Below are positions 1 to 64,000 of a stretch of DNA of 64,000 bases, piece after piece. A model generated the notes under the pieces. That model saw only the letters and a list, made by a program, of their open reading frames with translations, did not search any database and was not told the origin of the DNA. Within the stretch, counting starts at the first letter, position 1; every line of letters starts with the position of its first letter. The translations under genes and the position numbers were made by a program. Source of the stretch: a virus; the IMG/VR virus record IMGVR_UViG_3300020469_000014, positions 62,001-126,000 of that record; one strand, 5' to 3'.

Positions 1-304
1 GTATCTCATTTGTCATCACATTATTCTTAAAGTATAAGAACTTATATTTGTTCATATATTTGAACAATACATTGTTACCCAAGCGTCCATCGAAGTACTC
101 ATACTGTTCAATACCTGTAGGAATACTGTACTTAAATCCATACTTTGAGACTTCACCCTCAGACTTGATAAGTCCGATAGAATCATGAGCACTAGAGATT
201 ATCTCAGGATATATCTCTGACAGTTCTCTTATAGCATCAACATCCGCACTGTTAAACAGATTAGGGTATTTGGATATTGAACTTAAGTGTTCTAAATTAA
301 CCAT
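1..304 (-). CDS. Hypothetical protein, C-terminus cut by window edge
   Basis: An open frame starts at the ATG at 304 and runs off the left edge after 101 codons. It begins MVNLEHLSSISKYPNL and has no domain I recognise. It overlaps the end of the upstream oxygenase gene by 13 bases, the coupling usual in this genome, so it is probably the next gene of the same operon. The aromatic-rich part around residues 60-95 resembles sugar- or protein-modifying enzymes only loosely, and I assign no function. Confidence 0.6.
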   Translation of the reverse strand, partial: MVNLEHLSSISKYPNLFNSADVDAIRELSEIYPEIISSAHDSIGLIKSEGEVSKYGFKYSIPTGIEQYEYFDGRLGNNVLFKYMNKYKFLYFKNNVMTNEI

Positions 305-873
305 TCTTTTCCTTTTTGGTAACTGAACCAAGTGATAACAGAATATCTTTCACCTTTTGTCACAGGTTTGACCTCGTGTATGAACAAGTGATTACTTGGA
401 TATACATGAACAGAGTTGCTTTCAGATATCATATTATGATTACCCCAAAAACAAATATTGCCGCCCTCATAATCATCATTGATAGTATATGATGTGGTTA
501 CTGAACCAGCATCAGCATCAACGTCTGTGTGAGGAGATAGATAACCGCCTTCTGGATACTTACATAACCAGTATCCTGAGTATTTATCGTATATTGGGTC
601 TGTTGGTAATGTGCCTTTGTAATCATTGTATATTGCAGGCATCAATCTAATGTGTGCCTTGTGAATCAAATCAAATATCTTTCCATGCTCAGGTTCTATC
701 AACATTTGTGACCTGTAACCTTTCAAGTTATAGTATGAAGTAGGAGGAGGATTGTCTGGTTCAGGCCAATCTAATCCTTTAACGAGTTCGAGCAATCGTC
801 TATGATCGACTGTAGAAAGAACATTCCCATGATGAAAGATATAGTGAAGTAGTCCTTTTGTTTCATTCAGCAT
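292..873 (-). CDS. 2OG-Fe(II) oxygenase (prolyl-4-hydroxylase-like)
   Basis: A 193-residue protein with the double-stranded beta-helix signature of 2-oxoglutarate/Fe(II) dioxygenases. The iron ligands are H115 and D117 (motif HTD) and distal H166. R176 in KGERYS is suited to bind 2-oxoglutarate. The FFE-facing strand pattern DDYEGGNICFW is typical of the P4Hc subgroup. The substrate is unknown; family members hydroxylate protein prolines, asparagines or small molecules. It is close in layout to the gene at 10093-10680, which keeps the same EGG...FW and HEV.PVTKG motifs, so the two are probably paralogues. It lies downstream of the tail-fibre gene and overlaps its neighbours on both sides. Confidence 0.85.
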   Translation of the reverse strand: MLNETKGLLHYIFHHGNVLSTVDHRRLLELVKGLDWPEPDNPPPTSYYNLKGYRSQMLIEPEHGKIFDLIHKAHIRLMPAIYNDYKGTLPTDPIYDKYSGYWLCKYPEGGYLSPHTDVDADAGSVTTSYTINDDYEGGNICFWGNHNMISESNSVHVYPSNHLFIHEVKPVTKGERYSVITWFSYQKGKEWLI

Positions 874-1630
874 TGATATCTACGTTTAACGAGTCTGCAA
901 ATATAAATCCCGACAACGATGTTCTAGGCGTATCCTTATACCACCCCTTCTTCATTATTGCACTGTGCCACATGTATGAAGGATATATTATCAACCTATT
1001 GAATTTCATGGGAACATGATATTCTTCTTCCCATACATCTTCAATGAGCATTGTATCATTATCTATCATATCAGTTGCTTTATCAGAAAAATCATAGAAC
1101 CACTCTTTCAAATTCCAATACTCTTCCGTTCTTTTAAATGGTTTATGTATGTTTTCAGTATTAGTTAGACCAGTTGCCTTGTGTTTAAAAAATGAGGTTC
1201 CACCTTGTCCATCATTCAAATATAATACTGTTGCATATACTGCTGGGTCAATGTGTGGTTGCACCGATACCCTAGGCACTTGTCTGTCACTAAACATTGA
1301 ATTGACCTGATATGACACTTTCGCATAATTAGTATCAATATTCTCAAATTCTGTACACTTCTCAATCATATGAAAAATAAGTTTACTCAACTCTGGCAGT
1401 TCAATGAATAACCTAGACTGATAGCCTGGGAATACCTCATCGGGTTCACCCCTGCTGTCTAGATCATTATATTGCATAGGCAATTTCTCCACCACCTCAC
1501 TAATGAAGTCATGGGGATTCTCCAGCACGTCATCAATTATGATTACTGGATGTGATTCTACTCTGGATACTTCATACTTTACTTCATCATTGACTCTGTG
1601 AGTCTCGTCATTAACAATGTTCAAATTCAT
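863..1630 (-). CDS. 2OG-Fe(II) oxygenase-like protein (DUF6445 type)
   Basis: A 255-residue protein with the pattern of the DUF6445 branch of the 2-oxoglutarate oxygenase fold. The N-terminus reads VIIIDDVLENP (DNF-type start of the family). The iron ligands are H126 and D128 (PHID). The core YLNDGQGGTSFF follows, then FNRLIIYPSYMWHS with distal H222 and R236 as the probable co-substrate arginine. All expected catalytic residues are present, unlike the relative at 8877-9581. The substrate is unknown. It overlaps the 2OG gene downstream by 11 bases. Confidence 0.8.
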   Translation of the reverse strand: MNLNIVNDETHRVNDEVKYEVSRVESHPVIIIDDVLENPHDFISEVVEKLPMQYNDLDSRGEPDEVFPGYQSRLFIELPELSKLIFHMIEKCTEFENIDTNYAKVSYQVNSMFSDRQVPRVSVQPHIDPAVYATVLYLNDGQGGTSFFKHKATGLTNTENIHKPFKRTEEYWNLKEWFYDFSDKATDMIDNDTMLIEDVWEEEYHVPMKFNRLIIYPSYMWHSAIMKKGWYKDTPRTSLSGFIFADSLNVDINAE

Positions 1631-1633
1631 GGT

Positions 1634-1849
1634 TTATAATTGTAGGTTGTATTCAGCAATCATGGCGAACATCTTACTTTGTATATGTTCTAGGTATGAT
1701 TTGTTGATTGGCGGTATATCCTCAAATGTATTAAGATAATCGGTGACAGTGTGATGAAGTATTCTTACCTCTTCAATTCCCATCACCGCCTCACAATGCC
1801 AATCACCATCATGAAACTCTTCTGGTAACCACTCTTCAGGACTTTCCAT
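1634..1849 (-). CDS. Small acidic hypothetical protein
   Basis: I place the start at the ATG at 1849, which gives 71 residues beginning MESPEEWLPEEF and a 14-base overlap with the end of the giant fibre gene. Earlier in-frame starts at 1879 and 1903 would overlap more. A weak GGTGG ribosome site precedes 1849. The protein is acidic, rich in E, H and I, and probably helical in its second half. Its place after the S74 fibre gene suggests a fibre assembly or attachment accessory, by position only. Confidence 0.6.
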   Translation of the reverse strand: MESPEEWLPEEFHDGDWHCEAVMGIEEVRILHHTVTDYLNTFEDIPPINKSYLEHIQSKMFAMIAEYNLQL

Positions 1850-4800
1850 ATCCACCAGTCTTAAGACTTTCAATTTCATCTTTGAGTTCTTTGATTGCCT
1901 CAATCAGTACTGGGACTAACTTCTCATATTTAACAGTTAAGTAATTGTCATTTTCTCGTTTAACAACTGCCTCTGGGAAGACCTTTTCTACCTCTTGTGC
2001 AGATACGCCGAGGTGTCTACCTTTTGGTAATCTAAGTTCTCTACCTGTCTCATTAAACTCATATGTAAATCCTCTAAGTTCACATACCTTAGCAACAGCA
2101 CCTTCAATCTGTTCAAGATTCTGTTTCAATCTCATGTCAGATGCGAAGGCAGTGATGTCTCCACCAACTGATAGGTTATTGCTACTAGCATTGAATGTTA
2201 ATCCACCATCTGCCTGTAGTGATTGATTACCACTTGAACCACCAAGAATAACATTCTTGCTACCAGATGCACCTCCAATATTAACTTGTGATGCGGAAGC
2301 AGCGTTACCAGTGATATTACCACTGATACTACTAGCACTAAGGGCAGAAACCGATAAGGTAGTTCCATCAAATGTAAAGTTAGAACTAGATGTAGTGTTG
2401 TTGCTTGAAGTGTTATAAGGAACTCTATTTGCACCAATAGCAATGTTGCTTGCTACTGTTGCAGTATCAGCGTTACCAGCGAATCCACCAGCAGCAGTGA
2501 ATGTTCCAGTAACCGTTAAGTTATTAATACTAGAAGAACCAGTGATAGTCGCATCAGCACCTGTGATTCCATCAGGGAAGGCACCAGCACCACCTTGGAA
2601 GATACCAGTTGCAGTAATGTCCTTGACTTTAGTACTACCATTGGAGTCTCTACCCATGATAGATGCACCACTTGTCCAGTTACTATCAATCATTGATAGT
2701 CCATCAAGTAAGTCAGCGTTCAAGTTTACACACTTAATAGTTGATGATGTCTTAATAGGTGGTACGTTTGTTGCAATAGATTCAAACTGGAATGACTTAA
2801 TTTGTCCAGCAGGACCTGCATCAATACTCATGTTTGAATTACCACCAGCACTCAGAGCGGTAATAATACCAACGTCAGCGGTGATCTTAGGAGCAGCAAG
2901 TCCGTCACCACCAGGCGACATATTGATTCTCGCCATTGTCATAGCGAAACCAGTGATACAAGTATAAAGACCAGCGTTAGCAAAGATAGTTAACTGTTCT
3001 GACTCTACGCCAGGATTAGGACCATACTTACTACCAATATATCTGGTAAGCATACCATCAGAGTCAACATCATTCGAGAAGTATGCGTCAGGTCCGATTA
3101 AGTCATCAGTAAATGTGATGTCTGTAGATGTAAGTTGATCAATGTTTGCAATTTCAATGTCAGCAGAACCAGTGTTAGGAACTATTAAGTTAGTAATTGT
3201 GGCGTTAGTGACTGTCTCGTTAGCAATAGTCGCACTGTTTGTTACTTCTAAGTTAGTAGTAATACCTGTGAATACTCTGTTCTCATTGACATATTGTGTG
3301 CCCACATGAGATAGAGTTGTAATACCAATGTCAGCATACAATCCGTTAGTAACTACACCAACTGTGACGTTCAGATCAGTAATAATACCAGCAGTTGCAT
3401 ACAAATCTTTCTTAACCGAAAGTGTATCAATACCAGCGTTGATAGCATTAACAAATGTACCATTGAATGTACCACCTTCACACTCTAAGTTACCAACCTC
3501 AAGTGTGCCTGTGATTGTACTTACACCTGAGAATGTGGACTTATAAGGTCCCTCAATGTGAATTGCAGATGCAGGCTTGAAGGTTACATAAGTACCAACA
3601 AATTCTGCATTGTAAAGTCTAGATGTACCAGCCTCATGTACCTGTGTATAGAAACCATGTTGTTCCCAAGGGATTCCGTCATAAGAAATACCACCTGTAG
3701 TGTTATATCCCCAGAAGTTTGCGTTCTTCTTGATGACCAATGTGTCATAAGACACACCAGCAAATGACTGGTTAGCAGCGAAGGTAACGATACCTGACAC
3801 AAACAAGTCTTTGATCTTGGCAACACCATTGACCTCAAATGAATCCTTGAAGTTAAATATACCAACACCAGACTGTCCAATACCAATCTGATCAAACCTA
3901 TAGAATGATCTGTCTCTCTCCTGTGAAACTGCACCAAATCTTCTCCACTCACCCTCTGCAAAGATATGACCTAAGTATCCACCAGCGTTAGGAACACCAA
4001 CGAATGAAATATCACCTGATCTTGCAGCAGTTAATGGTGTAGAGATACCAACTGTGAACACTTTACCCTGTGGGGCATCTCCTCTAAGAGATAGGTTTAC
4101 AGTCTCAATACCATCTGCGGAAGTGTTGGTAAGTTTCTCTGTCATGTTGACAGGACCATAGAACTGTGATGTCCTATTGTTATTGTCTCCACCCTCAACT
4201 GTGAGTGATTCTCTAATCAATACTTCATCAAATACACCTGATGCTCTCTTGATTGTCTCTGCTTCAGCATCGTCACCAACATAGGTGAACACTGGCGCTT
4301 CAAGAACTTCCTCTTCACCTGTAATAGATGATAACTTCTTATATCCTGTGAAGAAGTCTCCAGAGTCGTTCATACCAGTATAAACAACTGTACCACCGTC
4401 TAGTTCTTTCTTCTGAGCAGATAATGTCTCTTGATCTGAAAGAACTCTATCCTGTTTCTGTGGTAATGATGTTGAGTAGTTTCCTGATCCGTAACCAAGA
4501 TATTCAAACGTATGACCAGATGCACGAAGAATCGAAGGTCTACGAAGTTCCATAGCGAGAACCTTGATCTTCTTGATCGTAGTTCCTGTTATGGCAGATG
4601 ATGCCAGTGTACCAAACTGACCTCTAAGAATATTATTAATGTTGTCAGAGGTGAATCTTACGACTTCACCATTGATCATACAGTAGTCTCCTCTTCTGAA
4701 TCCTTCAGTAGATGAGAGTGTGATGGTAGTATCAGTAGATGTCAGTGGGGCATTGATTGTGGTAGAAATACCTGTATAGAAGTATGAAGATCTACCAGCA

Positions 4801-7800
4801 AGATTATTCTCACCAGCACTCAATGACTTACCGTTTGCAGATATACCAGTACCAAACAGTCTGTTGGAAACTAGTGAGTATGATGTATCAATACCAGCAG
4901 TGATGATACCAACGTTGAAAGTAATACTTCTAAGTGGTAAACCATCCTCTACACCTTGAACAACTAACTTCCTATCATCAAATAGTGGGTTTCCAGTTCC
5001 TTGAATAACAAATGCGTTACCAGCCACAAGTGCGTGGTTGTCATCTGTTCTGAGTGTTGAAATTCCTGTCTCTTTAGAGACATCAATATAAGTAACACCA
5101 ACACCAATGTTTGCTAAGTGATATGTTGGAACTCTTCTATCGTCTCTATCTGTGAAGTATGGGTCAAGATTTCTCGAAGTTCCAATCTCAACAGAAATAG
5201 ACTTGGATGAAGGAACATCAACAATTTTAAATGTACCGTTTAACTTAGGATCTTCAAAACCAGAGAGGTTCAATCCATCTCCTATATTTGTGAAGATAGA
5301 TGTAACTGACACCACACCAGCGACACTAGGAGCGCCAGCAGGGAATGAAGATACAGTCATGGTATTACCGATACCATATCCACAACCACCATCTAATAGT
5401 GATGCACCAGTAATAGTACCAGCAGCTGAGACTGTGATTTTAGCAGAAGCATTTCTACCAATCAGAGCAGAGTTCTCAAGGTCTGCAGCGTAGATTACAG
5501 TTGAAATACCTGATCCATTGTTGTATCCAGCGCCAGGATTAACAACACTCAAACCCTTAACAGAGTTGAAGTTATGTTCAACTTCGGTGAATAGAGTAAC
5601 AGTTGTATTACCTGTACCAGTAATTATCGCGCCAGTAGCAGCAAAACCTACCTGTTGCCCCTGCATGAAGTACCCAAGAGACTCTTTGGTGATAGATCTC
5701 TTCTTATCACTAGTGATAACTTCACCAATAACTGCGGCACTAGCATGAGTGATAGTGGGTTCTGGATCAGACTCGTAGTTGTCTCTATCTTGTTGTGGAT
5801 ATAGATTTCTTACGTCTTGTTGGAAAGACTTAGTAGATACACCAAATCCAAGATCCTTATCAAGTGGAATAGATGCACAAACCATAGTGATGTTGTACAC
5901 ACCGTCTTGTCCAGATGTGCCAGGTACATGAGGTTTGTTCTCTTGTACTCTGTAAACTGTGAAACTATCAACTGCCTTTGATCTTTGAACTGTAGGTAGC
6001 GATTCAATCTGTTGTTGAGTAGTTCTCTGGTTTACCTGATTAAGGAACAGGCCTGGATCTGTACTGATACCAGTGACAGTGAACTTCTTAGTTGAAATAA
6101 CATTATCAACACCAAACTCACCATTATATCCTAACTTGAATGTTCCTAGACTATTGTTGACACTATCAATGTTCCTGATAGTAACAGTGTCTCCTTTCTG
6201 TAGTCTATGTGGTTCTTCAGTTGTAAATGAAATAGTCTGAGCATTATAAGTTGCCGTCTTAACAATTTTGACGTTCTTAAGTTGAGTTGGATTACTTAAG
6301 TCTGCACTCAAGAATGATGCACTACTTACACCAACTGTCTTAGACTCTTGTAGAATGAAACCAGGCTTAGGAGCACGAGCATTGATATGTTCTTTTGGAA
6401 TAACATATCTAATTCTATAGAGTCTGTCGAGTAGAGATCTATTATCAACTCTTCTCTTGAGGAATGTAGTTCCTGTTTCCTCTCCAATCACACCAACACC
6501 GATAGTATTGATAGCAGAGAAGATAGTATTATCAGCAGTGCTTGAAGAACCAGTTAGATACCAACCACCAACTGTGTTAGGAATACTATTAATGGTATAA
6601 GTACTCTCATCAAACTGCATTGGGTGGCCTGGATCGCCAGGATTCTTGTCCGATACAGTAGATCTTATTCTTAACTTACCACCACCATTAGAAATACCAG
6701 TAATAGGTCGTCTAGAAGCAGCATCGTTAAATGTAGATGCTAACTGAATTCTGTCTGCAGCGAGTGTACCACCAGAGATTGCAAAGTAAATCTTATCATT
6801 GAAGATACCACTTGGAGTTTCACCAGTATTACTGAATACTCTGACTTTCTCACCATTTACAAGTTGATGAGCGGTCTTGAACTGGAATACGTTAGAAATA
6901 ATGGCGTTGACACCAGAGTTTCTAATAACCTCATACTCTTTGAATCCAGAAGTTCCGATACCACTAGGAACTTGCATAAAGACAGGAGACTGATAAGTCT
7001 CTTGTACTGCCTGTCCAGATAGAGTATTAACTAAACTTAGGAATAGTGTATCGTTATTTCTTGCACCAACTTTGAATGAATCAATCTCTGCTGGAGGAAC
7101 AATCTCTTGGTTGTTATAACCAAACAGATAGAATCTATCAGTTACACCAACACCAATGGTTTTTCTAGTATCAATGGTCAACCAAGATACAGTAGAGTCC
7201 TCTCTTGTAATCTCTCTTGGTGGAATGACGTGAGTGATATAACCAACATCATCTCTGTCGAATGAGTCTGGACGGAAACCTGTAGACTCAAGAGCAGTTT
7301 GTCCAAAGTTGGAGTTAGAGTTGGTAATTGATGCGTCACCGCCTCGTTCTGCATGGAAGTGACGAGCATACGCAATAGCGAACACAGAAACCAACTGAAT
7401 AACAGAGTTATTCCTAGTCCTCATGTGAGAGGTTTCAAAATTTGGTTTGTATATCGCCCTTGAGTTAGAGTGTAGTGGTTTATCTGACTCTGATACTGTA
7501 GTAGTATCGTTGAATATTGCAGTTGTAGGGTTGTAAAGTATGAAAGCGTTGTCGTCTTTCTGAATTGAGATACCAGTGAACTGAGCACAAACCATAGATT
7601 TGAAACCAGTTGCCTTGTCACCATCACAATCCAATCCGTTCATACCGAACACTGATCGGAGTGATACGTTAAAGATGTATGGAGAAGCAGATCCAACAGT
7701 ATCAGACTCAACTACAATACTAGAGTTCTGAATTTCTTGTGCAGTTGGTAGTGCATTACTAGGAACATTTGGTGTCTGAACTGTGAACTGAGTACTACTT

Positions 7801-8819
7801 GAAACTTCATCTACAAGGAACGAACCATTGTAGGAGTTGATTGCAGTTGTAATACCAGCAATTAAAACAGGAGTATCTTTAAATAGTCCATGTGCCTTGT
7901 TAGTCTCAATGGTCAGAGTTGCCGTTGGTGTATTACCATCACCCGCTCTGATAGATGTAACACCAACTGGATCTGCTTGTAAATCACCAACAATTCTAAA
8001 TTCATCAACACTTGGTTCAAAATCATCAAATGTAGGATAGTTTCCAACTGGTCTACCAGATGAGTCTCCGTATGCCTTTGCAACCTTGAAGTAGAACATA
8101 TCAAGGTCTGTCAATGTACTATCTGTACCATCGATCAAGACGTTGTTTACACCATCAGCATAAGTAAATGTTGCTAACTTGTGGTGTGAATATGAAGGAG
8201 TTTTTCTGTTACTATCATAGTCATAGTATGCAGTCTTGGTGATATCTGCATCAAAAATAGTGAATGCCGTAAAGTAACAAGTACCAGTAACTCTAAGAAC
8301 ACCACCATATTCCATATCATCATTCAGAGGATCTGGAACATAAAGAGGTCTAAGTTTGGTTTTACGAAGATCCAAACCAATGATAGATGTACCACGAGGC
8401 ATGATAGCACCACCTTCGGTACTATTATACTTGTACAGTTCGTTATTAGGATCTAAAACATCAAAGTTTGTTTCAGTTGTAAACTGTTCTAATGAAGTTA
8501 CTTCATATCCAGCGTTCTTTCTGCACTTAAATTCTGCGTTGCCACCATTATTTGTGACAGTAAATCCAGGCCTGTTATCAATGTAGTGTACGCCAGGATA
8601 TGCTAAGATAGTTGTTCTGTCTATCTTATCGTTATTTTTACCAACCTGATATGAAAATCTTGCAGCCTCAATCAGTGCCCTCTGAATCGTCTTGAAGGGT
8701 CTTGTCTGAGAGTTACCTCGGTTTTCAATACTATCAGTAGCGTCAAAGTCACTTGGGTTTACATAGAGTATATTACCCTCAGCGTTCTTTAGAAAGTTTT
8801 CTAATCTTGATAGAGGCAT
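1836..8819 (-). CDS. Giant tail-fibre protein with C-terminal S74 self-cleaving chaperone
   Basis: A 2327-residue virion protein. The N-terminus (about 1-120, SRLENFLKNAEGN then RPFKTIQRALIEAARF) has the pectin-lyase-like opening seen in cyanophage fibre proteins. The long middle is beta-rich with many GITT, GIST and GVGV segments, as expected for a trimeric fibre shaft. The C-terminus (about 2225-2327) is an S74 intramolecular chaperone. It has SDMRLKQN with the catalytic-type Ser2227 and Lys2232, then LRGFTYEF, GVSAQEVEKVFPEAV and KYEKLVPVLIEAIKEL. In this family the domain trimerises the fibre and then cuts itself off before the serine. A late-type motif (TCTAAATA) sits 33 bases upstream. 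It is probably a host-recognition fibre. Confidence 0.9.
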   Translation of the reverse strand: MPLSRLENFLKNAEGNILYVNPSDFDATDSIENRGNSQTRPFKTIQRALIEAARFSYQVGKNNDKIDRTTILAYPGVHYIDNRPGFTVTNNGGNAEFKCRKNAGYEVTSLEQFTTETNFDVLDPNNELYKYNSTEGGAIMPRGTSIIGLDLRKTKLRPLYVPDPLNDDMEYGGVLRVTGTCYFTAFTIFDADITKTAYYDYDSNRKTPSYSHHKLATFTYADGVNNVLIDGTDSTLTDLDMFYFKVAKAYGDSSGRPVGNYPTFDDFEPSVDEFRIVGDLQADPVGVTSIRAGDGNTPTATLTIETNKAHGLFKDTPVLIAGITTAINSYNGSFLVDEVSSSTQFTVQTPNVPSNALPTAQEIQNSSIVVESDTVGSASPYIFNVSLRSVFGMNGLDCDGDKATGFKSMVCAQFTGISIQKDDNAFILYNPTTAIFNDTTTVSESDKPLHSNSRAIYKPNFETSHMRTRNNSVIQLVSVFAIAYARHFHAERGGDASITNSNSNFGQTALESTGFRPDSFDRDDVGYITHVIPPREITREDSTVSWLTIDTRKTIGVGVTDRFYLFGYNNQEIVPPAEIDSFKVGARNNDTLFLSLVNTLSGQAVQETYQSPVFMQVPSGIGTSGFKEYEVIRNSGVNAIISNVFQFKTAHQLVNGEKVRVFSNTGETPSGIFNDKIYFAISGGTLAADRIQLASTFNDAASRRPITGISNGGGKLRIRSTVSDKNPGDPGHPMQFDESTYTINSIPNTVGGWYLTGSSSTADNTIFSAINTIGVGVIGEETGTTFLKRRVDNRSLLDRLYRIRYVIPKEHINARAPKPGFILQESKTVGVSSASFLSADLSNPTQLKNVKIVKTATYNAQTISFTTEEPHRLQKGDTVTIRNIDSVNNSLGTFKLGYNGEFGVDNVISTKKFTVTGISTDPGLFLNQVNQRTTQQQIESLPTVQRSKAVDSFTVYRVQENKPHVPGTSGQDGVYNITMVCASIPLDKDLGFGVSTKSFQQDVRNLYPQQDRDNYESDPEPTITHASAAVIGEVITSDKKRSITKESLGYFMQGQQVGFAATGAIITGTGNTTVTLFTEVEHNFNSVKGLSVVNPGAGYNNGSGISTVIYAADLENSALIGRNASAKITVSAAGTITGASLLDGGCGYGIGNTMTVSSFPAGAPSVAGVVSVTSIFTNIGDGLNLSGFEDPKLNGTFKIVDVPSSKSISVEIGTSRNLDPYFTDRDDRRVPTYHLANIGVGVTYIDVSKETGISTLRTDDNHALVAGNAFVIQGTGNPLFDDRKLVVQGVEDGLPLRSITFNVGIITAGIDTSYSLVSNRLFGTGISANGKSLSAGENNLAGRSSYFYTGISTTINAPLTSTDTTITLSSTEGFRRGDYCMINGEVVRFTSDNINNILRGQFGTLASSAITGTTIKKIKVLAMELRRPSILRASGHTFEYLGYGSGNYSTSLPQKQDRVLSDQETLSAQKKELDGGTVVYTGMNDSGDFFTGYKKLSSITGEEEVLEAPVFTYVGDDAEAETIKRASGVFDEVLIRESLTVEGGDNNNRTSQFYGPVNMTEKLTNTSADGIETVNLSLRGDAPQGKVFTVGISTPLTAARSGDISFVGVPNAGGYLGHIFAEGEWRRFGAVSQERDRSFYRFDQIGIGQSGVGIFNFKDSFEVNGVAKIKDLFVSGIVTFAANQSFAGVSYDTLVIKKNANFWGYNTTGGISYDGIPWEQHGFYTQVHEAGTSRLYNAEFVGTYVTFKPASAIHIEGPYKSTFSGVSTITGTLEVGNLECEGGTFNGTFVNAINAGIDTLSVKKDLYATAGIITDLNVTVGVVTNGLYADIGITTLSHVGTQYVNENRVFTGITTNLEVTNSATIANETVTNATITNLIVPNTGSADIEIANIDQLTSTDITFTDDLIGPDAYFSNDVDSDGMLTRYIGSKYGPNPGVESEQLTIFANAGLYTCITGFAMTMARINMSPGGDGLAAPKITADVGIITALSAGGNSNMSIDAGPAGQIKSFQFESIATNVPPIKTSSTIKCVNLNADLLDGLSMIDSNWTSGASIMGRDSNGSTKVKDITATGIFQGGAGAFPDGITGADATITGSSSINNLTVTGTFTAAGGFAGNADTATVASNIAIGANRVPYNTSSNNTTSSSNFTFDGTTLSVSALSASSISGNITGNAASASQVNIGGASGSKNVILGGSSGNQSLQADGGLTFNASSNNLSVGGDITAFASDMRLKQNLEQIEGAVAKVCELRGFTYEFNETGRELRLPKGRHLGVSAQEVEKVFPEAVVKRENDNYLTVKYEKLVPVLIEAIKELKDEIESLKTGGYGKS

Positions 8820-8851
8820 CGCACCAACAACCTATAAAATTTCTTCTAACC

Positions 8852-8859
8852 TATTTAGA
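8852..8859 (-). promoter_or_regulatory. Late-type promoter before the fibre gene
   Basis: TCTAAATA on the minus strand, one base from the T4 late consensus TATAAATA. It lies 32 bases before the fibre start codon, leaving a leader of about 25 bases. The same octamer recurs before gp26 and the gene at 44612. Confidence 0.45.
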
Positions 8860-8876
8860 CAGGATCAAATGACTAT

Positions 8877-9581
8877 CTATAAAAATATGGCCTGTGTTAT
8901 CCTATCTACGTCAGTAAATTTACCCGTATTCATGATTGGAGATTGTAATATGTCAGCAGGAATGATTATTGCCCTATTAAATTTCATACCAAAAGTAAAC
9001 TCCCTACCCCAAGTAAATTTAGAGTCATAAACATCTTTAATAATATCAAAATGTTTTTTAGTGGCATACATTGCCTTCATATCTTCAACTACTGAAGTCC
9101 TTCCAGCAAAATTCCATAGGTTTGTTCCACCAAAACATTCTTCCTCATGGTTTAAATATATCTCTATCTTAAATTGGAAAGGCGATGGGTTATGTTCATA
9201 CCATAGTTGAAAAGGTATGAGTCGATCTGGTTGATCTGTCATTGTCTTTTCATTTAGATACTCTACAAGAAACCACATGTATGACATATTTTCGTCAATC
9301 GTTGGTCTATCGCATGTTCTGCCCCAATGTTCATCGTCATGACATATCTGTTTGATCACATGTTCTATATTTTTCCTTAGTTCATCTGTTTGATATGCAG
9401 CTCTTTCTATTCCATTAGGGTGATTACTAAATGGAATATCTTTTTTTCTATCCAACTTTAAAGCTAATCTTCTAACTTCCTCTGGATTTTCATAAAAATT
9501 ATCTATGACCATAGCACTCCTACCATCTATGCCTATGTCTGTGATGGCAGTAGCTTCTAAATTTTCACTTAATTCAAACAT
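8877..9581 (-). CDS. DUF6445-like protein with lost iron ligands
   Basis: A 234-residue protein whose framework matches the oxygenase at 863-1630. It has MVIDNFYENPEEVRRLAL near residues 24-41, the core KIEIYLNHEEECFGGTN near 138-153, and MKFNRAIIIPADILQSPIM near 199-217. At the positions of the iron ligands it has H130-N-P instead of HxD, and Q213 instead of the distal His. It is therefore likely to be catalytically dead or to act differently, perhaps as a structural or sugar-binding relative. It overlaps the upstream 62-residue gene by 8 bases. Confidence 0.65.
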   Translation of the reverse strand: MFELSENLEATAITDIGIDGRSAMVIDNFYENPEEVRRLALKLDRKKDIPFSNHPNGIERAAYQTDELRKNIEHVIKQICHDDEHWGRTCDRPTIDENMSYMWFLVEYLNEKTMTDQPDRLIPFQLWYEHNPSPFQFKIEIYLNHEEECFGGTNLWNFAGRTSVVEDMKAMYATKKHFDIIKDVYDSKFTWGREFTFGMKFNRAIIIPADILQSPIMNTGKFTDVDRITQAIFL

Positions 9582-9762
9582 CTTTGTTCTTTTCTTCCAC
9601 TAAATGTTCAACTTCTGAGGCAACCTTACCCATTACCTCTCTTACATCAGTTCCTGATCCAGAGGTATAATAGTAATCTGTTCCTTTCGGAGCATAATGT
9701 CTGGTGTGGAGTGTCCAATGCCACTGTTCAATATTTTTTGAATACCAGAATTGTAATCTCAT
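9574..9762 (-). CDS. Small hypothetical protein (62 aa)
   Basis: It starts with an ATG at 9762 and ends 8 bases inside the next gene. It is aromatic and histidine rich at the N-terminus (LQFWYSKNIEQWHWTLHTRHY) with a charged helical C-terminus. I do not recognise the family. It lies directly downstream of the tmRNA gene and may share its transcript. Confidence 0.6.
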   Translation of the reverse strand: MRLQFWYSKNIEQWHWTLHTRHYAPKGTDYYYTSGSGTDVREVMGKVASEVEHLVEEKNKDV

Positions 9763-9784
9763 GAGTGTTTTAATTTATATAGGA

Positions 9785-10085
9785 GGGGGCAGAGCCCCCA
9801 CAGTCACTTGGTTAACAAGGAGTGACTAATCCCCGATTGCCCCTTAAGCAGCGACGAGTTCGTCAGTGCGGGCAAATTCTCTTGTAAGAATACGAGAGAA
9901 CGCTACGATGTTATTCGCAGCAGTGTCAGATGTTTTTGCATCTATGGTTTGCTCTCCGAGCAGGTTTTCAGTCATGTTCCGTATACCCTGTCGAGACCAT
10001 GGCATCCCCTTGAATGGAGATGAGGGGAATCGAACCCCTGTCCAGAATGTCGATTACACCACCTACATGTCTTTTTGAGTCATAC
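9785..10085 (-). ncRNA. ssrA: Circularly permuted (two-piece type) tmRNA
   Basis: Read on the minus strand, the acceptor half comes first. It has a T arm (AGGGG, loop TTCGATT, CCCCT) and the 3' acceptor strand CATCTCC plus discriminator A at 10022-10015. Only five bases later, at 10009, the coding half begins with GGGGATG, which pairs with CATCTCC over 7 bp (one G-U). The conserved D-loop TCGACAGGG follows, then a small GCTC/GAGC hairpin. A resume codon GCG at 9918-9916 opens a 24-codon tag frame that starts ANNIVAFSR, ends DELVAA and stops with TAA at 9846-9844. Two further hairpins follow: AGTCACT/AGTGACT, then GGGGGC-TCT-GCCCCC near 9785-9800. Cyanobacterial tags also begin AN(N/K)IVxF and end in AA, and marine picocyanobacteria carry permuted ssrA. 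CCA is not encoded. The outer ends are approximate. The predicted role is release of stalled ribosomes with SmpB and tagging for proteolysis. Confidence 0.88.
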
Positions 10086-10092
10086 ATCAGGA

Positions 10093-10680
10093 CTATACAA
10101 TCCATTGTATCCAAGAATATCTGGTTCCTTTTGTTACTGGCATTACTTCATGTGGAAACAAATACAGTGCTGGAAATACTAACACACTTCCCTTCTTTAT
10201 ATTGACAGTGTGTTCCTTCCAAAACCTAAACTCACCTCCTTCAAAATCGTCATTCAACACACCTACCACACTAGTAACAGGTATGCCTCTAAATTGTCCT
10301 TCAAAGAAATCTCGGATATGATCGTAGTGTGGACTAAGATAATCGCCAACATCATACTTATTGAATTTTATGCCTGAGCAAGCTTCCCAAAATGAACCGC
10401 CAGTTTGATTATCCTCAACGTCATAATAATTATATTTTTCGTGGAAGGCATTAAACAACTCATCATTTATATGTGGTTGTATTATATTTACCGCCTCTGG
10501 GGCAGTTACGGTTGATTTCATATTTGATTCTTTATCAATATCAACCTGTTCAAAGTCCTGATACCAAGAAAATTCACCCCATTCACGAGAATCTAAAAGA
10601 GATACTATCTGATCACATTCCTGATCAGATAGCAAATCATACTCAAATATGTGGTCTTTAAGATTCGGATACTTCAACAT
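10093..10680 (-). CDS. 2OG-Fe(II) oxygenase (prolyl-4-hydroxylase-like)
   Basis: A 195-residue dioxygenase. The iron ligands are H118 and D120 (HYDH) with distal H177 in FPHEVMPVTKG, and R187 is placed for 2-oxoglutarate binding. The strand NDDFEGGEFRFW matches the paralogue at 292-873. The tmRNA acceptor region starts within about ten bases of its stop codon, so the gene and the RNA may be cotranscribed. The target is unknown; position among fibre and baseplate genes fits modification of virion or host-surface protein, but this is inference. Confidence 0.85.
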   Translation of the reverse strand: MLKYPNLKDHIFEYDLLSDQECDQIVSLLDSREWGEFSWYQDFEQVDIDKESNMKSTVTAPEAVNIIQPHINDELFNAFHEKYNYYDVEDNQTGGSFWEACSGIKFNKYDVGDYLSPHYDHIRDFFEGQFRGIPVTSVVGVLNDDFEGGEFRFWKEHTVNIKKGSVLVFPALYLFPHEVMPVTKGTRYSWIQWIV

Positions 10681-10855
10681 CTTTCATAGTAGGTTTCTGT
10701 TTCAAAACCTCATTGCCAGTTTGTTTGGAGATAAATGCAGAGAGTTCTGGAGTTTCCTCCCACTCCCAGACTTGATTATTCTGTGGGTTTTTCTTTTGAA
10801 TCGTGAGTGTGCGTTTTGCCAATTTCAACCTCTCTAGATAAAACTTCGATTTCAT
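10658..10855 (-). CDS. Small basic hypothetical protein (about 65 aa)
   Basis: It fills the space between the 100-residue gene and the oxygenase gene. The ATG at 10855 gives about 65 residues beginning MKSKFYLERLKLAKRTLTIQ; the alternative ATG at 10888 gives 76. Either start overlaps the upstream gene by 80 bases or more, which is long for this genome, so a shorter form is possible. The sequence is basic at the start and acidic at the end. No family is recognised. Confidence 0.45.
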   Translation of the reverse strand: MKSKFYLERLKLAKRTLTIQKKNPQNNQVWEWEETPELSAFISKQTGNEVLKQKPTMKDVEVSES

Positions 10856-11078
10856 TTTCAAGGCCAATGATCCGAAGTTCTGCATCATTGGCCGATCTTT
10901 CTAGAGCCCGTACAGCAGTAGAGAGTCTTGCGATCTCTGCTCCAAAGGCATCAATATTTTGTAGAAGTAAGTTGTTTCCAAATGTCTGAGGATTCCCCTT
11001 CTCCGCATAGGCAGTGTCCTGTACTTCCTCGCATCTCTTGAGATAATCCTCTTTTGACATTCTATTGTTGTCAGTCAT
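10776..11078 (-). CDS. Coiled-coil hypothetical protein (100 aa)
   Basis: A heptad-like pattern runs from about residue 40 to 85 (IDAFGAEIARLSTAVRALERSANDAELRI...), which predicts a coiled coil. The N-terminal part is polar. It overlaps the oxygenase gene upstream by 4 bases (ATGA). No enzymatic motif is seen. It may be a structural adaptor, since it lies in the fibre/baseplate region. Confidence 0.65.
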   Translation of the reverse strand: MTDNNRMSKEDYLKRCEEVQDTAYAEKGNPQTFGNNLLLQNIDAFGAEIARLSTAVRALERSANDAELRIIGLENEIEVLSREVEIGKTHTHDSKEKPTE

Positions 11079-11599
11079 GAGTATTCCATGTAAATGTTTC
11101 CAGATATTGTAGTTCCCTCATTGCCGGAATTAACCATGTGCATGAGGAATGATGGGAATATGATGATACTCCCAGGCTCCAGAATAGGTTTATAGTCTAA
11201 CGGAAACTGGGGCAAAGTGCAACCAAAATGGTTCTGAATGTTATGAATCGAAGGATTAAAAAATGCAGTTCTTGATGTCACGTCAACATATATCACATAA
11301 CTCCATTGACTTTTAGGATGTATGTGAGCATCTTGATAATCATGTTTCTTATAAACATTTCTCCATATATGTCCAAACCTTGCGTTCTTTCCCATCAGTT
11401 CTGCTGGATAGAGATTTCTCTCTATTATACCAGACAAATAAACCCAAATTTCCTGTGGAATTTCTTCTTGTTTCTGTGACGAGAAAGTAGATGAAACTCC
11501 AGAATCCCAAGTAGGTTCTAAGGGAGAGAGGGGAATACAATCAAATTTAGTTACATCAACCTGATCTTCAAAGACAGGTATTCCAAAAAGTTGTTTCAT
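11075..11599 (-). CDS. Putative 2OG-Fe(II) oxygenase (2OG-FeII_Oxy_5 type)
   Basis: A 174-residue protein with WRNVYKKHDYQDAHIHPKSQWSYVIYV (H92 and H94), then FFNPS, then SIIIFPSFLMHMV (H154) and GTTISGNIY. This is the layout of the PF13759-like branch, in which the first ligand motif reads HxH rather than HxD. It is clearly paralogous to the protein at 50730-51269, which shares the WRN.Y.KHD.QD.HIH and EGTTISGNIY blocks. The substrate is unknown. It lies within a run of structural genes. Confidence 0.75.
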   Translation of the reverse strand: MKQLFGIPVFEDQVDVTKFDCIPLSPLEPTWDSGVSSTFSSQKQEEIPQEIWVYLSGIIERNLYPAELMGKNARFGHIWRNVYKKHDYQDAHIHPKSQWSYVIYVDVTSRTAFFNPSIHNIQNHFGCTLPQFPLDYKPILEPGSIIIFPSFLMHMVNSGNEGTTISGNIYMEYS

Positions 11600-11979
11600 T
11601 AATGCAAATCATCTAATTTCTGTAAATCGCTTTGTTCTAATACTTTTTCATAACCGTTTACGGCGGCATCTATAATTGCATTTCTCATATCATCATTTTC
11701 CCTCTCTTCTAATCGTTTCTTGATACTATCAAAGTAAATTGAAGTTTCGGAAGGTAATCCCTGTTGCCCTGGCAATTTACCCTCGTAACTACCTGTGGAT
11801 TTGACATCTATTATCTCAGGTGGCAATGGTTTGGGTGCTTCTATCCGTTTATATGTAAATCCATCACCCTCATGTAATTCCAGAGTGGTAATGGCATATT
11901 GTTCGTGACTACAATCACAATACTTCTGTCCTATACTATCATAAACAGTCCAGAATGGGTAAAAATGATCAGGAATCAT
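11599..11979 (-). CDS. Hypothetical protein in the baseplate region (126 aa)
   Basis: It begins MIPDHFYPFWTVYDSIGQKYCDC. The N-terminal half is compact and aromatic and the C-terminal half is a charged helix (residues about 85-126). It overlaps neighbours on both sides by 1-4 bases, so it is translated with the 544-residue structural protein. Function is not recognised; a virion component is likely by position. Confidence 0.6.
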   Translation of the reverse strand: MIPDHFYPFWTVYDSIGQKYCDCSHEQYAITTLELHEGDGFTYKRIEAPKPLPPEIIDVKSTGSYEGKLPGQQGLPSETSIYFDSIKKRLEERENDDMRNAIIDAAVNGYEKVLEQSDLQKLDDLH

Positions 11980-13610
11980 AATTCATATCCAAACTCTGCC
12001 CAGTCAAAATCTTCTATTGACAATGCGTTTTCTTCTTGTGTTTTTTGTCTGGAATTAGTGTATCCTAATGCCTGCATATAACCCCAAGCCCTAGTTTCAT
12101 CTTCATCCCTCAAATACCTCATAGCTTTAGCTCCATTTATATAGTAGTTTATTTTGGGTACGTTTTTGTTGATCAATTCATTCATTTCTTGTGTCTTGAC
12201 CACGATTGCGTTATCGTAAGTTCCACAATCGCCTGGTATAGATAGGCCTGGAGGAACGTTAGCATATCCGATAGTGCTACTACCAGCATCAGTTCCACCC
12301 ACACCAATCATAATTCTCTGTCCTTCTGTCGCATAGAATGAATCTGAAGTTCCGTCTCCGTCATCTGTACTGAAGGTAGGCCAATTAAAATTACCAACAT
12401 AATATCCAGCTCTACCATTACCAACAAGAGGTTCATCTTCTTGTCTAACTTGTCTCCATTGTGAAGTGGTATTAGGATCACCATTATTAATCAAATCTAA
12501 TTGGTGTCCTTTTCCTATATTTACATTTTGAGCGATACCAATCTCAACTGGGTCGATTGGATTCTTTGTTGATTCAAACTCGATATCTGATGTATTGCCT
12601 GGTCTTACAACTATTACCGAACTGTTTATACCAGCTTGAGAAGGCGGTTGACTCAAGTGTGCAAAATAATAATCAGATACAATACCGATATAGAATGAAG
12701 TTCCTATATCTTTGTTAACTGTTATACTGACGGCATTATTCAATTCAAACACATTGAGAATCATTTCTGCAGCGGATGTAATACCTGTATTATCAACGTA
12801 TGTTATAATACCTACAGCAGTTGAAATACCTGTGATACTGGTTCCAGCTGAAACCATCCCTCCTCCACTTTTGCCTGTATCACCAAATACAAAATCTCCT
12901 ACACTAAAAGCGGTGAAGATACCAGTCTTATTATCGGCATAAATTTTGTTATCACCAGATGTACAGAATCCAGATAAAGGATAAACCTCAGCGGGGTATG
13001 GTGTTAGTCCAAATCCAAGAACACTTGTAGCATTACCTGATGGAAATAAGGTTGGATTTATAAGAGCATCAGTAATAAGATCTCCTGTTTTTATACCAAC
13101 CCTCCCTGTAGTAAACCCAGTAAGAGTTTCGGCATCATCGTCAAATATAATAAGAGCAGCACTACCAACATTAACGTCAACACGATTGATATTTTCAACA
13201 ACATTAGCACCATACTCCATATTTCTTGGGTACTTGTAATACTTTGCTCCGTAGTATCCCAAGAACTGATATGTGGAAGCGTCTTTTTTACACTCCCATA
13301 CCGTTACCTCTTCATCATCGTCATAACCATATCTACTGAAACTACTGTCCTCTACTTGAACCCATGCCAAATCACTCCTACATCCATGAGAGATTCTCTC
13401 CAGATATGCAGTTTGAACAGCCGTTATTGCTGTGTTGATGGGATCAATGAGTGGAGGCAGTTTACCATCCATTTTATTGACTATTTCATCATACTCATCA
13501 ATGAGTGCATCAGTTAATGCTAACTGTTCTGCAATGGAATCTTCTTCCTTCCTTTGTATGACAGTTTGCGCTCTGAGTCTTTTTGCAATTTCCTTTGGAT
13601 TAGCAGCCAT
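11976..13610 (-). CDS. Virion structural protein (544 aa)
   Basis: A helical N-terminus (about 1-75, rich in A, E, Q and I) is followed by a beta-rich body with GFTTGRVGIKTGDLI, GISTAVGIITYVD and similar repeats. This composition matches the large fibre protein. No enzymatic motif is visible. Its size, composition and position suggest a baseplate or short-fibre component conserved among cyanomyoviruses. It is cotranslated with genes on both sides. Confidence 0.65.
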   Translation of the reverse strand: MAANPKEIAKRLRAQTVIQRKEEDSIAEQLALTDALIDEYDEIVNKMDGKLPPLIDPINTAITAVQTAYLERISHGCRSDLAWVQVEDSSFSRYGYDDDEEVTVWECKKDASTYQFLGYYGAKYYKYPRNMEYGANVVENINRVDVNVGSAALIIFDDDAETLTGFTTGRVGIKTGDLITDALINPTLFPSGNATSVLGFGLTPYPAEVYPLSGFCTSGDNKIYADNKTGIFTAFSVGDFVFGDTGKSGGGMVSAGTSITGISTAVGIITYVDNTGITSAAEMILNVFELNNAVSITVNKDIGTSFYIGIVSDYYFAHLSQPPSQAGINSSVIVVRPGNTSDIEFESTKNPIDPVEIGIAQNVNIGKGHQLDLINNGDPNTTSQWRQVRQEDEPLVGNGRAGYYVGNFNWPTFSTDDGDGTSDSFYATEGQRIMIGVGGTDAGSSTIGYANVPPGLSIPGDCGTYDNAIVVKTQEMNELINKNVPKINYYINGAKAMRYLRDEDETRAWGYMQALGYTNSRQKTQEENALSIEDFDWAEFGYEL

Positions 13611-14464
13611 TAGGTTTCTCTATCCTCATATTCTGTAACTAGTCTTGAAACATCTTTACGTTCAGCATAGACTACATAACTGCAACGTATATTGTGAGTT
13701 TTGAAACTATGGGGGTTTACTATTATGTTTAATTTACTTCCCTTAGAAACAGTATAACACAAATCTTGGTAAACTCCAATAGGAGTTAAATGAACTGTTA
13801 TGGATTCATCATCTACAAGATCTTTCCAATAGTATGGCAGTTCAATCACATTATCACCTTTCAATACTCCTCTGAAATACACACCTATCTCTGGTCCTTC
13901 TAGACATGAATACCTCAGTCTATGTGGGGACTCTTTACTTGGATGTGGTATATCAAAGAACTTAAATGGAGCAGAAACTGATGCAAAGGTGCCGTTTGCA
14001 GCAATAATTGATGGGCAAGTTATGTTTCCTCCAACTGCAAGTAAACCAGCTATTGTACAGAATCCAGCAATATTTACGTTTCCATTCTTCTGTGTTATGG
14101 CGTTACCAATACCCAGTGCATTTTTAATATCAATACCATTCTTAAGACTCAGTGCGTTCTTGATTGTAGTTCCAAGTTTTGTAGTAAGACCAGTGAATGT
14201 ACTGACTGCAAACACATTATGAACACCGAATATATTTGTAATACCATGAACTTGCAATGATACAGGTGCTGGAAAACTCATGGGAGGTCCAATCATGACT
14301 GTTGCCATTGGAACACCAATGTTAGGAACTAATCCAAAGTAGCAGGGACCATTAGACACCAAAGTGCCAGGAAATACCTTTGGTATGCCTGGTAAAAATG
14401 AGGTATCCAGTGCTCCGATGACAACTTTGTCACCGAACATTCCTATCGAAGCCGTTTGTGCCAT
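13610..14464 (-). CDS. Fibre-like virion protein (284 aa)
   Basis: The N-terminal 60 residues are hydrophobic, Gly/Pro-rich and resemble a membrane- or spike-associated opening (GMFGDKVVIGALDTSFLPGIP). The middle contains strand-turn repeats (GIDIKNALGIGNAITQKNGNVNIAG). The C-terminal third has FFDIPHPSKESPHRLRYSCLEGPEIGVYFRG, a motif shared by several phage fibre proteins. It is likely to be a fibre or spike part attached near the hub genes. It ends one base inside the next gene. Confidence 0.65.
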   Translation of the reverse strand: MAQTASIGMFGDKVVIGALDTSFLPGIPKVFPGTLVSNGPCYFGLVPNIGVPMATVMIGPPMSFPAPVSLQVHGITNIFGVHNVFAVSTFTGLTTKLGTTIKNALSLKNGIDIKNALGIGNAITQKNGNVNIAGFCTIAGLLAVGGNITCPSIIAANGTFASVSAPFKFFDIPHPSKESPHRLRYSCLEGPEIGVYFRGVLKGDNVIELPYYWKDLVDDESITVHLTPIGVYQDLCYTVSKGSKLNIIVNPHSFKTHNIRCSYVVYAERKDVSRLVTEYEDRET

Positions 14465-15036
14465 TATAAAAAGTCCTTAAATCTATCAAAGGCACCGATC
14501 AAAGCGCCAAGAAATCCACCCTGTATCTTATCCGTCTGTGTACCCAAATCAACTGATGATCCACCAGATACCTCAACGAAGTTACCACCAAGAGAAAGAT
14601 TCTTAGTACCAAGAACATTTGTATTACTGGCATCTATATTCAAAATAGGAGACTTTCCTAAGTAGATTTGATCAGCAGCATTCATTGTAAGTTCTGATCT
14701 AGCATTTAGTCTTATATTGTTTCCTTGTAATATTATATCACCATCTTGAGCATCTATCAGAATGTGTCCGTATGCGGCACAAATAACTTTACTGGGTTCA
14801 TTCTCCTTTCCTCTTATACCTACAGTTTCGTATGAACACCCATTTACTACTAACTTCTGAAGTCCACTCTTATACCAAGCGATACCTTGTTTTTCATCAG
14901 TGATTAGAGAGTAATCTGTATATTCTCCCTGCAAATCTCCATCAGTAATCTTTACACCAGAAGTTTCACGAAATCCTATATTATTTTTGAACCACTCCTG
15001 TGACTCTTTCTTTTGTACGTCTGGTTTAGTTGCCAT
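14464..15036 (-). CDS. Beta-helical baseplate protein, possible spike (190 aa)
   Basis: After a polar N-terminus, residues about 85-170 form a ladder of short hydrophobic/polar repeats (GHILIDAQDGDIILQGNNIRLNARSELTMNAADQIYLG). This pattern is similar to the beta-helix of T4 gp5 C-terminal and other tail spikes. It immediately follows the gp5-like gene, so it may supply the spike that the long gp5-like protein does not visibly have. That assignment is inference. Confidence 0.6.
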   Translation of the reverse strand: MATKPDVQKKESQEWFKNNIGFRETSGVKITDGDLQGEYTDYSLITDEKQGIAWYKSGLQKLVVNGCSYETVGIRGKENEPSKVICAAYGHILIDAQDGDIILQGNNIRLNARSELTMNAADQIYLGKSPILNIDASNTNVLGTKNLSLGGNFVEVSGGSSVDLGTQTDKIQGGFLGALIGAFDRFKDFL

Positions 15037-18000
15037 CAGTATCCGCCTCCGTAACCGCCTGATCCACCTGATCCGCCAGACCCGCCACCACCAGAAGGAG
15101 GACTACTAGGTGGAGGAGTGCTTGGAGGTGTAGTTCCCCCAGTTTGTTCTTGAGGCTGCGTAGTTTCTTGTGGGGTATTTGTATTAATAGATGGTGTAGA
15201 ACTATCAGTAGTGTCGGCAGAGGCATTTGTCTGTTCCGTTGTAGTAGTTGTGTTAGTTGTACTTACAGTTGGAGTGGTAGTGGTTGTAGTAGTGGTGCTC
15301 GATTGAGGGGTGTAGATTATAACTGGTTGTTGGCCAAGACTTTCATTCTTAGTATTATATATTGTGGCATGTGGTGAGGATACATGAGTAGGTCCTACCA
15401 TCTTCTTACCTGTTGATGGATGAACATGGAAGTCGCCATAATATGGGTTACCATTGACCCAGCCAACCTGTGTTGTACGTTGACTGTAGACACAATCAAC
15501 TACCTTAACAAACAGAGTTCCACCTCTTCTTGCCTCATCAGTTGATACAATTCCACCTCTACCAATAATACCACCATCTCTACTTGGTTTCTCTCCAATA
15601 TCAGAAACATAGTCAGGACTATATGACATGATTGGATACAATCTGGCACCAATTCCTGTTCTAGTATCTATCGATACTGAAGGAATAGATTTATGTTTAT
15701 CTTGACAATTGATGTTATTGATTCCAGCGATAGAACCTGCTGGAGTAACAATTAAATCGAAAGAACAATCTCCCACTCTACCTTTATCTCCAGAAGTATA
15801 TCCAATTCCAGGCCTGTAAGGAACAAGATCCGTTACAATACCAACTGCCTCACTACCAATACCAGAAACACCTCTGGTTGTAAAATTATAGGTATCAGTT
15901 CTTCCCATACCAGCAAACTGATTTTCATATAGATCTAAGAATGAACCCTCAGACATAGAAATATAGTATTCTGTGTTAAATTTTAGGTCATTCTTTGGAT
16001 CTATCTTAATAATCCTATCGGATAGGAATGATATTTTATTATTCTTCACATTGATTCTTTCATGCACAACATTAGTGCCCGATTCTGTAATGGTAACATC
16101 TCCATTACCTTTTACTATTGGTTCATTAAATGTAATTGAAAGAGAAGTAGAAGTTTGAACACCTACTGCATCATCAGCGGGTGTAGTAAATGTAATGAAG
16201 GGATTTTCATCATCATCGTCTTCAGTAACAGGATACTTTGGAGGAACTACATTAGTTGAAGGACAATATCCCTCTCCAGGCGCCAACATAAAGATGTCAA
16301 CAATAGATCCATTTTCATCTATGATTGCTTCAGCGTGAGCACCGCCGCCATGTCTAGTCTTGTCTATAATTGCAATTCTTGGAGTTCCAGTATAATTTAA
16401 GCCTGGTTCCAAGATCTCTAAAGTAAGAATACTTCCATTTACAGATGAGACTATAGGCATAAGAACAGCAGTTTTTGTTCCATCTCCCCTAACTTCTATC
16501 TTCGGTGGGATACATTCACTCCATGTAAATCCTGGCGGTACTGAATTACCAAGATCATCTTGTGTTTGTGGGTTCTGTACCCTAGCATTACAATCAAAGA
16601 AGTCTGGTAAACCTCCACCTAGCATACTGAGAAGTGAGAATTTAGCTCTTGCATCATAAACTCCATCACCAGTAGTATCTGCCGCTCCAACAAAATTATC
16701 ATATTGTTCCAATATTTTCATGTTGTCAAGAACTTTTCCAAATGATAAGTCTGGTTTAGATGTGATTCCTAAACCCTGAGACCAATCATCATATTCTTTA
16801 CAGGATAATTTAGCACAAGCAAAGAATCCTAAGAGCATATTAACATAACTACTGACCTTTGATAACAAACTACCAACACTACCTAAAGCGCCAGTCAACC
16901 AATCTAATCCGTCTAGTATTGGTTTTAATGCTTTTGTTAGTTTATCGTAGATCTCTCCCAAAATATTTCCGACCATCTGCTCTACAGCACAGACAGATGG
17001 ATTTAATACCTTACCAATCATGTCTTTCAAAAGACCAGTCACTAGATCAAATAGGCCTGGAAGTTGATCTCCAAAGATACAGAATAAAATATCAAGAATT
17101 TTCTGTAGGGCTTTGAGGATAGGAGATTTTTGTGGTTCTGGTATAATTAGTGCTTGTACATTTCGGAATACCTTCGTTATCAACCCAATAACTTTATCTC
17201 TAATAACATTGAGTATCTTTTTAACCGCAGCAGATATTAACTTAGAAGCCTTTCTAACTAACTTATTAACATCTGCAAGCAGATTTTGAGCAGTGTCAAT
17301 GTAAGCACCAGCATAGGCAGTAAGAGAGTTTACTGTAGTTAGAAAACTACCAATCGTATGTGCAATATCACCTAAAGGACCCTGTTCACACCCATTGTCC
17401 ATACTATGAGGACCTAGTTGGGTATTAGAAAATTCTACCTCTGACTTTCTATCATTAGATATCCCCTCCTTTCCACTTTCCAATTCGCCAGGTGAGTTTT
17501 TCTTTTCCTCACCAGCTTTATTTTTTGCATTTTCTTGTAATTGATTCTTTCCTTCTGCTACAGCAGCTGGATTTAATTCTTTGTTTTCGGAATTGGGAAG
17601 AGTGGTCATCCCATCGATACCAGCCTTCCTACCAGTTGCCACAGCGAAAGCATTAGCTTCAGATTCAGCACCATCTCTAAGAAAGTTTGAAGGACCTGAT
17701 TTGTCGTTGATTGATCTAGCTAAAGCACCAAAAATTACTGGTTGTTGTGCTTCCTCGCCATCCAAGAAGAAACCAAAAACAGTTTCTCCACCAACCATCT
17801 TTGACTTTTCTCCCAAACAGGCCTGTCCAGCACCAGAGGTAGGATCTACCATGACATGTGCCCAAGGTAAATCTTTTTCACCCATTATGGATTCGTCAAA
17901 TGGGTGATAACCTATTATTCTTACTTTACATCTAAACGCCCAACCAGATTTAACATCAGTAGATTGATCGCGCCAATGTTCTGGATCGGCTACTCTACCA

Positions 18001-18062
18001 ATCCACCATATGAATCCATCTCTTCCAACAAAGTTGGTCTGTGCAAGGGCGCTTTCTAACAT
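15036..18062 (-). CDS. 5: gp5-like baseplate hub protein, no lysozyme domain seen
   Basis: The ATG at 18062 gives about 1008 residues. Residues about 10-118 match the gp5 N-terminal OB fold (FVGRDGFIWWIGRVADPEHW, then CKVRIIGYHPFDES, LPWAHVMVDPTSGAG and PVIFGALARS). A long helical, hydrophobic central region follows (about 240-430). The C-terminal half has an SbsA-type Ig-like domain (TTPADDAVGVQTSTSLSITFNEPI, ending YNFTT) and a Thr-rich linker, and it ends in a Gly-rich tail. I see no T4-type lysozyme (E..D..T) segment. It is likely to form the hub with the gp27-like protein. Confidence 0.8.
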   Translation of the reverse strand: MLESALAQTNFVGRDGFIWWIGRVADPEHWRDQSTDVKSGWAFRCKVRIIGYHPFDESIMGEKDLPWAHVMVDPTSGAGQACLGEKSKMVGGETVFGFFLDGEEAQQPVIFGALARSINDKSGPSNFLRDGAESEANAFAVATGRKAGIDGMTTLPNSENKELNPAAVAEGKNQLQENAKNKAGEEKKNSPGELESGKEGISNDRKSEVEFSNTQLGPHSMDNGCEQGPLGDIAHTIGSFLTTVNSLTAYAGAYIDTAQNLLADVNKLVRKASKLISAAVKKILNVIRDKVIGLITKVFRNVQALIIPEPQKSPILKALQKILDILFCIFGDQLPGLFDLVTGLLKDMIGKVLNPSVCAVEQMVGNILGEIYDKLTKALKPILDGLDWLTGALGSVGSLLSKVSSYVNMLLGFFACAKLSCKEYDDWSQGLGITSKPDLSFGKVLDNMKILEQYDNFVGAADTTGDGVYDARAKFSLLSMLGGGLPDFFDCNARVQNPQTQDDLGNSVPPGFTWSECIPPKIEVRGDGTKTAVLMPIVSSVNGSILTLEILEPGLNYTGTPRIAIIDKTRHGGGAHAEAIIDENGSIVDIFMLAPGEGYCPSTNVVPPKYPVTEDDDDENPFITFTTPADDAVGVQTSTSLSITFNEPIVKGNGDVTITESGTNVVHERINVKNNKISFLSDRIIKIDPKNDLKFNTEYYISMSEGSFLDLYENQFAGMGRTDTYNFTTRGVSGIGSEAVGIVTDLVPYRPGIGYTSGDKGRVGDCSFDLIVTPAGSIAGINNINCQDKHKSIPSVSIDTRTGIGARLYPIMSYSPDYVSDIGEKPSRDGGIIGRGGIVSTDEARRGGTLFVKVVDCVYSQRTTQVGWVNGNPYYGDFHVHPSTGKKMVGPTHVSSPHATIYNTKNESLGQQPVIIYTPQSSTTTTTTTTPTVSTTNTTTTTEQTNASADTTDSSTPSINTNTPQETTQPQEQTGGTTPPSTPPPSSPPSGGGGSGGSGGSGGYGGGY

Positions 18063-18068
18063 CAATCA

Positions 18069-18296
18069 TTAATCGTCATAGACGAGACATTCTGGTTCTG
18101 AGGGGTTTTGATCACAATATAGTTCGAGAGCAGTAGGATCGTGATGATCTCCTTCCTCAATTTCTTTTTTGTGATGATCGACATAATCTTCCAACTCGTG
18201 AAGTTCTCCTTCGATATGCCTACGAGTTTGAGGACTTGTTGTGGGATCTTCTAAGATCTCCTTATCTTTTTGAATGTGTTTCTCTAAACTTTCCAT
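18069..18296 (-). CDS. Small acidic hypothetical protein (75 aa)
   Basis: A highly charged, mostly helical peptide (MESLEKHIQKDKEILEDPTTSPQ) with His and Glu clusters and a C-terminal CDQNPSEPEC pair of cysteines. It lies between the two hub genes with 6-8 base gaps. No family is recognised; it may be an assembly factor for the hub. Confidence 0.65.
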   Translation of the reverse strand: MESLEKHIQKDKEILEDPTTSPQTRRHIEGELHELEDYVDHHKKEIEEGDHHDPTALELYCDQNPSEPECLVYDD

Positions 18297-18304
18297 TTTA
18301 CTCC

Positions 18305-19720
18305 TTATTGGATGCCATATGAATCTCTAATGAGATTTAGTGAGGTGACATTTTTTCCCTCAGCAATTTCAAAGTGATGTCGTAAACTACGGATAACAAA
18401 GAATCCACTTTGTTCTGAGTCTGATGTCTTCTGACCTGAAGGTCCATCATATGTGGGACCTACTTCTGGAATCTCTACTCTCAAAATACCACCGATTCTT
18501 AACATAGGATTACAAGGTACAGTTATATTTAGGGACTGTTGGAAAAGCATTGCATATCTAGTAAAAGATTTAGCCATGTCAGCGGAGTCTCTACCCTGTC
18601 CTTCCACATCTTCATCGGATTCCTCAAGGTTTTTATTCCACATTCCTCTGTCTCCTATTCTTACAAGAACTCTTGATGCTAATTTGGTGATATCTCCCTG
18701 TGGGATTGGTATTGTACCGCCAGCAGTCTTCAAATTGTTAGCCTCTACATTATCCTCTAAATTGTATTTCACAACATCTAACTTCCAGTCTAATGGATCA
18801 TACACATATGTCAAGTTACTGTACAGTCCAACCCTTAAGTTCTTCTGCACATCTGTAGTTTTGTTTGTAAAAAGGTGAAGAATCTTAAACTCACTTTCTG
18901 GATCGTTTGCAGTGATTAGAGTTGAGTAAGTATATGTTGGAATACCATAGTTACTAAGTAATGCCTCACTGTTATCTGCTTGATAATCTACTTGAGTAGC
19001 ATCCACCATTCTATCTACTGACTTGAACTTGTATCCATCATAATCTTCATAGAAAAAGAATCCAGAGGTTCCCTTTCCTTCCGCTGATACTCCTTCTCCA
19101 CTTTTTCCTGACACTGGGGATGTTGATGGAACTGCTTTAGGACATAACCATTGTAGAGTATAAAATGGTTTTCTCATATTACCAATGAAACCATAGTTAG
19201 TAAGACTCTTCTCAACGCTCATCCTATCTGGATCAATTTTTAAAACCTCTGTTAGTATGTTTTTAACATGTTCACTTATTGGTCCTCTTTCATATCTTTT
19301 CATGACTCTAGCAGTCTCATTTGAGAGATTAGTTAGAGTACAACACTTAAGAGTAAATGTTTCTTGTCCTTCAACTTGATTAATTTTTTCAATGGCAGAA
19401 ACATACAGAGGATTTCCATTGTCCTCAGTAAACTCAACATCACCGTATGCAGTTCCTATAACAAGATCAATCCTCTCATATCCTCTTATAGGTATTTTAC
19501 TTAAGAGAGCAGAAGTATCAGATACTAACAACCTTACTGATATTGCTGGAGATAAGAGATCCTCAAAATAGTCAAATTGCACAACACTATTCTTAATATC
19601 AAGGGAATCTACAGAGTCTTGTTTCCCTGAGTCACTAGAACCACCCCTTTTGAAAGTAATATTATTCTCAGGGGTTATTTTAACTTGTTTGAATTCAGTT
19701 TTTTGTAAAGATACAGACAT
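18305..19720 (-). CDS. Putative baseplate hub protein, gp27-like
   Basis: 471 residues. The region DYFEDLLSPAISVRLLVSDTSALLSKIPIRGYERIDLVIG and the later ARVMKRYERGPISEHVKNILTEVLKI follow the pattern of gp27/gpD hub proteins: a tube-like domain, then the IS..V..IL segment. It sits between the gp5-like gene and the tape-measure-like genes, where gp27 is expected. T4 gp27 is 391 residues, so this version is longer. The call rests on pattern and gene order rather than on detailed similarity. Confidence 0.6.
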   Translation of the reverse strand: MSVSLQKTEFKQVKITPENNITFKRGGSSDSGKQDSVDSLDIKNSVVQFDYFEDLLSPAISVRLLVSDTSALLSKIPIRGYERIDLVIGTAYGDVEFTEDNGNPLYVSAIEKINQVEGQETFTLKCCTLTNLSNETARVMKRYERGPISEHVKNILTEVLKIDPDRMSVEKSLTNYGFIGNMRKPFYTLQWLCPKAVPSTSPVSGKSGEGVSAEGKGTSGFFFYEDYDGYKFKSVDRMVDATQVDYQADNSEALLSNYGIPTYTYSTLITANDPESEFKILHLFTNKTTDVQKNLRVGLYSNLTYVYDPLDWKLDVVKYNLEDNVEANNLKTAGGTIPIPQGDITKLASRVLVRIGDRGMWNKNLEESDEDVEGQGRDSADMAKSFTRYAMLFQQSLNITVPCNPMLRIGGILRVEIPEVGPTYDGPSGQKTSDSEQSGFFVIRSLRHHFEIAEGKNVTSLNLIRDSYGIQ

Positions 19721-21591
19721 CAGGTTAAAGCTAAACTATTGAGTTGAATTTGAGTAAATAATGATCCATGATCAGCTACTGGAATTATTTGTGGGGATCC
19801 ACTATCACCCGATCCTGTCACAATGGGTTGTTGACTTGTATTTACAGGGGTAGGAGTAAGTGCAATAATTTGTGAAGATGATTTAGATGGATCATCATAA
19901 GGCATATATCCCGTTGGAACGAATTGAGCAATTTGATTAGGCTTATTCGGAGTGAGAGATGACTGATCTCCCATAGGATCAGTGCCAGGAGAAACTTGTT
20001 TTAGTGATCCTGTTTTTGATCCTGAACCAAAGAAGAAGTTTCCGCCCTTTCCTCTATTAAAATCTCCAGAACCAGACCTATATCCCCTAAAGGATACCAT
20101 AGATCCAATATCACTAACAGATGTTTGAGATAATGATCCACCAGTTTGAAAGTCTTTTAATACTTTTAAAGCGTCAGATGAAGAACCGCCACCAAATAGT
20201 TTTTGTAGTGCATTTAGACCGTCTGGTTGAGAAGCAATCTCAAGTAGTCTTTTCTTTCTCTCCTGTGGATTATTACCTAATGCCGATGAAATAGGACCAT
20301 ACTTTGCTGCTGCAGCACTATCCGCACTAACACCATAAATTGCAGAGGATAGTGGCGAGAATTGTTCCCTGCCCGTAATTTGATCTCCTAAGCTGGTGCC
20401 ATATGCTCTGAAAGAACCACCTGCTTGTGCATCAGCAGCTCTATTAAGCATTACTTGGAACGCATCTGCTTGGTTTTGATTGCCAGATGCTTCCATAGTT
20501 GATAGAAATGCAGCAAGATTTTGCTCTCCTGTACCACCACCACCGCCAAGACTTAACATAGTAGATTGTGATGAAACACTACTAGGATTGGCATCTGACA
20601 TCATCTCGTTAAGTACAGTAAGAGGTTCATCTTGAAGTCTTTTCTTCAACTTTTCTAGTTCAGTCTTAGTTCTAAGGTATTTTTTCGTAGCTTCTTCATC
20701 AGCCGCTAGAGCACCAGCATCTGTATATGCCTTTTCATTTTTTGCAATCTGAGCATCAACTGATTCAGTAATTTCTCGGATCTGACTTTTTTGATCTTTT
20801 GAATTGTCTTTAGGTCCTAGACCTAGTTTTTGTCTTCCTTTTTCCGAAAGTACATTCGGAATATTTATTCCAAAACCAAGAGAAAATACACCATCATCAA
20901 TTTTACCACCAGTAAATTTTCTAATGTTTGCCTTTGTTTGATCTATACGTTCGGATAAGGTTGGACCTTTATCCACCACACCAAAAGCACCAACTTTAGC
21001 AAGGAACACAAATCTATCCATCAATTCCACAAACTGATCTGAATTTTTTTTATCGATACCTCCATCCACAGATGATAATCTATCGTTCATCCTTTCTAGG
21101 GTAGTAGCATCTGAATCTACTTCTGACTTAGGAATTTCTTCTGGGTCTTTCTGGGATACTGCTTTAAGATCTTTCTTCCTGTCTAATGATATATCTTTGT
21201 TCTCATCAGCAGTAGTTTTTACTTTTTCTAATCCTTCATCTCTAATCTTTTGTTCTTCCTTAAGATCTGACTGCATTGCTTTCTCGTTTCCACCATACTG
21301 GTTTTGGAGAAGTTCCTCTGTAGATCTCTCTTTTGATATCATTTGCCCCAAAACTAGAGGCAACATCAAAGCACCGCCAAGTAACATTTTATTCACTTTT
21401 GAACTCCTACCACCACCGAAATTTTTTGCAAATAGTCCAGCTTTTTTTAATGTTTGTTGATTAGGACTATCCTTCGTAACACTTTTAGTCATCACTCCCA
21501 TAAATCGAGCAAATCGATTTATAGTTGATTCAGATTTATCTACTGAATTCTTAGCTTTCTGTGTTATACCAGTTATTTTAGATTTTTTCAT
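19720..21591 (-). CDS. Tail hub or tape-measure-like protein with SleB-like hydrolase segment
   Basis: 623 residues. There is a basic N-terminus, a hydrophobic stretch at 69-84 (MLLGGALMLPLVLGQM), then charged helices to about 330. Residues about 358-420 (NLAAFLSTMEASGNQNQADAFQVMLNRAADA...GREQFSPLSSAIYG) resemble the SleB/cell-wall hydrolase layout: a Glu in MEASG (E367), a ...VMLNR helix, then QFSP. If this is correct, the domain would cut peptidoglycan during injection and replace the lysozyme missing from the gp5-like protein. The C-terminus is Ser/Gly/Pro-rich. It overlaps the neighbouring gene by one base. Confidence 0.55.
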   Translation of the reverse strand: MKKSKITGITQKAKNSVDKSESTINRFARFMGVMTKSVTKDSPNQQTLKKAGLFAKNFGGGRSSKVNKMLLGGALMLPLVLGQMISKERSTEELLQNQYGGNEKAMQSDLKEEQKIRDEGLEKVKTTADENKDISLDRKKDLKAVSQKDPEEIPKSEVDSDATTLERMNDRLSSVDGGIDKKNSDQFVELMDRFVFLAKVGAFGVVDKGPTLSERIDQTKANIRKFTGGKIDDGVFSLGFGINIPNVLSEKGRQKLGLGPKDNSKDQKSQIREITESVDAQIAKNEKAYTDAGALAADEEATKKYLRTKTELEKLKKRLQDEPLTVLNEMMSDANPSSVSSQSTMLSLGGGGGTGEQNLAAFLSTMEASGNQNQADAFQVMLNRAADAQAGGSFRAYGTSLGDQITGREQFSPLSSAIYGVSADSAAAAKYGPISSALGNNPQERKKRLLEIASQPDGLNALQKLFGGGSSSDALKVLKDFQTGGSLSQTSVSDIGSMVSFRGYRSGSGDFNRGKGGNFFFGSGSKTGSLKQVSPGTDPMGDQSSLTPNKPNQIAQFVPTGYMPYDDPSKSSSQIIALTPTPVNTSQQPIVTGSGDSGSPQIIPVADHGSLFTQIQLNSLALT

Positions 21592-23288
21592 TACAGCGCA
21601 TCCATGATATTAAGCAGTGATTTAGTTGTTGTAAGATGTATATTTGAAGGATCTACTGCAAGAAGTATAGGAGCTTCATTCTCCATCCTACTCATCTTAT
21701 ACTTCCCTGTTTGATTACCACCACCACCTACTGGCACTGGTATTGACACGACTGGAGGAGTTTCCGTTTTGTTGCCTTGGCCAACTGGTTGACTTATACC
21801 ATCTGTTACCTGTCCTAAAGCTTCAAGATTCCTCAGATTAGCAGCAATCTCTAATTTAGGCAAGGAAAGATCACCCATTGTCTCTGTAGGAACATCTGCC
21901 TTACTCTTATCTTTAAATATATCTCCCCTCTTATCAAAGTCAGTCATACCAAAGCTCAACATGTCTCCCATACCAGCGAGACCTCTCATAAGTCCCTGTG
22001 GTTTAGGCATCTCTGCTATAGGTTCCATAGGTGTCCCAGAAGAAGCGGTCGTAGGTTTAATGCCTGGGTCTCCCTTAGATCCAAGAGCGCCTCTATTTCC
22101 CTTAACACCTTGGTTTCCTTTGAGAAATTCTATAGTCTGGGGTTTTAATACTAAATCAGGTCCACCTTGTCCAGTAAAAGTACTTGTCGGATCAGTAAGT
22201 GGTTCTACTGTTGATGGTTGCATATCATCGCCACCAACAACAGTTCCTATGGGAACTGGTCTTCCGAGACTATCAAAGTTTTCATCTGCTTTTTTATCAG
22301 GATCAGGCAGAGGAAAATTAGAATCCAATCCCTCTACGGTAGTAGGAACTGATTTATCCTTATCTTTTGGTGGTTTACCAGCTGGTTGTTCATCATCTGT
22401 TGCGTTCTTTAGACCAGTATCGTCATCACCTTTGCCCTCAACAGCACTCTCTTCTTCCTCTTCAGGATCCTCTTCATTATTAGGGTCTGTATTAATATTT
22501 TTCCTGCTGATTTTACCTTTGAACTGCATCTCAACGAGACTCAAAGCCTCATCAAATTTCTCCAAGGATTCTTTGAATTGTTTAGTTACTTCTGATTTAG
22601 TTCCATCAACATTTAGTTCTTTTTTCTTACGTCCAAACACGTTCTTAGCAAGAGCGAGGCCACCTCCCAGAGCAGATCCCTTAAATAATCCACCACCTAT
22701 TGCTCCAGCAACACCTAACGCTGCTGGTGCTGCCTTAACTGCCAGTGCGGCCAACCCAACAACTGCGGCACCTTTTAATAATCCTTTTAACAAACCTCCC
22801 TTTGACTTTTGAGGTTTGGCCTTCGCCATCTTCTCGATGAGATCAGCAATGATCCCCTTCGATTCCGTTAAAGATCCTAGAGATTTTTTCAGAGAGGATT
22901 GTAGACCCGACAACCCAGAGGCAAAGTTCTGTAAAGAATTTAAACCACCACCAAATATCTTACCTAAGAAGGCCTGTGGATCAAACGTACTGACCTTAGA
23001 TTGTACCGACTTTACTAAATTAGGAACTAGATTTTGGACTTTATTTTCTACTAGTCTTCCAACCCTTTTTATATTTGCTCTAGGTGTTATCTGTTCGGGA
23101 GGTTGTAGAGCCTGAGGAACCAGAGACATTTTGCCTCTGACTTTACTTAACGTTCCTTTTGTGGATGATAGTACTTTATTCTTTGCACCACCTACTAGAC
23201 TCTTGGCTTTCCCAAAAATCTTGTCAGCTTTAACAGTTTTCTTAACTGCTTTAGCACCTTTGTCTAATAGTGATCTTAGTTTAGCCAT
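21591..23288 (-). CDS. Tail tape-measure-like protein with collagen-like segment
   Basis: 565 residues. The first 160 are Lys-rich. Residues about 165-215 are strongly hydrophobic (GLLKGLLKGAAVVGLAALAV... GVAGAIGGGLF), like membrane-inserting parts of tape-measure proteins. An acidic stretch (270-300) and a short collagen-like Gly-X-Y run (about 391-411, GNQGVKGNRGALGSKGDPG) follow. It lies directly after the chaperone pair, the usual place of the tape measure in contractile tails. The identity is inferred from order and composition. Confidence 0.55.
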   Translation of the reverse strand: MAKLRSLLDKGAKAVKKTVKADKIFGKAKSLVGGAKNKVLSSTKGTLSKVRGKMSLVPQALQPPEQITPRANIKRVGRLVENKVQNLVPNLVKSVQSKVSTFDPQAFLGKIFGGGLNSLQNFASGLSGLQSSLKKSLGSLTESKGIIADLIEKMAKAKPQKSKGGLLKGLLKGAAVVGLAALAVKAAPAALGVAGAIGGGLFKGSALGGGLALAKNVFGRKKKELNVDGTKSEVTKQFKESLEKFDEALSLVEMQFKGKISRKNINTDPNNEEDPEEEEESAVEGKGDDDTGLKNATDDEQPAGKPPKDKDKSVPTTVEGLDSNFPLPDPDKKADENFDSLGRPVPIGTVVGGDDMQPSTVEPLTDPTSTFTGQGGPDLVLKPQTIEFLKGNQGVKGNRGALGSKGDPGIKPTTASSGTPMEPIAEMPKPQGLMRGLAGMGDMLSFGMTDFDKRGDIFKDKSKADVPTETMGDLSLPKLEIAANLRNLEALGQVTDGISQPVGQGNKTETPPVVSIPVPVGGGGNQTGKYKMSRMENEAPILLAVDPSNIHLTTTKSLLNIMDAL

Positions 23289-23472
23289 TTTTCATTTGGG
23301 CTTCCCTGGCTCTTGCTTTTAGGTTTTCTTCTTCAATATGAAGTCTAAGTAATCCAACATAGATGTCTCTTTCCCAAGGCATCCAATTCTCAACATCCCA
23401 CAAGTTATATTTATGGTACTGCATGAGAGCAAAATTGATTCGGAAGTATGTCTCAAGATTGATGTGAGACAT
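23281..23472 (-). CDS. Small tail chaperone-like protein, probable frameshift extension of gp26
   Basis: A 63-residue frame beginning MSHINLETYFRINFALMQYHKYNLWDVENWMPWERDIYVGLL. It lies in the -1 frame relative to gp26 and stays open upstream through the slip site, so it can be read as a fusion (about 303 residues in total). Its ATG is buried in a perfect 11-bp stem, which would hinder independent initiation. By position and size it corresponds to T4 gp51 or to the T part of the lambda G/GT chaperone pair. The function would be to load the tape measure during tail assembly. It overlaps the next gene by 8 bases. Confidence 0.65.
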   Translation of the reverse strand: MSHINLETYFRINFALMQYHKYNLWDVENWMPWERDIYVGLLRLHIEEENLKARAREAQMKNG

Positions 23473-23487
23473 ACTTAGGCGAAAAAA
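23445..23487 (-). promoter_or_regulatory. Predicted -1 ribosomal frameshift signal at the end of gp26
   Basis: On the minus strand the slippery heptamer T-TTT-TTC (23487-23481) is in the gp26 frame. It is followed by the 5-base spacer GCCTA, then a perfect inverted repeat AGTATGTCTCA/TGAGACATACT (23475-23465 and 23455-23445) with a 9-base loop. The gp26 stop TAA lies two codons after the heptamer. A -1 slip joins gp26 to the small downstream frame. Confidence 0.75.
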
Positions 23488-24191
23488 TCGGCTAAGCCCT
23501 CTAATACTATAGTGTTTTCTTTCTTAGTGTTCGGATTAGTCACAGTAAGTTTATGTGACAATTTAGGCATAGTTTCAAAGAATTTTTCAAGTTTTTGAAA
23601 CTGTTGTGAAGTCAATGCTTCGACCCATTCTTTTAACTCTTTTTTAGTGCAATCCGATGCGGCAAACATCTCTTCATCGTTATAAACCATCTCAATACAA
23701 CTAGAGAGAACATTAAATGATTTCTCAATAGTATCTTCACTGTCAGTAAAGTTGCTATCAATGAACTGGTTGAGAGAAGGATATTTCATCTTCACAGTCC
23801 ATCCATCACCAATTTCAATTTCTGATATGTGATCTTCAGATCTTACAACTTGAATGTCGGAAATAGGAACTGTCACACTCACTTCGGTTTTTCCATCATC
23901 ACCACATGTGACGAGAAGATCAATAGATTCACCTACAGACTTACCACGAATATTTAAAAACAAATATTCAATATCAAAAGCTGGTAGATTATCTATCTTG
24001 AGTCCTGTTGTAATGACGCACTCTTTAATTACTTGCTTAACTGCATTAGTAATATCTTTTTGGTTTCCACCCTCTAGAGCGAGGATAAGTATCTTCTCTT
24101 CTTTTACCAGAAACGGTCTATACTTTATAGTCTTTCCATTTGATGGCAATTCCAACTCATACTCAGTGGTAGTAATTTTTGGTAAAGGCAT
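23475..24191 (-). CDS. 26: gp26-like baseplate hub / tail chaperone protein
   Basis: 238 residues matching the T4 gp26 family. The start PLPKITTTEYELELPSNGKTIKYRPFLVKEEKILILALEGG is the family hallmark, followed by IKECVITTGLKIDNLPAFDIEYLFLNIRGKSVGE. In T4, gp26 was placed in the baseplate hub; its position between tube and tape-measure genes, and the frameshift signal at its end, fit a tail-assembly chaperone role. A late-type motif lies 21 bases upstream of the ATG. Confidence 0.85.
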   Translation of the reverse strand: MPLPKITTTEYELELPSNGKTIKYRPFLVKEEKILILALEGGNQKDITNAVKQVIKECVITTGLKIDNLPAFDIEYLFLNIRGKSVGESIDLLVTCGDDGKTEVSVTVPISDIQVVRSEDHISEIEIGDGWTVKMKYPSLNQFIDSNFTDSEDTIEKSFNVLSSCIEMVYNDEEMFAASDCTKKELKEWVEALTSQQFQKLEKFFETMPKLSHKLTVTNPNTKKENTIVLEGLADFFA

Positions 24192-24211
24192 AATATGTAA
24201 TTATTCGTTAT

Positions 24212-24219
24212 TATTTAGA
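24212..24219 (-). promoter_or_regulatory. Late-type promoter before gp26
   Basis: TCTAAATA on the minus strand, 20 bases before the gp26 start codon. This gives a predicted leader of about 14 bases. Confidence 0.45.
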
Positions 24220-24232
24220 AGGGTTTTTGGAG

Positions 24233-25162
24233 CTATCTTGCTGTAGTAGGTTCTGTTTCATTAGTGACATTAGTAGGAGATTCTACGAGAGACTTACTGT
24301 TGTCATCAGTATCATTAGATGGGATGGTTCCACCAGTATATCCAATAACATCAGAACTCCTCACCATAACATACCTATCATAAGCAAAATTGACTGTCAC
24401 TTGCAATACTTGAGAATCTGAATATGATAGTGCAATATCCTGTATGGATGTAGGAAAAACATTAACAAACCTATAACTCAATGCTTCTGGAATGTTATTG
24501 CTCCCTAAACCAAAAGCCAGACTCGTTGGTCTCACGAGAGTTGTATCAATATTCCTCTCAAATTTAGTTATAGTCATACTTCTCTTGTATGACTGTGGAT
24601 ATCTATATCTTAAGAAATTATTATTTGCAAAATGTTTTTCTTCTGGATATCCTGTAGCTGAAGCAGTCTCTAGTCCAGACTCGGAATACATTGGGTTTAT
24701 ATAATTGACCCATTCCTGAAACATTGTAAGACTTCTGTAGTCTCCTGTCAAATAATAAGTGACCGCAATATCATTAAATGTTCTTTGTGCTGCAAATTTC
24801 TCTACTATACCTTGTCTACTCCCAGTCTCCGAAGTAGTTGCAAAAGTTGCTCCAGGCAATATTGCTTCAGTTGCCATTAAGGAAAATCTTTCTTGACCTA
24901 AACTATCTTTCTTATACACACCACAATCTTGTAACCACTTCTCTAAAGTGCCAGCTGAATTAGTAGGTGCTAAATCTAGTCTTACTTTGTAAAAACTTGA
25001 TAAAGATGGATGTCCTAGTGAGTCTAAGAAACTAGTCTCGAAGGTTTCACCAACATCTAATGCGGTGTCTCGTATATCAGCAAAAGGTCTAGGACTTTGG
25101 GGATTTGCCCCCAAGTTTCCAACTTTAGTATTAAAATAAGCTTTCGATTCCTTTGAGGCCAT
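24233..25162 (-). CDS. Baseplate tail-tube initiator-like protein (gp54-like)
   Basis: 309 residues with a tail-tube type fold pattern. FYKVRLDLAP is followed by MATEAILPGATFATTSETG, then RTFNDIAVTYYLTGDYRSLTMFQEWVNYINP, and finally FPTSIQDIALSYSDSQVLQVTVNFAYDRYVM. T4 gp54 shares this organisation (strand, ..MQDWVN.., and a final ELSY...FDVTFAY). It is divergent from gp4, with only 12 bases between the two start codons. It could also be the gp19-type tube itself, but length favours gp54 (320 residues in T4). Confidence 0.65.
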   Translation of the reverse strand: MASKESKAYFNTKVGNLGANPQSPRPFADIRDTALDVGETFETSFLDSLGHPSLSSFYKVRLDLAPTNSAGTLEKWLQDCGVYKKDSLGQERFSLMATEAILPGATFATTSETGSRQGIVEKFAAQRTFNDIAVTYYLTGDYRSLTMFQEWVNYINPMYSESGLETASATGYPEEKHFANNNFLRYRYPQSYKRSMTITKFERNIDTTLVRPTSLAFGLGSNNIPEALSYRFVNVFPTSIQDIALSYSDSQVLQVTVNFAYDRYVMVRSSDVIGYTGGTIPSNDTDDNSKSLVESPTNVTNETEPTTAR

Positions 25163-25169
25163 CTAAATA
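25162..25169 (+). promoter_or_regulatory. Late-type motif before gp4
   Basis: TCTAAATA on the plus strand, in the 12-base gap between two divergent start codons. If used, transcription would begin near the first gp4 ATG at 25175, which would favour the internal ATG at 25196 or leaderless translation. Confidence 0.35.
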
Positions 25170-25174
25170 AGGTT

Positions 25175-25654
25175 ATGACTTACCATACTATGTATATGGC
25201 TTATAAGGGAAAATTTAAACCAAAACATATTAAAAAGTATAAAGGTGATCCCACTCAGATCATTTATCGCTCTCTATGGGAGAGAAAGTTCATGGAATAC
25301 TGTGATCTGACCGAGAATATAAGTCAATGGCAATCAGAGGAATTTTGGATACCATACAAGAATCCTTTAGATAGAAAGATGCACAGATACTTTCCTGACT
25401 TTTTCATAAAATACACTGACTCCGATGGAAAGAAACGATCTGTTGTGATAGAAGTGAAACCCAAAAAACAATGCAAGTCTCCTCCAAAGAATCCAAAAAG
25501 GAGAACTAAGTCGTGGGCACATGACGTTCAAGCATGGGTTATTAATCAAGCAAAGTGGGAAGCAGCAGAAGAATACTGTGCTGATAGAAAGTATGAGTTC
25601 AAGATCATGACCGAAGACGATTTAGGAATATCTCATGATCGTAGAAGATATTAA
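25175..25654 (+). CDS. 4: Head completion protein gp4
   Basis: 159 residues matching the T4 gp4 (gp50) head-completion family: YKGKFKPKHIKKYKGDPTQIIYRSLWERKFMEYCDL, then HRYFPDFFIKYTDSDGKKRSVVIEVKPKKQ. The last block has the TnsA/PD-(D/E)XK nuclease-like arrangement (PDF...VIEVKPK). The protein completes filled heads before tail joining. The start at 25175 has an AAGG just upstream; the ATG at 25196 (MAYKGKF) is the more usual family start. It opens the only plus-strand operon of the window. Confidence 0.85.
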   Translation: MTYHTMYMAYKGKFKPKHIKKYKGDPTQIIYRSLWERKFMEYCDLTENISQWQSEEFWIPYKNPLDRKMHRYFPDFFIKYTDSDGKKRSVVIEVKPKKQCKSPPKNPKRRTKSWAHDVQAWVINQAKWEAAEEYCADRKYEFKIMTEDDLGISHDRRRY

Positions 25655-26129
25655 ACAACAAGCTGGTAAGAAGAATAGAAGTGGGGCATGGTATATAAAT
25701 GCTCTTACACAGTCTCTATCTCAAATCCAAAACCCAGACATAAGTACAAGTGATACTAATGGAATAATCGAGGGAGATTTATTTTTCTTTTCATACAGTC
25801 CATCTTTCCCAGAAAGATATCAATTTTGGGACACTCAACCACTAGCGGTGGCACTGAAATTCTATAGAGATGGGTTTCTAGGATGCAATTTACACTATGT
25901 AAATCCATCTTATCGTGATTCTGTTGCAATTAGCTTACTAAATAGTGGCGGCGGGGCTGCAGTGCCTAAAAATACACTACACAAATACCTGTACTCTGGT
26001 GTGGGTAGTTTACTAAAAGTTCCTAAAAATGAAGACTGGGGGGAAATTTCTAAACTTCCTACAGAACAGTTCATAGACAGGAATGGTATGAAATATCCAA
26101 AGTACCGAGCATTTAACTGGAAAAAATAA
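25635..26129 (+). CDS. Conserved structural-region protein (164 aa)
   Basis: It begins MIVEDIKQQAGKKNRSGAWYINALTQSLSQI and contains GDLFFFSYSPSFPERYQFWDTQPLAVALKFY and NLHYVNPSYRDSVAISLL. It overlaps the end of gp4 by 20 bases and abuts gp48 with one base between, so the four plus-strand genes form one translational unit. I recognise no enzyme motif. A head-tail or baseplate assembly role is likely from context. Confidence 0.65.
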   Translation: MIVEDIKQQAGKKNRSGAWYINALTQSLSQIQNPDISTSDTNGIIEGDLFFFSYSPSFPERYQFWDTQPLAVALKFYRDGFLGCNLHYVNPSYRDSVAISLLNSGGGAAVPKNTLHKYLYSGVGSLLKVPKNEDWGEISKLPTEQFIDRNGMKYPKYRAFNWKK

Positions 26130-26130
26130 C

Positions 26131-27855
26131 ATGGCAGAACCTACATTTGCTAACCAAGTTGAAGAGTATGGCAATGAACTTAGGCTTAAGCAAGTACTAA
26201 AACAAGATGTCATCACATCGGATGGTGGTACAGAAGAAGTAACGTACAAAGCATTTATTAAAGGAGACCAAGTAAAAGTATGGCCTGTTGATGATAAGGG
26301 TCTAGTTATTGCTGGGTCAGAACCAATATTTGAAAATGGAGAGTGGAAGCCTGGCTCGGTAACAAGACCAATAATTACAACAAAAGGTCAAGGTGGTTCA
26401 ATTAAAAGTCAGACGAATGTAACTTTTAAGGGAGTTGCTTTTGATAAAGACGGCAATGTAGATCCAACAAACTCAATTTTACAAGAACAATTAGCTGAGA
26501 GAACAAGATCATATGCTAATGTAACAGATGAAAAAGTTGCGGAATGGGCAGAAAACCCAGACCTTACACCTTTACAAAAAGCAGAAAAAGACTTAAAGAG
26601 ACTTAGAGAAGAAGGTTATATCAAAACAGGAAACGCAAAGACCGACATGAGAAGGTCAATGGCATATTCTAGAGCAATAAGAATTGCTCAAAAGAAAGTT
26701 GAGTCAGAAAAAGAAAATGCAGAATTTAACGAAACTCCAGGCGGAAAGAATGGTGAAGGGGGAGGTTTCTCTGGTTCAACACAAAAAATTAAATATGCTT
26801 TTGACAGGGGTGATGAGATCATGTTCTCTAGACCTGTCATATACCCACAAGACATGTCTATGAAGCAAGACCGCATGGTCATTCAGTGTTATACATATGA
26901 ACCTCCATATAGTTCCGAGTTTACTAAAGACAATGGAGCTGCTTATGGTGCTAAAAGAGGAACGGCATTTAGAAAGAAACTGGGTTCTCCAATCATGTTA
27001 CCCATGCCTAATAACATGCAAGATTCTAACCAGAGAATGTGGGAAGAAAGTAATATGAATAATGCGGCACTAGATGGTATTAGAAAAGCTGGTTCTAAGA
27101 CTCTTTTAAAATCTATGATTTCGGGTAGTGGTATCTTTGAAACTCTTGATGCACTAGGTAATATTCTCCAACTAACATCACAACAAGCTGGTAGAGCTGA
27201 TATAGCATCAAACAAAATGAGTCAGTTACTTGCGAATCAGGGATTTGATATCAGTTCAGATCAAATACTAGCTAGAACTGGTGGAGTCATTGCAAACTCC
27301 AACACGGAACTTCTATTTGCTGGTGTGAGTTTAAGAACTTTTGATTTTGAATGGTTACTAACTCCGAGAGATGAACAAGAAGCTCATATATGCAGAATGA
27401 TTATTCGTGCATTTAAAGAGTGGTCTGCTCCAAGAAAAATGACAAAATTGGTTAAGAGTGGAAAAATGAAAGAAACTAATGAGGGTGGTACTGGACAGGC
27501 TGGAGGACCTAGTTACTTCCTAGGCACACCAAACGTATTCAGATTGAGATATGTTACTGATGGAAACAAACCTATCATGGGTGCAAACATGTTCAAAGCT
27601 TGTGCTCTGACAGATATATCAGTAAATTATACCCCAGAAGGTCAATGGATGGCCTATGAAAGAGGTCAACCCACATCATATACGATGAAACTCAGTTTCA
27701 ACGAATTAGAGCCTATATACAACACAGACTACCAAAAAGAAGGTATGTCTGACGGTGATAACAGAATCCATAGTGATAAAAACCAAACTGGAGACTTAAT
27801 GCCAATCTTTGTTGTGAGTCAGGACGATCCAAATACTTCAATGATAGGATACTAA
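26131..27855 (+). CDS. 48: Baseplate tail-tube cap gp48
   Basis: 574 residues, longer than T4 gp48 (364). The N-terminal third is polar and helical. The remainder carries IMFSRPVIYPQDMSMKQDRMVIQCYTYEPPY, FAGVSLRTFDFEWLLTPRDEQEAHICRMIIRAFKEW and ALTDISVNYTPEGQWMAYERGQPTSYTMKLSFNELEPIY. These are the tube-like elements of gp48/gp54. It is followed by gp53 with one base between, as expected for a baseplate cluster. Confidence 0.8.
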   Translation: MAEPTFANQVEEYGNELRLKQVLKQDVITSDGGTEEVTYKAFIKGDQVKVWPVDDKGLVIAGSEPIFENGEWKPGSVTRPIITTKGQGGSIKSQTNVTFKGVAFDKDGNVDPTNSILQEQLAERTRSYANVTDEKVAEWAENPDLTPLQKAEKDLKRLREEGYIKTGNAKTDMRRSMAYSRAIRIAQKKVESEKENAEFNETPGGKNGEGGGFSGSTQKIKYAFDRGDEIMFSRPVIYPQDMSMKQDRMVIQCYTYEPPYSSEFTKDNGAAYGAKRGTAFRKKLGSPIMLPMPNNMQDSNQRMWEESNMNNAALDGIRKAGSKTLLKSMISGSGIFETLDALGNILQLTSQQAGRADIASNKMSQLLANQGFDISSDQILARTGGVIANSNTELLFAGVSLRTFDFEWLLTPRDEQEAHICRMIIRAFKEWSAPRKMTKLVKSGKMKETNEGGTGQAGGPSYFLGTPNVFRLRYVTDGNKPIMGANMFKACALTDISVNYTPEGQWMAYERGQPTSYTMKLSFNELEPIYNTDYQKEGMSDGDNRIHSDKNQTGDLMPIFVVSQDDPNTSMIGY

Positions 27856-27856
27856 T

Positions 27857-28606
27857 ATGCAAGGTTATTTTTCCTACTTACCAAATATAGATTACATCTC
27901 CAGATCTCCAGACAGGAGTTCCAATGATGAGTACATTCCAGTAAAAAATATTTTCAGAAGAGCAAAAATTCGTGAAGATCTGGAACAGGTAGCTACATCT
28001 TTTGAAGATTTCTTTGTTGTCGGTGATCTCAGACCAGATCAACTAGCATATACTTTATATGGGGATCCTAGATTTGATTGGGTTATATTAGTAACAAACA
28101 ATATAACAAAAGTTAGAGATCAGTGGCCACTAAATGATATTGATTTCAGAAAATACTGCTTAGAAAAATATGGTAGTGATGAGGGATTGAGTCAGATACA
28201 TCACTATGAGACTATTGAAGATACCGATTGGGCGGGAAGAATAGTTGTTCCAGAAGGATTAAGAGTGGACTCTAACTTCGATCTTAAATATTTAAAGTAT
28301 AGACCAGAAGAACAAAAAATTGTCTCATATAGTAGAGTCACTCAGTTAAATGAATTATCAACCATAGATTCTGTTGGAACTGCAAAAGATGTTAATGGTA
28401 ATGTAATTCAAAATCAGAACGTAGCTCCTGTAACTAACTATGAGTTTGAAGTGGCTATGAATGATGCTAAGAGAAGAATCAGAGTCCTTAGACCAATTTA
28501 TCTGAGCACTATTGTGCAAGATATGAATAGAATAGGTACATATAAGAAATCATCTCAATTCAAGACTAAGAGACTTAAGAGAGCATTCAATCCTAGAACT
28601 ACATAA
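27857..28606 (+). CDS. 53: Baseplate wedge protein gp53
   Basis: 249 residues. The diagnostic part is VKNIFRRAKIREDLEQVATSFEDFFVVGDLRPDQLAYTLYGDPRFDWVILVTNNITKVRDQWPL (residues about 28-95), which matches gp53 of T4-like phages. It joins wedge subunits in the baseplate. It is the last gene of the plus-strand operon and is followed by a terminator. Confidence 0.85.
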   Translation: MQGYFSYLPNIDYISRSPDRSSNDEYIPVKNIFRRAKIREDLEQVATSFEDFFVVGDLRPDQLAYTLYGDPRFDWVILVTNNITKVRDQWPLNDIDFRKYCLEKYGSDEGLSQIHHYETIEDTDWAGRIVVPEGLRVDSNFDLKYLKYRPEEQKIVSYSRVTQLNELSTIDSVGTAKDVNGNVIQNQNVAPVTNYEFEVAMNDAKRRIRVLRPIYLSTIVQDMNRIGTYKKSSQFKTKRLKRAFNPRTT

Positions 28607-28635
28607 AAAAAAGGGGTCGCAAGACCCCTTTCTTA
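28606..28635. terminator. Bidirectional terminator between gp53 and gp32
   Basis: Hairpin AAAGGGGTC-GCAA-GACCCCTTT, with an A run before and T-rich sequence after it on the plus strand. It separates convergent gp53 (plus) and gp32 (minus). Confidence 0.85.
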
Positions 28636-28658
28636 TTGGCAAATTATTTCAACTATGC

Positions 28659-29576
28659 CTATTCTTCAGCGAGTTTTTGGAAGTAACTTAGTGCGTCGTC
28701 CTCTTCCTCTGTATCCACATCAGCGGATGCAGGGGTAGCACTTGCACGGAGGTTAGATAGTTCCTCCTCAACAGTATTTCCTCTACCCTCACTCAAGTCA
28801 TCAAGATCTTCATCTTGACGTGTAGGTGTTACAACAGCCTTCCTTGAAAGAACTGTATCCAAACGTGCCTTAAGTTGTTCATATGACTTGAACTGGTCTA
28901 CAGCAGTGAACTCACTAAGATCGTAAATCTTGTTATAGATCTCCTCTAGTTTGTCATCATCATCCAAAAGTGATTCGGGTCTTGCAAACTCTGAACTATC
29001 ATAGTTCCAGAATCCAGCCACCTGTTTGATCTTCAACTTGAAGTTAGCACCCTTCCAGAAATCGAATGGGTTGATTGCTTCCTCGTCATCGAACTCAGGT
29101 TGCATTGCAGCAGTGATCTTATCAAAGATCTTCTTACCAAACTTGTACAGTTTTACCTGTCCTTCGTTCTCAGGATTACTAGAATCTTTTACGACATAAA
29201 CATTTGCATAGTAAGAAAGCTTACGCTTTTGCTTACGAGCAATATCTTTGTCTGATTCACGACCACTGTTCCAGAGACTGCGATTCAGTTCTCCAACAGG
29301 ATCATCCTTACCAATAGTAGTTAGACTGTTCTCAATGTACCAACCGCCTGGTCCTTGAAAAGCGTGACTCCAAACTTGAGTCCATGGCAATTCACAATTA
29401 GCATGTGCAGGTAGGAATCGAACAACTGCGTATCCGTTACCCGCTTTATCTACAGCTGGTTTCCAAAGACGTTCATCAGTATTGTTGCCTTTCTCGTTGA
29501 GTTTCTCAACTTTTTTCATCAATCTCTCTGTAAGAGAGCCTGCTTTAGATTGCTTCTTTAATGCAGCAAATGACAT
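28659..29576 (-). CDS. 32: Single-stranded DNA-binding protein gp32
   Basis: 305 residues with the gp32 layout. The LAST-type basic N-terminus is MSFAALKKQSKAGSLTERLMKKVEKL. An OB-type core follows with WKPAVDKAGNGYAVVRFLPAHANCELPWTQVWSHAFQGPGGWYIENSLTT. The acidic C-terminal tail (DVDTEEEDDALSYFQKLAEE) recruits partners in T4. The His/Cys zinc site of T4 gp32 is absent: the CPIC-type element is replaced by TTIGKDD. It has its own perfect sigma70 promoter, as suits an early, abundant replication protein. Confidence 0.93.
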   Translation of the reverse strand: MSFAALKKQSKAGSLTERLMKKVEKLNEKGNNTDERLWKPAVDKAGNGYAVVRFLPAHANCELPWTQVWSHAFQGPGGWYIENSLTTIGKDDPVGELNRSLWNSGRESDKDIARKQKRKLSYYANVYVVKDSSNPENEGQVKLYKFGKKIFDKITAAMQPEFDDEEAINPFDFWKGANFKLKIKQVAGFWNYDSSEFARPESLLDDDDKLEEIYNKIYDLSEFTAVDQFKSYEQLKARLDTVLSRKAVVTPTRQDEDLDDLSEGRGNTVEEELSNLRASATPASADVDTEEEDDALSYFQKLAEE

Positions 29577-29615
29577 TTAGTATTCTCCGTATTTTTGTAT
29601 TGTTGGATTGTTTGT

Positions 29616-29644
29616 ATTATAACAGATAATGGTGTCTGTGTCAA
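29616..29644 (-). promoter_or_regulatory. Consensus sigma70 promoter of gp32
   Basis: TTGACA (29644-29639), 17-base spacer, TATAAT (29621-29616), a perfect match to consensus. The gp32 start codon is 39 bases further, preceded by a GGAGAA ribosome site. The -35 overlaps the stop codon of the upstream gene. Confidence 0.85.
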
Positions 29645-29982
29645 TCTGGAATGTTTTCTTCCAGTTTGTCTAAGGTTTCAGTCAGAGTGTCAAAAAATTC
29701 TGAAATATTTTGACCTGGCTGAAGTCCCAGAAACTTGGCAGACTCTAAGATCTGCTCTTTCATCTCAAGCGCATCAGGATCATCCTTCTCTAATTGCAGT
29801 CTGAACATGAAGTTCCTCTGCTTTTCGAGTAGTGTTCTCATCTTCTTAATGTGCAAAAGGCCGTCATCCGCATTAGGATTTCGCATACCGTTTATTGCTA
29901 GGCCTGACATGATATCTTCTTGTAACTCCTGTATCTCTGCCATGGCAGCTCTTACTGGAGCAGATCTAAAAAATTCACCCAT
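29641..29982 (-). CDS. DUF1825 family protein
   Basis: The ATG at 29982 gives 113 residues beginning MGEFFRSAPVRAAMAEIQELQEDIM and containing HIKKMRTLLEKQRNFMFRLQLEKDDPDALEMKEQILESAKFLGL. This is the DUF1825 pattern known from cyanobacteria and cyanophages, largely helical and of unknown function. Its place between gp32 and late-transcription genes hints at a replication or transcription role. A late-like AATAAATA motif lies 22 bases upstream. Confidence 0.75.
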   Translation of the reverse strand: MGEFFRSAPVRAAMAEIQELQEDIMSGLAINGMRNPNADDGLLHIKKMRTLLEKQRNFMFRLQLEKDDPDALEMKEQILESAKFLGLQPGQNISEFFDTLTETLDKLEENIPD

Positions 29983-30003
29983 CAATCGAATCTGATACTA
30001 ACA

Positions 30004-30291
30004 CTATTTATTTGTTTTTGATACCCACATAGGTAGGTATATAAGGGTAAAAGCAGTACCCCAAAATGATAGAAAAACGTATAAGTGACTACCTCTGTGA
30101 GAGGAAAATGCAAACCCTAAGGCTACAACAATTACCCAAACGTAGTCCACTATACCATGAAAGGTTTGCCAACCATCACCATATTTTTCTATAAGATTGT
30201 CTCGTTGTTTTGAAGCCCAAGGCGAGACATGGCGCATCATCACAAATCCCTCATTGAGGAACATGATGACAAATCCTATCCAGAATATCAC
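30004..30291 (-). CDS. Small membrane protein (95 aa)
   Basis: Three hydrophobic segments are visible: about 2-18 (IFWIGFVIMFLNEGFVM), 50-62 (YVWVIVVALGFAF) and 70-88 (LYVFLSFWGTAFTLIYLPMWV). They are separated by charged loops. It is coupled to the gp33 gene upstream by a 4-base overlap. No family is recognised. Confidence 0.65.
   Translation of the reverse strand: MIFWIGFVIMFLNEGFVMMRHVSPWASKQRDNLIEKYGDGWQTFHGIVDYVWVIVVALGFAFSSHRGSHLYVFLSFWGTAFTLIYLPMWVSKTNK
30005..30012 (-). promoter_or_regulatory. Late-type motif before the DUF1825 gene
   Basis: AATAAATA on the minus strand, 22 bases before the ATG at 29982. It is near the stop of the membrane-protein gene. Confidence 0.35.
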
Positions 30292-30542
30292 AGAGGTAAC
30301 TTAGATTTAGAAGTACGTTTTAAGTAATTCAATTCAGTTGCTTCCGCCTTCAATTTATCCTTTAGAGGTTTTGCGATTAATTTCCCAACTGACTCAAACT
30401 CAATATTATTTTCTTCGCAATAACTAATTATTGCTTCAATATAATTGAGCTCGGTGTCAAGTACCAGTTGTTCAACATCAGTAGTGAACTTGTGCTGGTC
30501 GAGAAATTTCTCTTTCAGCAGTTCATTAACTTCTTTCTCCAT
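30288..30542 (-). CDS. 33: Late transcription coactivator gp33
   Basis: The start is placed at the ATG at 30542 (84 residues, MEKEVNELLKEKF). Residues about 20-75 (LVLDTELNYIEAIISYCEENNIEFESVGKLIAKPLKDKLKAEATELN) align in pattern with the core of T4 gp33 (...SYLEA...EENSI...IIEKIQSEA). In T4, gp33 bridges RNA polymerase and the sliding clamp at late promoters. It is shorter than T4 gp33 (112). It overlaps the exonuclease gene by 17 bases. Confidence 0.75.
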   Translation of the reverse strand: MEKEVNELLKEKFLDQHKFTTDVEQLVLDTELNYIEAIISYCEENNIEFESVGKLIAKPLKDKLKAEATELNYLKRTSKSKLPL

Positions 30543-31215
30543 ACTCTCCGAGTTTGTGGGTGACGAATTCTTTAATATACTTGGTAAGAAGCTTAATATA
30601 GTCACGTTTGTTGGTCTTTTCATAAACTTTCACATCTCCATTATCAGCAACCATTAAGGTCACAATTTTCTCCACCGCAATACCTGTCATCTCAAAGTAC
30701 ATACAGGCATATGCAGTTTCTTGAACGAAATAGTTTTCTAACCACTTCTCTGGTTTAATCTTTTTAGATGTTTTGAAATCTATTACCGCTAACTCTCCAT
30801 TGTATTCGGCAATACAATCAACTCTTCCAGCAATACCGAAATACTCACTATATAGGGGTTTTTCCAGAGCGTGAATATTATCAATTTTGTTTAAGGCATC
30901 TCTTGCAGCAATCCACCTTGATTTTGTGGAAGGCAGAATGTCCTTCATAGAGTTGATATCTTCATTCAAGAGATACTTCTCAACCAGATCATGAAACTTA
31001 GTACCCCTGTCGGTGGCAACTTTTGTGATCTTATTGGCTTCTTCCTCACCTACCTTCTTACGCCATTTGATAAATGTTTGGCGATTATAAAAACTAGTTA
31101 TGGAAGTGATAGATGGAGCTTTCTTTCCGTTAGGAAGGGTATAATACCTAACTCCATCTATATTATTGGCTTCTAACTCAAAATCACCAAGTTTATTCAA
31201 ATGAGTAAACGTCAT
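30526..31215 (-). CDS. PD-(D/E)XK exonuclease (RecB/Cas4-like)
   Basis: 229 residues. The nuclease core is visible as RGTKFHDLVEKYL (about 69-81), GRVDCIAEYNGELAVIDFKTSKK (about 128-150, with the D...DFK metal and lysine residues) and QETAYACMYFE (motif of the QxxxY type). This matches RecB/MGME1-like 5'-3' exonucleases found beside gp33 in cyanomyoviruses. A role in recombination or host DNA breakdown is likely. Confidence 0.8.
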   Translation of the reverse strand: MTFTHLNKLGDFELEANNIDGVRYYTLPNGKKAPSITSITSFYNRQTFIKWRKKVGEEEANKITKVATDRGTKFHDLVEKYLLNEDINSMKDILPSTKSRWIAARDALNKIDNIHALEKPLYSEYFGIAGRVDCIAEYNGELAVIDFKTSKKIKPEKWLENYFVQETAYACMYFEMTGIAVEKIVTLMVADNGDVKVYEKTNKRDYIKLLTKYIKEFVTHKLGEYGERS

Positions 31216-31988
31216 AAAGAAAGAGCGAGTTTAGTAACCAAGTAGTTTCTTACTAGACCAGAGCGAACAATATCATCTATACCGAATTCAACCATACCGA
31301 AATCATCTTCCATGATCTCAATAATACGTTTAAAGTCTAAGATGCCATTCTTCTCATTGGATTTTGTAAGATCCGTTTGAGTAGAGTCACCACAAAAAAT
31401 TATTTTACAGTTATCTCCTACTCTTGTTATTATACTATCTAATTCATGAAAATTCAAGTTTTGCATCTCATCTACTAACACAATGCAATTATCAAGTGTT
31501 GTTCCCCTGATAAATGATGTGCTCCAAAATGAAATAGTCTCTTGTGCTTTTAAATTACCGTATAACATTTCAAAGTCATTGTCTGATGGCATTTCAAACA
31601 TGTACTTGACCATATTCTTATAAGGAATCTGGTAAAGTGATGACTTATCTTCATGGTCGCCTGGCAAGAAACCAATCTCTCTTGTGGAAACCAATGATCT
31701 GACAATGTACACCTTATCATATGGTGTCATTTCGTCAAGAACATCTTTGAGTGCGAGGTACAAACTGATAAAAGTCTTACCAGTTCCAGCACAACCGTAC
31801 CCAAATATATTCTTTCCTTTTGCATAGTGATCAAAGAATACCTTCTGGTTATCTGTGATGGGTTCTACGTCAACCATCACACTATTGTTAATTGGTCTCT
31901 TCCTACGTCTCTGCTTAGCAGTCATTCCAGCACCAACATTACTATCACGATGTTGACTATTAGTATTCCTTCTTTTTTTAGTTGTCAT
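31212..31988 (-). CDS. phoH: PhoH-like ATPase
   Basis: 258 residues with Walker A GCAGTGKT (65-72), Walker B CIVLVDEMQN and the PhoH signature VRSLVSTREIGFLPGD, ending IIFCGDSTQTDL. A basic N-terminal extension of about 40 residues is present. PhoH is an RNA helicase-like ATPase widespread in marine phages; its role in infection is unsettled. It overlaps the exonuclease gene by 4 bases. Confidence 0.92.
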   Translation of the reverse strand: MTTKKRRNTNSQHRDSNVGAGMTAKQRRRKRPINNSVMVDVEPITDNQKVFFDHYAKGKNIFGYGCAGTGKTFISLYLALKDVLDEMTPYDKVYIVRSLVSTREIGFLPGDHEDKSSLYQIPYKNMVKYMFEMPSDNDFEMLYGNLKAQETISFWSTSFIRGTTLDNCIVLVDEMQNLNFHELDSIITRVGDNCKIIFCGDSTQTDLTKSNEKNGILDFKRIIEIMEDDFGMVEFGIDDIVRSGLVRNYLVTKLALSL

Positions 31989-31990
31989 AC

Positions 31991-32254
31991 TTAAACGATA
32001 CCTCTTTTAGCTAAACGACCCTGTATTCCAGAAGATTTTTCAGTTTTCTTTAAAATTTCATTCCAGCCTGGATGTTTGTTGTTGAGTTTATCTCTCCACT
32101 CTCCAACTTCTCCCACGCCTGGTACTGTTGATGGGTCTGAATAATCTCTGTCCCACTCTGGGTTATCAGATTTCCACTGATCCCAATCATGGACACTCAT
32201 TCTAACTTCTTTCTGTTCACGAGTTTCCTTGTGAACCACAGGGTACGTTGCCAT
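31991..32254 (-). CDS. Small FmdB-like cyanophage protein lacking the zinc cysteines (87 aa)
   Basis: It begins MATYPVVHKETREQKEVRMSVHDWDQWKSDNPEWDRDY. The MSVHDWDQW..DNPEW block recalls FmdB-type proteins, but no cysteines remain, so zinc binding is unlikely. The C-terminus is basic (KKTEKSSGIQGRLAKRG), as in related proteins. It sits between thyX and phoH and overlaps thyX by one base. Function is unknown. Confidence 0.6.
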   Translation of the reverse strand: MATYPVVHKETREQKEVRMSVHDWDQWKSDNPEWDRDYSDPSTVPGVGEVGEWRDKLNNKHPGWNEILKKTEKSSGIQGRLAKRGIV

Positions 32255-32943
32255 TAAGATTCCTCTCCGTGAAGTTCTTTTTTAATTTGTTTTTGCATCT
32301 CAACCACACCATTTCTCCATTCTAATGCTTCAGAAACGATTGGAAACTGTTCTATAAAGACAGTTTTACATGCCTGTGCAATGTCCATGTGTTCCTTTTG
32401 AGTTCCATGAGCGGATCTCAGTTCAATATAATGAATCCATGATCTGCAAGAGCCTGTCATATAGATTCTCGTGGGCGTGCAGAGTGGCAATACCATTCTA
32501 GCACATTCCTTTGCAACGCCCTCCTCCAACATTTGTTGATATAAGGCGGTTGCAGAACTAAACAAAGTATTAATTTGTAGTTCTAACTTTTGTTTAACAA
32601 AGGGATCAAGATCATCAGTTGAGTTCTGACGATTCTTTAGATCTTGTTTCCTAAGTTTAGGAATAGGAATAGTTCCTAATTGTGTACTATCAGCATAACG
32701 CTGAGAGAACTCTTGAAAAGTAAATGATCTATGACGTAGAATCTGGGCTGCAATAGCCCGAGTCGTTTCGATTTCAAGAGTCATGCTCGATTGTTCAAAT
32801 ACTGACCAGTGATTATGACTGATACAATATTTTAATAATCCAGCAAACTTTTCATTGTCTTGGTTGGCAGGGTTAGAAACTCTGGCAATGTGTGCCATGG
32901 TCTTTTCTGCATCTGGTGTGATACTTACCAGTTTTACTGTCAT
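32254..32943 (-). CDS. thyX: FAD-dependent thymidylate synthase ThyX
   Basis: 229 residues carrying the ThyX signature RHRSFTFQEFSQRY (70-83), with the active-site type arginine and serine, and later EQSSMTLEIETTRA and RSWIHYIELRSAHGTQKEH. It makes dTMP from dUMP using methylene-tetrahydrofolate and FAD, supplying nucleotides for phage DNA. It is coupled by ATGA to a 49-codon peptide gene upstream. Confidence 0.95.
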   Translation of the reverse strand: MTVKLVSITPDAEKTMAHIARVSNPANQDNEKFAGLLKYCISHNHWSVFEQSSMTLEIETTRAIAAQILRHRSFTFQEFSQRYADSTQLGTIPIPKLRKQDLKNRQNSTDDLDPFVKQKLELQINTLFSSATALYQQMLEEGVAKECARMVLPLCTPTRIYMTGSCRSWIHYIELRSAHGTQKEHMDIAQACKTVFIEQFPIVSEALEWRNGVVEMQKQIKKELHGEES

Positions 32944-33089
32944 AATTCCTCTATTTGGTCACTATATGACACTTTTTGTCTTTTATCTTCCGATGTATAT
33001 TGTTCTAAATCAGAATAAACTTCGGACTCAAGTGCTTCAACAAGTAATTTTAAATTTTTTACAATTAGTTTTAGTTTTGTTTTTTCCAT
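32940..33089 (-). CDS. Small helical peptide (49 aa)
   Basis: The ATG at 33089 opens a 49-codon frame (MEKTKLKLIVKNLKLLVEALESEVYSDLEQY...) ending in a TGA that overlaps the thyX ATG (ATGA). Leucines recur in a helical pattern. It fills the gap between the oxygenase gene, 1 base upstream, and thyX. No family is recognised. Confidence 0.6.
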   Translation of the reverse strand: MEKTKLKLIVKNLKLLVEALESEVYSDLEQYTSEDKRQKVSYSDQIEEL

Positions 33090-33090
33090 A

Positions 33091-33573
33091 TTAGATGAAG
33101 TAATTGAGGTTAATTACGCACCTACGAAGGGTATCAGTCGGGGAGCACCCAGCATGTAGAGTATTTGAGTTAAATACTACCATCCTGTTTGCTATACTGT
33201 CAACCTTTGTACCATCTTCAAATCGTGTGTAACCATCATTTGTATTTACATAATATATGGAAGTGATACAATCGTCAACATCTGTGTGAAGATCATATTC
33301 TTGCCTTTCGGGTGTTCTCATATTTAGATTAGCCTTAATCCTGACTATTGAGATGGGTTGCAACTCATTAATGATAGGCATGAGATTGTAAAAGAATTGA
33401 CTTCTAGGTTCAAATTGATGATAAAACACATGACAAAATTGATAATATCCATCATCAGGTGTATTAACACCTTTACCGAATTGCCATTGAAACGAAGGAT
33501 CCTCCATCATAGTTGTCTGGAGAGTCTTAAAATCTTCTGGTTTTAGAAAATCATCAATTACCTTCAGCTTCAT
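33091..33573 (-). CDS. 2OG-Fe(II) oxygenase
   Basis: 160 residues. The iron ligands are H96 and D98 in DLHTDVDDCITSIYYVN and H140 in VFNSNTLHAGCSP. R150 or R151 is the likely 2-oxoglutarate contact. The compact size and the H-A-G after the distal His resemble phage and bacterial P4H-like enzymes. It lies in the replication region rather than the structural region, unlike most others here. The substrate is unknown. Confidence 0.82.
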   Translation of the reverse strand: MKLKVIDDFLKPEDFKTLQTTMMEDPSFQWQFGKGVNTPDDGYYQFCHVFYHQFEPRSQFFYNLMPIINELQPISIVRIKANLNMRTPERQEYDLHTDVDDCITSIYYVNTNDGYTRFEDGTKVDSIANRMVVFNSNTLHAGCSPTDTLRRCVINLNYFI

Positions 33574-33799
33574 TCGCTTCTTTCTCTAGTTGAGATACGA
33601 CCTTTTCAGTGCCGTCCATGATTTTAACTTGAAATAAGTTAGATTTCATATACTTCTTGATCTTTTTATATTTCTTCAACACCTTCTTATACTCTTGTTG
33701 ATTGATCTCAATATTACCTTGTTTGGCATCTCCAGAGTATTTACTGCCAGAAACGTCTCTGCCATCTCCCACAGGAGATGATCCACTATACTCACCCAT
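33554..33799 (-). CDS. Lysine-rich hypothetical protein (81 aa)
   Basis: A Gly/Ser-rich N-terminus (MGEYSGSSPVGDGRDVSGSKYSGD) is followed by a basic helix (KKVLKKYKKIKKYMKSN) and an acidic end. It overlaps the oxygenase gene by 20 bases and the upstream gene by 8 bases. Function is unknown. Confidence 0.6.
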   Translation of the reverse strand: MGEYSGSSPVGDGRDVSGSKYSGDAKQGNIEINQQEYKKVLKKYKKIKKYMKSNLFQVKIMDGTEKVVSQLEKEANEAEGN

Positions 33800-33959
33800 T
33801 TACAATATCTCCTTCAAAGTTCATCATTGCCAACAAAGTATTATATGGAATCCATGCAGGGTCTTCATTATCGAACTGCACTTCGACTTCCTTGACGTTT
33901 TTCTGTAAAAACCTACTATATGAAGTTCTTACATTTTTCACAACACTTATAGGATTCAT
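33792..33959 (-). CDS. Small hypothetical protein (55 aa)
   Basis: The ATG at 33959 opens a 55-codon frame (MNPISVVKNVRTSYSRFLQKN...). It overlaps the upstream gene by 4 bases (ATGA) and the downstream gene by 8. Overlaps at both ends and normal codon use support it. No domain is recognised. Confidence 0.6.
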   Translation of the reverse strand: MNPISVVKNVRTSYSRFLQKNVKEVEVQFDNEDPAWIPYNTLLAMMNFEGDIVNG

Positions 33960-34258
33960 AATTTACGTTTTGGTGGTTTTTTAGTTGGTGGTTTTTTCTT
34001 ATCTGGATTGAGCATATCCTCTTTCCAAAGCTTTGGATTGACATTACCTCTGGATTGAACCCATCCCTGTAGTCCCTTTTTATACTTGTCGTAGTAGTGG
34101 TCAAACATTTCCACTTGTTTTTGACATAAAGTTATGTCATGACACACTTTGTCGTCCTTTACATACGTCACAAGATATGCCGTATAAGGTAACTTTGTGT
34201 TTTCTGCTAGTTTTGGGTCACAATCTTCGTGGATAATTTTCAACTTCGGTTCCCCCAT
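33956..34258 (-). CDS. Hypothetical protein with basic tail (100 aa)
   Basis: It begins MGEPKLKIIHEDCDPKLAENTKLPYTAYLVTYV and ends with a Lys/Pro-rich tail (PDKKKPPTKKPPKRKL) that could bind nucleic acid. It overlaps the DUF6433-like gene upstream by 19 bases. Function is unknown. Confidence 0.6.
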   Translation of the reverse strand: MGEPKLKIIHEDCDPKLAENTKLPYTAYLVTYVKDDKVCHDITLCQKQVEMFDHYYDKYKKGLQGWVQSRGNVNPKLWKEDMLNPDKKKPPTKKPPKRKL

Positions 34259-34815
34259 GTAATTTCTGGATAGGCTTCTGCCACTAATTCCTTAGTGATA
34301 TTATACTTGGTGTTGAGAGCTTTGTCTTTTACAAGAATAAGTAGTTCTGCCTCTGGTTGAGGTAGAGTTTGGAGAATATTAATAAAAATAGATTCTCTCT
34401 TGATCTTGTTAAGTTGATCGTCTCCACCCTTTACAAAGCGGTAGAATTGTCTTGCGGCATTACGAATAGTGGTTCTTTGTGGGATACCCTGTTCTCTATT
34501 CGCTTGAACATCCCCTTCTACAGGTTGATATGGCACTTTTCCATCTGGAAGTGCAGAGATGACCGATTCATCAAAATTCCAAATCATAACCATTTTAAAA
34601 GAGTCATCTCCATGAGTGCGGAGAAGTTCTACCTTCTTAGAATTAACTCTTTCCGAATCTACTGCTTCCAGTAGTTCATGAACCATAGGATTCGATGGCA
34701 GTTCTATCTTTTTAACTGTCACCGTCCTTGGTTTTGTTGCAGTTTTGCGAGTGGAAGTAGTTTTCTTCCTAGTTGACGCGGCTCTAGTCCTCGTCGTCTT
34801 CTTCGCTGTCGTCAT
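34240..34815 (-). CDS. DUF6433-like conserved T4-type phage protein
   Basis: The ATG at 34815 gives 191 residues. The first 35 are Thr/Lys/Arg repeats (TTRTRAASTRKKTTSTRKT). The body has PMVHELLEAVDSERVNSKKVELLRTHGDDSFKMVMIWNFDESVISALPDGKVPYQP, then RQFYRFVKGGDDQLN and LPQPEAELLILVKDKALNTKYNITKELVAEAYPEITWG. This pattern is shared by many T4-like phages and is of unknown function. It overlaps the membrane-peptide gene by 32 bases. Confidence 0.7.
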   Translation of the reverse strand: MTTAKKTTRTRAASTRKKTTSTRKTATKPRTVTVKKIELPSNPMVHELLEAVDSERVNSKKVELLRTHGDDSFKMVMIWNFDESVISALPDGKVPYQPVEGDVQANREQGIPQRTTIRNAARQFYRFVKGGDDQLNKIKRESIFINILQTLPQPEAELLILVKDKALNTKYNITKELVAEAYPEITWGNRS

Positions 34816-35014
34816 TGTGTTCAAACCTCACGGCTACTATTTCATCAGGAATAAGATTCCCATTTTCATCATACATCTCAGGATGCGTGTACGCCACTTG
34901 ATTTTGCATGTTGACGTAATTGTTTTGTTGGGCTAACCAGCCAATTATACCACCCAATACCAAAAATGTAAAGCATAATATACTGAATATTACAAGAAGT
35001 ACTGACGTTTCCAT
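34784..35014 (-). CDS. Single-pass membrane protein with acidic tail (76 aa)
   Basis: A transmembrane segment at about 4-28 (SVLLVIFSILCFTFLVLGGIIGWLA) is followed by a polar domain with HPEMYDENGNLIPDE and an acidic C-terminus. The HPEM..E.G.L motif is also seen in the 81-residue membrane protein at 39308-39553. The function is probably membrane associated and is otherwise unknown. Confidence 0.65.
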   Translation of the reverse strand: METSVLLVIFSILCFTFLVLGGIIGWLAQQNNYVNMQNQVAYTHPEMYDENGNLIPDEIVAVRFEHNDDSEEDDED

Positions 35015-35030
35015 TGGATTCCTCCCAAGG

Positions 35031-35195
35031 TTAATTACTGGTTTTCTTTTTTATATCTAGCGATAATCTATATTCTCTGTCAAATAGAGAAAGTTTGATA
35101 TCGAAGAACTTTGGTGTTTGTTTTGGCGGTGCCCTTTTATCCCCTTTGAGTATAAGTTCAACGCCTTTATTTATGTCCATGTCAGGAGGCATCAT
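35031..35195 (-). CDS. Small hypothetical protein (54 aa)
   Basis: A 54-codon frame from the ATG at 35195 (or the second ATG at 35192), MMPPDMDINKGVELILKGDKRAPPKQ. It overlaps the glutaredoxin gene by 14 bases and fills an otherwise empty 150-base gap. The ribosome site is weak. No family is recognised. Confidence 0.45.
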   Translation of the reverse strand: MMPPDMDINKGVELILKGDKRAPPKQTPKFFDIKLSLFDREYRLSLDIKKKTSN

Positions 35196-35430
35196 CGGAA
35201 TAAACCCTATGTTCTTTTAAATATTTTAATGTTTGATTTGCATTACCTAGATTCTTACCATCCAAAACCACCTGTGGCATGGATAAAGTGTGAGGGAACT
35301 GGGTTTCAAACTCTTTTACAGTATAGTCTTTGTTTAGTTCCTTGTAAATATAGTCTTTACCCAACAGTTCAAGAACAGTTTTGATCTTGAAGCACATAGG
35401 GCATTCATCTTTTCCGTATATTACAAACAT
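35182..35430 (-). CDS. nrdC: Glutaredoxin (NrdC-like)
   Basis: 82 residues with active site CPMC near the N-terminus (DECPMCFKIK) and the cis-Pro segment MPQVVLDGK. It reduces disulfides, probably of ribonucleotide reductase, using glutathione. A second phage glutaredoxin lies at 43997-44233. Both are short, single-domain forms. Confidence 0.88.
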   Translation of the reverse strand: MFVIYGKDECPMCFKIKTVLELLGKDYIYKELNKDYTVKEFETQFPHTLSMPQVVLDGKNLGNANQTLKYLKEHRVYSDDAS

Positions 35431-35434
35431 AGTT

Positions 35435-35626
35435 TTAATAATGGAGTACTTCTACTTTTTCCCAAGTGTGCTGAAAGATAAGTAAAGAACATAATGACTT
35501 TTCATTAATACATACTGTGAAGTATGGTAAGAGTTTACTACCGTCCAATCTTCTCATGGGAGTTTCTTGAGTATCTACAAAAAGAACCCGACCTTCTAGT
35601 GGTTTCCCACCTAAAATTTCAGGCAC
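35435..35626 (-). CDS. Small hypothetical protein, start uncertain (about 63 aa)
   Basis: The frame stays open much further upstream, but that part lies over the 75-residue gene in another phase. A GTG at 35626, preceded by AAGGA 12 bases away and overlapping the upstream stop by 8 bases, gives about 63 residues (PEILGGKPLEGRVLFVDTQETPMRRLDG...). Beta-rich, no domain recognised. Confidence 0.45.
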   Translation of the reverse strand: MPEILGGKPLEGRVLFVDTQETPMRRLDGSKLLPYFTVCINEKSLCSLLIFQHTWEKVEVLHY

Positions 35627-35846
35627 TCTGACTATCGATCCTTGACGAATAGATATCGTTCTCGCAGTATTCAAGAAAAAAGGCTTCGATTCCTTTTGTG
35701 TCTGATTTCCCCTGCGATACCCAGACATCGCAAAATTCGTACATTTGTCGGACATGATCGAGGGTGTTGTATTTTTTGAGGGCGAGCAAGGCCTTTTGAC
35801 GGATGGCCATGCGTTCATCAGTGTAACGCCAGTCATTCATCATCAT
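35619..35846 (-). CDS. Small helical hypothetical protein (75 aa)
   Basis: Three ATGs in a row (35846, 35843, 35840) open MMMNDWRYTDERMAIRQKALLALKKYNTLDHVRQMYEFCDVWVSQG. It is mainly helical with conserved-looking aromatic residues. It overlaps the upstream gene by 14 bases at most. Function is unknown. Confidence 0.65.
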   Translation of the reverse strand: MMMNDWRYTDERMAIRQKALLALKKYNTLDHVRQMYEFCDVWVSQGKSDTKGIEAFFLEYCENDIYSSRIDSQSA

Positions 35847-36042
35847 CTGCGCTCTCTTTGATTGCTTTATCTAGTTTATCAAAAAGCCCATCGGCCGAAA
35901 CCAGATTTTCAATGTGAGATAACATAGCTCCCAACTCCCTACAAATGTAGGGTCTCTCTGTTCGTGCAGCAAAGGCGAGAGCTTCTCGAATGTGTCTCTC
36001 TGCCTCTTTCATACTGTCTTCTACTTGTCTAGATAGTGCCAT
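35833..36042 (-). CDS. Small helical hypothetical protein (69 aa)
   Basis: The ATG at 36042 (MALSRQVEDSMKEAERHIREALAFAARTERPYICRELG...) overlaps the end of talC by 14 bases, as expected here. Earlier in-frame starts would lie deep inside talC. Helical throughout with an acidic end. Function is unknown. Confidence 0.65.
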   Translation of the reverse strand: MALSRQVEDSMKEAERHIREALAFAARTERPYICRELGAMLSHIENLVSADGLFDKLDKAIKESADDDE

Positions 36043-36694
36043 CTTTTTTCTGAATTGAGTCCCAATCTTTCTGGAACAGGTCAAGGCCTTTGTCTGTAAG
36101 AATGTGGTTATACATCTTATCAAAGACACCCACAGGAATGGTACAAACGTCAGTACCAGCACCAAAACAACGTCCTACATGATGAACATCTCTCAAAGAT
36201 GCAGACAAAACCTGAGTTCTTACAAGATGTTCACGATATGTCTGTGCGATTGTCTGTACAAGTGAGACTCCAGATATAGAGTTATCATTCATTCTTCCAA
36301 CAAAAGGAGAGACATATGTTGCATCTGCTTTTGCAGCAAGAATCGCCTGAGAAACAGAGAATACCAAAGTTACATTAGTAGTGAATCCGTCAGATACAAG
36401 TAACTTACATGCTTTCAGTCCTTCAACTGTACATGGAACTTTGATAGTCACATTCTTCATATCTTTGAACACTTGAGCCTGTTCAATCATGTCAAGAGCG
36501 TTTTTTGCAACAACCTCAGCAGAGATGGACTCAAAATGTGGGAACGCCTCAGAGAGTCGTCTAATGACCTCTACAGGGTCTCCACCGTTTTTGCGGATAA
36601 GTGTGGGGTTTGTAGTTACACCGTCAATGAGACCCGACTGGTCACGTTTGGCGATTTCATCGTATTGAGCTGTGTCAAGAAAGATTTTCATCAT
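36029..36694 (-). CDS. talC: Transaldolase (TalC type)
   Basis: 221 residues, the short TalC/fructose-6-phosphate-aldolase form used by cyanophages. It begins MKIFLDTAQYDEI, then GVTTNPTLIRK, and has the Schiff-base lysine K85 in NVTIKVPCT. SPFVGRMND follows. It moves three-carbon units in the pentose phosphate pathway, supporting NADPH and ribose supply during infection. The start is either of two adjacent ATGs (36694 or 36691). Confidence 0.95.
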   Translation of the reverse strand: MMKIFLDTAQYDEIAKRDQSGLIDGVTTNPTLIRKNGGDPVEVIRRLSEAFPHFESISAEVVAKNALDMIEQAQVFKDMKNVTIKVPCTVEGLKACKLLVSDGFTTNVTLVFSVSQAILAAKADATYVSPFVGRMNDNSISGVSLVQTIAQTYREHLVRTQVLSASLRDVHHVGRCFGAGTDVCTIPVGVFDKMYNHILTDKGLDLFQKDWDSIQKKDGTI

Positions 36695-36839
36695 TAGATT
36701 TGTGTTTCTTATAAAGTTTTTTAATCAACTTGGCGTATTTTACGTCCTCTTCAGTATACCAGTTAGGATTCTTTTTTGCAACCTTTATTAATCGTTTTGC
36801 CGTTTTTCTTTGATCTTTTCTAATGATTTCGTCCAACAT
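36675..36839 (-). CDS. Small basic peptide (54 aa)
   Basis: The ATG at 36839 opens MLDEIIRKDQRKTAKRLIKVAKKNPNWYTEEDVKYAKLIKKL... Lysine rich and probably helical. It overlaps talC by 20 bases and the upstream gene by 52. Function is unknown. Confidence 0.5.
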   Translation of the reverse strand: MLDEIIRKDQRKTAKRLIKVAKKNPNWYTEEDVKYAKLIKKLYKKHKSNDENLS

Positions 36840-36970
36840 GTTTGCTCTTTTTCTTTATTCCGTGTTCTGCTATTTAACATACCAGATAAGTAAAAATACG
36901 CTTTGGAACCATAACATCCAGATTCTCTTAATTTTCTGACGATCAATAATTGTTCTTCTAATTTATTCAA
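36788..36970 (-). CDS. Small hypothetical protein (60 aa)
   Basis: Begins MNKLEEQLLIVRKLRESGCYGSKAYFYLSGML. It overlaps the upstream 64-residue gene by 4 bases (ATGA). Mixed-charge helix, two cysteines. Function is unknown. Confidence 0.5.
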   Translation of the reverse strand: MNKLEEQLLIVRKLRESGCYGSKAYFYLSGMLNSRTRNKEKEQTCWTKSLEKIKEKRQND

Positions 36971-37161
36971 CGTCTTAATGTTTGTAAGTGTTCTAGGACA
37001 TGCTCACGAATCCACATCAGTTCATTGTAACAACCCTGATTATGAGCACAGGATCTAAGTTGAGAGTCTGGTTGATGAACAGACTCAATGAAGATGTCTA
37101 GACCACGATTCCATTTCACATCTTGCGGCTCGTGTTTATCAATCGAATTTTGATCTTCCAT
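36967..37161 (-). CDS. Small hypothetical protein (64 aa)
   Basis: Begins MEDQNSIDKHEPQDVKWNRGLDIFIESVHQ and contains CAHNQGC, a possible metal or disulfide pair. It ends ATGA-coupled to the next gene. Function is unknown. Confidence 0.55.
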   Translation of the reverse strand: MEDQNSIDKHEPQDVKWNRGLDIFIESVHQPDSQLRSCAHNQGCYNELMWIREHVLEHLQTLRR

Positions 37162-37173
37162 AAAATTAAGTAC

Positions 37174-37470
37174 TCAGTTTAGGGGGGTTTCTGGTGGGCA
37201 TTCAGTGCAATATTTATCAGCACCTGTAACTACTTTTACTTGTTCAATGGTCATCCATTGTTTCTCCATCTCTTCCACCAGATATGAAATTTTTTTGTTC
37301 TGTATCTCTACAGTCTCTAAAAGATATGCAATGGTATGAGAAAGCGTTTGCCTGTTACCATCCTCATCTTTGAGGTAGATTGTATAAGTTGTGCGAAATT
37401 TACGAACCAAGTGGATCCTGAGTATAACGTACAGAATCAAATTCGTAAAAACAATCCAAAAAAAAGTCAT
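37174..37470 (-). CDS. Small membrane-anchored protein (98 aa)
   Basis: A hydrophobic N-terminal segment (about 2-20, TFFWIVFTNLILYVILRI) is followed by a cytoplasmic-type helix. A CTEC pair lies near the C-terminus. It overlaps heme oxygenase by 4 bases. Function is unknown. Confidence 0.6.
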   Translation of the reverse strand: MTFFWIVFTNLILYVILRIHLVRKFRTTYTIYLKDEDGNRQTLSHTIAYLLETVEIQNKKISYLVEEMEKQWMTIEQVKVVTGADKYCTECPPETPLN

Positions 37471-38153
37471 TTCTTAAATTTCGATTTAGCAAATCCAAAG
37501 GCCATTTTTGTGAGACTCCACAACACTGTCATGAAAGGGTATGGATCTCCCTCTGACAGTTCATTAAACATGTACATGTTCAACCGAAATGCAAAGTTTG
37601 CCTCAACTATAACATTGTTCTTTTCCATAAGAGGAAGAGAATCCAATGCAGCACGGTATTTTACCTTAAATTCCTTAGAACTGGGAATATCCTCAAATTC
37701 ATAGAAATCTAAACCACCATCATATAGGTTTAGTGATTTTTGTGCGATATTCTTGAGAATCTGTCCACCAGACAAATCTCCCAAGTATCTTGTGTAGTGG
37801 TGACCTACAAGTAGTTCTGGTTCTACTTCTTCGATACGAGCAATGTACTGTTTTGCTGCTTCAGAAGGCGATATAATCTCCTTCCAATCAGAACCATAAA
37901 AATACTCGCAATCTTTTGCAAGAGTATCAACTCTTTTCAGTTCATCAAAGGCAATCGGGGCGATTGCAGGGTGTTCCTTATTTGATTCAATCTCCTTTTC
38001 AAGAGCTTGATATACAAAGTAGAAATTGGCAATCAGTTTCCTGTAATTCTCCTTACTAATTACACCAGAAAGAAAATTAGAGACAAATCCAGTATTCTCT
38101 GCAGCACTGTGAGAGACTTTTGTGCCTTCTTTGATTTCTTTTGAAAAATTCAT
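37467..38153 (-). CDS. ho1: Heme oxygenase
   Basis: The ATG at 38153 gives 228 residues. MNFSKEIKEGTKVSHSAAENTGF has the proximal heme ligand H15; RYLGDLSGGQILKNIAQ is the distal helix. The enzyme opens heme to biliverdin with ferredoxin, feeding bilin pigment synthesis during infection. A strong sigma70-type promoter ends only 6 bases before the ATG, so the mRNA may be leaderless. Confidence 0.93.
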   Translation of the reverse strand: MNFSKEIKEGTKVSHSAAENTGFVSNFLSGVISKENYRKLIANFYFVYQALEKEIESNKEHPAIAPIAFDELKRVDTLAKDCEYFYGSDWKEIISPSEAAKQYIARIEEVEPELLVGHHYTRYLGDLSGGQILKNIAQKSLNLYDGGLDFYEFEDIPSSKEFKVKYRAALDSLPLMEKNNVIVEANFAFRLNMYMFNELSEGDPYPFMTVLWSLTKMAFGFAKSKFKK

Positions 38154-38159
38154 AATGTT

Positions 38160-38188
38160 ATTATAGTATATCTCAGTCTTTTTGTCTA
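38160..38188 (-). promoter_or_regulatory. Sigma70 promoter directly before ho1
   Basis: TAGACA (38188-38183), 17-base spacer, TATAAT (38165-38160). The ho1 ATG is 6 bases downstream of the -10 box, so the transcript would start at or near the A of ATG. Confidence 0.65.
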
Positions 38189-38313
38189 GGGGGATGAAGA
38201 GATTCATCTATTGCTGGGTGAAAAGAGTATTCATTATTCCATTTGAACCCAGTATTGTTCATTTCTTGTTTTTTGGGTTTTATACCCAATAGTCTCTTAA
38301 TTTTGTTTAGCAT
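38173..38313 (-). CDS. Small basic peptide (46 aa)
   Basis: The ATG at 38313 overlaps the end of def by 17 bases and opens MLNKIKRLLGIKPKKQEMNNTGFKWNNEY... The ho1 promoter lies partly inside its 3' end. Function is unknown. Confidence 0.5.
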   Translation of the reverse strand: MLNKIKRLLGIKPKKQEMNNTGFKWNNEYSFHPAIDESLHPPRQKD

Positions 38314-38767
38314 CGAGATAATCCACAAATAAAATACCTTCTAAATGGTCAATTTCATGCTGAACCACTCTGGCAGCAATACCATCTAGTTTCCATTTCT
38401 TATATTTACCATCTTTATTTTGGAAGGTTATTTTTATTGACTTAGATCGTGATACTTCTCCATTTGTGTCGGGAACACTCAAACATCCTTCATCAAATAA
38501 TACTTTTTCTTCGCTTTTCCAAGTTATCTTGGGATTTACCATCAAATGAGCATACCTACCATGTTCTTCTGTCGTCTCATCTACCAATATCACTCTTTTA
38601 TTAATTCCTATCTGTGGTGCTGCCAAACCAATACCATCCGCTTCCCACATAGCATCACACATGTCTGTATAGAGTTCTGCTATTTCTTTTTTATCAAAGA
38701 CGACTTCCTCAGAAGTAACTCTGAGGCATCTATCTCCAATAGTTTTAATCTTCTTCGGGGAAGTCAT
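38297..38767 (-). CDS. def: Peptide deformylase
   Basis: 156 residues with all three motifs: GIGLAAPQIG (45-54), EGCLS (93-97) with the metal cysteine, and QHEIDH with H137, E138 and H141. It removes formyl groups from new proteins; cyanophage versions are linked to rapid turnover of D1. It lacks the long C-terminal extension of bacterial enzymes. It overlaps the small gene upstream by 23 bases. Confidence 0.95.
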   Translation of the reverse strand: MTSPKKIKTIGDRCLRVTSEEVVFDKKEIAELYTDMCDAMWEADGIGLAAPQIGINKRVILVDETTEEHGRYAHLMVNPKITWKSEEKVLFDEGCLSVPDTNGEVSRSKSIKITFQNKDGKYKKWKLDGIAARVVQHEIDHLEGILFVDYLDAKQN

Positions 38768-38885
38768 AAGGTCCGTTTAATTTACGTTCTAGTTCTCTTT
38801 CATCCAAGATATCGTTAATGAGTTGTCTTAACTCAAGTCGAAGTTGAGGATGAAGGTAAGGATATTGATATTCTTCTTTTTTCAT
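38745..38885 (-). CDS. Small hypothetical peptide (46 aa)
   Basis: The ATG at 38885 overlaps the upstream stop (ATGA) and opens MKKEEYQYPYLHPQLRLELRQLINDILDERELERKL. It overlaps def by 23 bases. Coupling at both ends supports it. Function is unknown. Confidence 0.55.
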   Translation of the reverse strand: MKKEEYQYPYLHPQLRLELRQLINDILDERELERKLNGPYDFPEED

Positions 38886-39190
38886 AGTCCATTCCAAAAT
38901 GTATCGGTAGGTGATGCCATGTTTCTTGAGATGAAGTACAGACCTATGTTACATAGGAACCAATAGATGTTAACCATCCATGCCTGTCTGAAACAATACT
39001 TCCTGTTGACCTCTGCGATGTACTGATTTCTCTCGTTTACCTCCGCAAAATCAGATAAAGGTCTTGCTTTTAACCATTGTTCTAATAAGAATGAAATAAC
39101 AGTGCCGATCGCAAAGACATAGAATAGCAGGTTCAGTAAACCTGCGATTGTGAATAAAAAACTAATCATCGTGGTCATCAAATGGGTCAT
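38882..39190 (-). CDS. Membrane protein with two segments (102 aa)
   Basis: Hydrophobic segments at about 8-36 (MISFLFTIAGLLNLLFYVFAIGTVISFLL) and about 72-90 (MVNIYWFLCNIGLYFIS) surround a polar loop. It overlaps the PsbN-like gene by 29 bases. Family not recognised. Confidence 0.65.
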   Translation of the reverse strand: MTHLMTTMISFLFTIAGLLNLLFYVFAIGTVISFLLEQWLKARPLSDFAEVNERNQYIAEVNRKYCFRQAWMVNIYWFLCNIGLYFISRNMASPTDTFWNGL

Positions 39191-39311
39191 CTAATCCTTC
39201 GTTTGCAAAGAATCCTCTGTAAATGCCATAAAATATGAACAATACAGTGATAACTGCAATTGAGATGGGTAATGTAAATTCTGGGTCAAATGTGTAATGG
39301 GAAATCATCAT
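39162..39311 (-). CDS. PsbN-like photosystem II assembly peptide
   Basis: The ATG at 39311 (or 39308) gives 48-49 residues: a short polar start, a transmembrane helix (LPISIAVITVLFIFYGIYRGFF) and the ending LDDPFDDHDD. Cyanobacterial PsbN ends in a nearly identical DPFDDHED and has the same one-helix layout (43-46 residues). In hosts PsbN assists photosystem II assembly and repair. This would fit beside the phage psbA, psbD and hli genes. The match is judged by eye. Confidence 0.65.
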   Translation of the reverse strand: MMISHYTFDPEFTLPISIAVITVLFIFYGIYRGFFANEGLDDPFDDHDD

Positions 39312-39553
39312 CTTCTACTAATAAAAACGTCGCCTTCGCCATCATCATCTTCATCTCTTCGAGGATTGAAGACTAATAACTGTTCTCCAGACTCTACATC
39401 TCGCATTTCTGGATGTAAATCTGATCTCTTGGTTCTTGTTGGTTTGTTCATTTCATCAAATGTCGCAGTCATGGTTTTAAACATAAATGCAAATGTTGCC
39501 CCCAATAAAGCGACAAAAAAGGTCAAATACAAAAATATCATGAAATCGTTCAT
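39308..39553 (-). CDS. Small membrane protein, DUF2973-like (81 aa)
   Basis: A transmembrane helix (about 5-27, MIFLYLTFFVALLGATFAFMF) is followed by RTKRSDLHPEMRDVESGEQLLVFNPR. The HPEM.D...G..LLV element resembles cyanobacterial DUF2973 proteins. It is coupled to the PsbN-like gene by overlap. Function is unknown. Confidence 0.6.
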   Translation of the reverse strand: MNDFMIFLYLTFFVALLGATFAFMFKTMTATFDEMNKPTRTKRSDLHPEMRDVESGEQLLVFNPRRDEDDDGEGDVFISRR

Positions 39554-39987
39554 CTGTTGAATAACTTTTGGATGGGAACTTGCCTCACTCTATCTATAAC
39601 GTCATTTTCGACTCTATCTACGATCCTGTCCAATAAACCAATATCAATCTGCATGAATGGCGGAATGATACCCAATAAACGGAGTAATCCATCTACAAAT
39701 AAAGCAAGAGTTGTAAATCCAAGGATCATACTGAGGACAGTTGCATCACGATTATGTTTTGCCATTGATGCTTCATCAATCTTCCTTGCCTCGCCTATGG
39801 CATATTTGATGAGTTCATCAACCTCTTCTTTTGTGTATGTATCCCTTTTTGGTTTATATACGTCTGAAATAGGTAAATCCATAAGCTGACCCTGTAGGAC
39901 AGAAAAATACCCGAATTTTTTTACCAGCTTTTTAGGCTTTGAAAGCTGATTTTCGTTTTGGTTAGTATCTATCTGGAATTTTGTCAT
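39550..39987 (-). CDS. Membrane-associated hypothetical protein (145 aa)
   Basis: The ATG at 39987 (MTKFQIDTNQNENQLSK) is chosen because it overlaps the upstream gene by 26 bases rather than 83. A hydrophobic stretch (about 85-110, ATVLSMILGFTTLALFVDGLLRLLGIIPPF) is flanked by charged regions. Its N-terminal coding part includes one copy of a 43-base repeat (39911-39953). Function is unknown. Confidence 0.6.
   Translation of the reverse strand: MTKFQIDTNQNENQLSKPKKLVKKFGYFSVLQGQLMDLPISDVYKPKRDTYTKEEVDELIKYAIGEARKIDEASMAKHNRDATVLSMILGFTTLALFVDGLLRLLGIIPPFMQIDIGLLDRIVDRVENDVIDRVRQVPIQKLFNR
39911..39953. repeat. Diverged 43-base repeat, copy 1
   Basis: It differs at 6 of 43 positions from 43283-43325, same orientation. 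It contains the inverted repeat CAGCTTT/AAAGCTG. This copy is coding (peptide NQLSKPKKLVKKFG on the minus strand). Confidence 0.6.
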
Positions 39988-40231
39988 AACTTTTGGAGTA
40001 GTCTGAGGGTTTCGCTTGTCGGATACATCCAACAGCTTTTTCAAAACAAACTGAATTGAATTTGCCGTCTACTCCGATCAAAGTTATCTTAGTATGCTGA
40101 GAATGAATCTCAACTTCTTCTACTAAGTATGTATTTCCTTCGATAAGTTTAAGTTGAGGATCATCATTGTTCCCCCACCTAACTTGCTCAGGTGTACAAC
40201 CCAAAAATCTGACTTGATCTCCTATTTTCAT
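39962..40231 (-). CDS. Small beta-rich hypothetical protein (89 aa)
   Basis: Begins MKIGDQVRFLGCTPEQVRWGNNDDPQLKLIEGNTYLVEEVEIHSQHTKITLIG, the alternation expected of an SH3-like barrel. It is ATGA-coupled to a 28-residue membrane peptide upstream. Function is unknown. Confidence 0.65.
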   Translation of the reverse strand: MKIGDQVRFLGCTPEQVRWGNNDDPQLKLIEGNTYLVEEVEIHSQHTKITLIGVDGKFNSVCFEKAVGCIRQAKPSDYSKSYDKIPDRY

Positions 40232-40314
40232 AGTCCTCTATGTGGATCATAATATAAAAGTGTCCATGCAATGTAAATGGTTGCTAGGACACTGGGAATT
40301 AGTAATAAAGGCAT
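40228..40314 (-). CDS. 28-residue membrane micropeptide
   Basis: ATG at 40314; MPLLLIPSVLATIYIAWTLL then a short polar end, one transmembrane helix. Its stop overlaps the next start (ATGA). It is the first gene behind a perfect sigma70 promoter, with a 21-base leader. Confidence 0.55.
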   Translation of the reverse strand: MPLLLIPSVLATIYIAWTLLYYDPHRGL

Positions 40315-40331
40315 TGTAATGCAATGGTTAA

Positions 40332-40481
40332 TTAAATTATATCGGAATCTTGATCTTCTGTCAAGGGAAGTCCGAGTGTTTTTATGTTTAAAAGTTCTTG
40401 GAGAAATTTTATCTCCGCTTTTAGTTTCTGGTTTTCTTCTTCTAAGAAGTCGCAGTGCTCTGCGTAAATGTGAATACTCAT
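40332..40481 (-). CDS. Small coiled-coil peptide (49 aa)
   Basis: ATG at 40481; MSIHIYAEHCDFLEEENQKLKAEIKFLQELLNI has a leucine heptad pattern. Its last ten codons encode the consensus promoter of the next operon on the same strand. A hairpin lies just upstream. Confidence 0.55.
   Translation of the reverse strand: MSIHIYAEHCDFLEEENQKLKAEIKFLQELLNIKTLGLPLTEDQDSDII
40336..40364 (-). promoter_or_regulatory. Consensus sigma70 promoter inside a coding sequence
   Basis: TTGACA (40364-40359), 17-base spacer, TATAAT (40341-40336). It lies within the 3' end of the 49-residue gene and drives the 28-residue membrane peptide and genes below it. Confidence 0.8.
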
Positions 40482-40490
40482 AAATGCGAA

Positions 40491-40515
40491 GAGACCCCCT
40501 TTCGGAGGTCTCTGA
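40491..40515. terminator. Hairpin, probable terminator
   Basis: AGAGACCCCC-TTTC-GGAGGTCTCT stem-loop between two small genes, without a clear U run on the minus strand. It could be a weak terminator or a processing site. Confidence 0.5.
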
Positions 40516-40536
40516 GTTTAGTTCATTGGTTTGGAA

Positions 40537-40698
40537 TTACCGTAAGATTTCTGTACATACTTTTCGACAGTAATTGTCCGTACAATCTATCATACAGGCA
40601 AAGTATTCGTCGATTAAGTCGTCCTGAGAAAATTCAGGATTTGTATCTTCGTGATGAATCCATTCTGCCATTTGATTGCGTGACATTCGGGTTCTCAT
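40537..40698 (-). CDS. Cysteine-rich small protein (53 aa)
   Basis: ATG at 40698 with a strong AGGAG ribosome site 9 bases upstream. MRTRMSRNQMAEWIHHEDTN... leads to C-MID-C-TDNY-C-RKV-C, a CX3C-X4-CX3C arrangement that could bind zinc or form two disulfides in a helical pair. A late-type TATAAATA lies about 80 bases upstream. Family not recognised. Confidence 0.65.
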   Translation of the reverse strand: MRTRMSRNQMAEWIHHEDTNPEFSQDDLIDEYFACMIDCTDNYCRKVCTEILR

Positions 40699-40779
40699 AA
40701 ATTTCTTCTCCTCTGAATTGTGATTTACATAACGAAGTTTTTCAGCATCACTTCATTTTGTCCGTCCTAATTCTACCAG

Positions 40780-40787
40780 TATTTATA
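40780..40787 (-). promoter_or_regulatory. Late promoter TATAAATA
   Basis: Exact T4 late octamer on the minus strand, 82 bases before the Cys-rich gene start. Confidence 0.55.
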
Positions 40788-40856
40788 GAGCAATTCCCGA
40801 TTTTTGTGTTGAAGTTCACACACTGTAATGGCGTATTTTTACCCACGCATTAATAC

Positions 40857-40964
40857 TTACCTTCCTTTATATACATCATAATCAAGAAGGCCGCACTGGT
40901 GGCAACCGTTATCGACAATGCAATGATTGCCGTATGTACTATGTTCACAAAATTTACTTAACAT
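40857..40964 (-). CDS. Possible 35-residue Cys/His-rich micropeptide
   Basis: ATG at 40964; MLSKFCEHSTYGNHCIVDNGCHQCGLLDYD holds four cysteines and three histidines (C-x8-C, C-H-Q-C). A TATAAATA late motif lies 7 bases before the ATG. No clear ribosome site, so confidence is low. Confidence 0.35.
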   Translation of the reverse strand: MLSKFCEHSTYGNHCIVDNGCHQCGLLDYDVYKGR

Positions 40965-40971
40965 AACGTAA

Positions 40972-40979
40972 TATTTATA
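40972..40979 (-). promoter_or_regulatory. Late promoter TATAAATA
   Basis: Exact late octamer on the minus strand just before the possible 35-residue frame. Confidence 0.5.
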
Positions 40980-40982
40980 CCA

Positions 40983-41153
40983 TCAATCATCTTCCGTGTA
41001 TGCTGATGGATTTTTCCTGAGAAATTGCTTGCAATGTCCATGAACATCTATCTCCTGTTCCAAGTGTGCCTTAGTATGCACAACTTCAATGAATCCTATA
41101 ATTAATAGTAAAAACACTGGTGCAAACCAGAGTGGATTAGAAAGTATTTTCAT
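40983..41153 (-). CDS. Small membrane protein (56 aa)
   Basis: ATG at 41153; MKILSNPLWFAPVFLLLIIGFIEVVHTKAHLEQ has one transmembrane helix and a His-rich cytoplasmic-type end (HGHCKQF). It follows the terminator of the DUF4278 gene. Function is unknown. Confidence 0.5.
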   Translation of the reverse strand: MKILSNPLWFAPVFLLLIIGFIEVVHTKAHLEQEIDVHGHCKQFLRKNPSAYTEDD

Positions 41154-41158
41154 TCATA

Positions 41159-41188
41159 AAAAAAAACCTCTACAATATGTAGAGGTTA
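41159..41188 (-). terminator. Intrinsic terminator after the DUF4278 gene
   Basis: On the minus strand: hairpin AACCTCTAC-ATATT-GTAGAGGTT followed by a run of T. It ends the riboswitch/peptide/DUF4278 transcript. Confidence 0.85.
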
Positions 41189-41217
41189 ACGACAAGTAGA
41201 TGTTTGTCAACTACTGA

Positions 41218-41361
41218 TCAGCTCTTAGATGCGAACTTGCGTTCCACCTTGACACCACGATACATTAGATCGTGACGTTGCTTCTTAGCAGCTTCTTCGA
41301 GTACCTTTGCATTGTACTCGGCAGAGTCATAAGAGACTCCTCTGTATGTGACTTGTGCCAT
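41218..41361 (-). CDS. DUF4278-like protein (47 aa)
   Basis: ATG at 41361 with AGGAG upstream; MAQVTYRGVSYDSAEY...RHDLMYRGVKVERKF has the two YRG elements of the cyanobacterial DUF4278 family. Function is unknown. It is cotranscribed with the riboswitch-controlled peptide. Confidence 0.75.
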   Translation of the reverse strand: MAQVTYRGVSYDSAEYNAKVLEEAAKKQRHDLMYRGVKVERKFASKS

Positions 41362-41407
41362 CGGTTTTACTCCTGTAAGTAGTAGGGGGGTTTTAAATCC
41401 CGTTCCT

Positions 41408-41572
41408 TCAGTCGTCATTTGCGTCCCAGCACCCAGGCGTTGACTCTTGCATAACAAGAATCAGTTCCGCCTTCTCGTTCTCACTTAACGTGTTGTTCCT
41501 AAGTATTCGATCAGTAATGTCGAATGCTTGAGAACACTCAAGTGAAGTATAGAGTAACAAGAGAGGTATCAT
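41408..41572 (-). CDS. Small protein downstream of the glutamine riboswitch (54 aa)
   Basis: ATG at 41572, directly at the end of the riboswitch-like fold; MIPLLLLYTSLECSQAFDITDRILRNN... and ending ESTPGCWDANDD. Position and small size fit the downstream peptide of the cyanobacterial Downstream-peptide RNA family. In hosts such genes respond to glutamine, hence nitrogen status. Function is unknown. Confidence 0.7.
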   Translation of the reverse strand: MIPLLLLYTSLECSQAFDITDRILRNNTLSENEKAELILVMQESTPGCWDANDD

Positions 41573-41646
41573 GGGATGAACGATCCGTTCCGTGTCGGCT
41601 TACTTGCGTCCCCTCATTCTGCCAAAGGCAACTTGGGGGATGAACG
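41573..41646 (-). promoter_or_regulatory. Glutamine riboswitch (glnA / Downstream-peptide type)
   Basis: On the minus strand CGTTC-ATCCCC is followed by a hairpin arm closing with GGGG, then ACGCAAGTAAG (the conserved internal loop), a CCG-ACA-CGG hairpin and GAACG, which pairs with the first CGTTC. A second CGTTCATCCC follows immediately before the ATG and could compete for pairing. These are the landmarks of the glutamine-binding RNAs of cyanobacteria and cyanophages. Confidence 0.75.
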
Positions 41647-41655
41647 TGTGTGTTA

Positions 41656-41684
41656 ATTATAACACAATGCAATTATTTATGCAA
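41656..41684 (-). promoter_or_regulatory. Sigma70 promoter of the riboswitch transcript
   Basis: TTGCAT (41684-41679), 17-base spacer, TATAAT (41661-41656). The transcript would begin about 3-5 bases before the riboswitch fold. Confidence 0.75.
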
Positions 41685-41720
41685 GTTTTTTGCAGCAATA
41701 GCGTGTGTATTGTTACAATT

Positions 41721-43256
41721 TTATGAAGATTTAACATTGTCACCTAGTACTAGAGTGTCTAGACCAGTCTCATAAAATAGTTCCAAGGCATCCCCAAACC
41801 TTCCAGCTATGGGTTTACCACCATTATTTAGGGAAGTATTGAGCAAGACAGGTGATCCAGTCAACTTCTCAAACTCCTGTAGTAGACTGTAATAATCTTC
41901 TTGAGATTCATTTACTGTGTTGATTCTACATGTACCATCTACATGTGTGATTGTAGGATATCTGTCTGGTTCTAACACATCAGTCACATATAACATGTAT
42001 GGACTGGGACCATTCCAGTAGAAATTTTCACTTACCTTCTCTTCTAAAACAGAGGCACCGAATGGTCTGAATGGTTCTCTATGTTTAACCTTATTATTAA
42101 TAAAGTCTTTCCCATGAGGATCAAAAGGATTCATAAGTATACTTCTATTACCTAATGCTCTAGGACCTATCTCACCATGTCCTTGATACCAACCAACAAT
42201 CTCACCCTTGGCGAGTCTTTCTGCGGTCTCCTTGATAGTTTTGGTAGAAGGTCTATCAATAGGAGCCTGATCATCTTGCATAAAGGGGAATCCTTCTGTG
42301 GGGAGTGGCATCATATTGTGTTCCCTTCTTAGAAACTCTATTGCACCAAGACTCAATCCCTGATCGTATGCGTGTGGTGGTATAACAAGATTAGGTATGG
42401 CATCTTTCAATACCTTATTAATAATAGTATTCTGTGCCACACCACCAGAGTACCCAACAATATCATCTGGTTTAACAAACTCTAGAAAATGTTTTAGATA
42501 TATCTGTTCTGTATATTCATGTGCTGTATGAATATAATCCATGATGTATTGTTGATCGTGAAGATTATGATCTATTACATCAAAATTCCATAGTTTTTCT
42601 AGATCATCTATACCAATACCCTTAGCAGATATATCTGGATCATGTTTACCAAACGCTTTCAGAGCCATGATCTTCCCTGCCTGATCTAGGTAATGACCAC
42701 CCATCTGTAAGGCAGCACCCATCCTAGTCATAATGAATCCAAGACTAGGAGAACCCTGTTGACTTGGAAATATACCTACTGTCTTGCCATGATCTATAAG
42801 TTTATCATCTCTCCATACACTACGATACATCCAATCATCACCGAATCCATCAAAGACGAAGTGAAGATTGGGTTTGACCTTCATAGGCCAGAAACTTAAT
42901 GTATGTGCATAGTGATGATCTATCCTGTGAATAGGGCATCTAAATCCTAAGTCTTTGAAAAAAGGTATATCTACTACTTCTGATATCTCTTGGGAATTTA
43001 TAGAGAAGGATGTATGTACGACACCCATCCTTTCATATTCAGTTCCAGCACAGTCCATGATGATGCAGACACCATCAATAAACCAAGGTTGGATATTCCA
43101 ATCCTCAAGTATTCTTGTCCATTGATATACTCCGTTCTCAAAACCTACATGCTTACATTGATAGTCTCTTTCAAAAGATCTATATCTGACAGTCTCTCCG
43201 TCATAGTAAGTTACGTTTGCGTCATGAGAGTCTAGTCTTAGACCTAATAATTTCAT
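41721..43256 (-). CDS. Carbamoyltransferase (NodU/CmcH family)
   Basis: The ATG at 43256 gives 511 residues beginning MKLLGLRLDSHDANVTYYD. The N-terminal Kae1-like part has RIDHHYAHTLSFWP, FDGFGDDW and GYSGGVAQN. The C-terminal part has WYQGHGEIGPRALGNRSILMNPFDP, the family hallmark, and GSPVLLNTSLNNGGKPI. These enzymes add carbamoyl groups to sugars or antibiotics from carbamoyl phosphate and ATP. It may act on the sugars of the glycan island or on DNA-linked groups; the target is not evident. Confidence 0.88.
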   Translation of the reverse strand: MKLLGLRLDSHDANVTYYDGETVRYRSFERDYQCKHVGFENGVYQWTRILEDWNIQPWFIDGVCIIMDCAGTEYERMGVVHTSFSINSQEISEVVDIPFFKDLGFRCPIHRIDHHYAHTLSFWPMKVKPNLHFVFDGFGDDWMYRSVWRDDKLIDHGKTVGIFPSQQGSPSLGFIMTRMGAALQMGGHYLDQAGKIMALKAFGKHDPDISAKGIGIDDLEKLWNFDVIDHNLHDQQYIMDYIHTAHEYTEQIYLKHFLEFVKPDDIVGYSGGVAQNTIINKVLKDAIPNLVIPPHAYDQGLSLGAIEFLRREHNMMPLPTEGFPFMQDDQAPIDRPSTKTIKETAERLAKGEIVGWYQGHGEIGPRALGNRSILMNPFDPHGKDFINNKVKHREPFRPFGASVLEEKVSENFYWNGPSPYMLYVTDVLEPDRYPTITHVDGTCRINTVNESQEDYYSLLQEFEKLTGSPVLLNTSLNNGGKPIAGRFGDALELFYETGLDTLVLGDNVKSS

Positions 43257-43282
43257 GCTGACCCTACGGTTCAAATTTTTAT

Positions 43283-43325
43283 CCGAGTTTTTTTCCCAGC
43301 TTTTTGTGTTTTAAAAGCTGATTTT
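43283..43325. repeat. Diverged 43-base repeat, copy 2
   Basis: Non-coding copy of the 39911-39953 repeat (37 of 43 identical). It contains CAGCTTTT/AAAAGCTG and sits between the carbamoyltransferase and the Gly/Met-rich gene. On the minus strand it reads NQLLKHKKLGKKLG directly after the upstream stop codon. Confidence 0.6.
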
Positions 43326-43578
43326 ACATGCCAGGTGGCATCGAAGGATCATTCATAGGCATACCAGAACCAGGCATATTATATCCCTGACCCATTCCAC
43401 CCATGCCAGGAGGTCCTCCCTGTTGTCCTCCACCACCAAACTGACGGTTGACTCCGCCTGGTTGCATCTTCTCAAACCCATGTTCAACTCTATGAGATTC
43501 TACAGTTTGTTTAATTGTTTCCAATTCTTTCTGTAGATCCTTTAACTTATAGAGGATCAAATCAATCTTATCTTCCAT
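43324..43578 (-). CDS. Coiled-coil protein with Gly/Pro/Met-rich tail (84 aa)
   Basis: The first 35 residues form a coiled coil (MEDKIDLILYKLKDLQKELETIKQTVESH). The rest is low-complexity Gly, Pro, Met and Gln (GGGGQQGGPPGMGGMGQG). Family not recognised. It overlaps the upstream gene by 11 bases. Confidence 0.6.
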   Translation of the reverse strand: MEDKIDLILYKLKDLQKELETIKQTVESHRVEHGFEKMQPGGVNRQFGGGGQQGGPPGMGGMGQGYNMPGSGMPMNDPSMPPGM

Positions 43579-43777
43579 GTTGAGACCTATTTTTTATAAT
43601 GATACAGTTGTTTGCATAGTCAGGAGTAAACTCTAAGACATCATCAGATGGCCAATCCAACTCTTCATAGAGAGCATTGAGTCTGTCCATGTCTTCCCAA
43701 AGGTCATTAACATGTTCCGTGGGAGATCGTTTAAACCAATCGTCTCCACACTCCTCTGGTTCTAAGTTTCCGTGCAT
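43568..43777 (-). CDS. Small acidic hypothetical protein (69 aa)
   Basis: Begins MHGNLEPEECGDDWFKRSPTEHVNDLWEDMDRLNALYEELDW. Acidic and helical. Coupled to neighbours by short gaps or overlaps. Function is unknown. Confidence 0.6.
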   Translation of the reverse strand: MHGNLEPEECGDDWFKRSPTEHVNDLWEDMDRLNALYEELDWPSDDVLEFTPDYANNCIIIKNRSQHGR

Positions 43778-43779
43778 TG

Positions 43780-43995
43780 TTATCTTCCTAAGAAATAATG
43801 ATTGATTACTTCAATTTTCTCATGTGCTTGAGCAACAGCAGCAATCTCGCCATCTACTGCTGCCATGATATCAGAGTGTTCACCAATACCTACAGGTGAG
43901 TTGAGATAGACCTCAACATTCTGTCGATGTTTGGCGATTAATCCTTCATAATAACGGATTTGTGACTTTAAAATGTCATCACGCAAGTTAACCAT
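43780..43995 (-). CDS. Small helical hypothetical protein (71 aa)
   Basis: Begins MVNLRDDILKSQIRYYEGLIAKHRQNVEVYL; helical hairpin pattern. It lies 1 base after the glutaredoxin gene. Function is unknown. Confidence 0.6.
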   Translation of the reverse strand: MVNLRDDILKSQIRYYEGLIAKHRQNVEVYLNSPVGIGEHSDIMAAVDGEIAAVAQAHEKIEVINHYFLGR

Positions 43996-43996
43996 A

Positions 43997-44233
43997 TTAA
44001 ACTAGTTTGTATTCTTGTAGGTATTTAACAGTTTCTGCTGCGCCACCAATGGTGAGGTCATCAACTGATACTTGAGGGAATGTAGATCCCTCACCAAACT
44101 GGGAAATGAATTCATTCTTGTCGAAGTCTTCGTCAAGTTTATATTCTACGAAGTTTAGTTCAGCTAATTGTAACACAGAAATAACTTTTTTGCAATGACC
44201 ACATCCCAATTTTGAGTAAACGGTAAAATTCAT
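43997..44233 (-). CDS. Glutaredoxin
   Basis: The ATG at 44233 gives 78 residues with active site CGHC (SKLGCGHCKKV) and cis-Pro region FPQVSVDDLTIGG. The start is fixed by an ATGA overlap with the upstream gene. It is the second glutaredoxin of the window, with a different active-site dipeptide. Confidence 0.88.
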   Translation of the reverse strand: MNFTVYSKLGCGHCKKVISVLQLAELNFVEYKLDEDFDKNEFISQFGEGSTFPQVSVDDLTIGGAAETVKYLQEYKLV

Positions 44234-44454
44234 TTTGCCTCGTGTGTTTGAAACCACTCTTTGAGTGAAATTTGATAACCAGACTCTCGACTAGGAGGTT
44301 CTTTTATTCCTTTGATCTGCTTCCATTTATTGTGCAACGCACCCAGTTCCCATGCTTGAGACAAACTTCGAGGTCCGTTCTCTAGGAGTTCAAGATGACG
44401 TTTGTTATTACAATAGTTGTCAGCGTAATCCTTTCGCCAGGATGTATCGATCAA
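44230..44454 (-). CDS. Hypothetical protein with TTG start (74 aa)
   Basis: The start is TTG at 44454, overlapping the upstream TGA (TTGA) and preceded by GGAG 12 bases away. IDTSWRKDYADNYCNNKRHLELLENGPRSLSQAW... mostly helical. Function is unknown. Confidence 0.6.
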   Translation of the reverse strand: MIDTSWRKDYADNYCNNKRHLELLENGPRSLSQAWELGALHNKWKQIKGIKEPPSRESGYQISLKEWFQTHEAK

Positions 44455-44612
44455 AGAAGTATCGCTCCGATTACAAACCCCTTAGCGAAGGCAATACATG
44501 TGATTTGATAGTCTGTTAGATTAAATTTCTTTTGAAACTTCTTAATAAGTTTCTTATCCCATTCAACTACTTTATCGAAAGCTCCTTTTGCTTTATGTTT
44601 GAAACAACTCAT
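44451..44612 (-). CDS. Small basic protein with hydrophobic end (53 aa)
   Basis: ATG at 44612; MSCFKHKAKGAFDKVVEWDKKLIKKFQKKFNL then a hydrophobic C-terminus (ITCIAFAKGFVIGAILL), suggesting membrane association. A TCTAAATA late motif is 18 bases upstream. Confidence 0.6.
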   Translation of the reverse strand: MSCFKHKAKGAFDKVVEWDKKLIKKFQKKFNLTDYQITCIAFAKGFVIGAILL

Positions 44613-44630
44613 GCTGTATATTAAAAAAAC

Positions 44631-44638
44631 TATTTAGA
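44631..44638 (-). promoter_or_regulatory. Late-type promoter before the 53-residue gene
   Basis: TCTAAATA on the minus strand, 18 bases before the ATG at 44612. It also overlaps the end of the Mom-like gene region. Confidence 0.45.
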
Positions 44639-44643
44639 TTATA

Positions 44644-45267
44644 TCACTTCAAGTTGAAAGTGTAAATGTGTTTGCCTGGAGTGTTGACATAATGTGCATC
44701 TCCTGACTCCAATGCGTCTCGAAGTTTCTGTGCAAATGGTTTTAATTTATTCTTATACTTTGTTCTGATTGCCTTATCATGATAAGTTTTATCACCGTAC
44801 TGTATGAGTCTGCCTGGCGAAGTTAACCCCTCATGTTTGAAGTTAGTTGCCTTGTATATGACCCCTCTGTGACCGTGAAATGCGTCTGCATAGGACACGA
44901 TGATCTTGTGGTCGGTGTTCTTTTTCAACCACCTCTGAGTCTTTCCTATGAAGTAACTCTCAGTGCATTTGGGAGTGGCATCAATACAACATAGTCTCCT
45001 GAGTTCAATGACATCACTCTCACTCTCTCCATACTTCCTCCACGCATTTGCCATACCTAGAGGACCATATATCATTGCACCTATCAAGGTAGAGTCACAG
45101 TAAAGTCCAAACACATGAGATATTCTGAGTCCATTGACACTCTTAGAGTAGTGCCATGACTCTATAAAATCTCTCACACACTGTATGTTAGTTACCTTGA
45201 CATCAAAATCCTTTACCCTTTTACCCAAGGGCACTGAATAATCGTCGTAAAGAAGTGACTTCAACAT
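44644..45267 (-). CDS. Mom-like DNA-modification protein (GNAT fold)
   Basis: 207 residues. The pattern WHYSKSVNGLRISHVFGLYCDSTLIGAMIYGPLG, VIELRRLCCID, IIVSYADAFHGHRGVIYKATNFKHEGLTSPG matches the phage Mu Mom family. That family attaches a modified group to adenines so that phage DNA escapes restriction. A promoter ends 6 bases before the ATG. The gene borders a tRNA cluster, a common insertion site for accessory genes. Confidence 0.7.
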   Translation of the reverse strand: MLKSLLYDDYSVPLGKRVKDFDVKVTNIQCVRDFIESWHYSKSVNGLRISHVFGLYCDSTLIGAMIYGPLGMANAWRKYGESESDVIELRRLCCIDATPKCTESYFIGKTQRWLKKNTDHKIIVSYADAFHGHRGVIYKATNFKHEGLTSPGRLIQYGDKTYHDKAIRTKYKNKLKPFAQKLRDALESGDAHYVNTPGKHIYTFNLK

Positions 45268-45273
45268 ACAATA

Positions 45274-45302
45274 AGTATATCAATCAAATGATCTTTTGTC
45301 TA
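45274..45302 (-). promoter_or_regulatory. Sigma70 promoter directly before the Mom-like gene
   Basis: TAGACA (45302-45297), 17-base spacer, TATACT (45279-45274), then 6 bases to the ATG. The geometry is the same as at ho1. Confidence 0.6.
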
Positions 45303-45386
45303 TGGGAGAAGAGGGACTCGAACCCTCACGACATTTCTGCCAACAGATTTTAAGTCTGGTGTGTCTACCGATTCCACCACACTCCC
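45303..45386 (-). tRNA. trnL: tRNA-Leu (UAA)
   Basis: 84 bases, class II with a variable arm. Anticodon loop in CAGACTTAAAATCTG gives UAA. T arm GAGGGTTCGAGTCCCTC. Acceptor stem GGGAGTG pairs with the 3' strand before discriminator A. CCA is not encoded. Confidence 0.93.
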
Positions 45387-45389
45387 GAA

Positions 45390-45463
45390 CGACTCAAGTA
45401 GGACTCGAACCTACGACCGACTGCTTAGAAGGCAGTTGCTCTATCCATCTGAGCTATTGAGTC
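45390..45463 (-). tRNA. trnR: tRNA-Arg (UCU)
   Basis: 74 bases. Acceptor GACTCAA/TTGAGTC. Anticodon stem-loop CTGCCTTCTAAGCAG gives UCU. T loop GGTTCGAGTCC. Reads AGA/AGG codons. Confidence 0.93.
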
Positions 45464-45466
45464 TGG

Positions 45467-45540
45467 AGCCACTTGTCGGACTTGAACCGACGACCTACGC
45501 ATTACAAATGCGTTGCTCTATCCAGCTGAGCTAAAGTGGC
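45467..45540 (-). tRNA. trnT: tRNA-Thr (UGU)
   Basis: 74 bases. Acceptor GCCACTT/AAGTGGC. Anticodon stem-loop CGCATTTGTAATGCG gives UGU. T loop GGTTCAAGTCC. Confidence 0.93.
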
Positions 45541-45543
45541 GAA

Positions 45544-45615
45544 TAGGACTACCGAGAATTGAACTCGGTTCACACCGTTATAAGCAGTGGGCATTAACCA
45601 ATATGCGATAGTCCC
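45544..45615 (-). tRNA. trnI: tRNA-Ile (UAU)
   Basis: 72 bases. Acceptor GGGACTA/TAGTCCT with one G-U pair. Anticodon stem-loop CACTG-CTTATAA-CGGTG gives UAU, which would read AUA directly. Such tRNAs are rare in bacteria, which normally use modified CAU. Confidence 0.85.
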
Positions 45616-45630
45616 TTGCCTCACTCTGTT

Positions 45631-45639
45631 ATTATACCA
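45631..45639 (-). promoter_or_regulatory. Extended -10 promoter of the tRNA cluster
   Basis: TGG-TATAAT on the minus strand ends 15 bases before the first tRNA. The -35 region is weak and overlaps the psbD terminator. Confidence 0.55.
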
Positions 45640-45651
45640 CAGTTGACATAA

Positions 45652-45677
45652 AAAAAACCCCCTCAGAGAGAAGGTTT
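45652..45677 (-). terminator. Terminator after psbD
   Basis: On the minus strand AACCTTCTC-TCT-GAGGGGGTT followed by TTTTTT. The stem includes two G-U pairs. Confidence 0.8.
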
Positions 45678-45699
45678 TGAAAGATTTAAGATTTGAGAT

Positions 45700-46755
45700 T
45701 TACAACGCATTACCACGAGGTAATACTTCTTCTGGGAAGATGAAGTTTTCATGTGGTTGATCAGCAGGTGCCAACCAAGCACGGAGTCCTTCATTCAGAA
45801 GAATGTTCTTAGTGTAGAAGGTCTCAAATTCTGGATCCTCCGCTGCACGAATCTCCTGAGATACAAAGTCGTAAGCACGTAGATTAAGAGCGAGTCCAAC
45901 AATACCGATAGAAGCAGTCCAGAGACCCATGACGGGCACGAATAGCATAAAGAAATGCAACCAACGCTTGTTACTAAAAGCAACACCGAAGATCTGTGAC
46001 CAGAAACGGTTCGCAGTAACCATCGAGTAAGTCTCCTCCTCTTGCGTAGGTTCAAAAGCCTTGAAAGTATTTGATTGTTCTCCATCTTCAAACAGCGTGT
46101 TTTCTACAGTGGCACCATGAATGGCACAAAGCAATGCACCACCAAGGATACCTGCAACGCCCATCATGTGGAAGGGGTTCAGCGTCCAGTTGTGGAAACC
46201 CTGTAGGAAGAGTAGGAATCTAAATATCGCAGCAACACCAAACGACGGTGCAAAGAACCAACTGGACTGTCCGAGTGGATAGATGAGGAATACGCTGACA
46301 AAGACAGCGATAGGCCCAGAGAACGCAATAGCATTGTATGGTCTAATTCCTACGAGACGACTGATTTCAAACTGTCTAAGCATGAAACCAATGAGAGCGA
46401 AAGCACCGTGCAGTGCAACAAATGCCCAGAGACCACCGAGTTGACACCAGCGAATGAAATCACCCTGTGCTTCTGGTCCCCATAAAAGTAGAAGACTATG
46501 ACCCATAGCATCAGCAGGAGTAGAGACTGCTGCTGTTAAGAAATTTGCCCCTTCAAGATATGAAGATGCAAGACCGTGTGTATACCAACTGGTAACAAAT
46601 GTTGTTCCAGTCATCCATCCGCCAATTGCCAGATAAGCAGTGGGTAGAAGAAGAAGACCAGACCATCCGATGAATACAAACCGATCTCTTTTTAACCAGT
46701 CATCAAGGATATCAAACCATCCCCTCCGTTGTTGTTGTAATGTAGACGCAACCAT
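45700..46755 (-). CDS. psbD: Photosystem II D2 protein
   Basis: 351 residues, the host length. [24 protein letters not shown] at the start; the central [30 protein letters not shown] carries the conserved His ligands for pheophytin-region chlorophyll and the iron. It ends [11 protein letters not shown]. It maintains photosystem II during infection together with D1. It is separated from psbA by a terminator, so it probably has its own weak promoter in 46756-46800. Confidence 0.97.
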
Positions 46756-46800
46756 TTAATTTTACCTTTAAAAACATCTAAATTATTTGTGTAAGCAAAA

Positions 46801-46832
46801 GAAAAGGGGTCGTGAAGACCCCTTTGTTTTTT
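46801..46832. terminator. Terminator between psbA and psbD
   Basis: AAAGGGGTC-GTGAA-GACCCCTTT hairpin with T run on the plus strand and CTTTT on the minus strand. Confidence 0.8.
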
Positions 46833-46850
46833 TGCGATGTGGTTAAGTTA

Positions 46851-47939
46851 TTAACCGATGGAAGGTGCAGTAAGAGCAACAGGAGTTGACTCAGCAGCAG
46901 CGAGATCCAAGGGGAAGTTGTGAGCGTTACGCTCGTGCATGACTTCCATACCCAGACCAGCGCGGTTAAGCACGTCTGCCCATGTTGGAATCACTTTACC
47001 ACTTGCGTCTACAACCGACTGGTTGAAGTTGAATCCGTTAAGGTTGAATGCCATAGTTGACACACCCATTGCAGTAAACCAGATGCAAACCACTGGGAAT
47101 GCTGCTAGGAAGAAGTGAAGTGAACGTGAGTTGTTGAAAGATGCGTATTGGAAGATCAAACGACCGAAGTAGCCATGAGCTGCAACGATGTTATATGTTT
47201 CTTCTTCTTGTCCGAACTTGTAACCATAGTTCTGAGACTCTTGCTCAGTTGTTTCTCTGATTAGAGAAGATGTTACGAGTGAACCGTGCATTGCACTGAA
47301 TAATGAACCACCGAAGACACCAGCCACTCCAAGCATATGGAAGGGGTGCATTAGGATATTGTGCTCTGCCTGGAACACGAACATGTAGTTAAAAGTACCT
47401 GAGATACCAAGTGGCATTGCATCAGAGAAAGAACCTTGACCGAAAGGATACACTAAGAATACAGCGAATGCTGCAGACACTGGTGCTGAATAAGCAACAC
47501 AGATCCAAGGACGCATACCTAAACGGTATGAAAGTTCCCACTGACGACCACAGTATGCTGTGATGCCGATTAGGAAATGGAAGACTACAAGTTGGAATGG
47601 ACCACCGTTATACAACCACTCATCGAGTGATGCTGCTTCCCAGATTGGGTAGAAGTGAAGTCCGATAGCATTTGAACTAGGAACAACTGCACCAGAGATG
47701 ATGTTGTTACCGTACATTAAAGAACCTGCTACTGGTTCTCTGATTCCGTCGATGTCTACTGGAGGTGCTGCGATGAAAGCAATGATGAAACATGTTGCTG
47801 CTGCCAACAAGCATGGGATCATCAGTACGCCGAACCAGCCGACATAGATGCGGTTGTCAACTGAGGTTACCCAGCTGCAGAATTCGTCCCATCCTGAGAG
47901 GAGACCACCGCGTTGTTTTGAACGTGAAAGAGTTGTCAT
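46851..47939 (-). CDS. psbA: Photosystem II D1 protein
   Basis: The ATG at 47939 gives 362 residues ([39 protein letters not shown]). [35 protein letters not shown] holds the quinone and iron ligands. The C-terminal [18 protein letters not shown] includes the processing site after LDLA. An earlier in-frame start lies in the leader and is rejected. Full length, no intron or homing endonuclease. Confidence 0.98.
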
Positions 47940-48091
47940 TTGAAAAAGGGTTAGGTAATAGTGCAGGGATACACCGATAAAATATTCCTTCGCCACCCTC
48001 AGGCGGAGGTATAAGAGACGTAATTTAATGACCCATAGGTCTCGGTTAGCGGGTCAGAAAGATGTTGGAATCAACACCCCTACATTTATAT
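47940..48091 (-). promoter_or_regulatory. Structured psbA leader
   Basis: About 150 bases between promoter and ATG without a supported gene. Contains GACCC/GGGTC (about 48030-48056) and a CCTCCGCC/GGTGGCG arm near 47985-48010. Likely to affect psbA mRNA stability or translation. Confidence 0.45.
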
Positions 48092-48120
48092 ATGTTAACA
48101 GAACTTTACACTTCTGTCAA
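48092..48120 (-). promoter_or_regulatory. psbA promoter, early type with overlapping late-like box
   Basis: TTGACA (48120-48115), 17-base spacer, TAACAT (48097-48092), immediately followed by TATAAATG resembling the late octamer at 48083-48090. The -35 overlaps the end of the 44-residue gene. Confidence 0.6.
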
Positions 48121-48251
48121 GTGTCTTCTTGGATTTCTTTCTTTTTTCTTAACCTTTCCAGAAACTCCTCGTCAGGCGTGAATACTATAGGTCCTTCGGA
48201 GATTCTTTCCTCCAACTCATCGAGCAGTGGATCCTTTTCATTCTGATTCAT
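48117..48251 (-). CDS. Small acidic protein (44 aa)
   Basis: ATG at 48251; MNQNEKDPLLDELEERISEGPIVFTPDEEFLERLRKKKE. It overlaps the upstream gene by 14 bases. Charged helices. Function is unknown. Confidence 0.6.
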   Translation of the reverse strand: MNQNEKDPLLDELEERISEGPIVFTPDEEFLERLRKKKEIQEDT

Positions 48252-48897
48252 GTCGTTCTTTGCTAGTTTTCCAAAAATAATTTTCTTCTGATCCCAGTCC
48301 ATCCCGATCATGACCGTTCTCTACTTGATAGTAGACAGTAGACACCTTGAAGTCGGGGTCTGTTGGTTTCTCAGGAGTCAGACTGTTATCATAAATTCTC
48401 ATCCTATTGTTAGGGTACAAAGCGAATTGTCCATTGTCAAGCTCTAAAAGATTAAAACTTTTATGTTCTGGTGGTTGTTCACTCGTAGAATAATCTATTG
48501 CGTCTATGTCCTGATGATAGTTGTCAAGAGTACAGATGTATGTTCCTGTTTGATTGCCGAAATCTCTAGTCATGATCTCGTAGTGCATTGATCCAATGAA
48601 CTGTTTCTGCACTGCTACTACACCATAGTCCATACAGTTCCAGAACTGTAAGTTGTGAAGTGTCAGGTCTGGTGTTGGTAACTCTGGTGATGCTACGAAA
48701 GCACTGATGGGTAACTTATCATACATCGCTGCATACTCTGGTAGGTATGTCTCAAAGTAAAAGGCACGGCCTGGGATAGACTTTGCAGACACCCAGTATC
48801 CCTCTACAAATTCTCCGTGGCCACTCTTATGATCTGTTAGGTATTCTTTTCGCACCCACACATGATAGGAGGGTAAATTACAAATTAGTGCTGGCAT
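48238..48897 (-). CDS. Conserved cyanophage hypothetical protein (219 aa)
   Basis: ATG at 48897 (MPALICNLPSYHVWVRKEYLTDHKSGHGEFVEGYWVSAKSIPGRAFYFETYL) overlaps the upstream gene by 20 bases; an ATG at 48930 is also possible. Mixed alpha/beta with many aromatics; LLELDNGQFALYPNNRMRIYD near residue 160 is compact. No catalytic motif. Position next to psbA is common for such genes in cyanophages. Function is unknown. Confidence 0.65.
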   Translation of the reverse strand: MPALICNLPSYHVWVRKEYLTDHKSGHGEFVEGYWVSAKSIPGRAFYFETYLPEYAAMYDKLPISAFVASPELPTPDLTLHNLQFWNCMDYGVVAVQKQFIGSMHYEIMTRDFGNQTGTYICTLDNYHQDIDAIDYSTSEQPPEHKSFNLLELDNGQFALYPNNRMRIYDNSLTPEKPTDPDFKVSTVYYQVENGHDRDGLGSEENYFWKTSKERHESE

Positions 48898-49087
48898 TTC
48901 TTTCGTATTGTGGTGGTGTGTAGTGATCATTCCAATGGCGAATGTTGCCTGCAATGATAAAACAATTAGTTACTACTAGTTGGACAAAGATAAAAGTTCT
49001 TATTAAAGCAATCTTATCGGCCTCTTTATCAGACCTACCAGACTTGTCTCCAAGTGCTTTTGCCCATACTCTCCAGATTTTTTTCAC
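48878..49087 (-). CDS. Small membrane protein (69 aa)
   Basis: MKKIWRVWAKALGDKSGRSDKEADKIALIRTFIFVQLVVTNCFIIAGNIRHW: a basic amphipathic start, one transmembrane helix at about 29-48, then a polar tail. Function is unknown. Confidence 0.65.
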   Translation of the reverse strand: MKKIWRVWAKALGDKSGRSDKEADKIALIRTFIFVQLVVTNCFIIAGNIRHWNDHYTPPQYERNASTNL

Positions 49088-49113
49088 TCAAATTATAGTT
49101 CTATTATAATGAT

Positions 49114-49446
49114 TTATCCAACTTTCTGCAACCCCTGTACCACATTCGACTTCACATCTAAAAGTCCTTCTGCACTAAACCAAGGAGCATTCTCCCAGCT
49201 GAAACCTTCTCCAAATGTGTTGTCTGCATTGGCAACATACCAATGACATGATGAATCTGGTACATCTACGGCGCATTTAGACCAATCATCAGACCATTGA
49301 GGAACTTGTACCCACAATGTCTCTGCGTAAGCTGTTTGACTTGCACCGAATAACAATACAAATACTGTTATCCAACCAAACAGTCTAGGAATAAACTCTA
49401 GTGCCATTGGGCGTTTATATACTTCCATTACATCATGGTAGTTCAT
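49114..49446 (-). CDS. Secreted or lumenal small protein with signal-like N-terminus (110 aa)
   Basis: ATG at 49446 overlaps the upstream stop (TAATG). A hydrophobic segment (about 20-40, FIPRLFGWITVFVLLFGASQ) ends in AYA-E, a signal-peptidase-like site. The mature part has two cysteines (CAVDVPDSSCHW) that may form a disulfide. It may be exported to the periplasm or thylakoid lumen. Function is unknown. Confidence 0.6.
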   Translation of the reverse strand: MNYHDVMEVYKRPMALEFIPRLFGWITVFVLLFGASQTAYAETLWVQVPQWSDDWSKCAVDVPDSSCHWYVANADNTFGEGFSWENAPWFSAEGLLDVKSNVVQGLQKVG

Positions 49447-49550
49447 TATATTAATCCTACTGATCCTGCTACAGTTCCTACTGCAACAAAGAACGCGAAC
49501 TCTGCAAGTCCCAACCATGCAGGTGGGATGTTTAAAAATTGTTTGGTCAT
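49446..49550 (-). CDS. 34-residue membrane micropeptide
   Basis: ATG at 49550; MTKQFLNIPPAWLGLAEFAFFVAVGTVAGSVGLI has one transmembrane helix rich in small residues. It shares a TAATG with the next gene. Confidence 0.55.
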   Translation of the reverse strand: MTKQFLNIPPAWLGLAEFAFFVAVGTVAGSVGLI

Positions 49551-49577
49551 TTAAGCTTGTACTCCTCAGCTATTAGT

Positions 49578-49652
49578 TTATGAAAATACGAACGGTAGTC
49601 CGTTGATTGCAGTAAATGCTACTGCACATGCAAATGTTAATGTGTAAATCAT
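49578..49652 (-). CDS. 24-residue membrane micropeptide
   Basis: ATG at 49652 in TAATG overlap with the upstream gene; MIYTLTFACAVAFTAINGLP is one short hydrophobic helix. Only coupling and hydrophobicity support it. Confidence 0.45.
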   Translation of the reverse strand: MIYTLTFACAVAFTAINGLPFVFS

Positions 49653-49825
49653 TATGTTCCTTGGTATACTGGTGTCATTATCCCACCTTCGGGGTCATCA
49701 TCGTCATCGTCACCCGATGCTCTTAAAAACAACTCAAACAATACGAGAACAGTCATGGGATATAAACACCAGACTAATGCTTTCCAATACGGAAATGATT
49801 CGGCAATAAACTGATATTCATTCAT
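49652..49825 (-). CDS. Small membrane protein with acidic run (57 aa)
   Basis: ATG at 49825; MNEYQFIAESFPYWKALVWCLYPMTVLVLFELFLRASG, one transmembrane helix, then six aspartates and a short end. A late-like ACTAAATA lies 44 bases upstream. Function is unknown. Confidence 0.6.
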   Translation of the reverse strand: MNEYQFIAESFPYWKALVWCLYPMTVLVLFELFLRASGDDDDDDPEGGIMTPVYQGT

Positions 49826-49886
49826 TTATTATCCCTTTGTGTTGAATTGTAAATTTATCCTATGTTTTTATTTAGTTTTGTAAAGT

Positions 49887-49915
49887 TCTAGGGTAAAAAA
49901 ATTTGACCCTAGAAC
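49887..49915. terminator. Hairpin overlapping a stop codon
   Basis: TTCTAGGGT/ACCCTAGAA, 9-bp stem with an A/T-rich loop. It includes the stop codon of the 34-residue peptide and may end the hli transcript. Confidence 0.5.
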
Positions 49916-50013
49916 ATACCAACTGCGTTAGTGGTCGTGCTTACGATCACTGAAATCATAAAGATGTATGGTACAACCTTAAATGGTACTGGTTGTCTCT
50001 TTACTGAGTTCAT
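49909..50013 (-). CDS. 34-residue membrane micropeptide after hli
   Basis: ATG at 50013 in TAATG overlap with the hli stop; MNSVKRQPVPFKVVPYIFMI then a hydrophobic helix (SVIVSTTTNAVGMF). Its TAG lies in a hairpin stem. Confidence 0.55.
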   Translation of the reverse strand: MNSVKRQPVPFKVVPYIFMISVIVSTTTNAVGMF

Positions 50014-50135
50014 TACACAAAGCCAGGAATTATTTGACCTGTTGTTAGATATGCACCTAACCCTGCGATGATGCCAAGCATGGCAAGTCTGCCATTAAGT
50101 TTCTCAGCAACTGATTTTGATTCCTTATCTGTCAT
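50013..50135 (-). CDS. hli: High-light-inducible protein (40 aa)
   Basis: ATG at 50135; MTDKESKSVAEKLNGRLAML then GIIAGLGAYLTTGQIIPGFV. It has the single-helix chlorophyll-binding motif E-x-x-N-G-R-x-A-M. Protects photosystems under excess light. TAATG-coupled to genes on both sides. Confidence 0.93.
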   Translation of the reverse strand: MTDKESKSVAEKLNGRLAMLGIIAGLGAYLTTGQIIPGFV

Positions 50136-50242
50136 TAAAAGATGCCTGGAATAATTTGTCCTGTTAAAGCATATGCGCCTACTGCTGCAACGAAACCGAG
50201 CATAGCTGCCCAACCGTTAAATCTTTCTGCTTCTGGTGTCAT
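50135..50242 (-). CDS. hli: High-light-inducible-like protein with NGW variant (35 aa)
   Basis: ATG at 50242; MTPEAERFNGWAAMLGFVAA then VGAYALTGQIIPGIF. The motif reads E-R-F-N-G-W-A-A-M: the usual arginine is tryptophan, which may alter the Glu-Arg pair that holds chlorophyll helices together. It is otherwise a normal hli peptide. Confidence 0.88.
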   Translation of the reverse strand: MTPEAERFNGWAAMLGFVAAVGAYALTGQIIPGIF

Positions 50243-50291
50243 GATAGTGTACCTTTTATGTGTTTAAAATGTGTATGATTGGAATCTTCCT

Positions 50292-50483
50292 TTAGAAGAT
50301 GCCTGGGATGATTTGACCTGTTGTTGTGTATGCAACAAGTAATGATACGAAACCGAGCATAGCCCAACGTCCATTCATTTTTTCAGCGTTCTTGCCATAC
50401 CCTTCATAGGATTCGTCAAGAGTCATCTGAGGTTCGATAGAATAGATATTCTGTCTTCCGCCTTGTTCTGTAACAGTTGTCAT
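50292..50483 (-). CDS. hli: High-light-inducible protein (63 aa)
   Basis: 63 residues; polar N-terminus of about 30 residues, then EKMNGRWAMLGFVSLLVAYT and TTGQIIPGIF. Full E-x-x-N-G-R-x-A-M motif. It is the first gene behind a perfect sigma70 promoter, with a 24-base leader. Confidence 0.94.
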   Translation of the reverse strand: MTTVTEQGGRQNIYSIEPQMTLDESYEGYGKNAEKMNGRWAMLGFVSLLVAYTTTGQIIPGIF

Positions 50484-50507
50484 TGAATTATTAAGAAACG
50501 TAACATA

Positions 50508-50536
50508 ATTATATAGTAAAGTTTAAATTTTGTCAA
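50508..50536 (-). promoter_or_regulatory. Consensus sigma70 promoter of the hli operon
   Basis: TTGACA (50536-50531), 17-base spacer, TATAAT (50513-50508), perfect consensus. Confidence 0.87.
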
Positions 50537-50565
50537 GAAACTTAACAATTAAATATTTCCAAGTT

Positions 50566-50733
50566 CTAATATTCGTACTCTTTTAAGACTTCTAGGACGC
50601 AGTTTAGAGCCTGCTGTGCTGCTGCTCTCTGTCGATCATCCCATTCTGAATACCATGTCTTGTCATACAATCCATTCTTCATCTTTAATAGTCTGGCGGT
50701 CATGTCAACCTTTGATAGTCTACCAGTGCTCAT
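50566..50733 (-). CDS. Small hypothetical protein (55 aa)
   Basis: ATG at 50733 overlapping the upstream TGA (ATGA); MSTGRLSKVDMTARLLKMKNGLYDKTWYSEWDDRQRAAAQQAL. Helical. Function is unknown. Confidence 0.65.
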   Translation of the reverse strand: MSTGRLSKVDMTARLLKMKNGLYDKTWYSEWDDRQRAAAQQALNCVLEVLKEYEY

Positions 50734-51269
50734 GATTGATTTGGTCCTCTAGGGGGTTCTGTAAGGTAAATGTTACCTGATATCGTAGTTCCCTCTCCGC
50801 CACTCGTTACAAAGTGTTCTATCCATGAGGGGAAGATAATAATATTACCAGCGGGAACGTTGGGAATGAAATCCATAGAGATTGCAGTACCATACATTGC
50901 CCACTGATTCATTATTAATTTACGAGAAGGATTCATAAAAACAGTTCTGGAATGATCCACAGACTCCACAATAATGAAACTCCATTGAGCCCCTGAGTGG
51001 ATGTGTGGATCTTGCCAGTCGTGTTTCTCATATTTGTTACGCCACACCTGACCAATCACAAAATCATCTGGTATGAACTGTTGTACGCACTCTGCAATGA
51101 GTCCTTTAACATATTCATATGATTCATCAGTGAACTTATCATGTCCCAGTGTTGTAGGACAATCACTAAGGAATGTAGGTTGAAAATCCTCAGATACCAA
51201 ATTGACCTCATCTAGATCGATGGATTCAACAAAAAATGGTGCCGAGAATATTGCGTGTGGATTTCTCAT
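50730..51269 (-). CDS. Putative 2OG-Fe(II) oxygenase (2OG-FeII_Oxy_5 type)
   Basis: 179 residues; WRNKYEKHDWQDPHIHSGAQWSFII (H89, H91), FMNPS, IIIFPSWIEHFVTSGGEGTTISGNIY (H152). Paralogue of 11075-11599. The first ligand motif is HxH rather than HxD. The substrate is unknown. Confidence 0.75.
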   Translation of the reverse strand: MRNPHAIFSAPFFVESIDLDEVNLVSEDFQPTFLSDCPTTLGHDKFTDESYEYVKGLIAECVQQFIPDDFVIGQVWRNKYEKHDWQDPHIHSGAQWSFIIVESVDHSRTVFMNPSRKLIMNQWAMYGTAISMDFIPNVPAGNIIIFPSWIEHFVTSGGEGTTISGNIYLTEPPRGPNQS

Positions 51270-51284
51270 GTTGTAATTATAACA

Positions 51285-51322
51285 GAAAAAAGACCCACTG
51301 CAATCACAGGGGTCTTTTTGTT
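51285..51322. terminator. Bidirectional terminator
   Basis: AAAAAGACCC...GGGGTCTTTTT with a 14-base interior, after the secreted protein gene on the minus strand. Confidence 0.8.
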
Positions 51323-51345
51323 TTTATATACTAACGTATCTATGT

Positions 51346-51696
51346 TTAGAAAACGTACTTAGCACCGACTTTAACACCGTATCCATTGTCTGCACCATCA
51401 GCAGTTTGGAAAGTTACTTCACCATAACCAAGAACTGTCTCTGACAAATCAACAGATCCACCTGCCTTAGCAAGGAATTCTGTGTCGCCATCAGTACCGT
51501 CAGGTGAGTTTACGATAGGACCGCCTTGAACGAACCAGTTGGAACCTTCGTAACCAAGTGCGAACTCAGTTGTATTTCCAGTGTAGTCCCCACCAGTGAA
51601 TGAAGAATTGGCTTCTACATTTACATAAGGACCTGCGAACGCGGCACCAGCGAAAAGGGGTGCAGCAGCTAAAGCTGCGATTACATTTTTGAACAT
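51346..51696 (-). CDS. Secreted outer-membrane barrel-like protein (116 aa)
   Basis: A clear signal peptide (MFKNVIAALAAAPLFAGAAFA, cleavage before GPYVN) and a beta-rich body with alternating residues ending in VGAKYVF. The C-terminal aromatic is typical of outer-membrane proteins. At 95 mature residues it is too small for a full porin. It may be host derived. It has its own promoter, a leader of about 185 bases and a terminator, making it a separate unit. Confidence 0.75.
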   Translation of the reverse strand: MFKNVIAALAAAPLFAGAAFAGPYVNVEANSSFTGGDYTGNTTEFALGYEGSNWFVQGGPIVNSPDGTDGDTEFLAKAGGSVDLSETVLGYGEVTFQTADGADNGYGVKVGAKYVF

Positions 51697-51885
51697 TTAA
51701 AATTTCTCTCTAATTTACTTGCTGATTTGTTACCAGCAGATGATGGAAGTCTCGACATGACTTCGTGTTAGGTTTTGAACTTAACAGACCTAGCGCGAGT
51801 AATTGAGGCATTCGGAATACTTGTTCTCCCACAACACGTCTGTTATGGAATGGTGACCCTGGCGGAATCGCCAGTTCCATTTATT
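51697..51885 (-). promoter_or_regulatory. Long structured 5' leader
   Basis: About 185 bases from the predicted start to the ATG. It begins with the hairpin CTGGCG-ATTC-CGCCAG near 51859-51874. A 25-codon frame (MSRLPSSAGNKSASKLER...) from the ATG near 51760 runs into the main start codon in another phase and might act as a leader peptide. Confidence 0.45.
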
Positions 51886-51886
51886 T

Positions 51887-51915
51887 AGTATACCACATGA
51901 TCGATATCGCGTCAA
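51887..51915 (-). promoter_or_regulatory. Sigma70 promoter of the secreted protein
   Basis: TTGACG (51915-51910), 17-base spacer ending TGG, TATACT (51892-51887). An overlapping ACTAAATA (51882-51889) could serve late transcription. Confidence 0.75.
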
Positions 51916-51922
51916 GTGTTAC

Positions 51923-52729
51923 TTATCCCTGACCTTGATTTCTGGGATCACCACCAGCGATCCTACCTAGATAAGGATCAAAATCGGATAACATATCAAT
52001 GGTGATATCCCCACCTCTTGTATTCCAGAGTTCTCTGAGACCATCGTGACTACCCCTATGGAAGACCTCAATGTGTTCCTCATGGATTGAGGAACCTAGT
52101 TCGATCTTGTATAGGAAGACAGGACAGGCATAAGCTGCACCTGAGTTGTAGATCAGGTCATCAGCGACAGGTCTGGGTTTCACGCCATTGTCGAGTTTGT
52201 ATTTCTCTCCTCTGACATGAAGTTTCAATAGTTTCTGAGCATGATGTCTAGTTATTACATAACATGCAGTAGAAAAGTCATTAATAAATCTACGATGAAC
52301 CTGTACATGTAATTCGCCAGGGCAAATTACTGCAACTTGGACTGTATCCCAGTCGTATGGCATCCTAGAGATGAATTGTCTCCATGTAAATGTCCAGAAC
52401 TGTGCGATACTAATATCACAATCATCTTCCATGATGATTGCATAGGGTTCATCAGTCTCTTCAACAAAATGTTTGAGTGCTTTGAGGTGTGATGTTACAC
52501 ATCCTATCTCTCCAGCAGTAATACTATCTGGATACTTACCAGTTAATATATCACTTAGATCATCCCCTGTAGAGGGTCTACCATCGTATGCAGAGATACG
52601 AGTATAGTTTTCTATCTCCCATTCCTTAAGTTGATTTGACATCCACTCCATTCTCTCTGGCTGTTCATCCAGATTAATAATGTAAAGAGGACCGAATCCT
52701 TTAAGTTTGTATGCGGCTTTATTTGACAT
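51923..52729 (-). CDS. Glycosyltransferase family 25 (LPS type)
   Basis: 268 residues; YIINLDEQPERMEWMSNQL (about 16-34), GEIGCVTSHLKALKHF and YAIIMEDDCDI (the DxD-like acidic site), as in LOS beta-galactosyltransferases and collagen galactosyltransferases. First of the sugar genes after the photosynthesis region, overlapping the DUF6445-like gene by 11 bases. The donor is unknown, probably UDP-galactose. Confidence 0.85.
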   Translation of the reverse strand: MSNKAAYKLKGFGPLYIINLDEQPERMEWMSNQLKEWEIENYTRISAYDGRPSTGDDLSDILTGKYPDSITAGEIGCVTSHLKALKHFVEETDEPYAIIMEDDCDISIAQFWTFTWRQFISRMPYDWDTVQVAVICPGELHVQVHRRFINDFSTACYVITRHHAQKLLKLHVRGEKYKLDNGVKPRPVADDLIYNSGAAYACPVFLYKIELGSSIHEEHIEVFHRGSHDGLRELWNTRGGDITIDMLSDFDPYLGRIAGGDPRNQGQG

Positions 52730-53228
52730 CGAAAAAGAATGTTTGTGTGAGTCTACTTGTTTCTAATGTGTTCCCGAAGCCAGGAACTATACTTCTATGA
52801 TACAACACTTTGCCGCGATACGCAACCAGTCTATTGTAAATATTTCCTACACCGATATTCATATCACTATCGGGAGACTGATAGATAGCAGTTCCAGAAT
52901 CAAGAATAGGATTGGGAGTCAGATATAATACTGCTGCCCACTCTCCTTGATCTTCTCCCTGACTATCAACATGAACCCAAGTTTCTGTTCCTTCTTGGCA
53001 TGATTGAAAACAAAAACTATCCTGTGTCCAATCCCATACTATCTCTCCTCCGAGAGTAGTCTTTAGTTTGGTCTCTACCTCTGTCTGTAGATCACCACCC
53101 AAAGCAGTATTTGATCTGACACCTGGCACAGATTTTTGAATCCTATCATAATCTAAGGATAAGGCATGAAACCTTATCCTGTCTGGGTCATCTAAAAAAT
53201 TATCTATTACAATTAGATTACGTTCCAT
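52719..53228 (-). CDS. DUF6445-type 2OG-Fe(II) oxygenase-like protein
   Basis: 169 residues; LIVIDNFLDDPDRIRFHAL at the start, WVHVDSQ (H86, D88), AAVLYLTPNPILDSGTAIY, NRLVAYRGKVLYHRSI (H144) and R159. All catalytic positions are kept, unlike 8877-9581. Coupled to a glycosyltransferase, so it may hydroxylate a sugar or glycoprotein. Confidence 0.78.
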   Translation of the reverse strand: MERNLIVIDNFLDDPDRIRFHALSLDYDRIQKSVPGVRSNTALGGDLQTEVETKLKTTLGGEIVWDWTQDSFCFQSCQEGTETWVHVDSQGEDQGEWAAVLYLTPNPILDSGTAIYQSPDSDMNIGVGNIYNRLVAYRGKVLYHRSIVPGFGNTLETSRLTQTFFFDVK

Positions 53229-53296
53229 TGCTCAACCTGACAGACCAAAAAATAGCCAGAGATTTTTTTACGGTATTTTTGAAACTAAAAGTGAAA

Positions 53297-54154
53297 TTAG
53301 GTAACGATCCAACCATCACAATATAAATCCTTTAGATTTTTATCTTTGTAATCTGGCCCGAACCATTGCTTAGGTGCAACAACTTTACCTCTACCATTTT
53401 GTAACCATGCACCCCACCATGATAAGGAGGAGTTGGCGATGATTGCACCAGAGCATAAACTCATGATGCAAATATCAACAAATGGTTCATAAGATCCATC
53501 AGGATATTTGTCTGTTGGTTCTGATATGAGGAACCTATCATCAGCAAAGAACTCTTGTTCTTTTACCCACTCAGGAGAGTCCGAACATACAACCACAGGT
53601 TGATCCTCTGGGAACTCCTTGAGTGCCTTCTCATAGTATTCTACGGGTTGTGGAGGGTGTTGACCAGAACATTCGGTGTAAGACCATTTGAATCCTCTGG
53701 CATCGACTAGGTTGGGATCTCCTCTCCTAACATGCAGAAACAATGGAGCCTGATCTAATGAATCTACCATCTCCTTACAAGGTCCTAGAATAGAATCATG
53801 AAAAGTAAAATCTCTCCTGATATCTTGTTCTATATTTTTAAAATATTTTTCTGTCTGAAAGAATCCAAATAAACTTACATCATTAGGACACATCCTATGG
53901 AGTTCTTCATCAAACTCAAAATGTTTTTCGATTACAACAGGAGCATGACCTCTATCAAGAACTGCAAGATTACTTCTTCCCACACTCTCTAATGTAAATG
54001 CTCTGTGTAAACTATAATTATCTACTCTCTTGGATTCAAAAGGTGGAATACCAAACTCGTATCCACGCATCGCAGAGATACCCCTAACGGCAGCATATTG
54101 AAACATCTGATTACCTAGTCTGCCTAGGTTTCCCATTTGATTAAAGGCCAGCAT
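53297..54154 (-). CDS. GT11-type fucosyltransferase
   Basis: 285 residues with GRLGNQMFQYAAVRG (donor-site start), LFLHVRRGD (about 138-146, the alpha-1,2-fucosyltransferase motif) and ANSSLSWWGAWL. Transfers a deoxyhexose from a GDP-sugar. One of three copies in 4.3 kb with different lengths, so they probably act on different positions of one glycan. It overlaps the GT-A gene by 14 bases. Confidence 0.88.
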   Translation of the reverse strand: MLAFNQMGNLGRLGNQMFQYAAVRGISAMRGYEFGIPPFESKRVDNYSLHRAFTLESVGRSNLAVLDRGHAPVVIEKHFEFDEELHRMCPNDVSLFGFFQTEKYFKNIEQDIRRDFTFHDSILGPCKEMVDSLDQAPLFLHVRRGDPNLVDARGFKWSYTECSGQHPPQPVEYYEKALKEFPEDQPVVVCSDSPEWVKEQEFFADDRFLISEPTDKYPDGSYEPFVDICIMSLCSGAIIANSSLSWWGAWLQNGRGKVVAPKQWFGPDYKDKNLKDLYCDGWIVT

Positions 54155-54977
54155 TTAGTTCTTCCCCCCTACGTTTGATGTAGTCTAGTTTTGAATAATA
54201 TTGTGTAACGGACTCTTTATCTTGAGTCCTAATCCAGTTCCACAATCTATCGTTGTCTTGAAACTTAGGATTGTGGTAGTGTGAATTGAATGTTCTACCG
54301 TGTTCAAAGTGGTAGATGTCATCAATAACTCTGCCAACTTTAAATCCAAAAAGATTTAGTCTGTAATAAAACTCACAATCTTCTGCACCCCATGAGATAA
54401 ATTCTTCATTCCATAGTCCAGCAGATACTTCTGCGGTTTTAGTTATCATCTGACCCCATCCAATAGACGACGGAATCCTAACTTTAGCATCTTTCAGAAC
54501 TTCAAAGTCAGCATCAGATCCATCATGTGATGATAGAAAATTATCCAATAGTTGATCAGAATAAGTTACTGCCCACTGATAGATACCACATCCGAAAGGA
54601 TAGACAGCATCAGATCCTTCCCTCGTGATGGCACGGTGAGCAAGTTCATGTGAGTTCTTCGGAACAACAACGTCCACATCATGATTATAAATGATGGGAG
54701 TGTCAGCGAGAACACATAGGTCATTAAGGATTCTAGTTTTATGAAAGAACGTCTCGGTACTCTGTTCAAAAACATGTTTGAGTTGTGATGTGTCCTTTAC
54801 ATAATTTTTAATACGAGGTAAAGCACTCTCACTAAAGTGTGATTGAGTGTCAACTTCTTTAACAATAATCTTTGCTTCGGGGAAACATTTTAAGATATAG
54901 GTAACAGAAGTAATAACATTACGAAGTCTATCTTCTGTCTCAATCCTACATGGAAGTAGGTAGGTGAGGTCTTTCAT
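54141..54977 (-). CDS. GT-A fold glycosyltransferase
   Basis: 278 residues; YLLPCRIETEDRLRNVITSVTYIL opening, YNHDVDVVVP (DxD metal site, about 96-105), then WNEEFISWGAEDCEFYYRL, the acceptor-side block typical of galactosyl/N-acetylgalactosaminyl transferases of the GT7/GT27 kind. The exact sugar is not evident. Confidence 0.78.
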   Translation of the reverse strand: MKDLTYLLPCRIETEDRLRNVITSVTYILKCFPEAKIIVKEVDTQSHFSESALPRIKNYVKDTSQLKHVFEQSTETFFHKTRILNDLCVLADTPIIYNHDVDVVVPKNSHELAHRAITREGSDAVYPFGCGIYQWAVTYSDQLLDNFLSSHDGSDADFEVLKDAKVRIPSSIGWGQMITKTAEVSAGLWNEEFISWGAEDCEFYYRLNLFGFKVGRVIDDIYHFEHGRTFNSHYHNPKFQDNDRLWNWIRTQDKESVTQYYSKLDYIKRRGEELNAGL

Positions 54978-55903
54978 TATTCTGGTTCAATATATGATGG
55001 ATCATTATGTAATTTAACCCAACGTGGAGGAATCAAATCGCTCATGTCATACATGTCATACTTAATTCCAAACCAAGGATCGGGGGCAACAACTTGCCAG
55101 TGTCTTTGGATAGAGTTTTTACCCATCTTATCTCCACCTTTCTGCAACCATGCACCCCACCATGATAATGATGAGTTAGCAATGATACCACCACCGCATA
55201 GTGTCATAAGACAGAGATCAATGTATGGTACAGATGCACCATCTCCAAACTCCTCATACGAGGCATCAGAGAACAGGAATCTATCCCCCTGTAACCATTC
55301 TTGTTCCTTACACCAATCAATAGTATCAGAAACAACTACAACATTCTTATCTTCTGGAAACTTTGATAGTGCCTGAATGTAATATTCTTTCTTACAAATA
55401 GGATGATACTCTTGCACCATTTGATAAGACCATTTCTCTCCTCTTCTGCCTGTCACATTAGGATTACCTCTGCGAACATGTAGGAAGATATTATTATCTT
55501 GTCCACCATTCCCATCAATAAATTCTTGACATGGTTCTAGATATTCTTTCTTGAATGTAAAGTCATGTCTAATGTCGGCAGAGATACTTTCAAAATAATA
55601 TTCTGTCTGAAAATTACCAGAGAAGTTAGTGTTGTCTTCACACTCATTATAGATCTTCTCATTGAAAGCCATGTCTCTATAGACTTCCTGTTTAGCAAAG
55701 AATGGTTCTCCCTGATTCTCTGGGAGACAACCACTCAATTCAAAGGCATCAAACAAACCATAGTTGTCTAACCTATCTGCATTTGGGCCTGGTACTACCC
55801 AATTAAACCCACGGTGTGCAGCAACACCTCTTACAAAAGCATACTGGAACATTTGATTCCCAAGTCTACCTTCGTTACCTAATCCTTGAAATGAAATAGC
55901 CAT
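54977..55903 (-). CDS. GT11-type fucosyltransferase
   Basis: 308 residues, the longest of three paralogues; GRLGNQMFQYAFVRG, IFLHVRRGNP (the motif aspartate is Asn here) and ANSSLSWWGAWLQKG. The change HVRRGD to HVRRGN may alter donor binding or specificity. It overlaps neighbours by one base at each end. Confidence 0.85.
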   Translation of the reverse strand: MAISFQGLGNEGRLGNQMFQYAFVRGVAAHRGFNWVVPGPNADRLDNYGLFDAFELSGCLPENQGEPFFAKQEVYRDMAFNEKIYNECEDNTNFSGNFQTEYYFESISADIRHDFTFKKEYLEPCQEFIDGNGGQDNNIFLHVRRGNPNVTGRRGEKWSYQMVQEYHPICKKEYYIQALSKFPEDKNVVVVSDTIDWCKEQEWLQGDRFLFSDASYEEFGDGASVPYIDLCLMTLCGGGIIANSSLSWWGAWLQKGGDKMGKNSIQRHWQVVAPDPWFGIKYDMYDMSDLIPPRWVKLHNDPSYIEPE

Positions 55904-56748
55904 TATTTAATCAATTTAATGTAGGGATACTCATCAGACATTCGACCATCATAATTCTTAAACTCATCATTTGATTCTAAGTCATAATAGAAGAATTGTC
56001 TACCATATCTAGGTACAGTTTTCTGCCATCCTAGAAAATTTATAACACCACTTGGAGTGGAAGTAATTGATTGATCTATAAGATCTTCATTACCATTCCA
56101 ACTCCAAGGAACACAAGAGTCAACAGTAATGATAGTTGATTTACTTTTGAAAGCAGTCATTCTGAGGAACCCCTCACTATAACCACTAAAAGCATCATTC
56201 CTTTTATCATTTCTATTCCATTTCATACCATTAGTAGCGTGAAATATAATAGATAAATTTCTATCCACAAGATGTCTCTCACAAAAAGCAATACCCATCT
56301 CTTCTGAACTGCCCCACATATCATTACATACCATCCCAACAACAGGAAGAGAATCTAAGTAAAAATATCTTATGGGATCAGTTTCTAATCTACCCAAGCA
56401 GTAGTCTGAGGGAATACAATAAGTCTTATGAGTTATTGTATTCAATTTTCCAGACTTATCATAATGTCTGATTTGATTTCTATGAATCAAACCAATGTGT
56501 TCTTTTTCTTTGAATAATGTTCCTAAGTGTAGTCCAACTCCAGTATTGTGTTGTTCTATTTCTTTAAGAGCATCTTTCAATTCTTCATCTTTATCTTGCC
56601 AACCATTACAGTATCCAGATAAAGCACCCTCTGGTGTTAGGAGGTGATCAACTGCATTTTGTTTAGCCCAATCTAATGATTTTAATATCTCTATCTTATT
56701 AGATTGAATATTAGAACCAACAGGAATCTGAGCCCCTGCAATTCTCAT
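55903..56748 (-). CDS. Carbon-nitrogen hydrolase (nitrilase superfamily)
   Basis: 281 residues with the Glu-Lys-Cys triad: E40 in LLTPEGALSGY, K108 in ITHKTYCIP, C141 in VGMVCNDMWG. These enzymes cut C-N bonds in amides, sometimes to supply ammonia. In glutamine-dependent NAD synthetases the same domain is fused to the synthetase; here the synthetase-like NadE lies 2 kb upstream as a separate gene. See findings for a joint role. Confidence 0.85.
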   Translation of the reverse strand: MRIAGAQIPVGSNIQSNKIEILKSLDWAKQNAVDHLLTPEGALSGYCNGWQDKDEELKDALKEIEQHNTGVGLHLGTLFKEKEHIGLIHRNQIRHYDKSGKLNTITHKTYCIPSDYCLGRLETDPIRYFYLDSLPVVGMVCNDMWGSSEEMGIAFCERHLVDRNLSIIFHATNGMKWNRNDKRNDAFSGYSEGFLRMTAFKSKSTIITVDSCVPWSWNGNEDLIDQSITSTPSGVINFLGWQKTVPRYGRQFFYYDLESNDEFKNYDGRMSDEYPYIKLIK

Positions 56749-56749
56749 G

Positions 56750-57604
56750 TTACCAATAGTGTGTCTGCCAACGGGCAGGAACCATCATACTTGTATCTAA
56801 GTGTGACATGGCAGAACCATACCACTTCTCTGGATCAGGGGCGATGACTTTACCCCTATCCCTTTGCAACCATGCACCCCACCAACTGAATGAACTGTTA
56901 GCAATGATTGCACCAGAACAAAGACTCATCAAACATAGATCAACCTGAGGCAGAAGAGTATTCTGCATCTGTCCTGTGCCATCAATAGTTTGATATTCAT
57001 ATCTCTCAGGATTATCATTGAAGATAAACCTATCGTTCTCAAAGAATGATTGTTTCTTACACCAATCAATATCATCTGTGAATACAAAGCATGGAGTATC
57101 AGGACTCCAAAATTCTAACGCAGTCTCAAAATATGATAGCGGGAGGATGGGATGGAATTCTTCTCTTCCGATGTTGTCAGACTGTCTAATGTGAAGAAAA
57201 ATAGGAGGGCTATCCAAACTATTGATGTAAGCAGTACAAGGTTCGAGAACATCTTTCTTAAAAGTGAAATCTTCAAGGATCTGATCTGCAATGTGTACAA
57301 AGTAATCTTCTGTCTGTAGATAGGCATCTATATTGACACCATCTGTACAATAAAATAATCCTTCATCAAAAGCATGTGTAGATTCTTTTACTGTCATGGC
57401 ATCATTGAACCCAAGATTCTCAGGTTTTACATGCTTCATTTCAAAGGTATCAAACAATCCATAATTATCTTTATGATTGCAGTCAGGTGGTGGAATCATC
57501 CACTGATACTGATTATAATTTGCGATTCCTCTGAGTGAGGCATACTGGAACATTTGGTTTCCAAGTCTACCATTACTACCGAGGCGATTATAACTAATCG
57601 TCAA
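56750..57604 (-). CDS. GT11-type fucosyltransferase-like protein, diverged motif
   Basis: 284 residues; GRLGNQMFQYASLRG and ANSSFSWWGAWLQRD are kept, but the donor motif reads IFLHIRQSD in place of HVRRGD. The second arginine is lost, so it may use another GDP-sugar, such as GDP-L-galactose made by the local epimerase, or be weak. Confidence 0.8.
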   Translation of the reverse strand: MTISYNRLGSNGRLGNQMFQYASLRGIANYNQYQWMIPPPDCNHKDNYGLFDTFEMKHVKPENLGFNDAMTVKESTHAFDEGLFYCTDGVNIDAYLQTEDYFVHIADQILEDFTFKKDVLEPCTAYINSLDSPPIFLHIRQSDNIGREEFHPILPLSYFETALEFWSPDTPCFVFTDDIDWCKKQSFFENDRFIFNDNPERYEYQTIDGTGQMQNTLLPQVDLCLMSLCSGAIIANSSFSWWGAWLQRDRGKVIAPDPEKWYGSAMSHLDTSMMVPARWQTHYW

Positions 57605-58752
57605 AGGTCAATCCTCCATGTCTTCTCATGTATTTCATTATAGTTCTTGACGAAGATAAGACTATCGCCATAATCTTCTTCTAGTTCCTCGCTATATTCA
57701 TCAACAACAGCATCAATCTCTTGAACATATACCGTGTGACCATCCTTTAAAAGATCTTCTACTAGTCTAAGTCGTGGACTTTCAACTATAAGATCACATC
57801 CTATCTTGTAACCAATACTATCAATAAAGAAAGGTAGTCCGTCTACATTTCTTTCTACACAGTAGTTCTTAATGAACTCTGCATGTGCTTCATTGAAATC
57901 ATCAGTTACTTGAGGAAGACTATACTTAAGACCAACCTTATCAGCATAGTGTCCTAAAGCACGGTTGTCACGGGGCAGACAAGGACCTCCGAAACCTAAA
58001 CCATAGTTCAAATATTTAGACCCAATCCTACTGTCCTGTCCGATAGATGATAGAACGTTTTTGATCTCATCACCACACCCAGAATTGTATAGAATCTGAC
58101 CCATCATGTTAGCATAACTGATCTTATATGTAAGGAAACAATTAATACCAATCTTAGTAATCTCTGCAGCAGTATTAGACATGGGGTAGAAGTCTACATC
58201 TCTATCCATGATTCCACAGTAGATTGATTTGATAAGTTCAAATCCTTCCTCATCATTGCCACCACACAGAATCATATCTGCATTTCTCATGTCTCTGATA
58301 ATTGTTCCCTGTGCAACAAACTCAGGACTATAGAATACACTTATACCTCTATCCTCCAATGTTTTGTCTACCTTATCAACAAAGCCTGGATTGGTTGTGC
58401 ATCCAACAATAAATTTCTTACCCTCTAAATTAGGAGATCTAATTAGATCAGACACCACTTCATCAACTAAACTACAATCGTAACTACCATCTTCTAGAGA
58501 TGGCGTAGGAACAAAGGTAAAGATAACATCAGAAGATTTTATAACATCAATATTACTAGTAGTTGCTCTAAGTTTTGTTGATCGAAGTAAAAGATCTTCT
58601 ACCTCTGGTTCATTACTATAAAGTTCTTTAGCGGTAAGTTTATTGACATAACTTGGGTTTATGTCAGAAACATATACATCATGACCAGCGGACTCTGCAA
58701 GCAGGGCAAAACAAATGCCAAGTCTTCCAGCACCGATAACACCGATTTTCAT
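57601..58752 (-). CDS. UDP-sugar 6-dehydrogenase
   Basis: 383 residues; Rossmann GXGXXG start (KIGVIGAGRLGICFALLAE), TFVPTPS, CTTNPGFVD, VAQGTIIRDM, AAEITKIGINCFLTYKIS and GLGFGGPCLPRD with catalytic-type C258. Oxidises UDP-glucose (or a relative) to the uronic acid with two NAD+. Shorter than usual (about 430-450), the C-terminal domain being reduced. Confidence 0.85.
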   Translation of the reverse strand: MKIGVIGAGRLGICFALLAESAGHDVYVSDINPSYVNKLTAKELYSNEPEVEDLLLRSTKLRATTSNIDVIKSSDVIFTFVPTPSLEDGSYDCSLVDEVVSDLIRSPNLEGKKFIVGCTTNPGFVDKVDKTLEDRGISVFYSPEFVAQGTIIRDMRNADMILCGGNDEEGFELIKSIYCGIMDRDVDFYPMSNTAAEITKIGINCFLTYKISYANMMGQILYNSGCGDEIKNVLSSIGQDSRIGSKYLNYGLGFGGPCLPRDNRALGHYADKVGLKYSLPQVTDDFNEAHAEFIKNYCVERNVDGLPFFIDSIGYKIGCDLIVESPRLRLVEDLLKDGHTVYVQEIDAVVDEYSEELEEDYGDSLIFVKNYNEIHEKTWRIDL

Positions 58753-58759
58753 TGTGAAA

Positions 58760-59521
58760 TTAAACCTCTAATTTGTACGTTGGGATAGGATCCATTTTAT
58801 GTTTGTTTTGGGCATTAAATCTGTTCAAGATTTCTAAGGCAGGACCTGCACCAGTTTCCATTGCCTCTTCTAGTTGTTCGTATGAAGCACCAATCTGGTC
58901 TTCATCGTTTCTACCATCCTCCCACAGTCCATCTGTAGGAGTTGCATTGATGATCTCAGTAATCACTCCGAGTTCTCTTCCGAGCTCTCTGACTTCTGAT
59001 TTATAAAGGTCCGCAATCGGAGCAATGTCAACCCCACCATCACCATACTTAGTATAAAAACCGACTCCATAGTCCTCCACTTTGTTTCCTGTTCCAACCA
59101 CTATACCACCCACATTGGCAGCGACATGATATAGTGTCACCATCCGTAGTCTGGATTTAGTATTGGCTTTCGCCATTGGATTACCAGTATACTCCACACC
59201 TACCTCACTTGTCAAATCAGACATAAGTTTAGCATAGGATTCTGATAGATCTGCTTTTAGAATTTTCACATTAGGATACATTGAACTTAACCAATACATG
59301 TGTGCATCGGATAGAGTTTCTTGTTCTTTGTTTTGATTCAATGGCATACCTACAAGGTAAGTCGGTTTACCTGTTTTTACTGCAAGAGTAGAAGCAACAG
59401 CAGAATCAATTCCACCAGACACTCCTACTACAAAACTATTAATATTATTTGTGTGTGTATATTTGCACAACCACCCAACCATATCAATGGTGAGTGATTT
59501 ATAATCTTTGATTCGATTCAT
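58760..59521 (-). CDS. nadE: NAD synthetase-like ATP-pyrophosphatase
   Basis: 253 residues; PP-loop VVGVSGGIDSAVAST (32-46), TKSRLRMVTLYHVAA, VVGTGNKVEDYGVGFYTKYGDGGVDIAPIADLYKSEVREL and TDGLWEDGRNDEDQIGASYEQLE are the NadE landmarks. It lacks the glutaminase domain, so it uses ammonia or a separate partner. In a sugar operon it may amidate a carboxylated sugar instead of making NAD; this is inference. Confidence 0.88.
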   Translation of the reverse strand: MNRIKDYKSLTIDMVGWLCKYTHTNNINSFVVGVSGGIDSAVASTLAVKTGKPTYLVGMPLNQNKEQETLSDAHMYWLSSMYPNVKILKADLSESYAKLMSDLTSEVGVEYTGNPMAKANTKSRLRMVTLYHVAANVGGIVVGTGNKVEDYGVGFYTKYGDGGVDIAPIADLYKSEVRELGRELGVITEIINATPTDGLWEDGRNDEDQIGASYEQLEEAMETGAGPALEILNRFNAQNKHKMDPIPTYKLEV

Positions 59522-60330
59522 TTTCTAGTGGCTAGAATGACAGTGTTTTCATAATCACGACCTGTATCAAAGGTGTAATCTTTTTTGATCTTCTCAATGA
59601 AATCATTATAATAGAATTCATTAAAGTTGACAAGGTTGTATATCATATAAACATATTTTGAATTAGTAATAACCTTATCGTAATATGCCATCTGTGTAGG
59701 AAGATCACACTCGGATAGAGCGTAGTTACTGATGAATAAATCTACATCTTTAATCTCTTCGTACTCTGTACATGGAATACATGTTACCTTATCTTTCAGA
59801 TCTTCAAACTGATCTAGATATTTTCTCTGCAAGGCAGATACTTCTGGTAAGTCGATCAAAATATATTGATCAAACTCACACACTTTACTCAAGACTCTAC
59901 AGAGTCCACCATATCCACCACCTACTTCAACAACCTTACCAACTTCAGCACCATCAAGTAAGAATCCCATCTCAAAAGTATTCTTCATATACCTAAGAGT
60001 TGTAGGAGATATTGTACCAGTCATGCCTGGATATGGATACAGTTCTGGATTACCAATCTTGTCATTCTCCTTAAAGGCCTCAAGATTTTCCCATACTGCA
60101 TCCTCATTCATATCCTTACAGATGTTTAGATATGCCTGTCCTTGATCCTTGAGTACATGTTCTAGAATAGTTTTGTACTTTGGATTGGATTTGAAGTTTG
60201 CAAAGGCATCATCAGATGCAACTGCTTCCTTACATGCTTCAAGATATTCTACAGCGATTTGATCTTCTGCTTGCCATCCGCTGCGATCATCTTGAACAGC
60301 AGTGGCAGATACGTCAATGATTTCACTCAT
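59518..60330 (-). CDS. Putative sugar O-methyltransferase
   Basis: 270 residues; KVVEVGGGYGGLCRVLSKV is the SAM-binding motif I, followed by YILIDLPEVSALQRKYL and DLFISNYALSECD. This pattern is that of the putative sugar O-methyltransferases in surface-glycan clusters. It overlaps nadE by 4 bases. Confidence 0.78.
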   Translation of the reverse strand: MSEIIDVSATAVQDDRSGWQAEDQIAVEYLEACKEAVASDDAFANFKSNPKYKTILEHVLKDQGQAYLNICKDMNEDAVWENLEAFKENDKIGNPELYPYPGMTGTISPTTLRYMKNTFEMGFLLDGAEVGKVVEVGGGYGGLCRVLSKVCEFDQYILIDLPEVSALQRKYLDQFEDLKDKVTCIPCTEYEEIKDVDLFISNYALSECDLPTQMAYYDKVITNSKYVYMIYNLVNFNEFYYNDFIEKIKKDYTFDTGRDYENTVILATRK

Positions 60331-61304
60331 GTTAATTGTGGTTTCTGATTTCTAAGTGGGTCTAGTTGTGCAAAGTAGTTTCCATACATGTAATCCTCTG
60401 CGACTCTCATGCACTGAGCAGTCTCAAAGTTTTCTTGTATTACATCTTTCTTGGATTCATAATACTCTGGTGTGAGTTTATCCCAAGGAATATTCTCCCA
60501 AGGTGTTTTCTCATCTAGGAAGATGATACCTTCTGGATTGAAGTATTGTGCTACTCCAACAGTTCCATAATAGACTGGAATAGTTCCACACGCAAAACAA
60601 TCTGTCAACTTCTCCGTAAAGTAAGTTGGATAGTTTGCATTTTCTACTGCAAAAGAGAACATATAATCTCTCAATGCTCTTGACTTTTCTGTCAGTGGTA
60701 ACTCTTGGGGTAATCCCCAACCAAATAAATCATCACCACCTTGTTTTTTGAAGTAAGATTCTACAACTTTAAGGCGACGTTGATGTCCTAGAGTATATCC
60801 TTTGTTAGATGCGACCATTGAGACAAGTTTTGACTTCTTATAGACTGCCCTATCCATGACCCAAGGAGCAGCATTAGATAAACAATAGAGAAATTTGCCA
60901 TCTGCGCCACTCTCATTCGTTAGTCTCTGATCAGCAGTAAAGATCCCATCAACCCGACTAGCAACAAAATCATAATTCTCTTCTATGAATTTATACTGTT
61001 CTGGAATAATTTCCCTTGACTCTAACAACCAGATAAACTTTGGGTTATCGCTGGTGTCCTCCAAGACTTTTAGTGCCTCCCCATTCACATAGAGATTTAC
61101 TAGACCAGTTCCGTTACGAATCCATCTAGTGTAAACCGACCTATTGTTTGCCGAAGTAGATGGTTCTAATGAATCATTACAATAAAGATTGATAGGAAAT
61201 TTTGAGTCAGGTCCTAGAACAGGAAAGTCCATTCCTGTAGGACTCTTCTTGGCTTTATCAACTGCCTCTCTCAGTGCTGCTGCCTCAGCATCATACTTAT
61301 TCAT
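60327..61304 (-). CDS. GT10-type alpha-1,3-fucosyltransferase-like protein
   Basis: 325 residues; the C-terminal block YMFSFAVENANYPTYFTEKLTDCFACGTIPVYYG (about 221-254) is the GT10 signature (FxxExxxxxxYxTEKxxxA...PVYxG). Uses a GDP-L-sugar donor. It extends the fucose/galactose theme of the island. Confidence 0.82.
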   Translation of the reverse strand: MNKYDAEAAALREAVDKAKKSPTGMDFPVLGPDSKFPINLYCNDSLEPSTSANNRSVYTRWIRNGTGLVNLYVNGEALKVLEDTSDNPKFIWLLESREIIPEQYKFIEENYDFVASRVDGIFTADQRLTNESGADGKFLYCLSNAAPWVMDRAVYKKSKLVSMVASNKGYTLGHQRRLKVVESYFKKQGGDDLFGWGLPQELPLTEKSRALRDYMFSFAVENANYPTYFTEKLTDCFACGTIPVYYGTVGVAQYFNPEGIIFLDEKTPWENIPWDKLTPEYYESKKDVIQENFETAQCMRVAEDYMYGNYFAQLDPLRNQKPQLT

Positions 61305-62205
61305 AGTCTTTCCTCATCTCCTCAAATACTTTTTTCAAACCTTCTGGAACCGATGTTTTGGGGTTCCAAAACTTCTGGATGAATGGGTCGGGAACGTTCC
61401 TAGCATCCTTTTGCACTTCATCCTTCGACTGTGCTGGAGTAACCGTGATCTCCTTGCCAATACCCGAAAATAATAACTTAATTTCAGACGCAATCTCCAA
61501 CACAGTTGTATAAACACCAGTAGTAATATGAAGTTCATCGTCAGAACAGAGATCGTGGTATGTCTCCATAACAGTCTCCAACGCCTCACAACAGTCCTCC
61601 GCATAAAGAAATTCCCTCGCTTCAGTTCCGTCTGTCATCATATCTATATCACCAGACTCAAACCCTTTACGGATGAAATCTGTAATGACATGTGCCTTGT
61701 TCATGTCTTTCTCAATACCATATACATTCCAGAACTTGACAATCAATCCACCAAGAGACTTAGTATAAAGTTCACCAACTCTCTTCAATACACCATAAGG
61801 AGAGTAAGACATGTTACTCATCTGAGATGATGCAAAGACAAATGGTTTCTTGTGTTTCTCAAGTAGACCAAAGGCATTTGCCATCAGTCTTGTATTATTA
61901 TCTATGAACTGAAAAGTATGTTGATACTTTTTAAGATAGTGTGATCCTCCTACATCAAAGGCGAGGAAGTACACAAAATCTGCCATATAAATTTTGGCTT
62001 CAAGTTCACCATTAGGAATGACTGTCATGTCCTGTTCACTACCATTAGTGATATCAAACTCAAGGACTTCATTCCCCATACGATTAAGATAATCAGTCAG
62101 ATATGCTCCAACTTGACCACCCGATCCCAATACTAAAATCTTACGAGGTTTTAAAGTCTCGTAATACATGTCTTCATAATCCATATTTGAAATAATAACC
62201 TCCAT
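61297..62205 (-). CDS. NAD-dependent sugar epimerase/dehydratase (SDR)
   Basis: The ATG at 62205 is fixed by ATGA overlap and gives 302 residues. ILVLGSGGQVGAYLTDYL is the Rossmann loop and Y-G-V-L-K the YxxxK active site (in SPYGVLKRVGELY). WNVYGIEKDMNKAHVI and AREFLYAEDCCEAL follow the nucleotide-sugar epimerase pattern. The substrate is unknown. Confidence 0.8.
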   Translation of the reverse strand: MEVIISNMDYEDMYYETLKPRKILVLGSGGQVGAYLTDYLNRMGNEVLEFDITNGSEQDMTVIPNGELEAKIYMADFVYFLAFDVGGSHYLKKYQHTFQFIDNNTRLMANAFGLLEKHKKPFVFASSQMSNMSYSPYGVLKRVGELYTKSLGGLIVKFWNVYGIEKDMNKAHVITDFIRKGFESGDIDMMTDGTEAREFLYAEDCCEALETVMETYHDLCSDDELHITTGVYTTVLEIASEIKLLFSGIGKEITVTPAQSKDEVQKDARNVPDPFIQKFWNPKTSVPEGLKKVFEEMRKDYE

Positions 62206-62792
62206 CAAATCCAATCAACAGAATGCTTCTCATCAAAATTGACAAGACCTGTACCACTCATGTGGCCAATCTCAGTGACATTAATCTTAGGATATGTAAT
62301 TCTATTCCAGAAGTCCTCGATCTCAGGCCATTGAGGTCCAATATCATCTAGGAGAACAATACCTTTCCAACCTTTCTCTTCTAAAAATTCAAACATCTCT
62401 TCCTCTGCCGTTCCATCATGAGGATCAACATCAATCATTATAATAGAAATATGATCCCAATTCAAGTCATCCGATCTAAAGTCTTGAATCTTAAACTCGA
62501 CATTATCTTTCTTGATTCCTTCTGATGCACCTTGCTCAACTAAGTCATAACTAATAACTCTATTTTTGTCATTGTATGATAGTGCAAGGGCAGAACCACC
62601 TGTCCTTGTACCAACATCTAAGATAATAGAATCATTGAATTGTGTAGATAACCAAGAATACAATCGGTATTCACTCTGACCAGCAGAGAGCCAGTCATTT
62701 GGGTTGAGTGATTGTTCTGCAAGATGCGAAACATCTAGACTACTGATTGCATCCTTATCAAGTTGAATTGTTTTCTTAGTTACTTTTCGCAT
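62205..62792 (-). CDS. SAM-dependent methyltransferase
   Basis: The ATG at 62792 gives 195 residues; IILDVGTRTGGSALALSYNDKNRVISYDLVE is motif I and post-I, IIMIDVDPHDGTAEEEMFEFLEEKGWKGIVLLDDIG the motif II to III region, like class I enzymes that act on sugars or cephalosporin-type substrates. It overlaps the upstream gene by 17 bases. Confidence 0.78.
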   Translation of the reverse strand: MRKVTKKTIQLDKDAISSLDVSHLAEQSLNPNDWLSAGQSEYRLYSWLSTQFNDSIILDVGTRTGGSALALSYNDKNRVISYDLVEQGASEGIKKDNVEFKIQDFRSDDLNWDHISIIMIDVDPHDGTAEEEMFEFLEEKGWKGIVLLDDIGPQWPEIEDFWNRITYPKINVTEIGHMSGTGLVNFDEKHSVDWI

Positions 62793-63831
62793 GTTCCAAT
62801 ACCTTTGGTGTAATTTCAACTACGCCATGTTGACGAGATTTAATTTGTTCAGTGATCCAAGCATAAGTCTTGGAGATACCTTCTTCAAGAGTCTGTGAAT
62901 AATCCCATCCAAGTTTCTCACGAATGAGATCATTGTTTGAATTACGTCCACGGACACCCAAAGGTGCATCGAGTTTGTGTGCCTTTCTAACAACCTTACC
63001 TGATACCTTAGCAGCAGTTTCTACTAACTGATTGATAGTAACCATTTCTTCAGAACCAATGTTAACAGGTCCTGCAAAATCAGAATCAATCAGCCTACGA
63101 GTTGCTTCAATACACTCATCAATGAAGAGGAAGGATCTCGTCTGCAATCCATCACCCCATACCTCGATCGTTCCTCCCACCTCTGGGAGTAGTGAGACCT
63201 TACGACAGATTGCGGCGGGAGCCTTTTCCTTTCCTCCATCCCATGTTCCTTCTGGTCCAAAAATGTTATGATAACGAGCCACAGAAACGTCAAGGTTGTA
63301 GTTGCGAGCATATGCAAAATACAATCTCTCTGAAAATAGTTTCTCCCATCCATACTCAGAGTCTGGATTGGCTGGGTAGGCAGAGTTTTCACGACAATCA
63401 GGATTGTCTGGATCTAATTGATTATGTTCTGGGTACATACAAGCAGAACTAGAATAGAAGATTTTAGTTTTGTTTACATCTAACAATCTATTCAATGCAA
63501 CTTGTTCGTTCAATACATTAAGATTGATCGAAGCTGAGTTGTGCATGATGTCAGCGGAGTGTTCATCTGTAAAGATATATCCAGCACCACCCATATCGGC
63601 AGCGAACTGGTAGATCTCATCGAAAGCATCTCCTTCCACATCTAAGACTCTTGCCACAAGTCCTACTTCTCTAAGATCACCTCGAACAAAATCATCGGCA
63701 GCACTCATAGAAAAATCGGGGTACTTAATATCAACGCCACGAACCCAATACCCTTCTGATCGTAGTCGTTTTACCATGTGACTTCCAATGAAGCCACCTG
63801 CACCCAATACTAGTGCTGTCTTCTTATCCAT
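62776..63831 (-). CDS. GDP-mannose 3,5-epimerase-like enzyme
   Basis: The ATG at 63831 gives 351 residues. From that start: LVLGAGGFIGSHMVKRL, AADMGGAGYIFTDEH, SSSACMYPE (catalytic-type Cys), SEYGWEKL (YxxxK), RYHNIFGPEGTWDGGKEKAPAAICRK, WGDGLQTRSFLFIDEC and GVRGRNSNNDLIREKLGW. These are the specific landmarks of GDP-mannose 3,5-epimerase, which makes GDP-L-galactose and GDP-L-gulose. It would provide donor for the GT10/GT11 enzymes. A late-like motif is 35 bases upstream. Confidence 0.87.
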   Translation of the reverse strand: MDKKTALVLGAGGFIGSHMVKRLRSEGYWVRGVDIKYPDFSMSAADDFVRGDLREVGLVARVLDVEGDAFDEIYQFAADMGGAGYIFTDEHSADIMHNSASINLNVLNEQVALNRLLDVNKTKIFYSSSACMYPEHNQLDPDNPDCRENSAYPANPDSEYGWEKLFSERLYFAYARNYNLDVSVARYHNIFGPEGTWDGGKEKAPAAICRKVSLLPEVGGTIEVWGDGLQTRSFLFIDECIEATRRLIDSDFAGPVNIGSEEMVTINQLVETAAKVSGKVVRKAHKLDAPLGVRGRNSNNDLIREKLGWDYSQTLEEGISKTYAWITEQIKSRQHGVVEITPKVLEHAKSN

Positions 63832-63865
63832 AGTTGTATACAAGTTTGAGAAATAAACTTCATCT

Positions 63866-63873
63866 TATTTATT
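63866..63873 (-). promoter_or_regulatory. Late-type motif before the epimerase
   Basis: AATAAATA on the minus strand, 34 bases before the ATG at 63831. It could let the sugar operon be expressed late. Confidence 0.35.
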
Positions 63874-63876
63874 GTA

Positions 63877-64000
63877 TCACGCACTGACCGTTTTCGCAAT
63901 AACCGTATCCAAAATGTTCACAGTTGGAAACCAACCGAGCTCCATGAGAGGCATGATATCTGCACATAATGAATCAGGTTCATTAGGTGTGTCTTCCTTG
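63877..64000 (-). CDS. C-terminal end of an unidentified protein (partial)
   Basis: A 40-codon open frame entering from the right edge and ending at TGA 63879-63877: KEDTPNEPDSLCADIMPLM then ELGWFPTVNILDTVIAKTV. The ending resembles the last helix of nucleotide-sugar epimerases, but too little is visible for a call. Confidence 0.5.
   Translation of the reverse strand, partial: KEDTPNEPDSLCADIMPLMELGWFPTVNILDTVIAKTVSA

Follow-up and report, generated by a model that had tools for sequence, protein, structure and literature searches.

A probable phage-encoded permuted tmRNA of cyanobacterial kind with a remodelled tag in a T4-like cyanophage

tmRNA is a bacterial RNA that releases stalled ribosomes, and a two-piece form is found in ocean cyanobacteria. 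A gene for such an RNA was noticed by an earlier note, made from the sequence alone, in a 64,000-base stretch of viral DNA (hereafter the window), which comprises bases 62001–126000 of a 134,054-base IMG/VR record (IMGVR_UViG_3300020469_000014). The locus raises the question of whether a cyanophage carries a working tmRNA, and whether its tag is still that of a host. The tmRNAs of mycobacteriophages (Bxz1, Wildcat) and of Bacillus phage G are of one-piece form. Those of Bxz1, Wildcat and other mycobacteriophages and of phage G are listed in PMC4131195, and the accessible text of a 2025 tmRNA database paper gives 79 phage tmRNAs (PMC11915505). Marine phages with two-piece tmRNAs have been described before: according to the available part of PMC9004378 (2022), tmRNA was counted in 402 phages, and of the 53 unique two-piece forms 50 are marine or aquatic.

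ARAGORN called a single permuted tmRNA over the window (Table 1). The Rfam cyano_tmRNA model (RF01851) matched the same locus at 109 bits (gathering threshold 70, E 1.4e-28) over its full length (1–288 of 288), and the tmRNA_permuted model (RF04321) matched bases 9844–10063 at 85.8 bits. The earlier note had read the locus as a permuted tmRNA of cyanobacterial type carried by a cyanophage and had proposed ARAGORN or covariance models as the check; both confirmed it. Folded as a single strand, a 306-nt stretch around the gene reached −108 kcal/mol (z −5.07), and none of 100 shuffles was equally low. The gene is no assembly accident, since it is identical over 352 nt in L009 and L012 and differs at five positions in L025. 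The source is a T4-like cyanophage: 82% of window bases 1–25000 align to S-SSM7 and S-SSM6a with 84% identity, and the window holds two Photo_RC genes (PF00124; ORFs 46851–47996 and 45700–46755). Overall, what this T4-like cyanophage, itself of the S-SSM7 (Lipsvirus) type, encodes here is very probably a functional permuted tmRNA of cyanobacterial kind.

The gene order is permuted: the T arm and 3' acceptor strand come first, then an intervening sequence, and the 5' acceptor strand follows. The 7-bp acceptor stem, very short loop and TCGACAGGG element reported in the earlier note were all found, with 7/7 pairs and a 5-nt spacer plus the discriminator A. The G3-U70 wobble, which we take to be the alanine identity, was present in 42/42 parsed distinct phage genes and a 7/7-bp stem in 41/42, among the matches listed; both counts were partly forced by the search patterns, and two of the 44 distinct phage genes were unparsed. 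The stem of L201 reads 4/7 pairs. A short spacer as a phage peculiarity was ruled out, as spacers of 5–6 nt occurred in 63/114 distinct genome-scan genes among the matches listed. Complete tRNA genes lie within the acceptor-strand spacer of the phage permuted tmRNAs L200 (1412–1486, Asn), L207 (2411–2483, minus strand, Asn), L208 (13582–13664, Tyr) and L168 (6920–6992, Asn; L168 ends at the locus edge). An intact tRNA-Ala in the spacer is given as unique to one nominally archaeal tmRNA gene in the available text of PMC11915505.

Table 1. Features of the permuted tmRNA locus, in window coordinates.
Feature	Position	Strand	Basis or remark
Permuted tmRNA (ssrA) precursor	9753–10104	−	ARAGORN; Rfam boundaries 9785–10087
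T arm AGGGG-TTCGATT-CCCCT	10023–10039	−	Sequence; RF01851 alignment
3' acceptor strand CATCTCC	10016–10022	−	Sequence; 7/7 pairs with 10003–10009
Discriminator A	10015	−	Sequence
5-nt intervening sequence TTCAA	10010–10014	−	Presumed removal on maturation, from the permuted gene form
5' acceptor strand GGGGATG, G3-U70 wobble	10003–10009	−	Sequence, pairing
TCGACAGGG element of tRNA-like domain	9986–9994	−	Sequence
Hairpin AGAU-GCAAAAAC-AUCU, resume codon in loop ("helix m" position)	9928–9943	−	Pairing, covariation
Tag frame, 31 codons + TAA: AKTSDTAANNIVAFSRILTREFARTDELVAA	9844–9939	−	ARAGORN, alignment, A at −4
Phage-specific 7-codon N-terminal extension AKTSDTA	9919–9939	−	Perhaps derived by tandem duplication of the tag start, with later divergence
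Conserved tag core ANNIVAFSR, codons 8–16	9892–9918	−	pN/pS 0.05, 23 distinct sequences
Middle hairpin from inserted tag segment	9877–9900	−	Fold (identical in L009); weak covariation
Hairpin directly before stop codon, (((.(((((....))))).)))	9848–9869	−	Fold (identical in L009); moderate covariation
Terminal GGGGGC-TCT-GCCCCC stem, where the RF01851 match ends	9785–9799	−	Rfam, sequence

To compare phage and host tags, as the earlier note had proposed for hosts and other cyanophages, we assembled a viral set that combined the window and named records with the genes from two viral-contig scans. It contained at least 53 cyanobacterial-kind genes with an ARAGORN tag (45 contigs, seven named records and the window), representing at least 44 distinct precursors, at least 37 distinct tag frames and at least 28 distinct tags; L007 and L016 fit the search pattern without an ARAGORN gene. 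The scan of genome contigs gave at least 120 loci; among the matches listed, 119 belonged to Cyanobacteriota and one (L052) to Pseudomonadota. L130 was without a tag, leaving 118 cyanobacterial genes for comparison among those matches. Host tags had 16 residues in 113/118 genes among the matches listed, and in the remaining five ARAGORN started two codons earlier, giving 18 residues in three distinct readings. Phage tags ranged from 14 to 32 residues among the matches listed.

A seven-codon N-terminal extension was found in 37/44 distinct phage genes and in 0/118 host genes, among the matches listed. It had the form A[KN][TS]...A or ANNIDTA and preceded ANNIVAFSR or a near variant. Where present, the extension was always seven codons long and in frame among the matches listed, and this frame-keeping is partly selected for because ARAGORN calls only genes with a tag frame. 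Seven distinct phage genes were without it (L022, L027, L029, L192, L200, L215 and S-CRM01); the phage origin of L022, L029 and L192 was backed by phage-family genes on the same contigs, and that of L215 more weakly, by psbA only. L207, L213 and L242 read ANNIDTA-ANNIV, a near-repeat of the tag start, which suggests that the extension arose by tandem duplication. These three may preserve the ancestral duplication, or their core may later have been copied onto the extension. Between AKTSDTA and ANNIDTA, one base was apparently lost and one gained (a −1/+1 frameshift pair).

The tmRNA gene is sporadic among cyanophages. In a collection of 50,697 phage records, blastn found at least 16 cyanophage-type records and two of S-CRM01, making at least 18 from seven phages, compared to at least 498 records matching the same phage's gp5, both numbers being lower bounds; in the other 8 of the 24 matched records the alignment covered at most 14% of the query. 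A further 211 Staphylococcus records, obtained by BLAST with L022, were discarded, as the match was due to an overlap with tRNA-Asp. The closest named homologues, in S-SSM7 and S-SSM6a, had about 95% identity over 352 nt. When the tag was excluded from the tree, the 111 distinct rows of picocyanobacteria grouped as one clade (100/100) and 44/44 phage rows lay outside it, among the matches listed. This tree is approximate: it has a single distant row as root, long branches, a bootstrap that did not settle and numerous open forks, and the number of captures cannot be read from it. Since all phage rows stand apart from this clade, a recent transfer from a present-day host, as the capture proposed in the earlier note might be read, was not supported.

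The tag core is under purifying selection. Across 23 distinct extended sequences among the matches listed (two ANNIDTA sequences were left out), the differences in codons 8–16 numbered 60, 22 and 643 at the three codon positions; as change was almost confined to the third position, the core is kept as a peptide. The extension (codons 1–7) had a pN/pS of 0.78 with no clear amino-acid constraint, and its first codons also serve a hairpin. This hairpin consists of four bases 5' of the resume codon, an 8-nt loop opening with the resume codon, and four partner bases. All four pairs were present in 22/23 distinct extended phage segments, ANNIDTA forms left out, and in 0/39 host segments, among the matches listed; in L020 the register was broken. 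Two of the four pairs were doubly changed (G-C to U-A and A-U to C-G) in nine sequences, which are related, so that the changes may represent few events. The percent paired, the doubly changed cells and the covariation score exceeded 500/500 shuffles and all slid controls, whereas neither the count of doubly changed pairs nor that of pair types surpassed the 500 shuffles. Compensatory changes are now available for the resume-codon hairpin; for helix m, its counterpart in E. coli, the 2005 comparative model had only energy calculations, as given in the available part of PMC1168896.

Synonymous recoding around the resume codon showed no contrast between phages and hosts (mean z −1.69 for extended phage and −2.37 for host sequences). 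In the 3' half of the tag, the native sequence folded better than its synonymous recodings (P 0.05) in 25/37 phage compared to 0/41 host frames, with mean z of −2.26 and −0.49, respectively, among the matches listed. Covariation of the middle hairpin was weak (four distinct sequences; score reached by 44/500 shuffles). For the hairpin before the stop codon, analyzed in 13 sequences of which several did not fit, shuffles were as good in 3, 7 and 8 of 500 cases by three measures and in 41 and 261 by two others. The folding of the 3' half and these hairpins indicate that RNA structure explains the inserted segment at least in part, and the remodelling of the tag is partly due to it. The earlier note had read the long tag with its inserted middle segment as a possible altered degradation signal: the length and the insert were substantiated, and the insert is not simply a degron. 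Only 8/28 distinct phage tags, the VAA-ending tag of the window among them, ended in AA, compared to 15/15 distinct host tags among the matches listed (Fisher P 3e-6, uncorrected for kinship), and the remodelling was possibly also directed toward a changed degradation signal.

The length of the tag depends on where translation resumes. The frame reads AKTSDTA-ANNIVAFSR-ILTREFARTDELVAA with the stop TAA at 9846–9844, and the context CCAUAGAU-GCA ... UAA offers an Ala codon, an A at −4, an open frame and a stop. The resume codon is most likely GCA 9939, which gives 31 codons, compared to 16 (or 18) residues in hosts. The unusual length seen in the earlier note therefore holds, but its 24 codons are too few, since they were counted from codon 8 (9918), the second Ala codon in frame. 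If translation did resume at GCG 9918, the 21-nt insert would be an untranslated hairpin spacer; the strong protein-level constraint beginning at codon 8 with none clear in codons 1–7, a core that starts exactly like the host tag, and the insert's membership of the covarying hairpin would all fit. This alternative is nevertheless unlikely. The A at −4, whose equivalent in E. coli tmRNA is A86 (PMC1168896, available part), was found at the first Ala codon in 38/38 distinct phage and 65/65 distinct host sequences, compared to 1/37 extended phage genes at the second, among the matches listed. GCA 9939 lies 11 nt after AGAGC, close to the 12 nt of hosts (by eye from the alignment), while GCG 9918 lies 32 nt after it. 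The insert is also 21 nt and open in all extended genes listed despite the apparent −1/+1 frameshift pair, and an untranslated spacer would not need an open frame. A start at GCA 9939 is further favoured by the preceding tetramer AUAG, which is a published preference before the resume codon (PMC4236655, available part). AUAG as a general resume-codon mark was ruled out, as it occurred in 12/38 distinct phage sequences among the matches listed; the A at −4 is general.

The gene would be transcribed on the minus strand, probably in one transcript with the 2OG-Fe(II) oxygenase gene ending at 10093, and host tRNA enzymes would excise the 5-nt spacer, leaving two RNA pieces joined by pairing. Host AlaRS would charge the RNA with alanine, and with host SmpB, EF-Tu and ribosomes translation would resume at GCA 9939, adding Ala and the 31-residue tag. 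Use of host SmpB is most likely, since no SmpB was found in the window's 134-kb record or in seven other viral records, which may be fragments (10/14 controls positive); four of the eight carry a cyanobacterial-kind tmRNA (the window's, L012, L026 and L034). The likely benefit would be that ribosomes stay free at a time when infection brings cleavage and turnover of transcripts. The same lack of SmpB in the records searched would suit a competitor RNA, which would block trans-translation in the host chiefly by engaging its SmpB, AlaRS or stalled ribosomes. There is a precedent in phage DS6A, whose RNA is little more than the tRNA-like domain (PMC4131195); a phage RNA with this domain only, or similar, inhibits endogenous tmRNA according to the available parts of PMC4131195 and PMC11915505. 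A pure competitor could dispense with the tag, yet the tag core is strongly conserved, and we consider this role very unlikely. Patchy distribution would also be expected of a functionless host gene, passively captured or decaying, but the intact tRNA-like domain, the selected tag core, the phage-specific covarying structure and the position of the phage genes apart from the host clade make this highly improbable. What a working phage tmRNA would do beyond rescue can be proposed only tentatively: cyanophages may have repurposed trans-translation, so that a re-engineered tag, with its duplicated start, hairpin-coding inserts and drifting C terminus, replaces the host tag in infection and gives unfinished proteins a slower or different fate than degradation by host ClpXP, with ribosomes still recovered.

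Compared to known systems, the gene shares its order (3' piece of the tRNA-like domain first), the sequence of this domain, the short spacer and an ANNIV.FSR-like tag core with the picocyanobacterial permuted ssrA (RF01851, RF04321), which is without the extension and the resume-codon hairpin. Methylophage Melnitz and other marine phages likewise carry a permuted ssrA (PMC9004378); the tmRNA of Melnitz is alphaproteobacterial in the phylogeny of that paper's available part, whereas the window gene, with its long tag, fits the cyanobacterial model. Homologous genes occur in S-SSM7, S-SSM6a, Sf-FS3, S-CAM1, S-CAM3, S-CRM01 and the single-cell virus AG-345-P14, with differing 3' parts of the tag. 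None of these seven regions has an annotated tmRNA feature, and AG-345-P14 is without any annotation. In S-SSM7, the hypothetical protein SSSM7_025 (YP_004324078.1; L002:12043–12261) overlies the tmRNA in the tag frame, extended upstream; this annotation is probably spurious, because the same frame in the window has a stop at codon 3. In the available text of the S-SSM7 paper (PMC3037559) the word tmRNA occurs once, in a reference title. We found no description of the tag differences between cyanophages and hosts, the remodelled tag or the covarying resume-codon hairpin in the available text of open-licence papers, and the phage tag strings had no match in such papers. PMC5587285 was set aside as a precedent, since in its available part it concerns a phage SspB without ssrA. 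The phage set separates what is kept (the tRNA-like domain and the ANNIVAFSR core) from what changes (tag start, length and last residues), and offers a testable system for relating a phage tag to what becomes of rescued proteins in one of the ocean's major primary producers.

In the window, the gene lies between the 2OG-Fe(II) oxygenase gene (10093–10680) and a minor-coat-type gene (8877–9581; Pfam DUF6445 slightly below cut-off), and a fibre gene with an S74 domain is close by. Of the late expression with fibre genes proposed in the earlier note, the proximity to a fibre gene holds for some phages: the context is alike in S-SSM7 and Sf-FS3, where the gene is near a fibre gene, while in S-CAM1, S-CAM3 and S-CRM01 it is near tRNA, psbA and nrd genes. 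No late promoter (TATAAATA) was found near the gene; the window has two, both distant, compared to 4.67 expected. Between 9500 and 11200, no sigma-70-like promoter was found on the minus strand and one on the plus strand, with 4.7 expected. In many relatives the tmRNA adjoins tRNA genes, unlike in the window, whose cluster of four tRNAs (Leu(taa), Arg(tct), Thr(tgt) and Ile(tat); 45303–45615, minus strand) is far from it.

On L008, L011, L013, L161, L182, L185, L217, L258 and other viral contigs, permuted tmRNAs encode tags of non-cyanobacterial type (GNDYELQMAA, ANDETFALAA and GNDYQMKMAA, for example); they look like separate captures in other phages. A PhotoRC-II RNA motif (47974–48067, minus strand, 72 bits) lies at the upstream end of the Photo_RC gene 46851–47996; it overlaps the first 23 bases of the called ORF, so the real start of this gene is probably further in.
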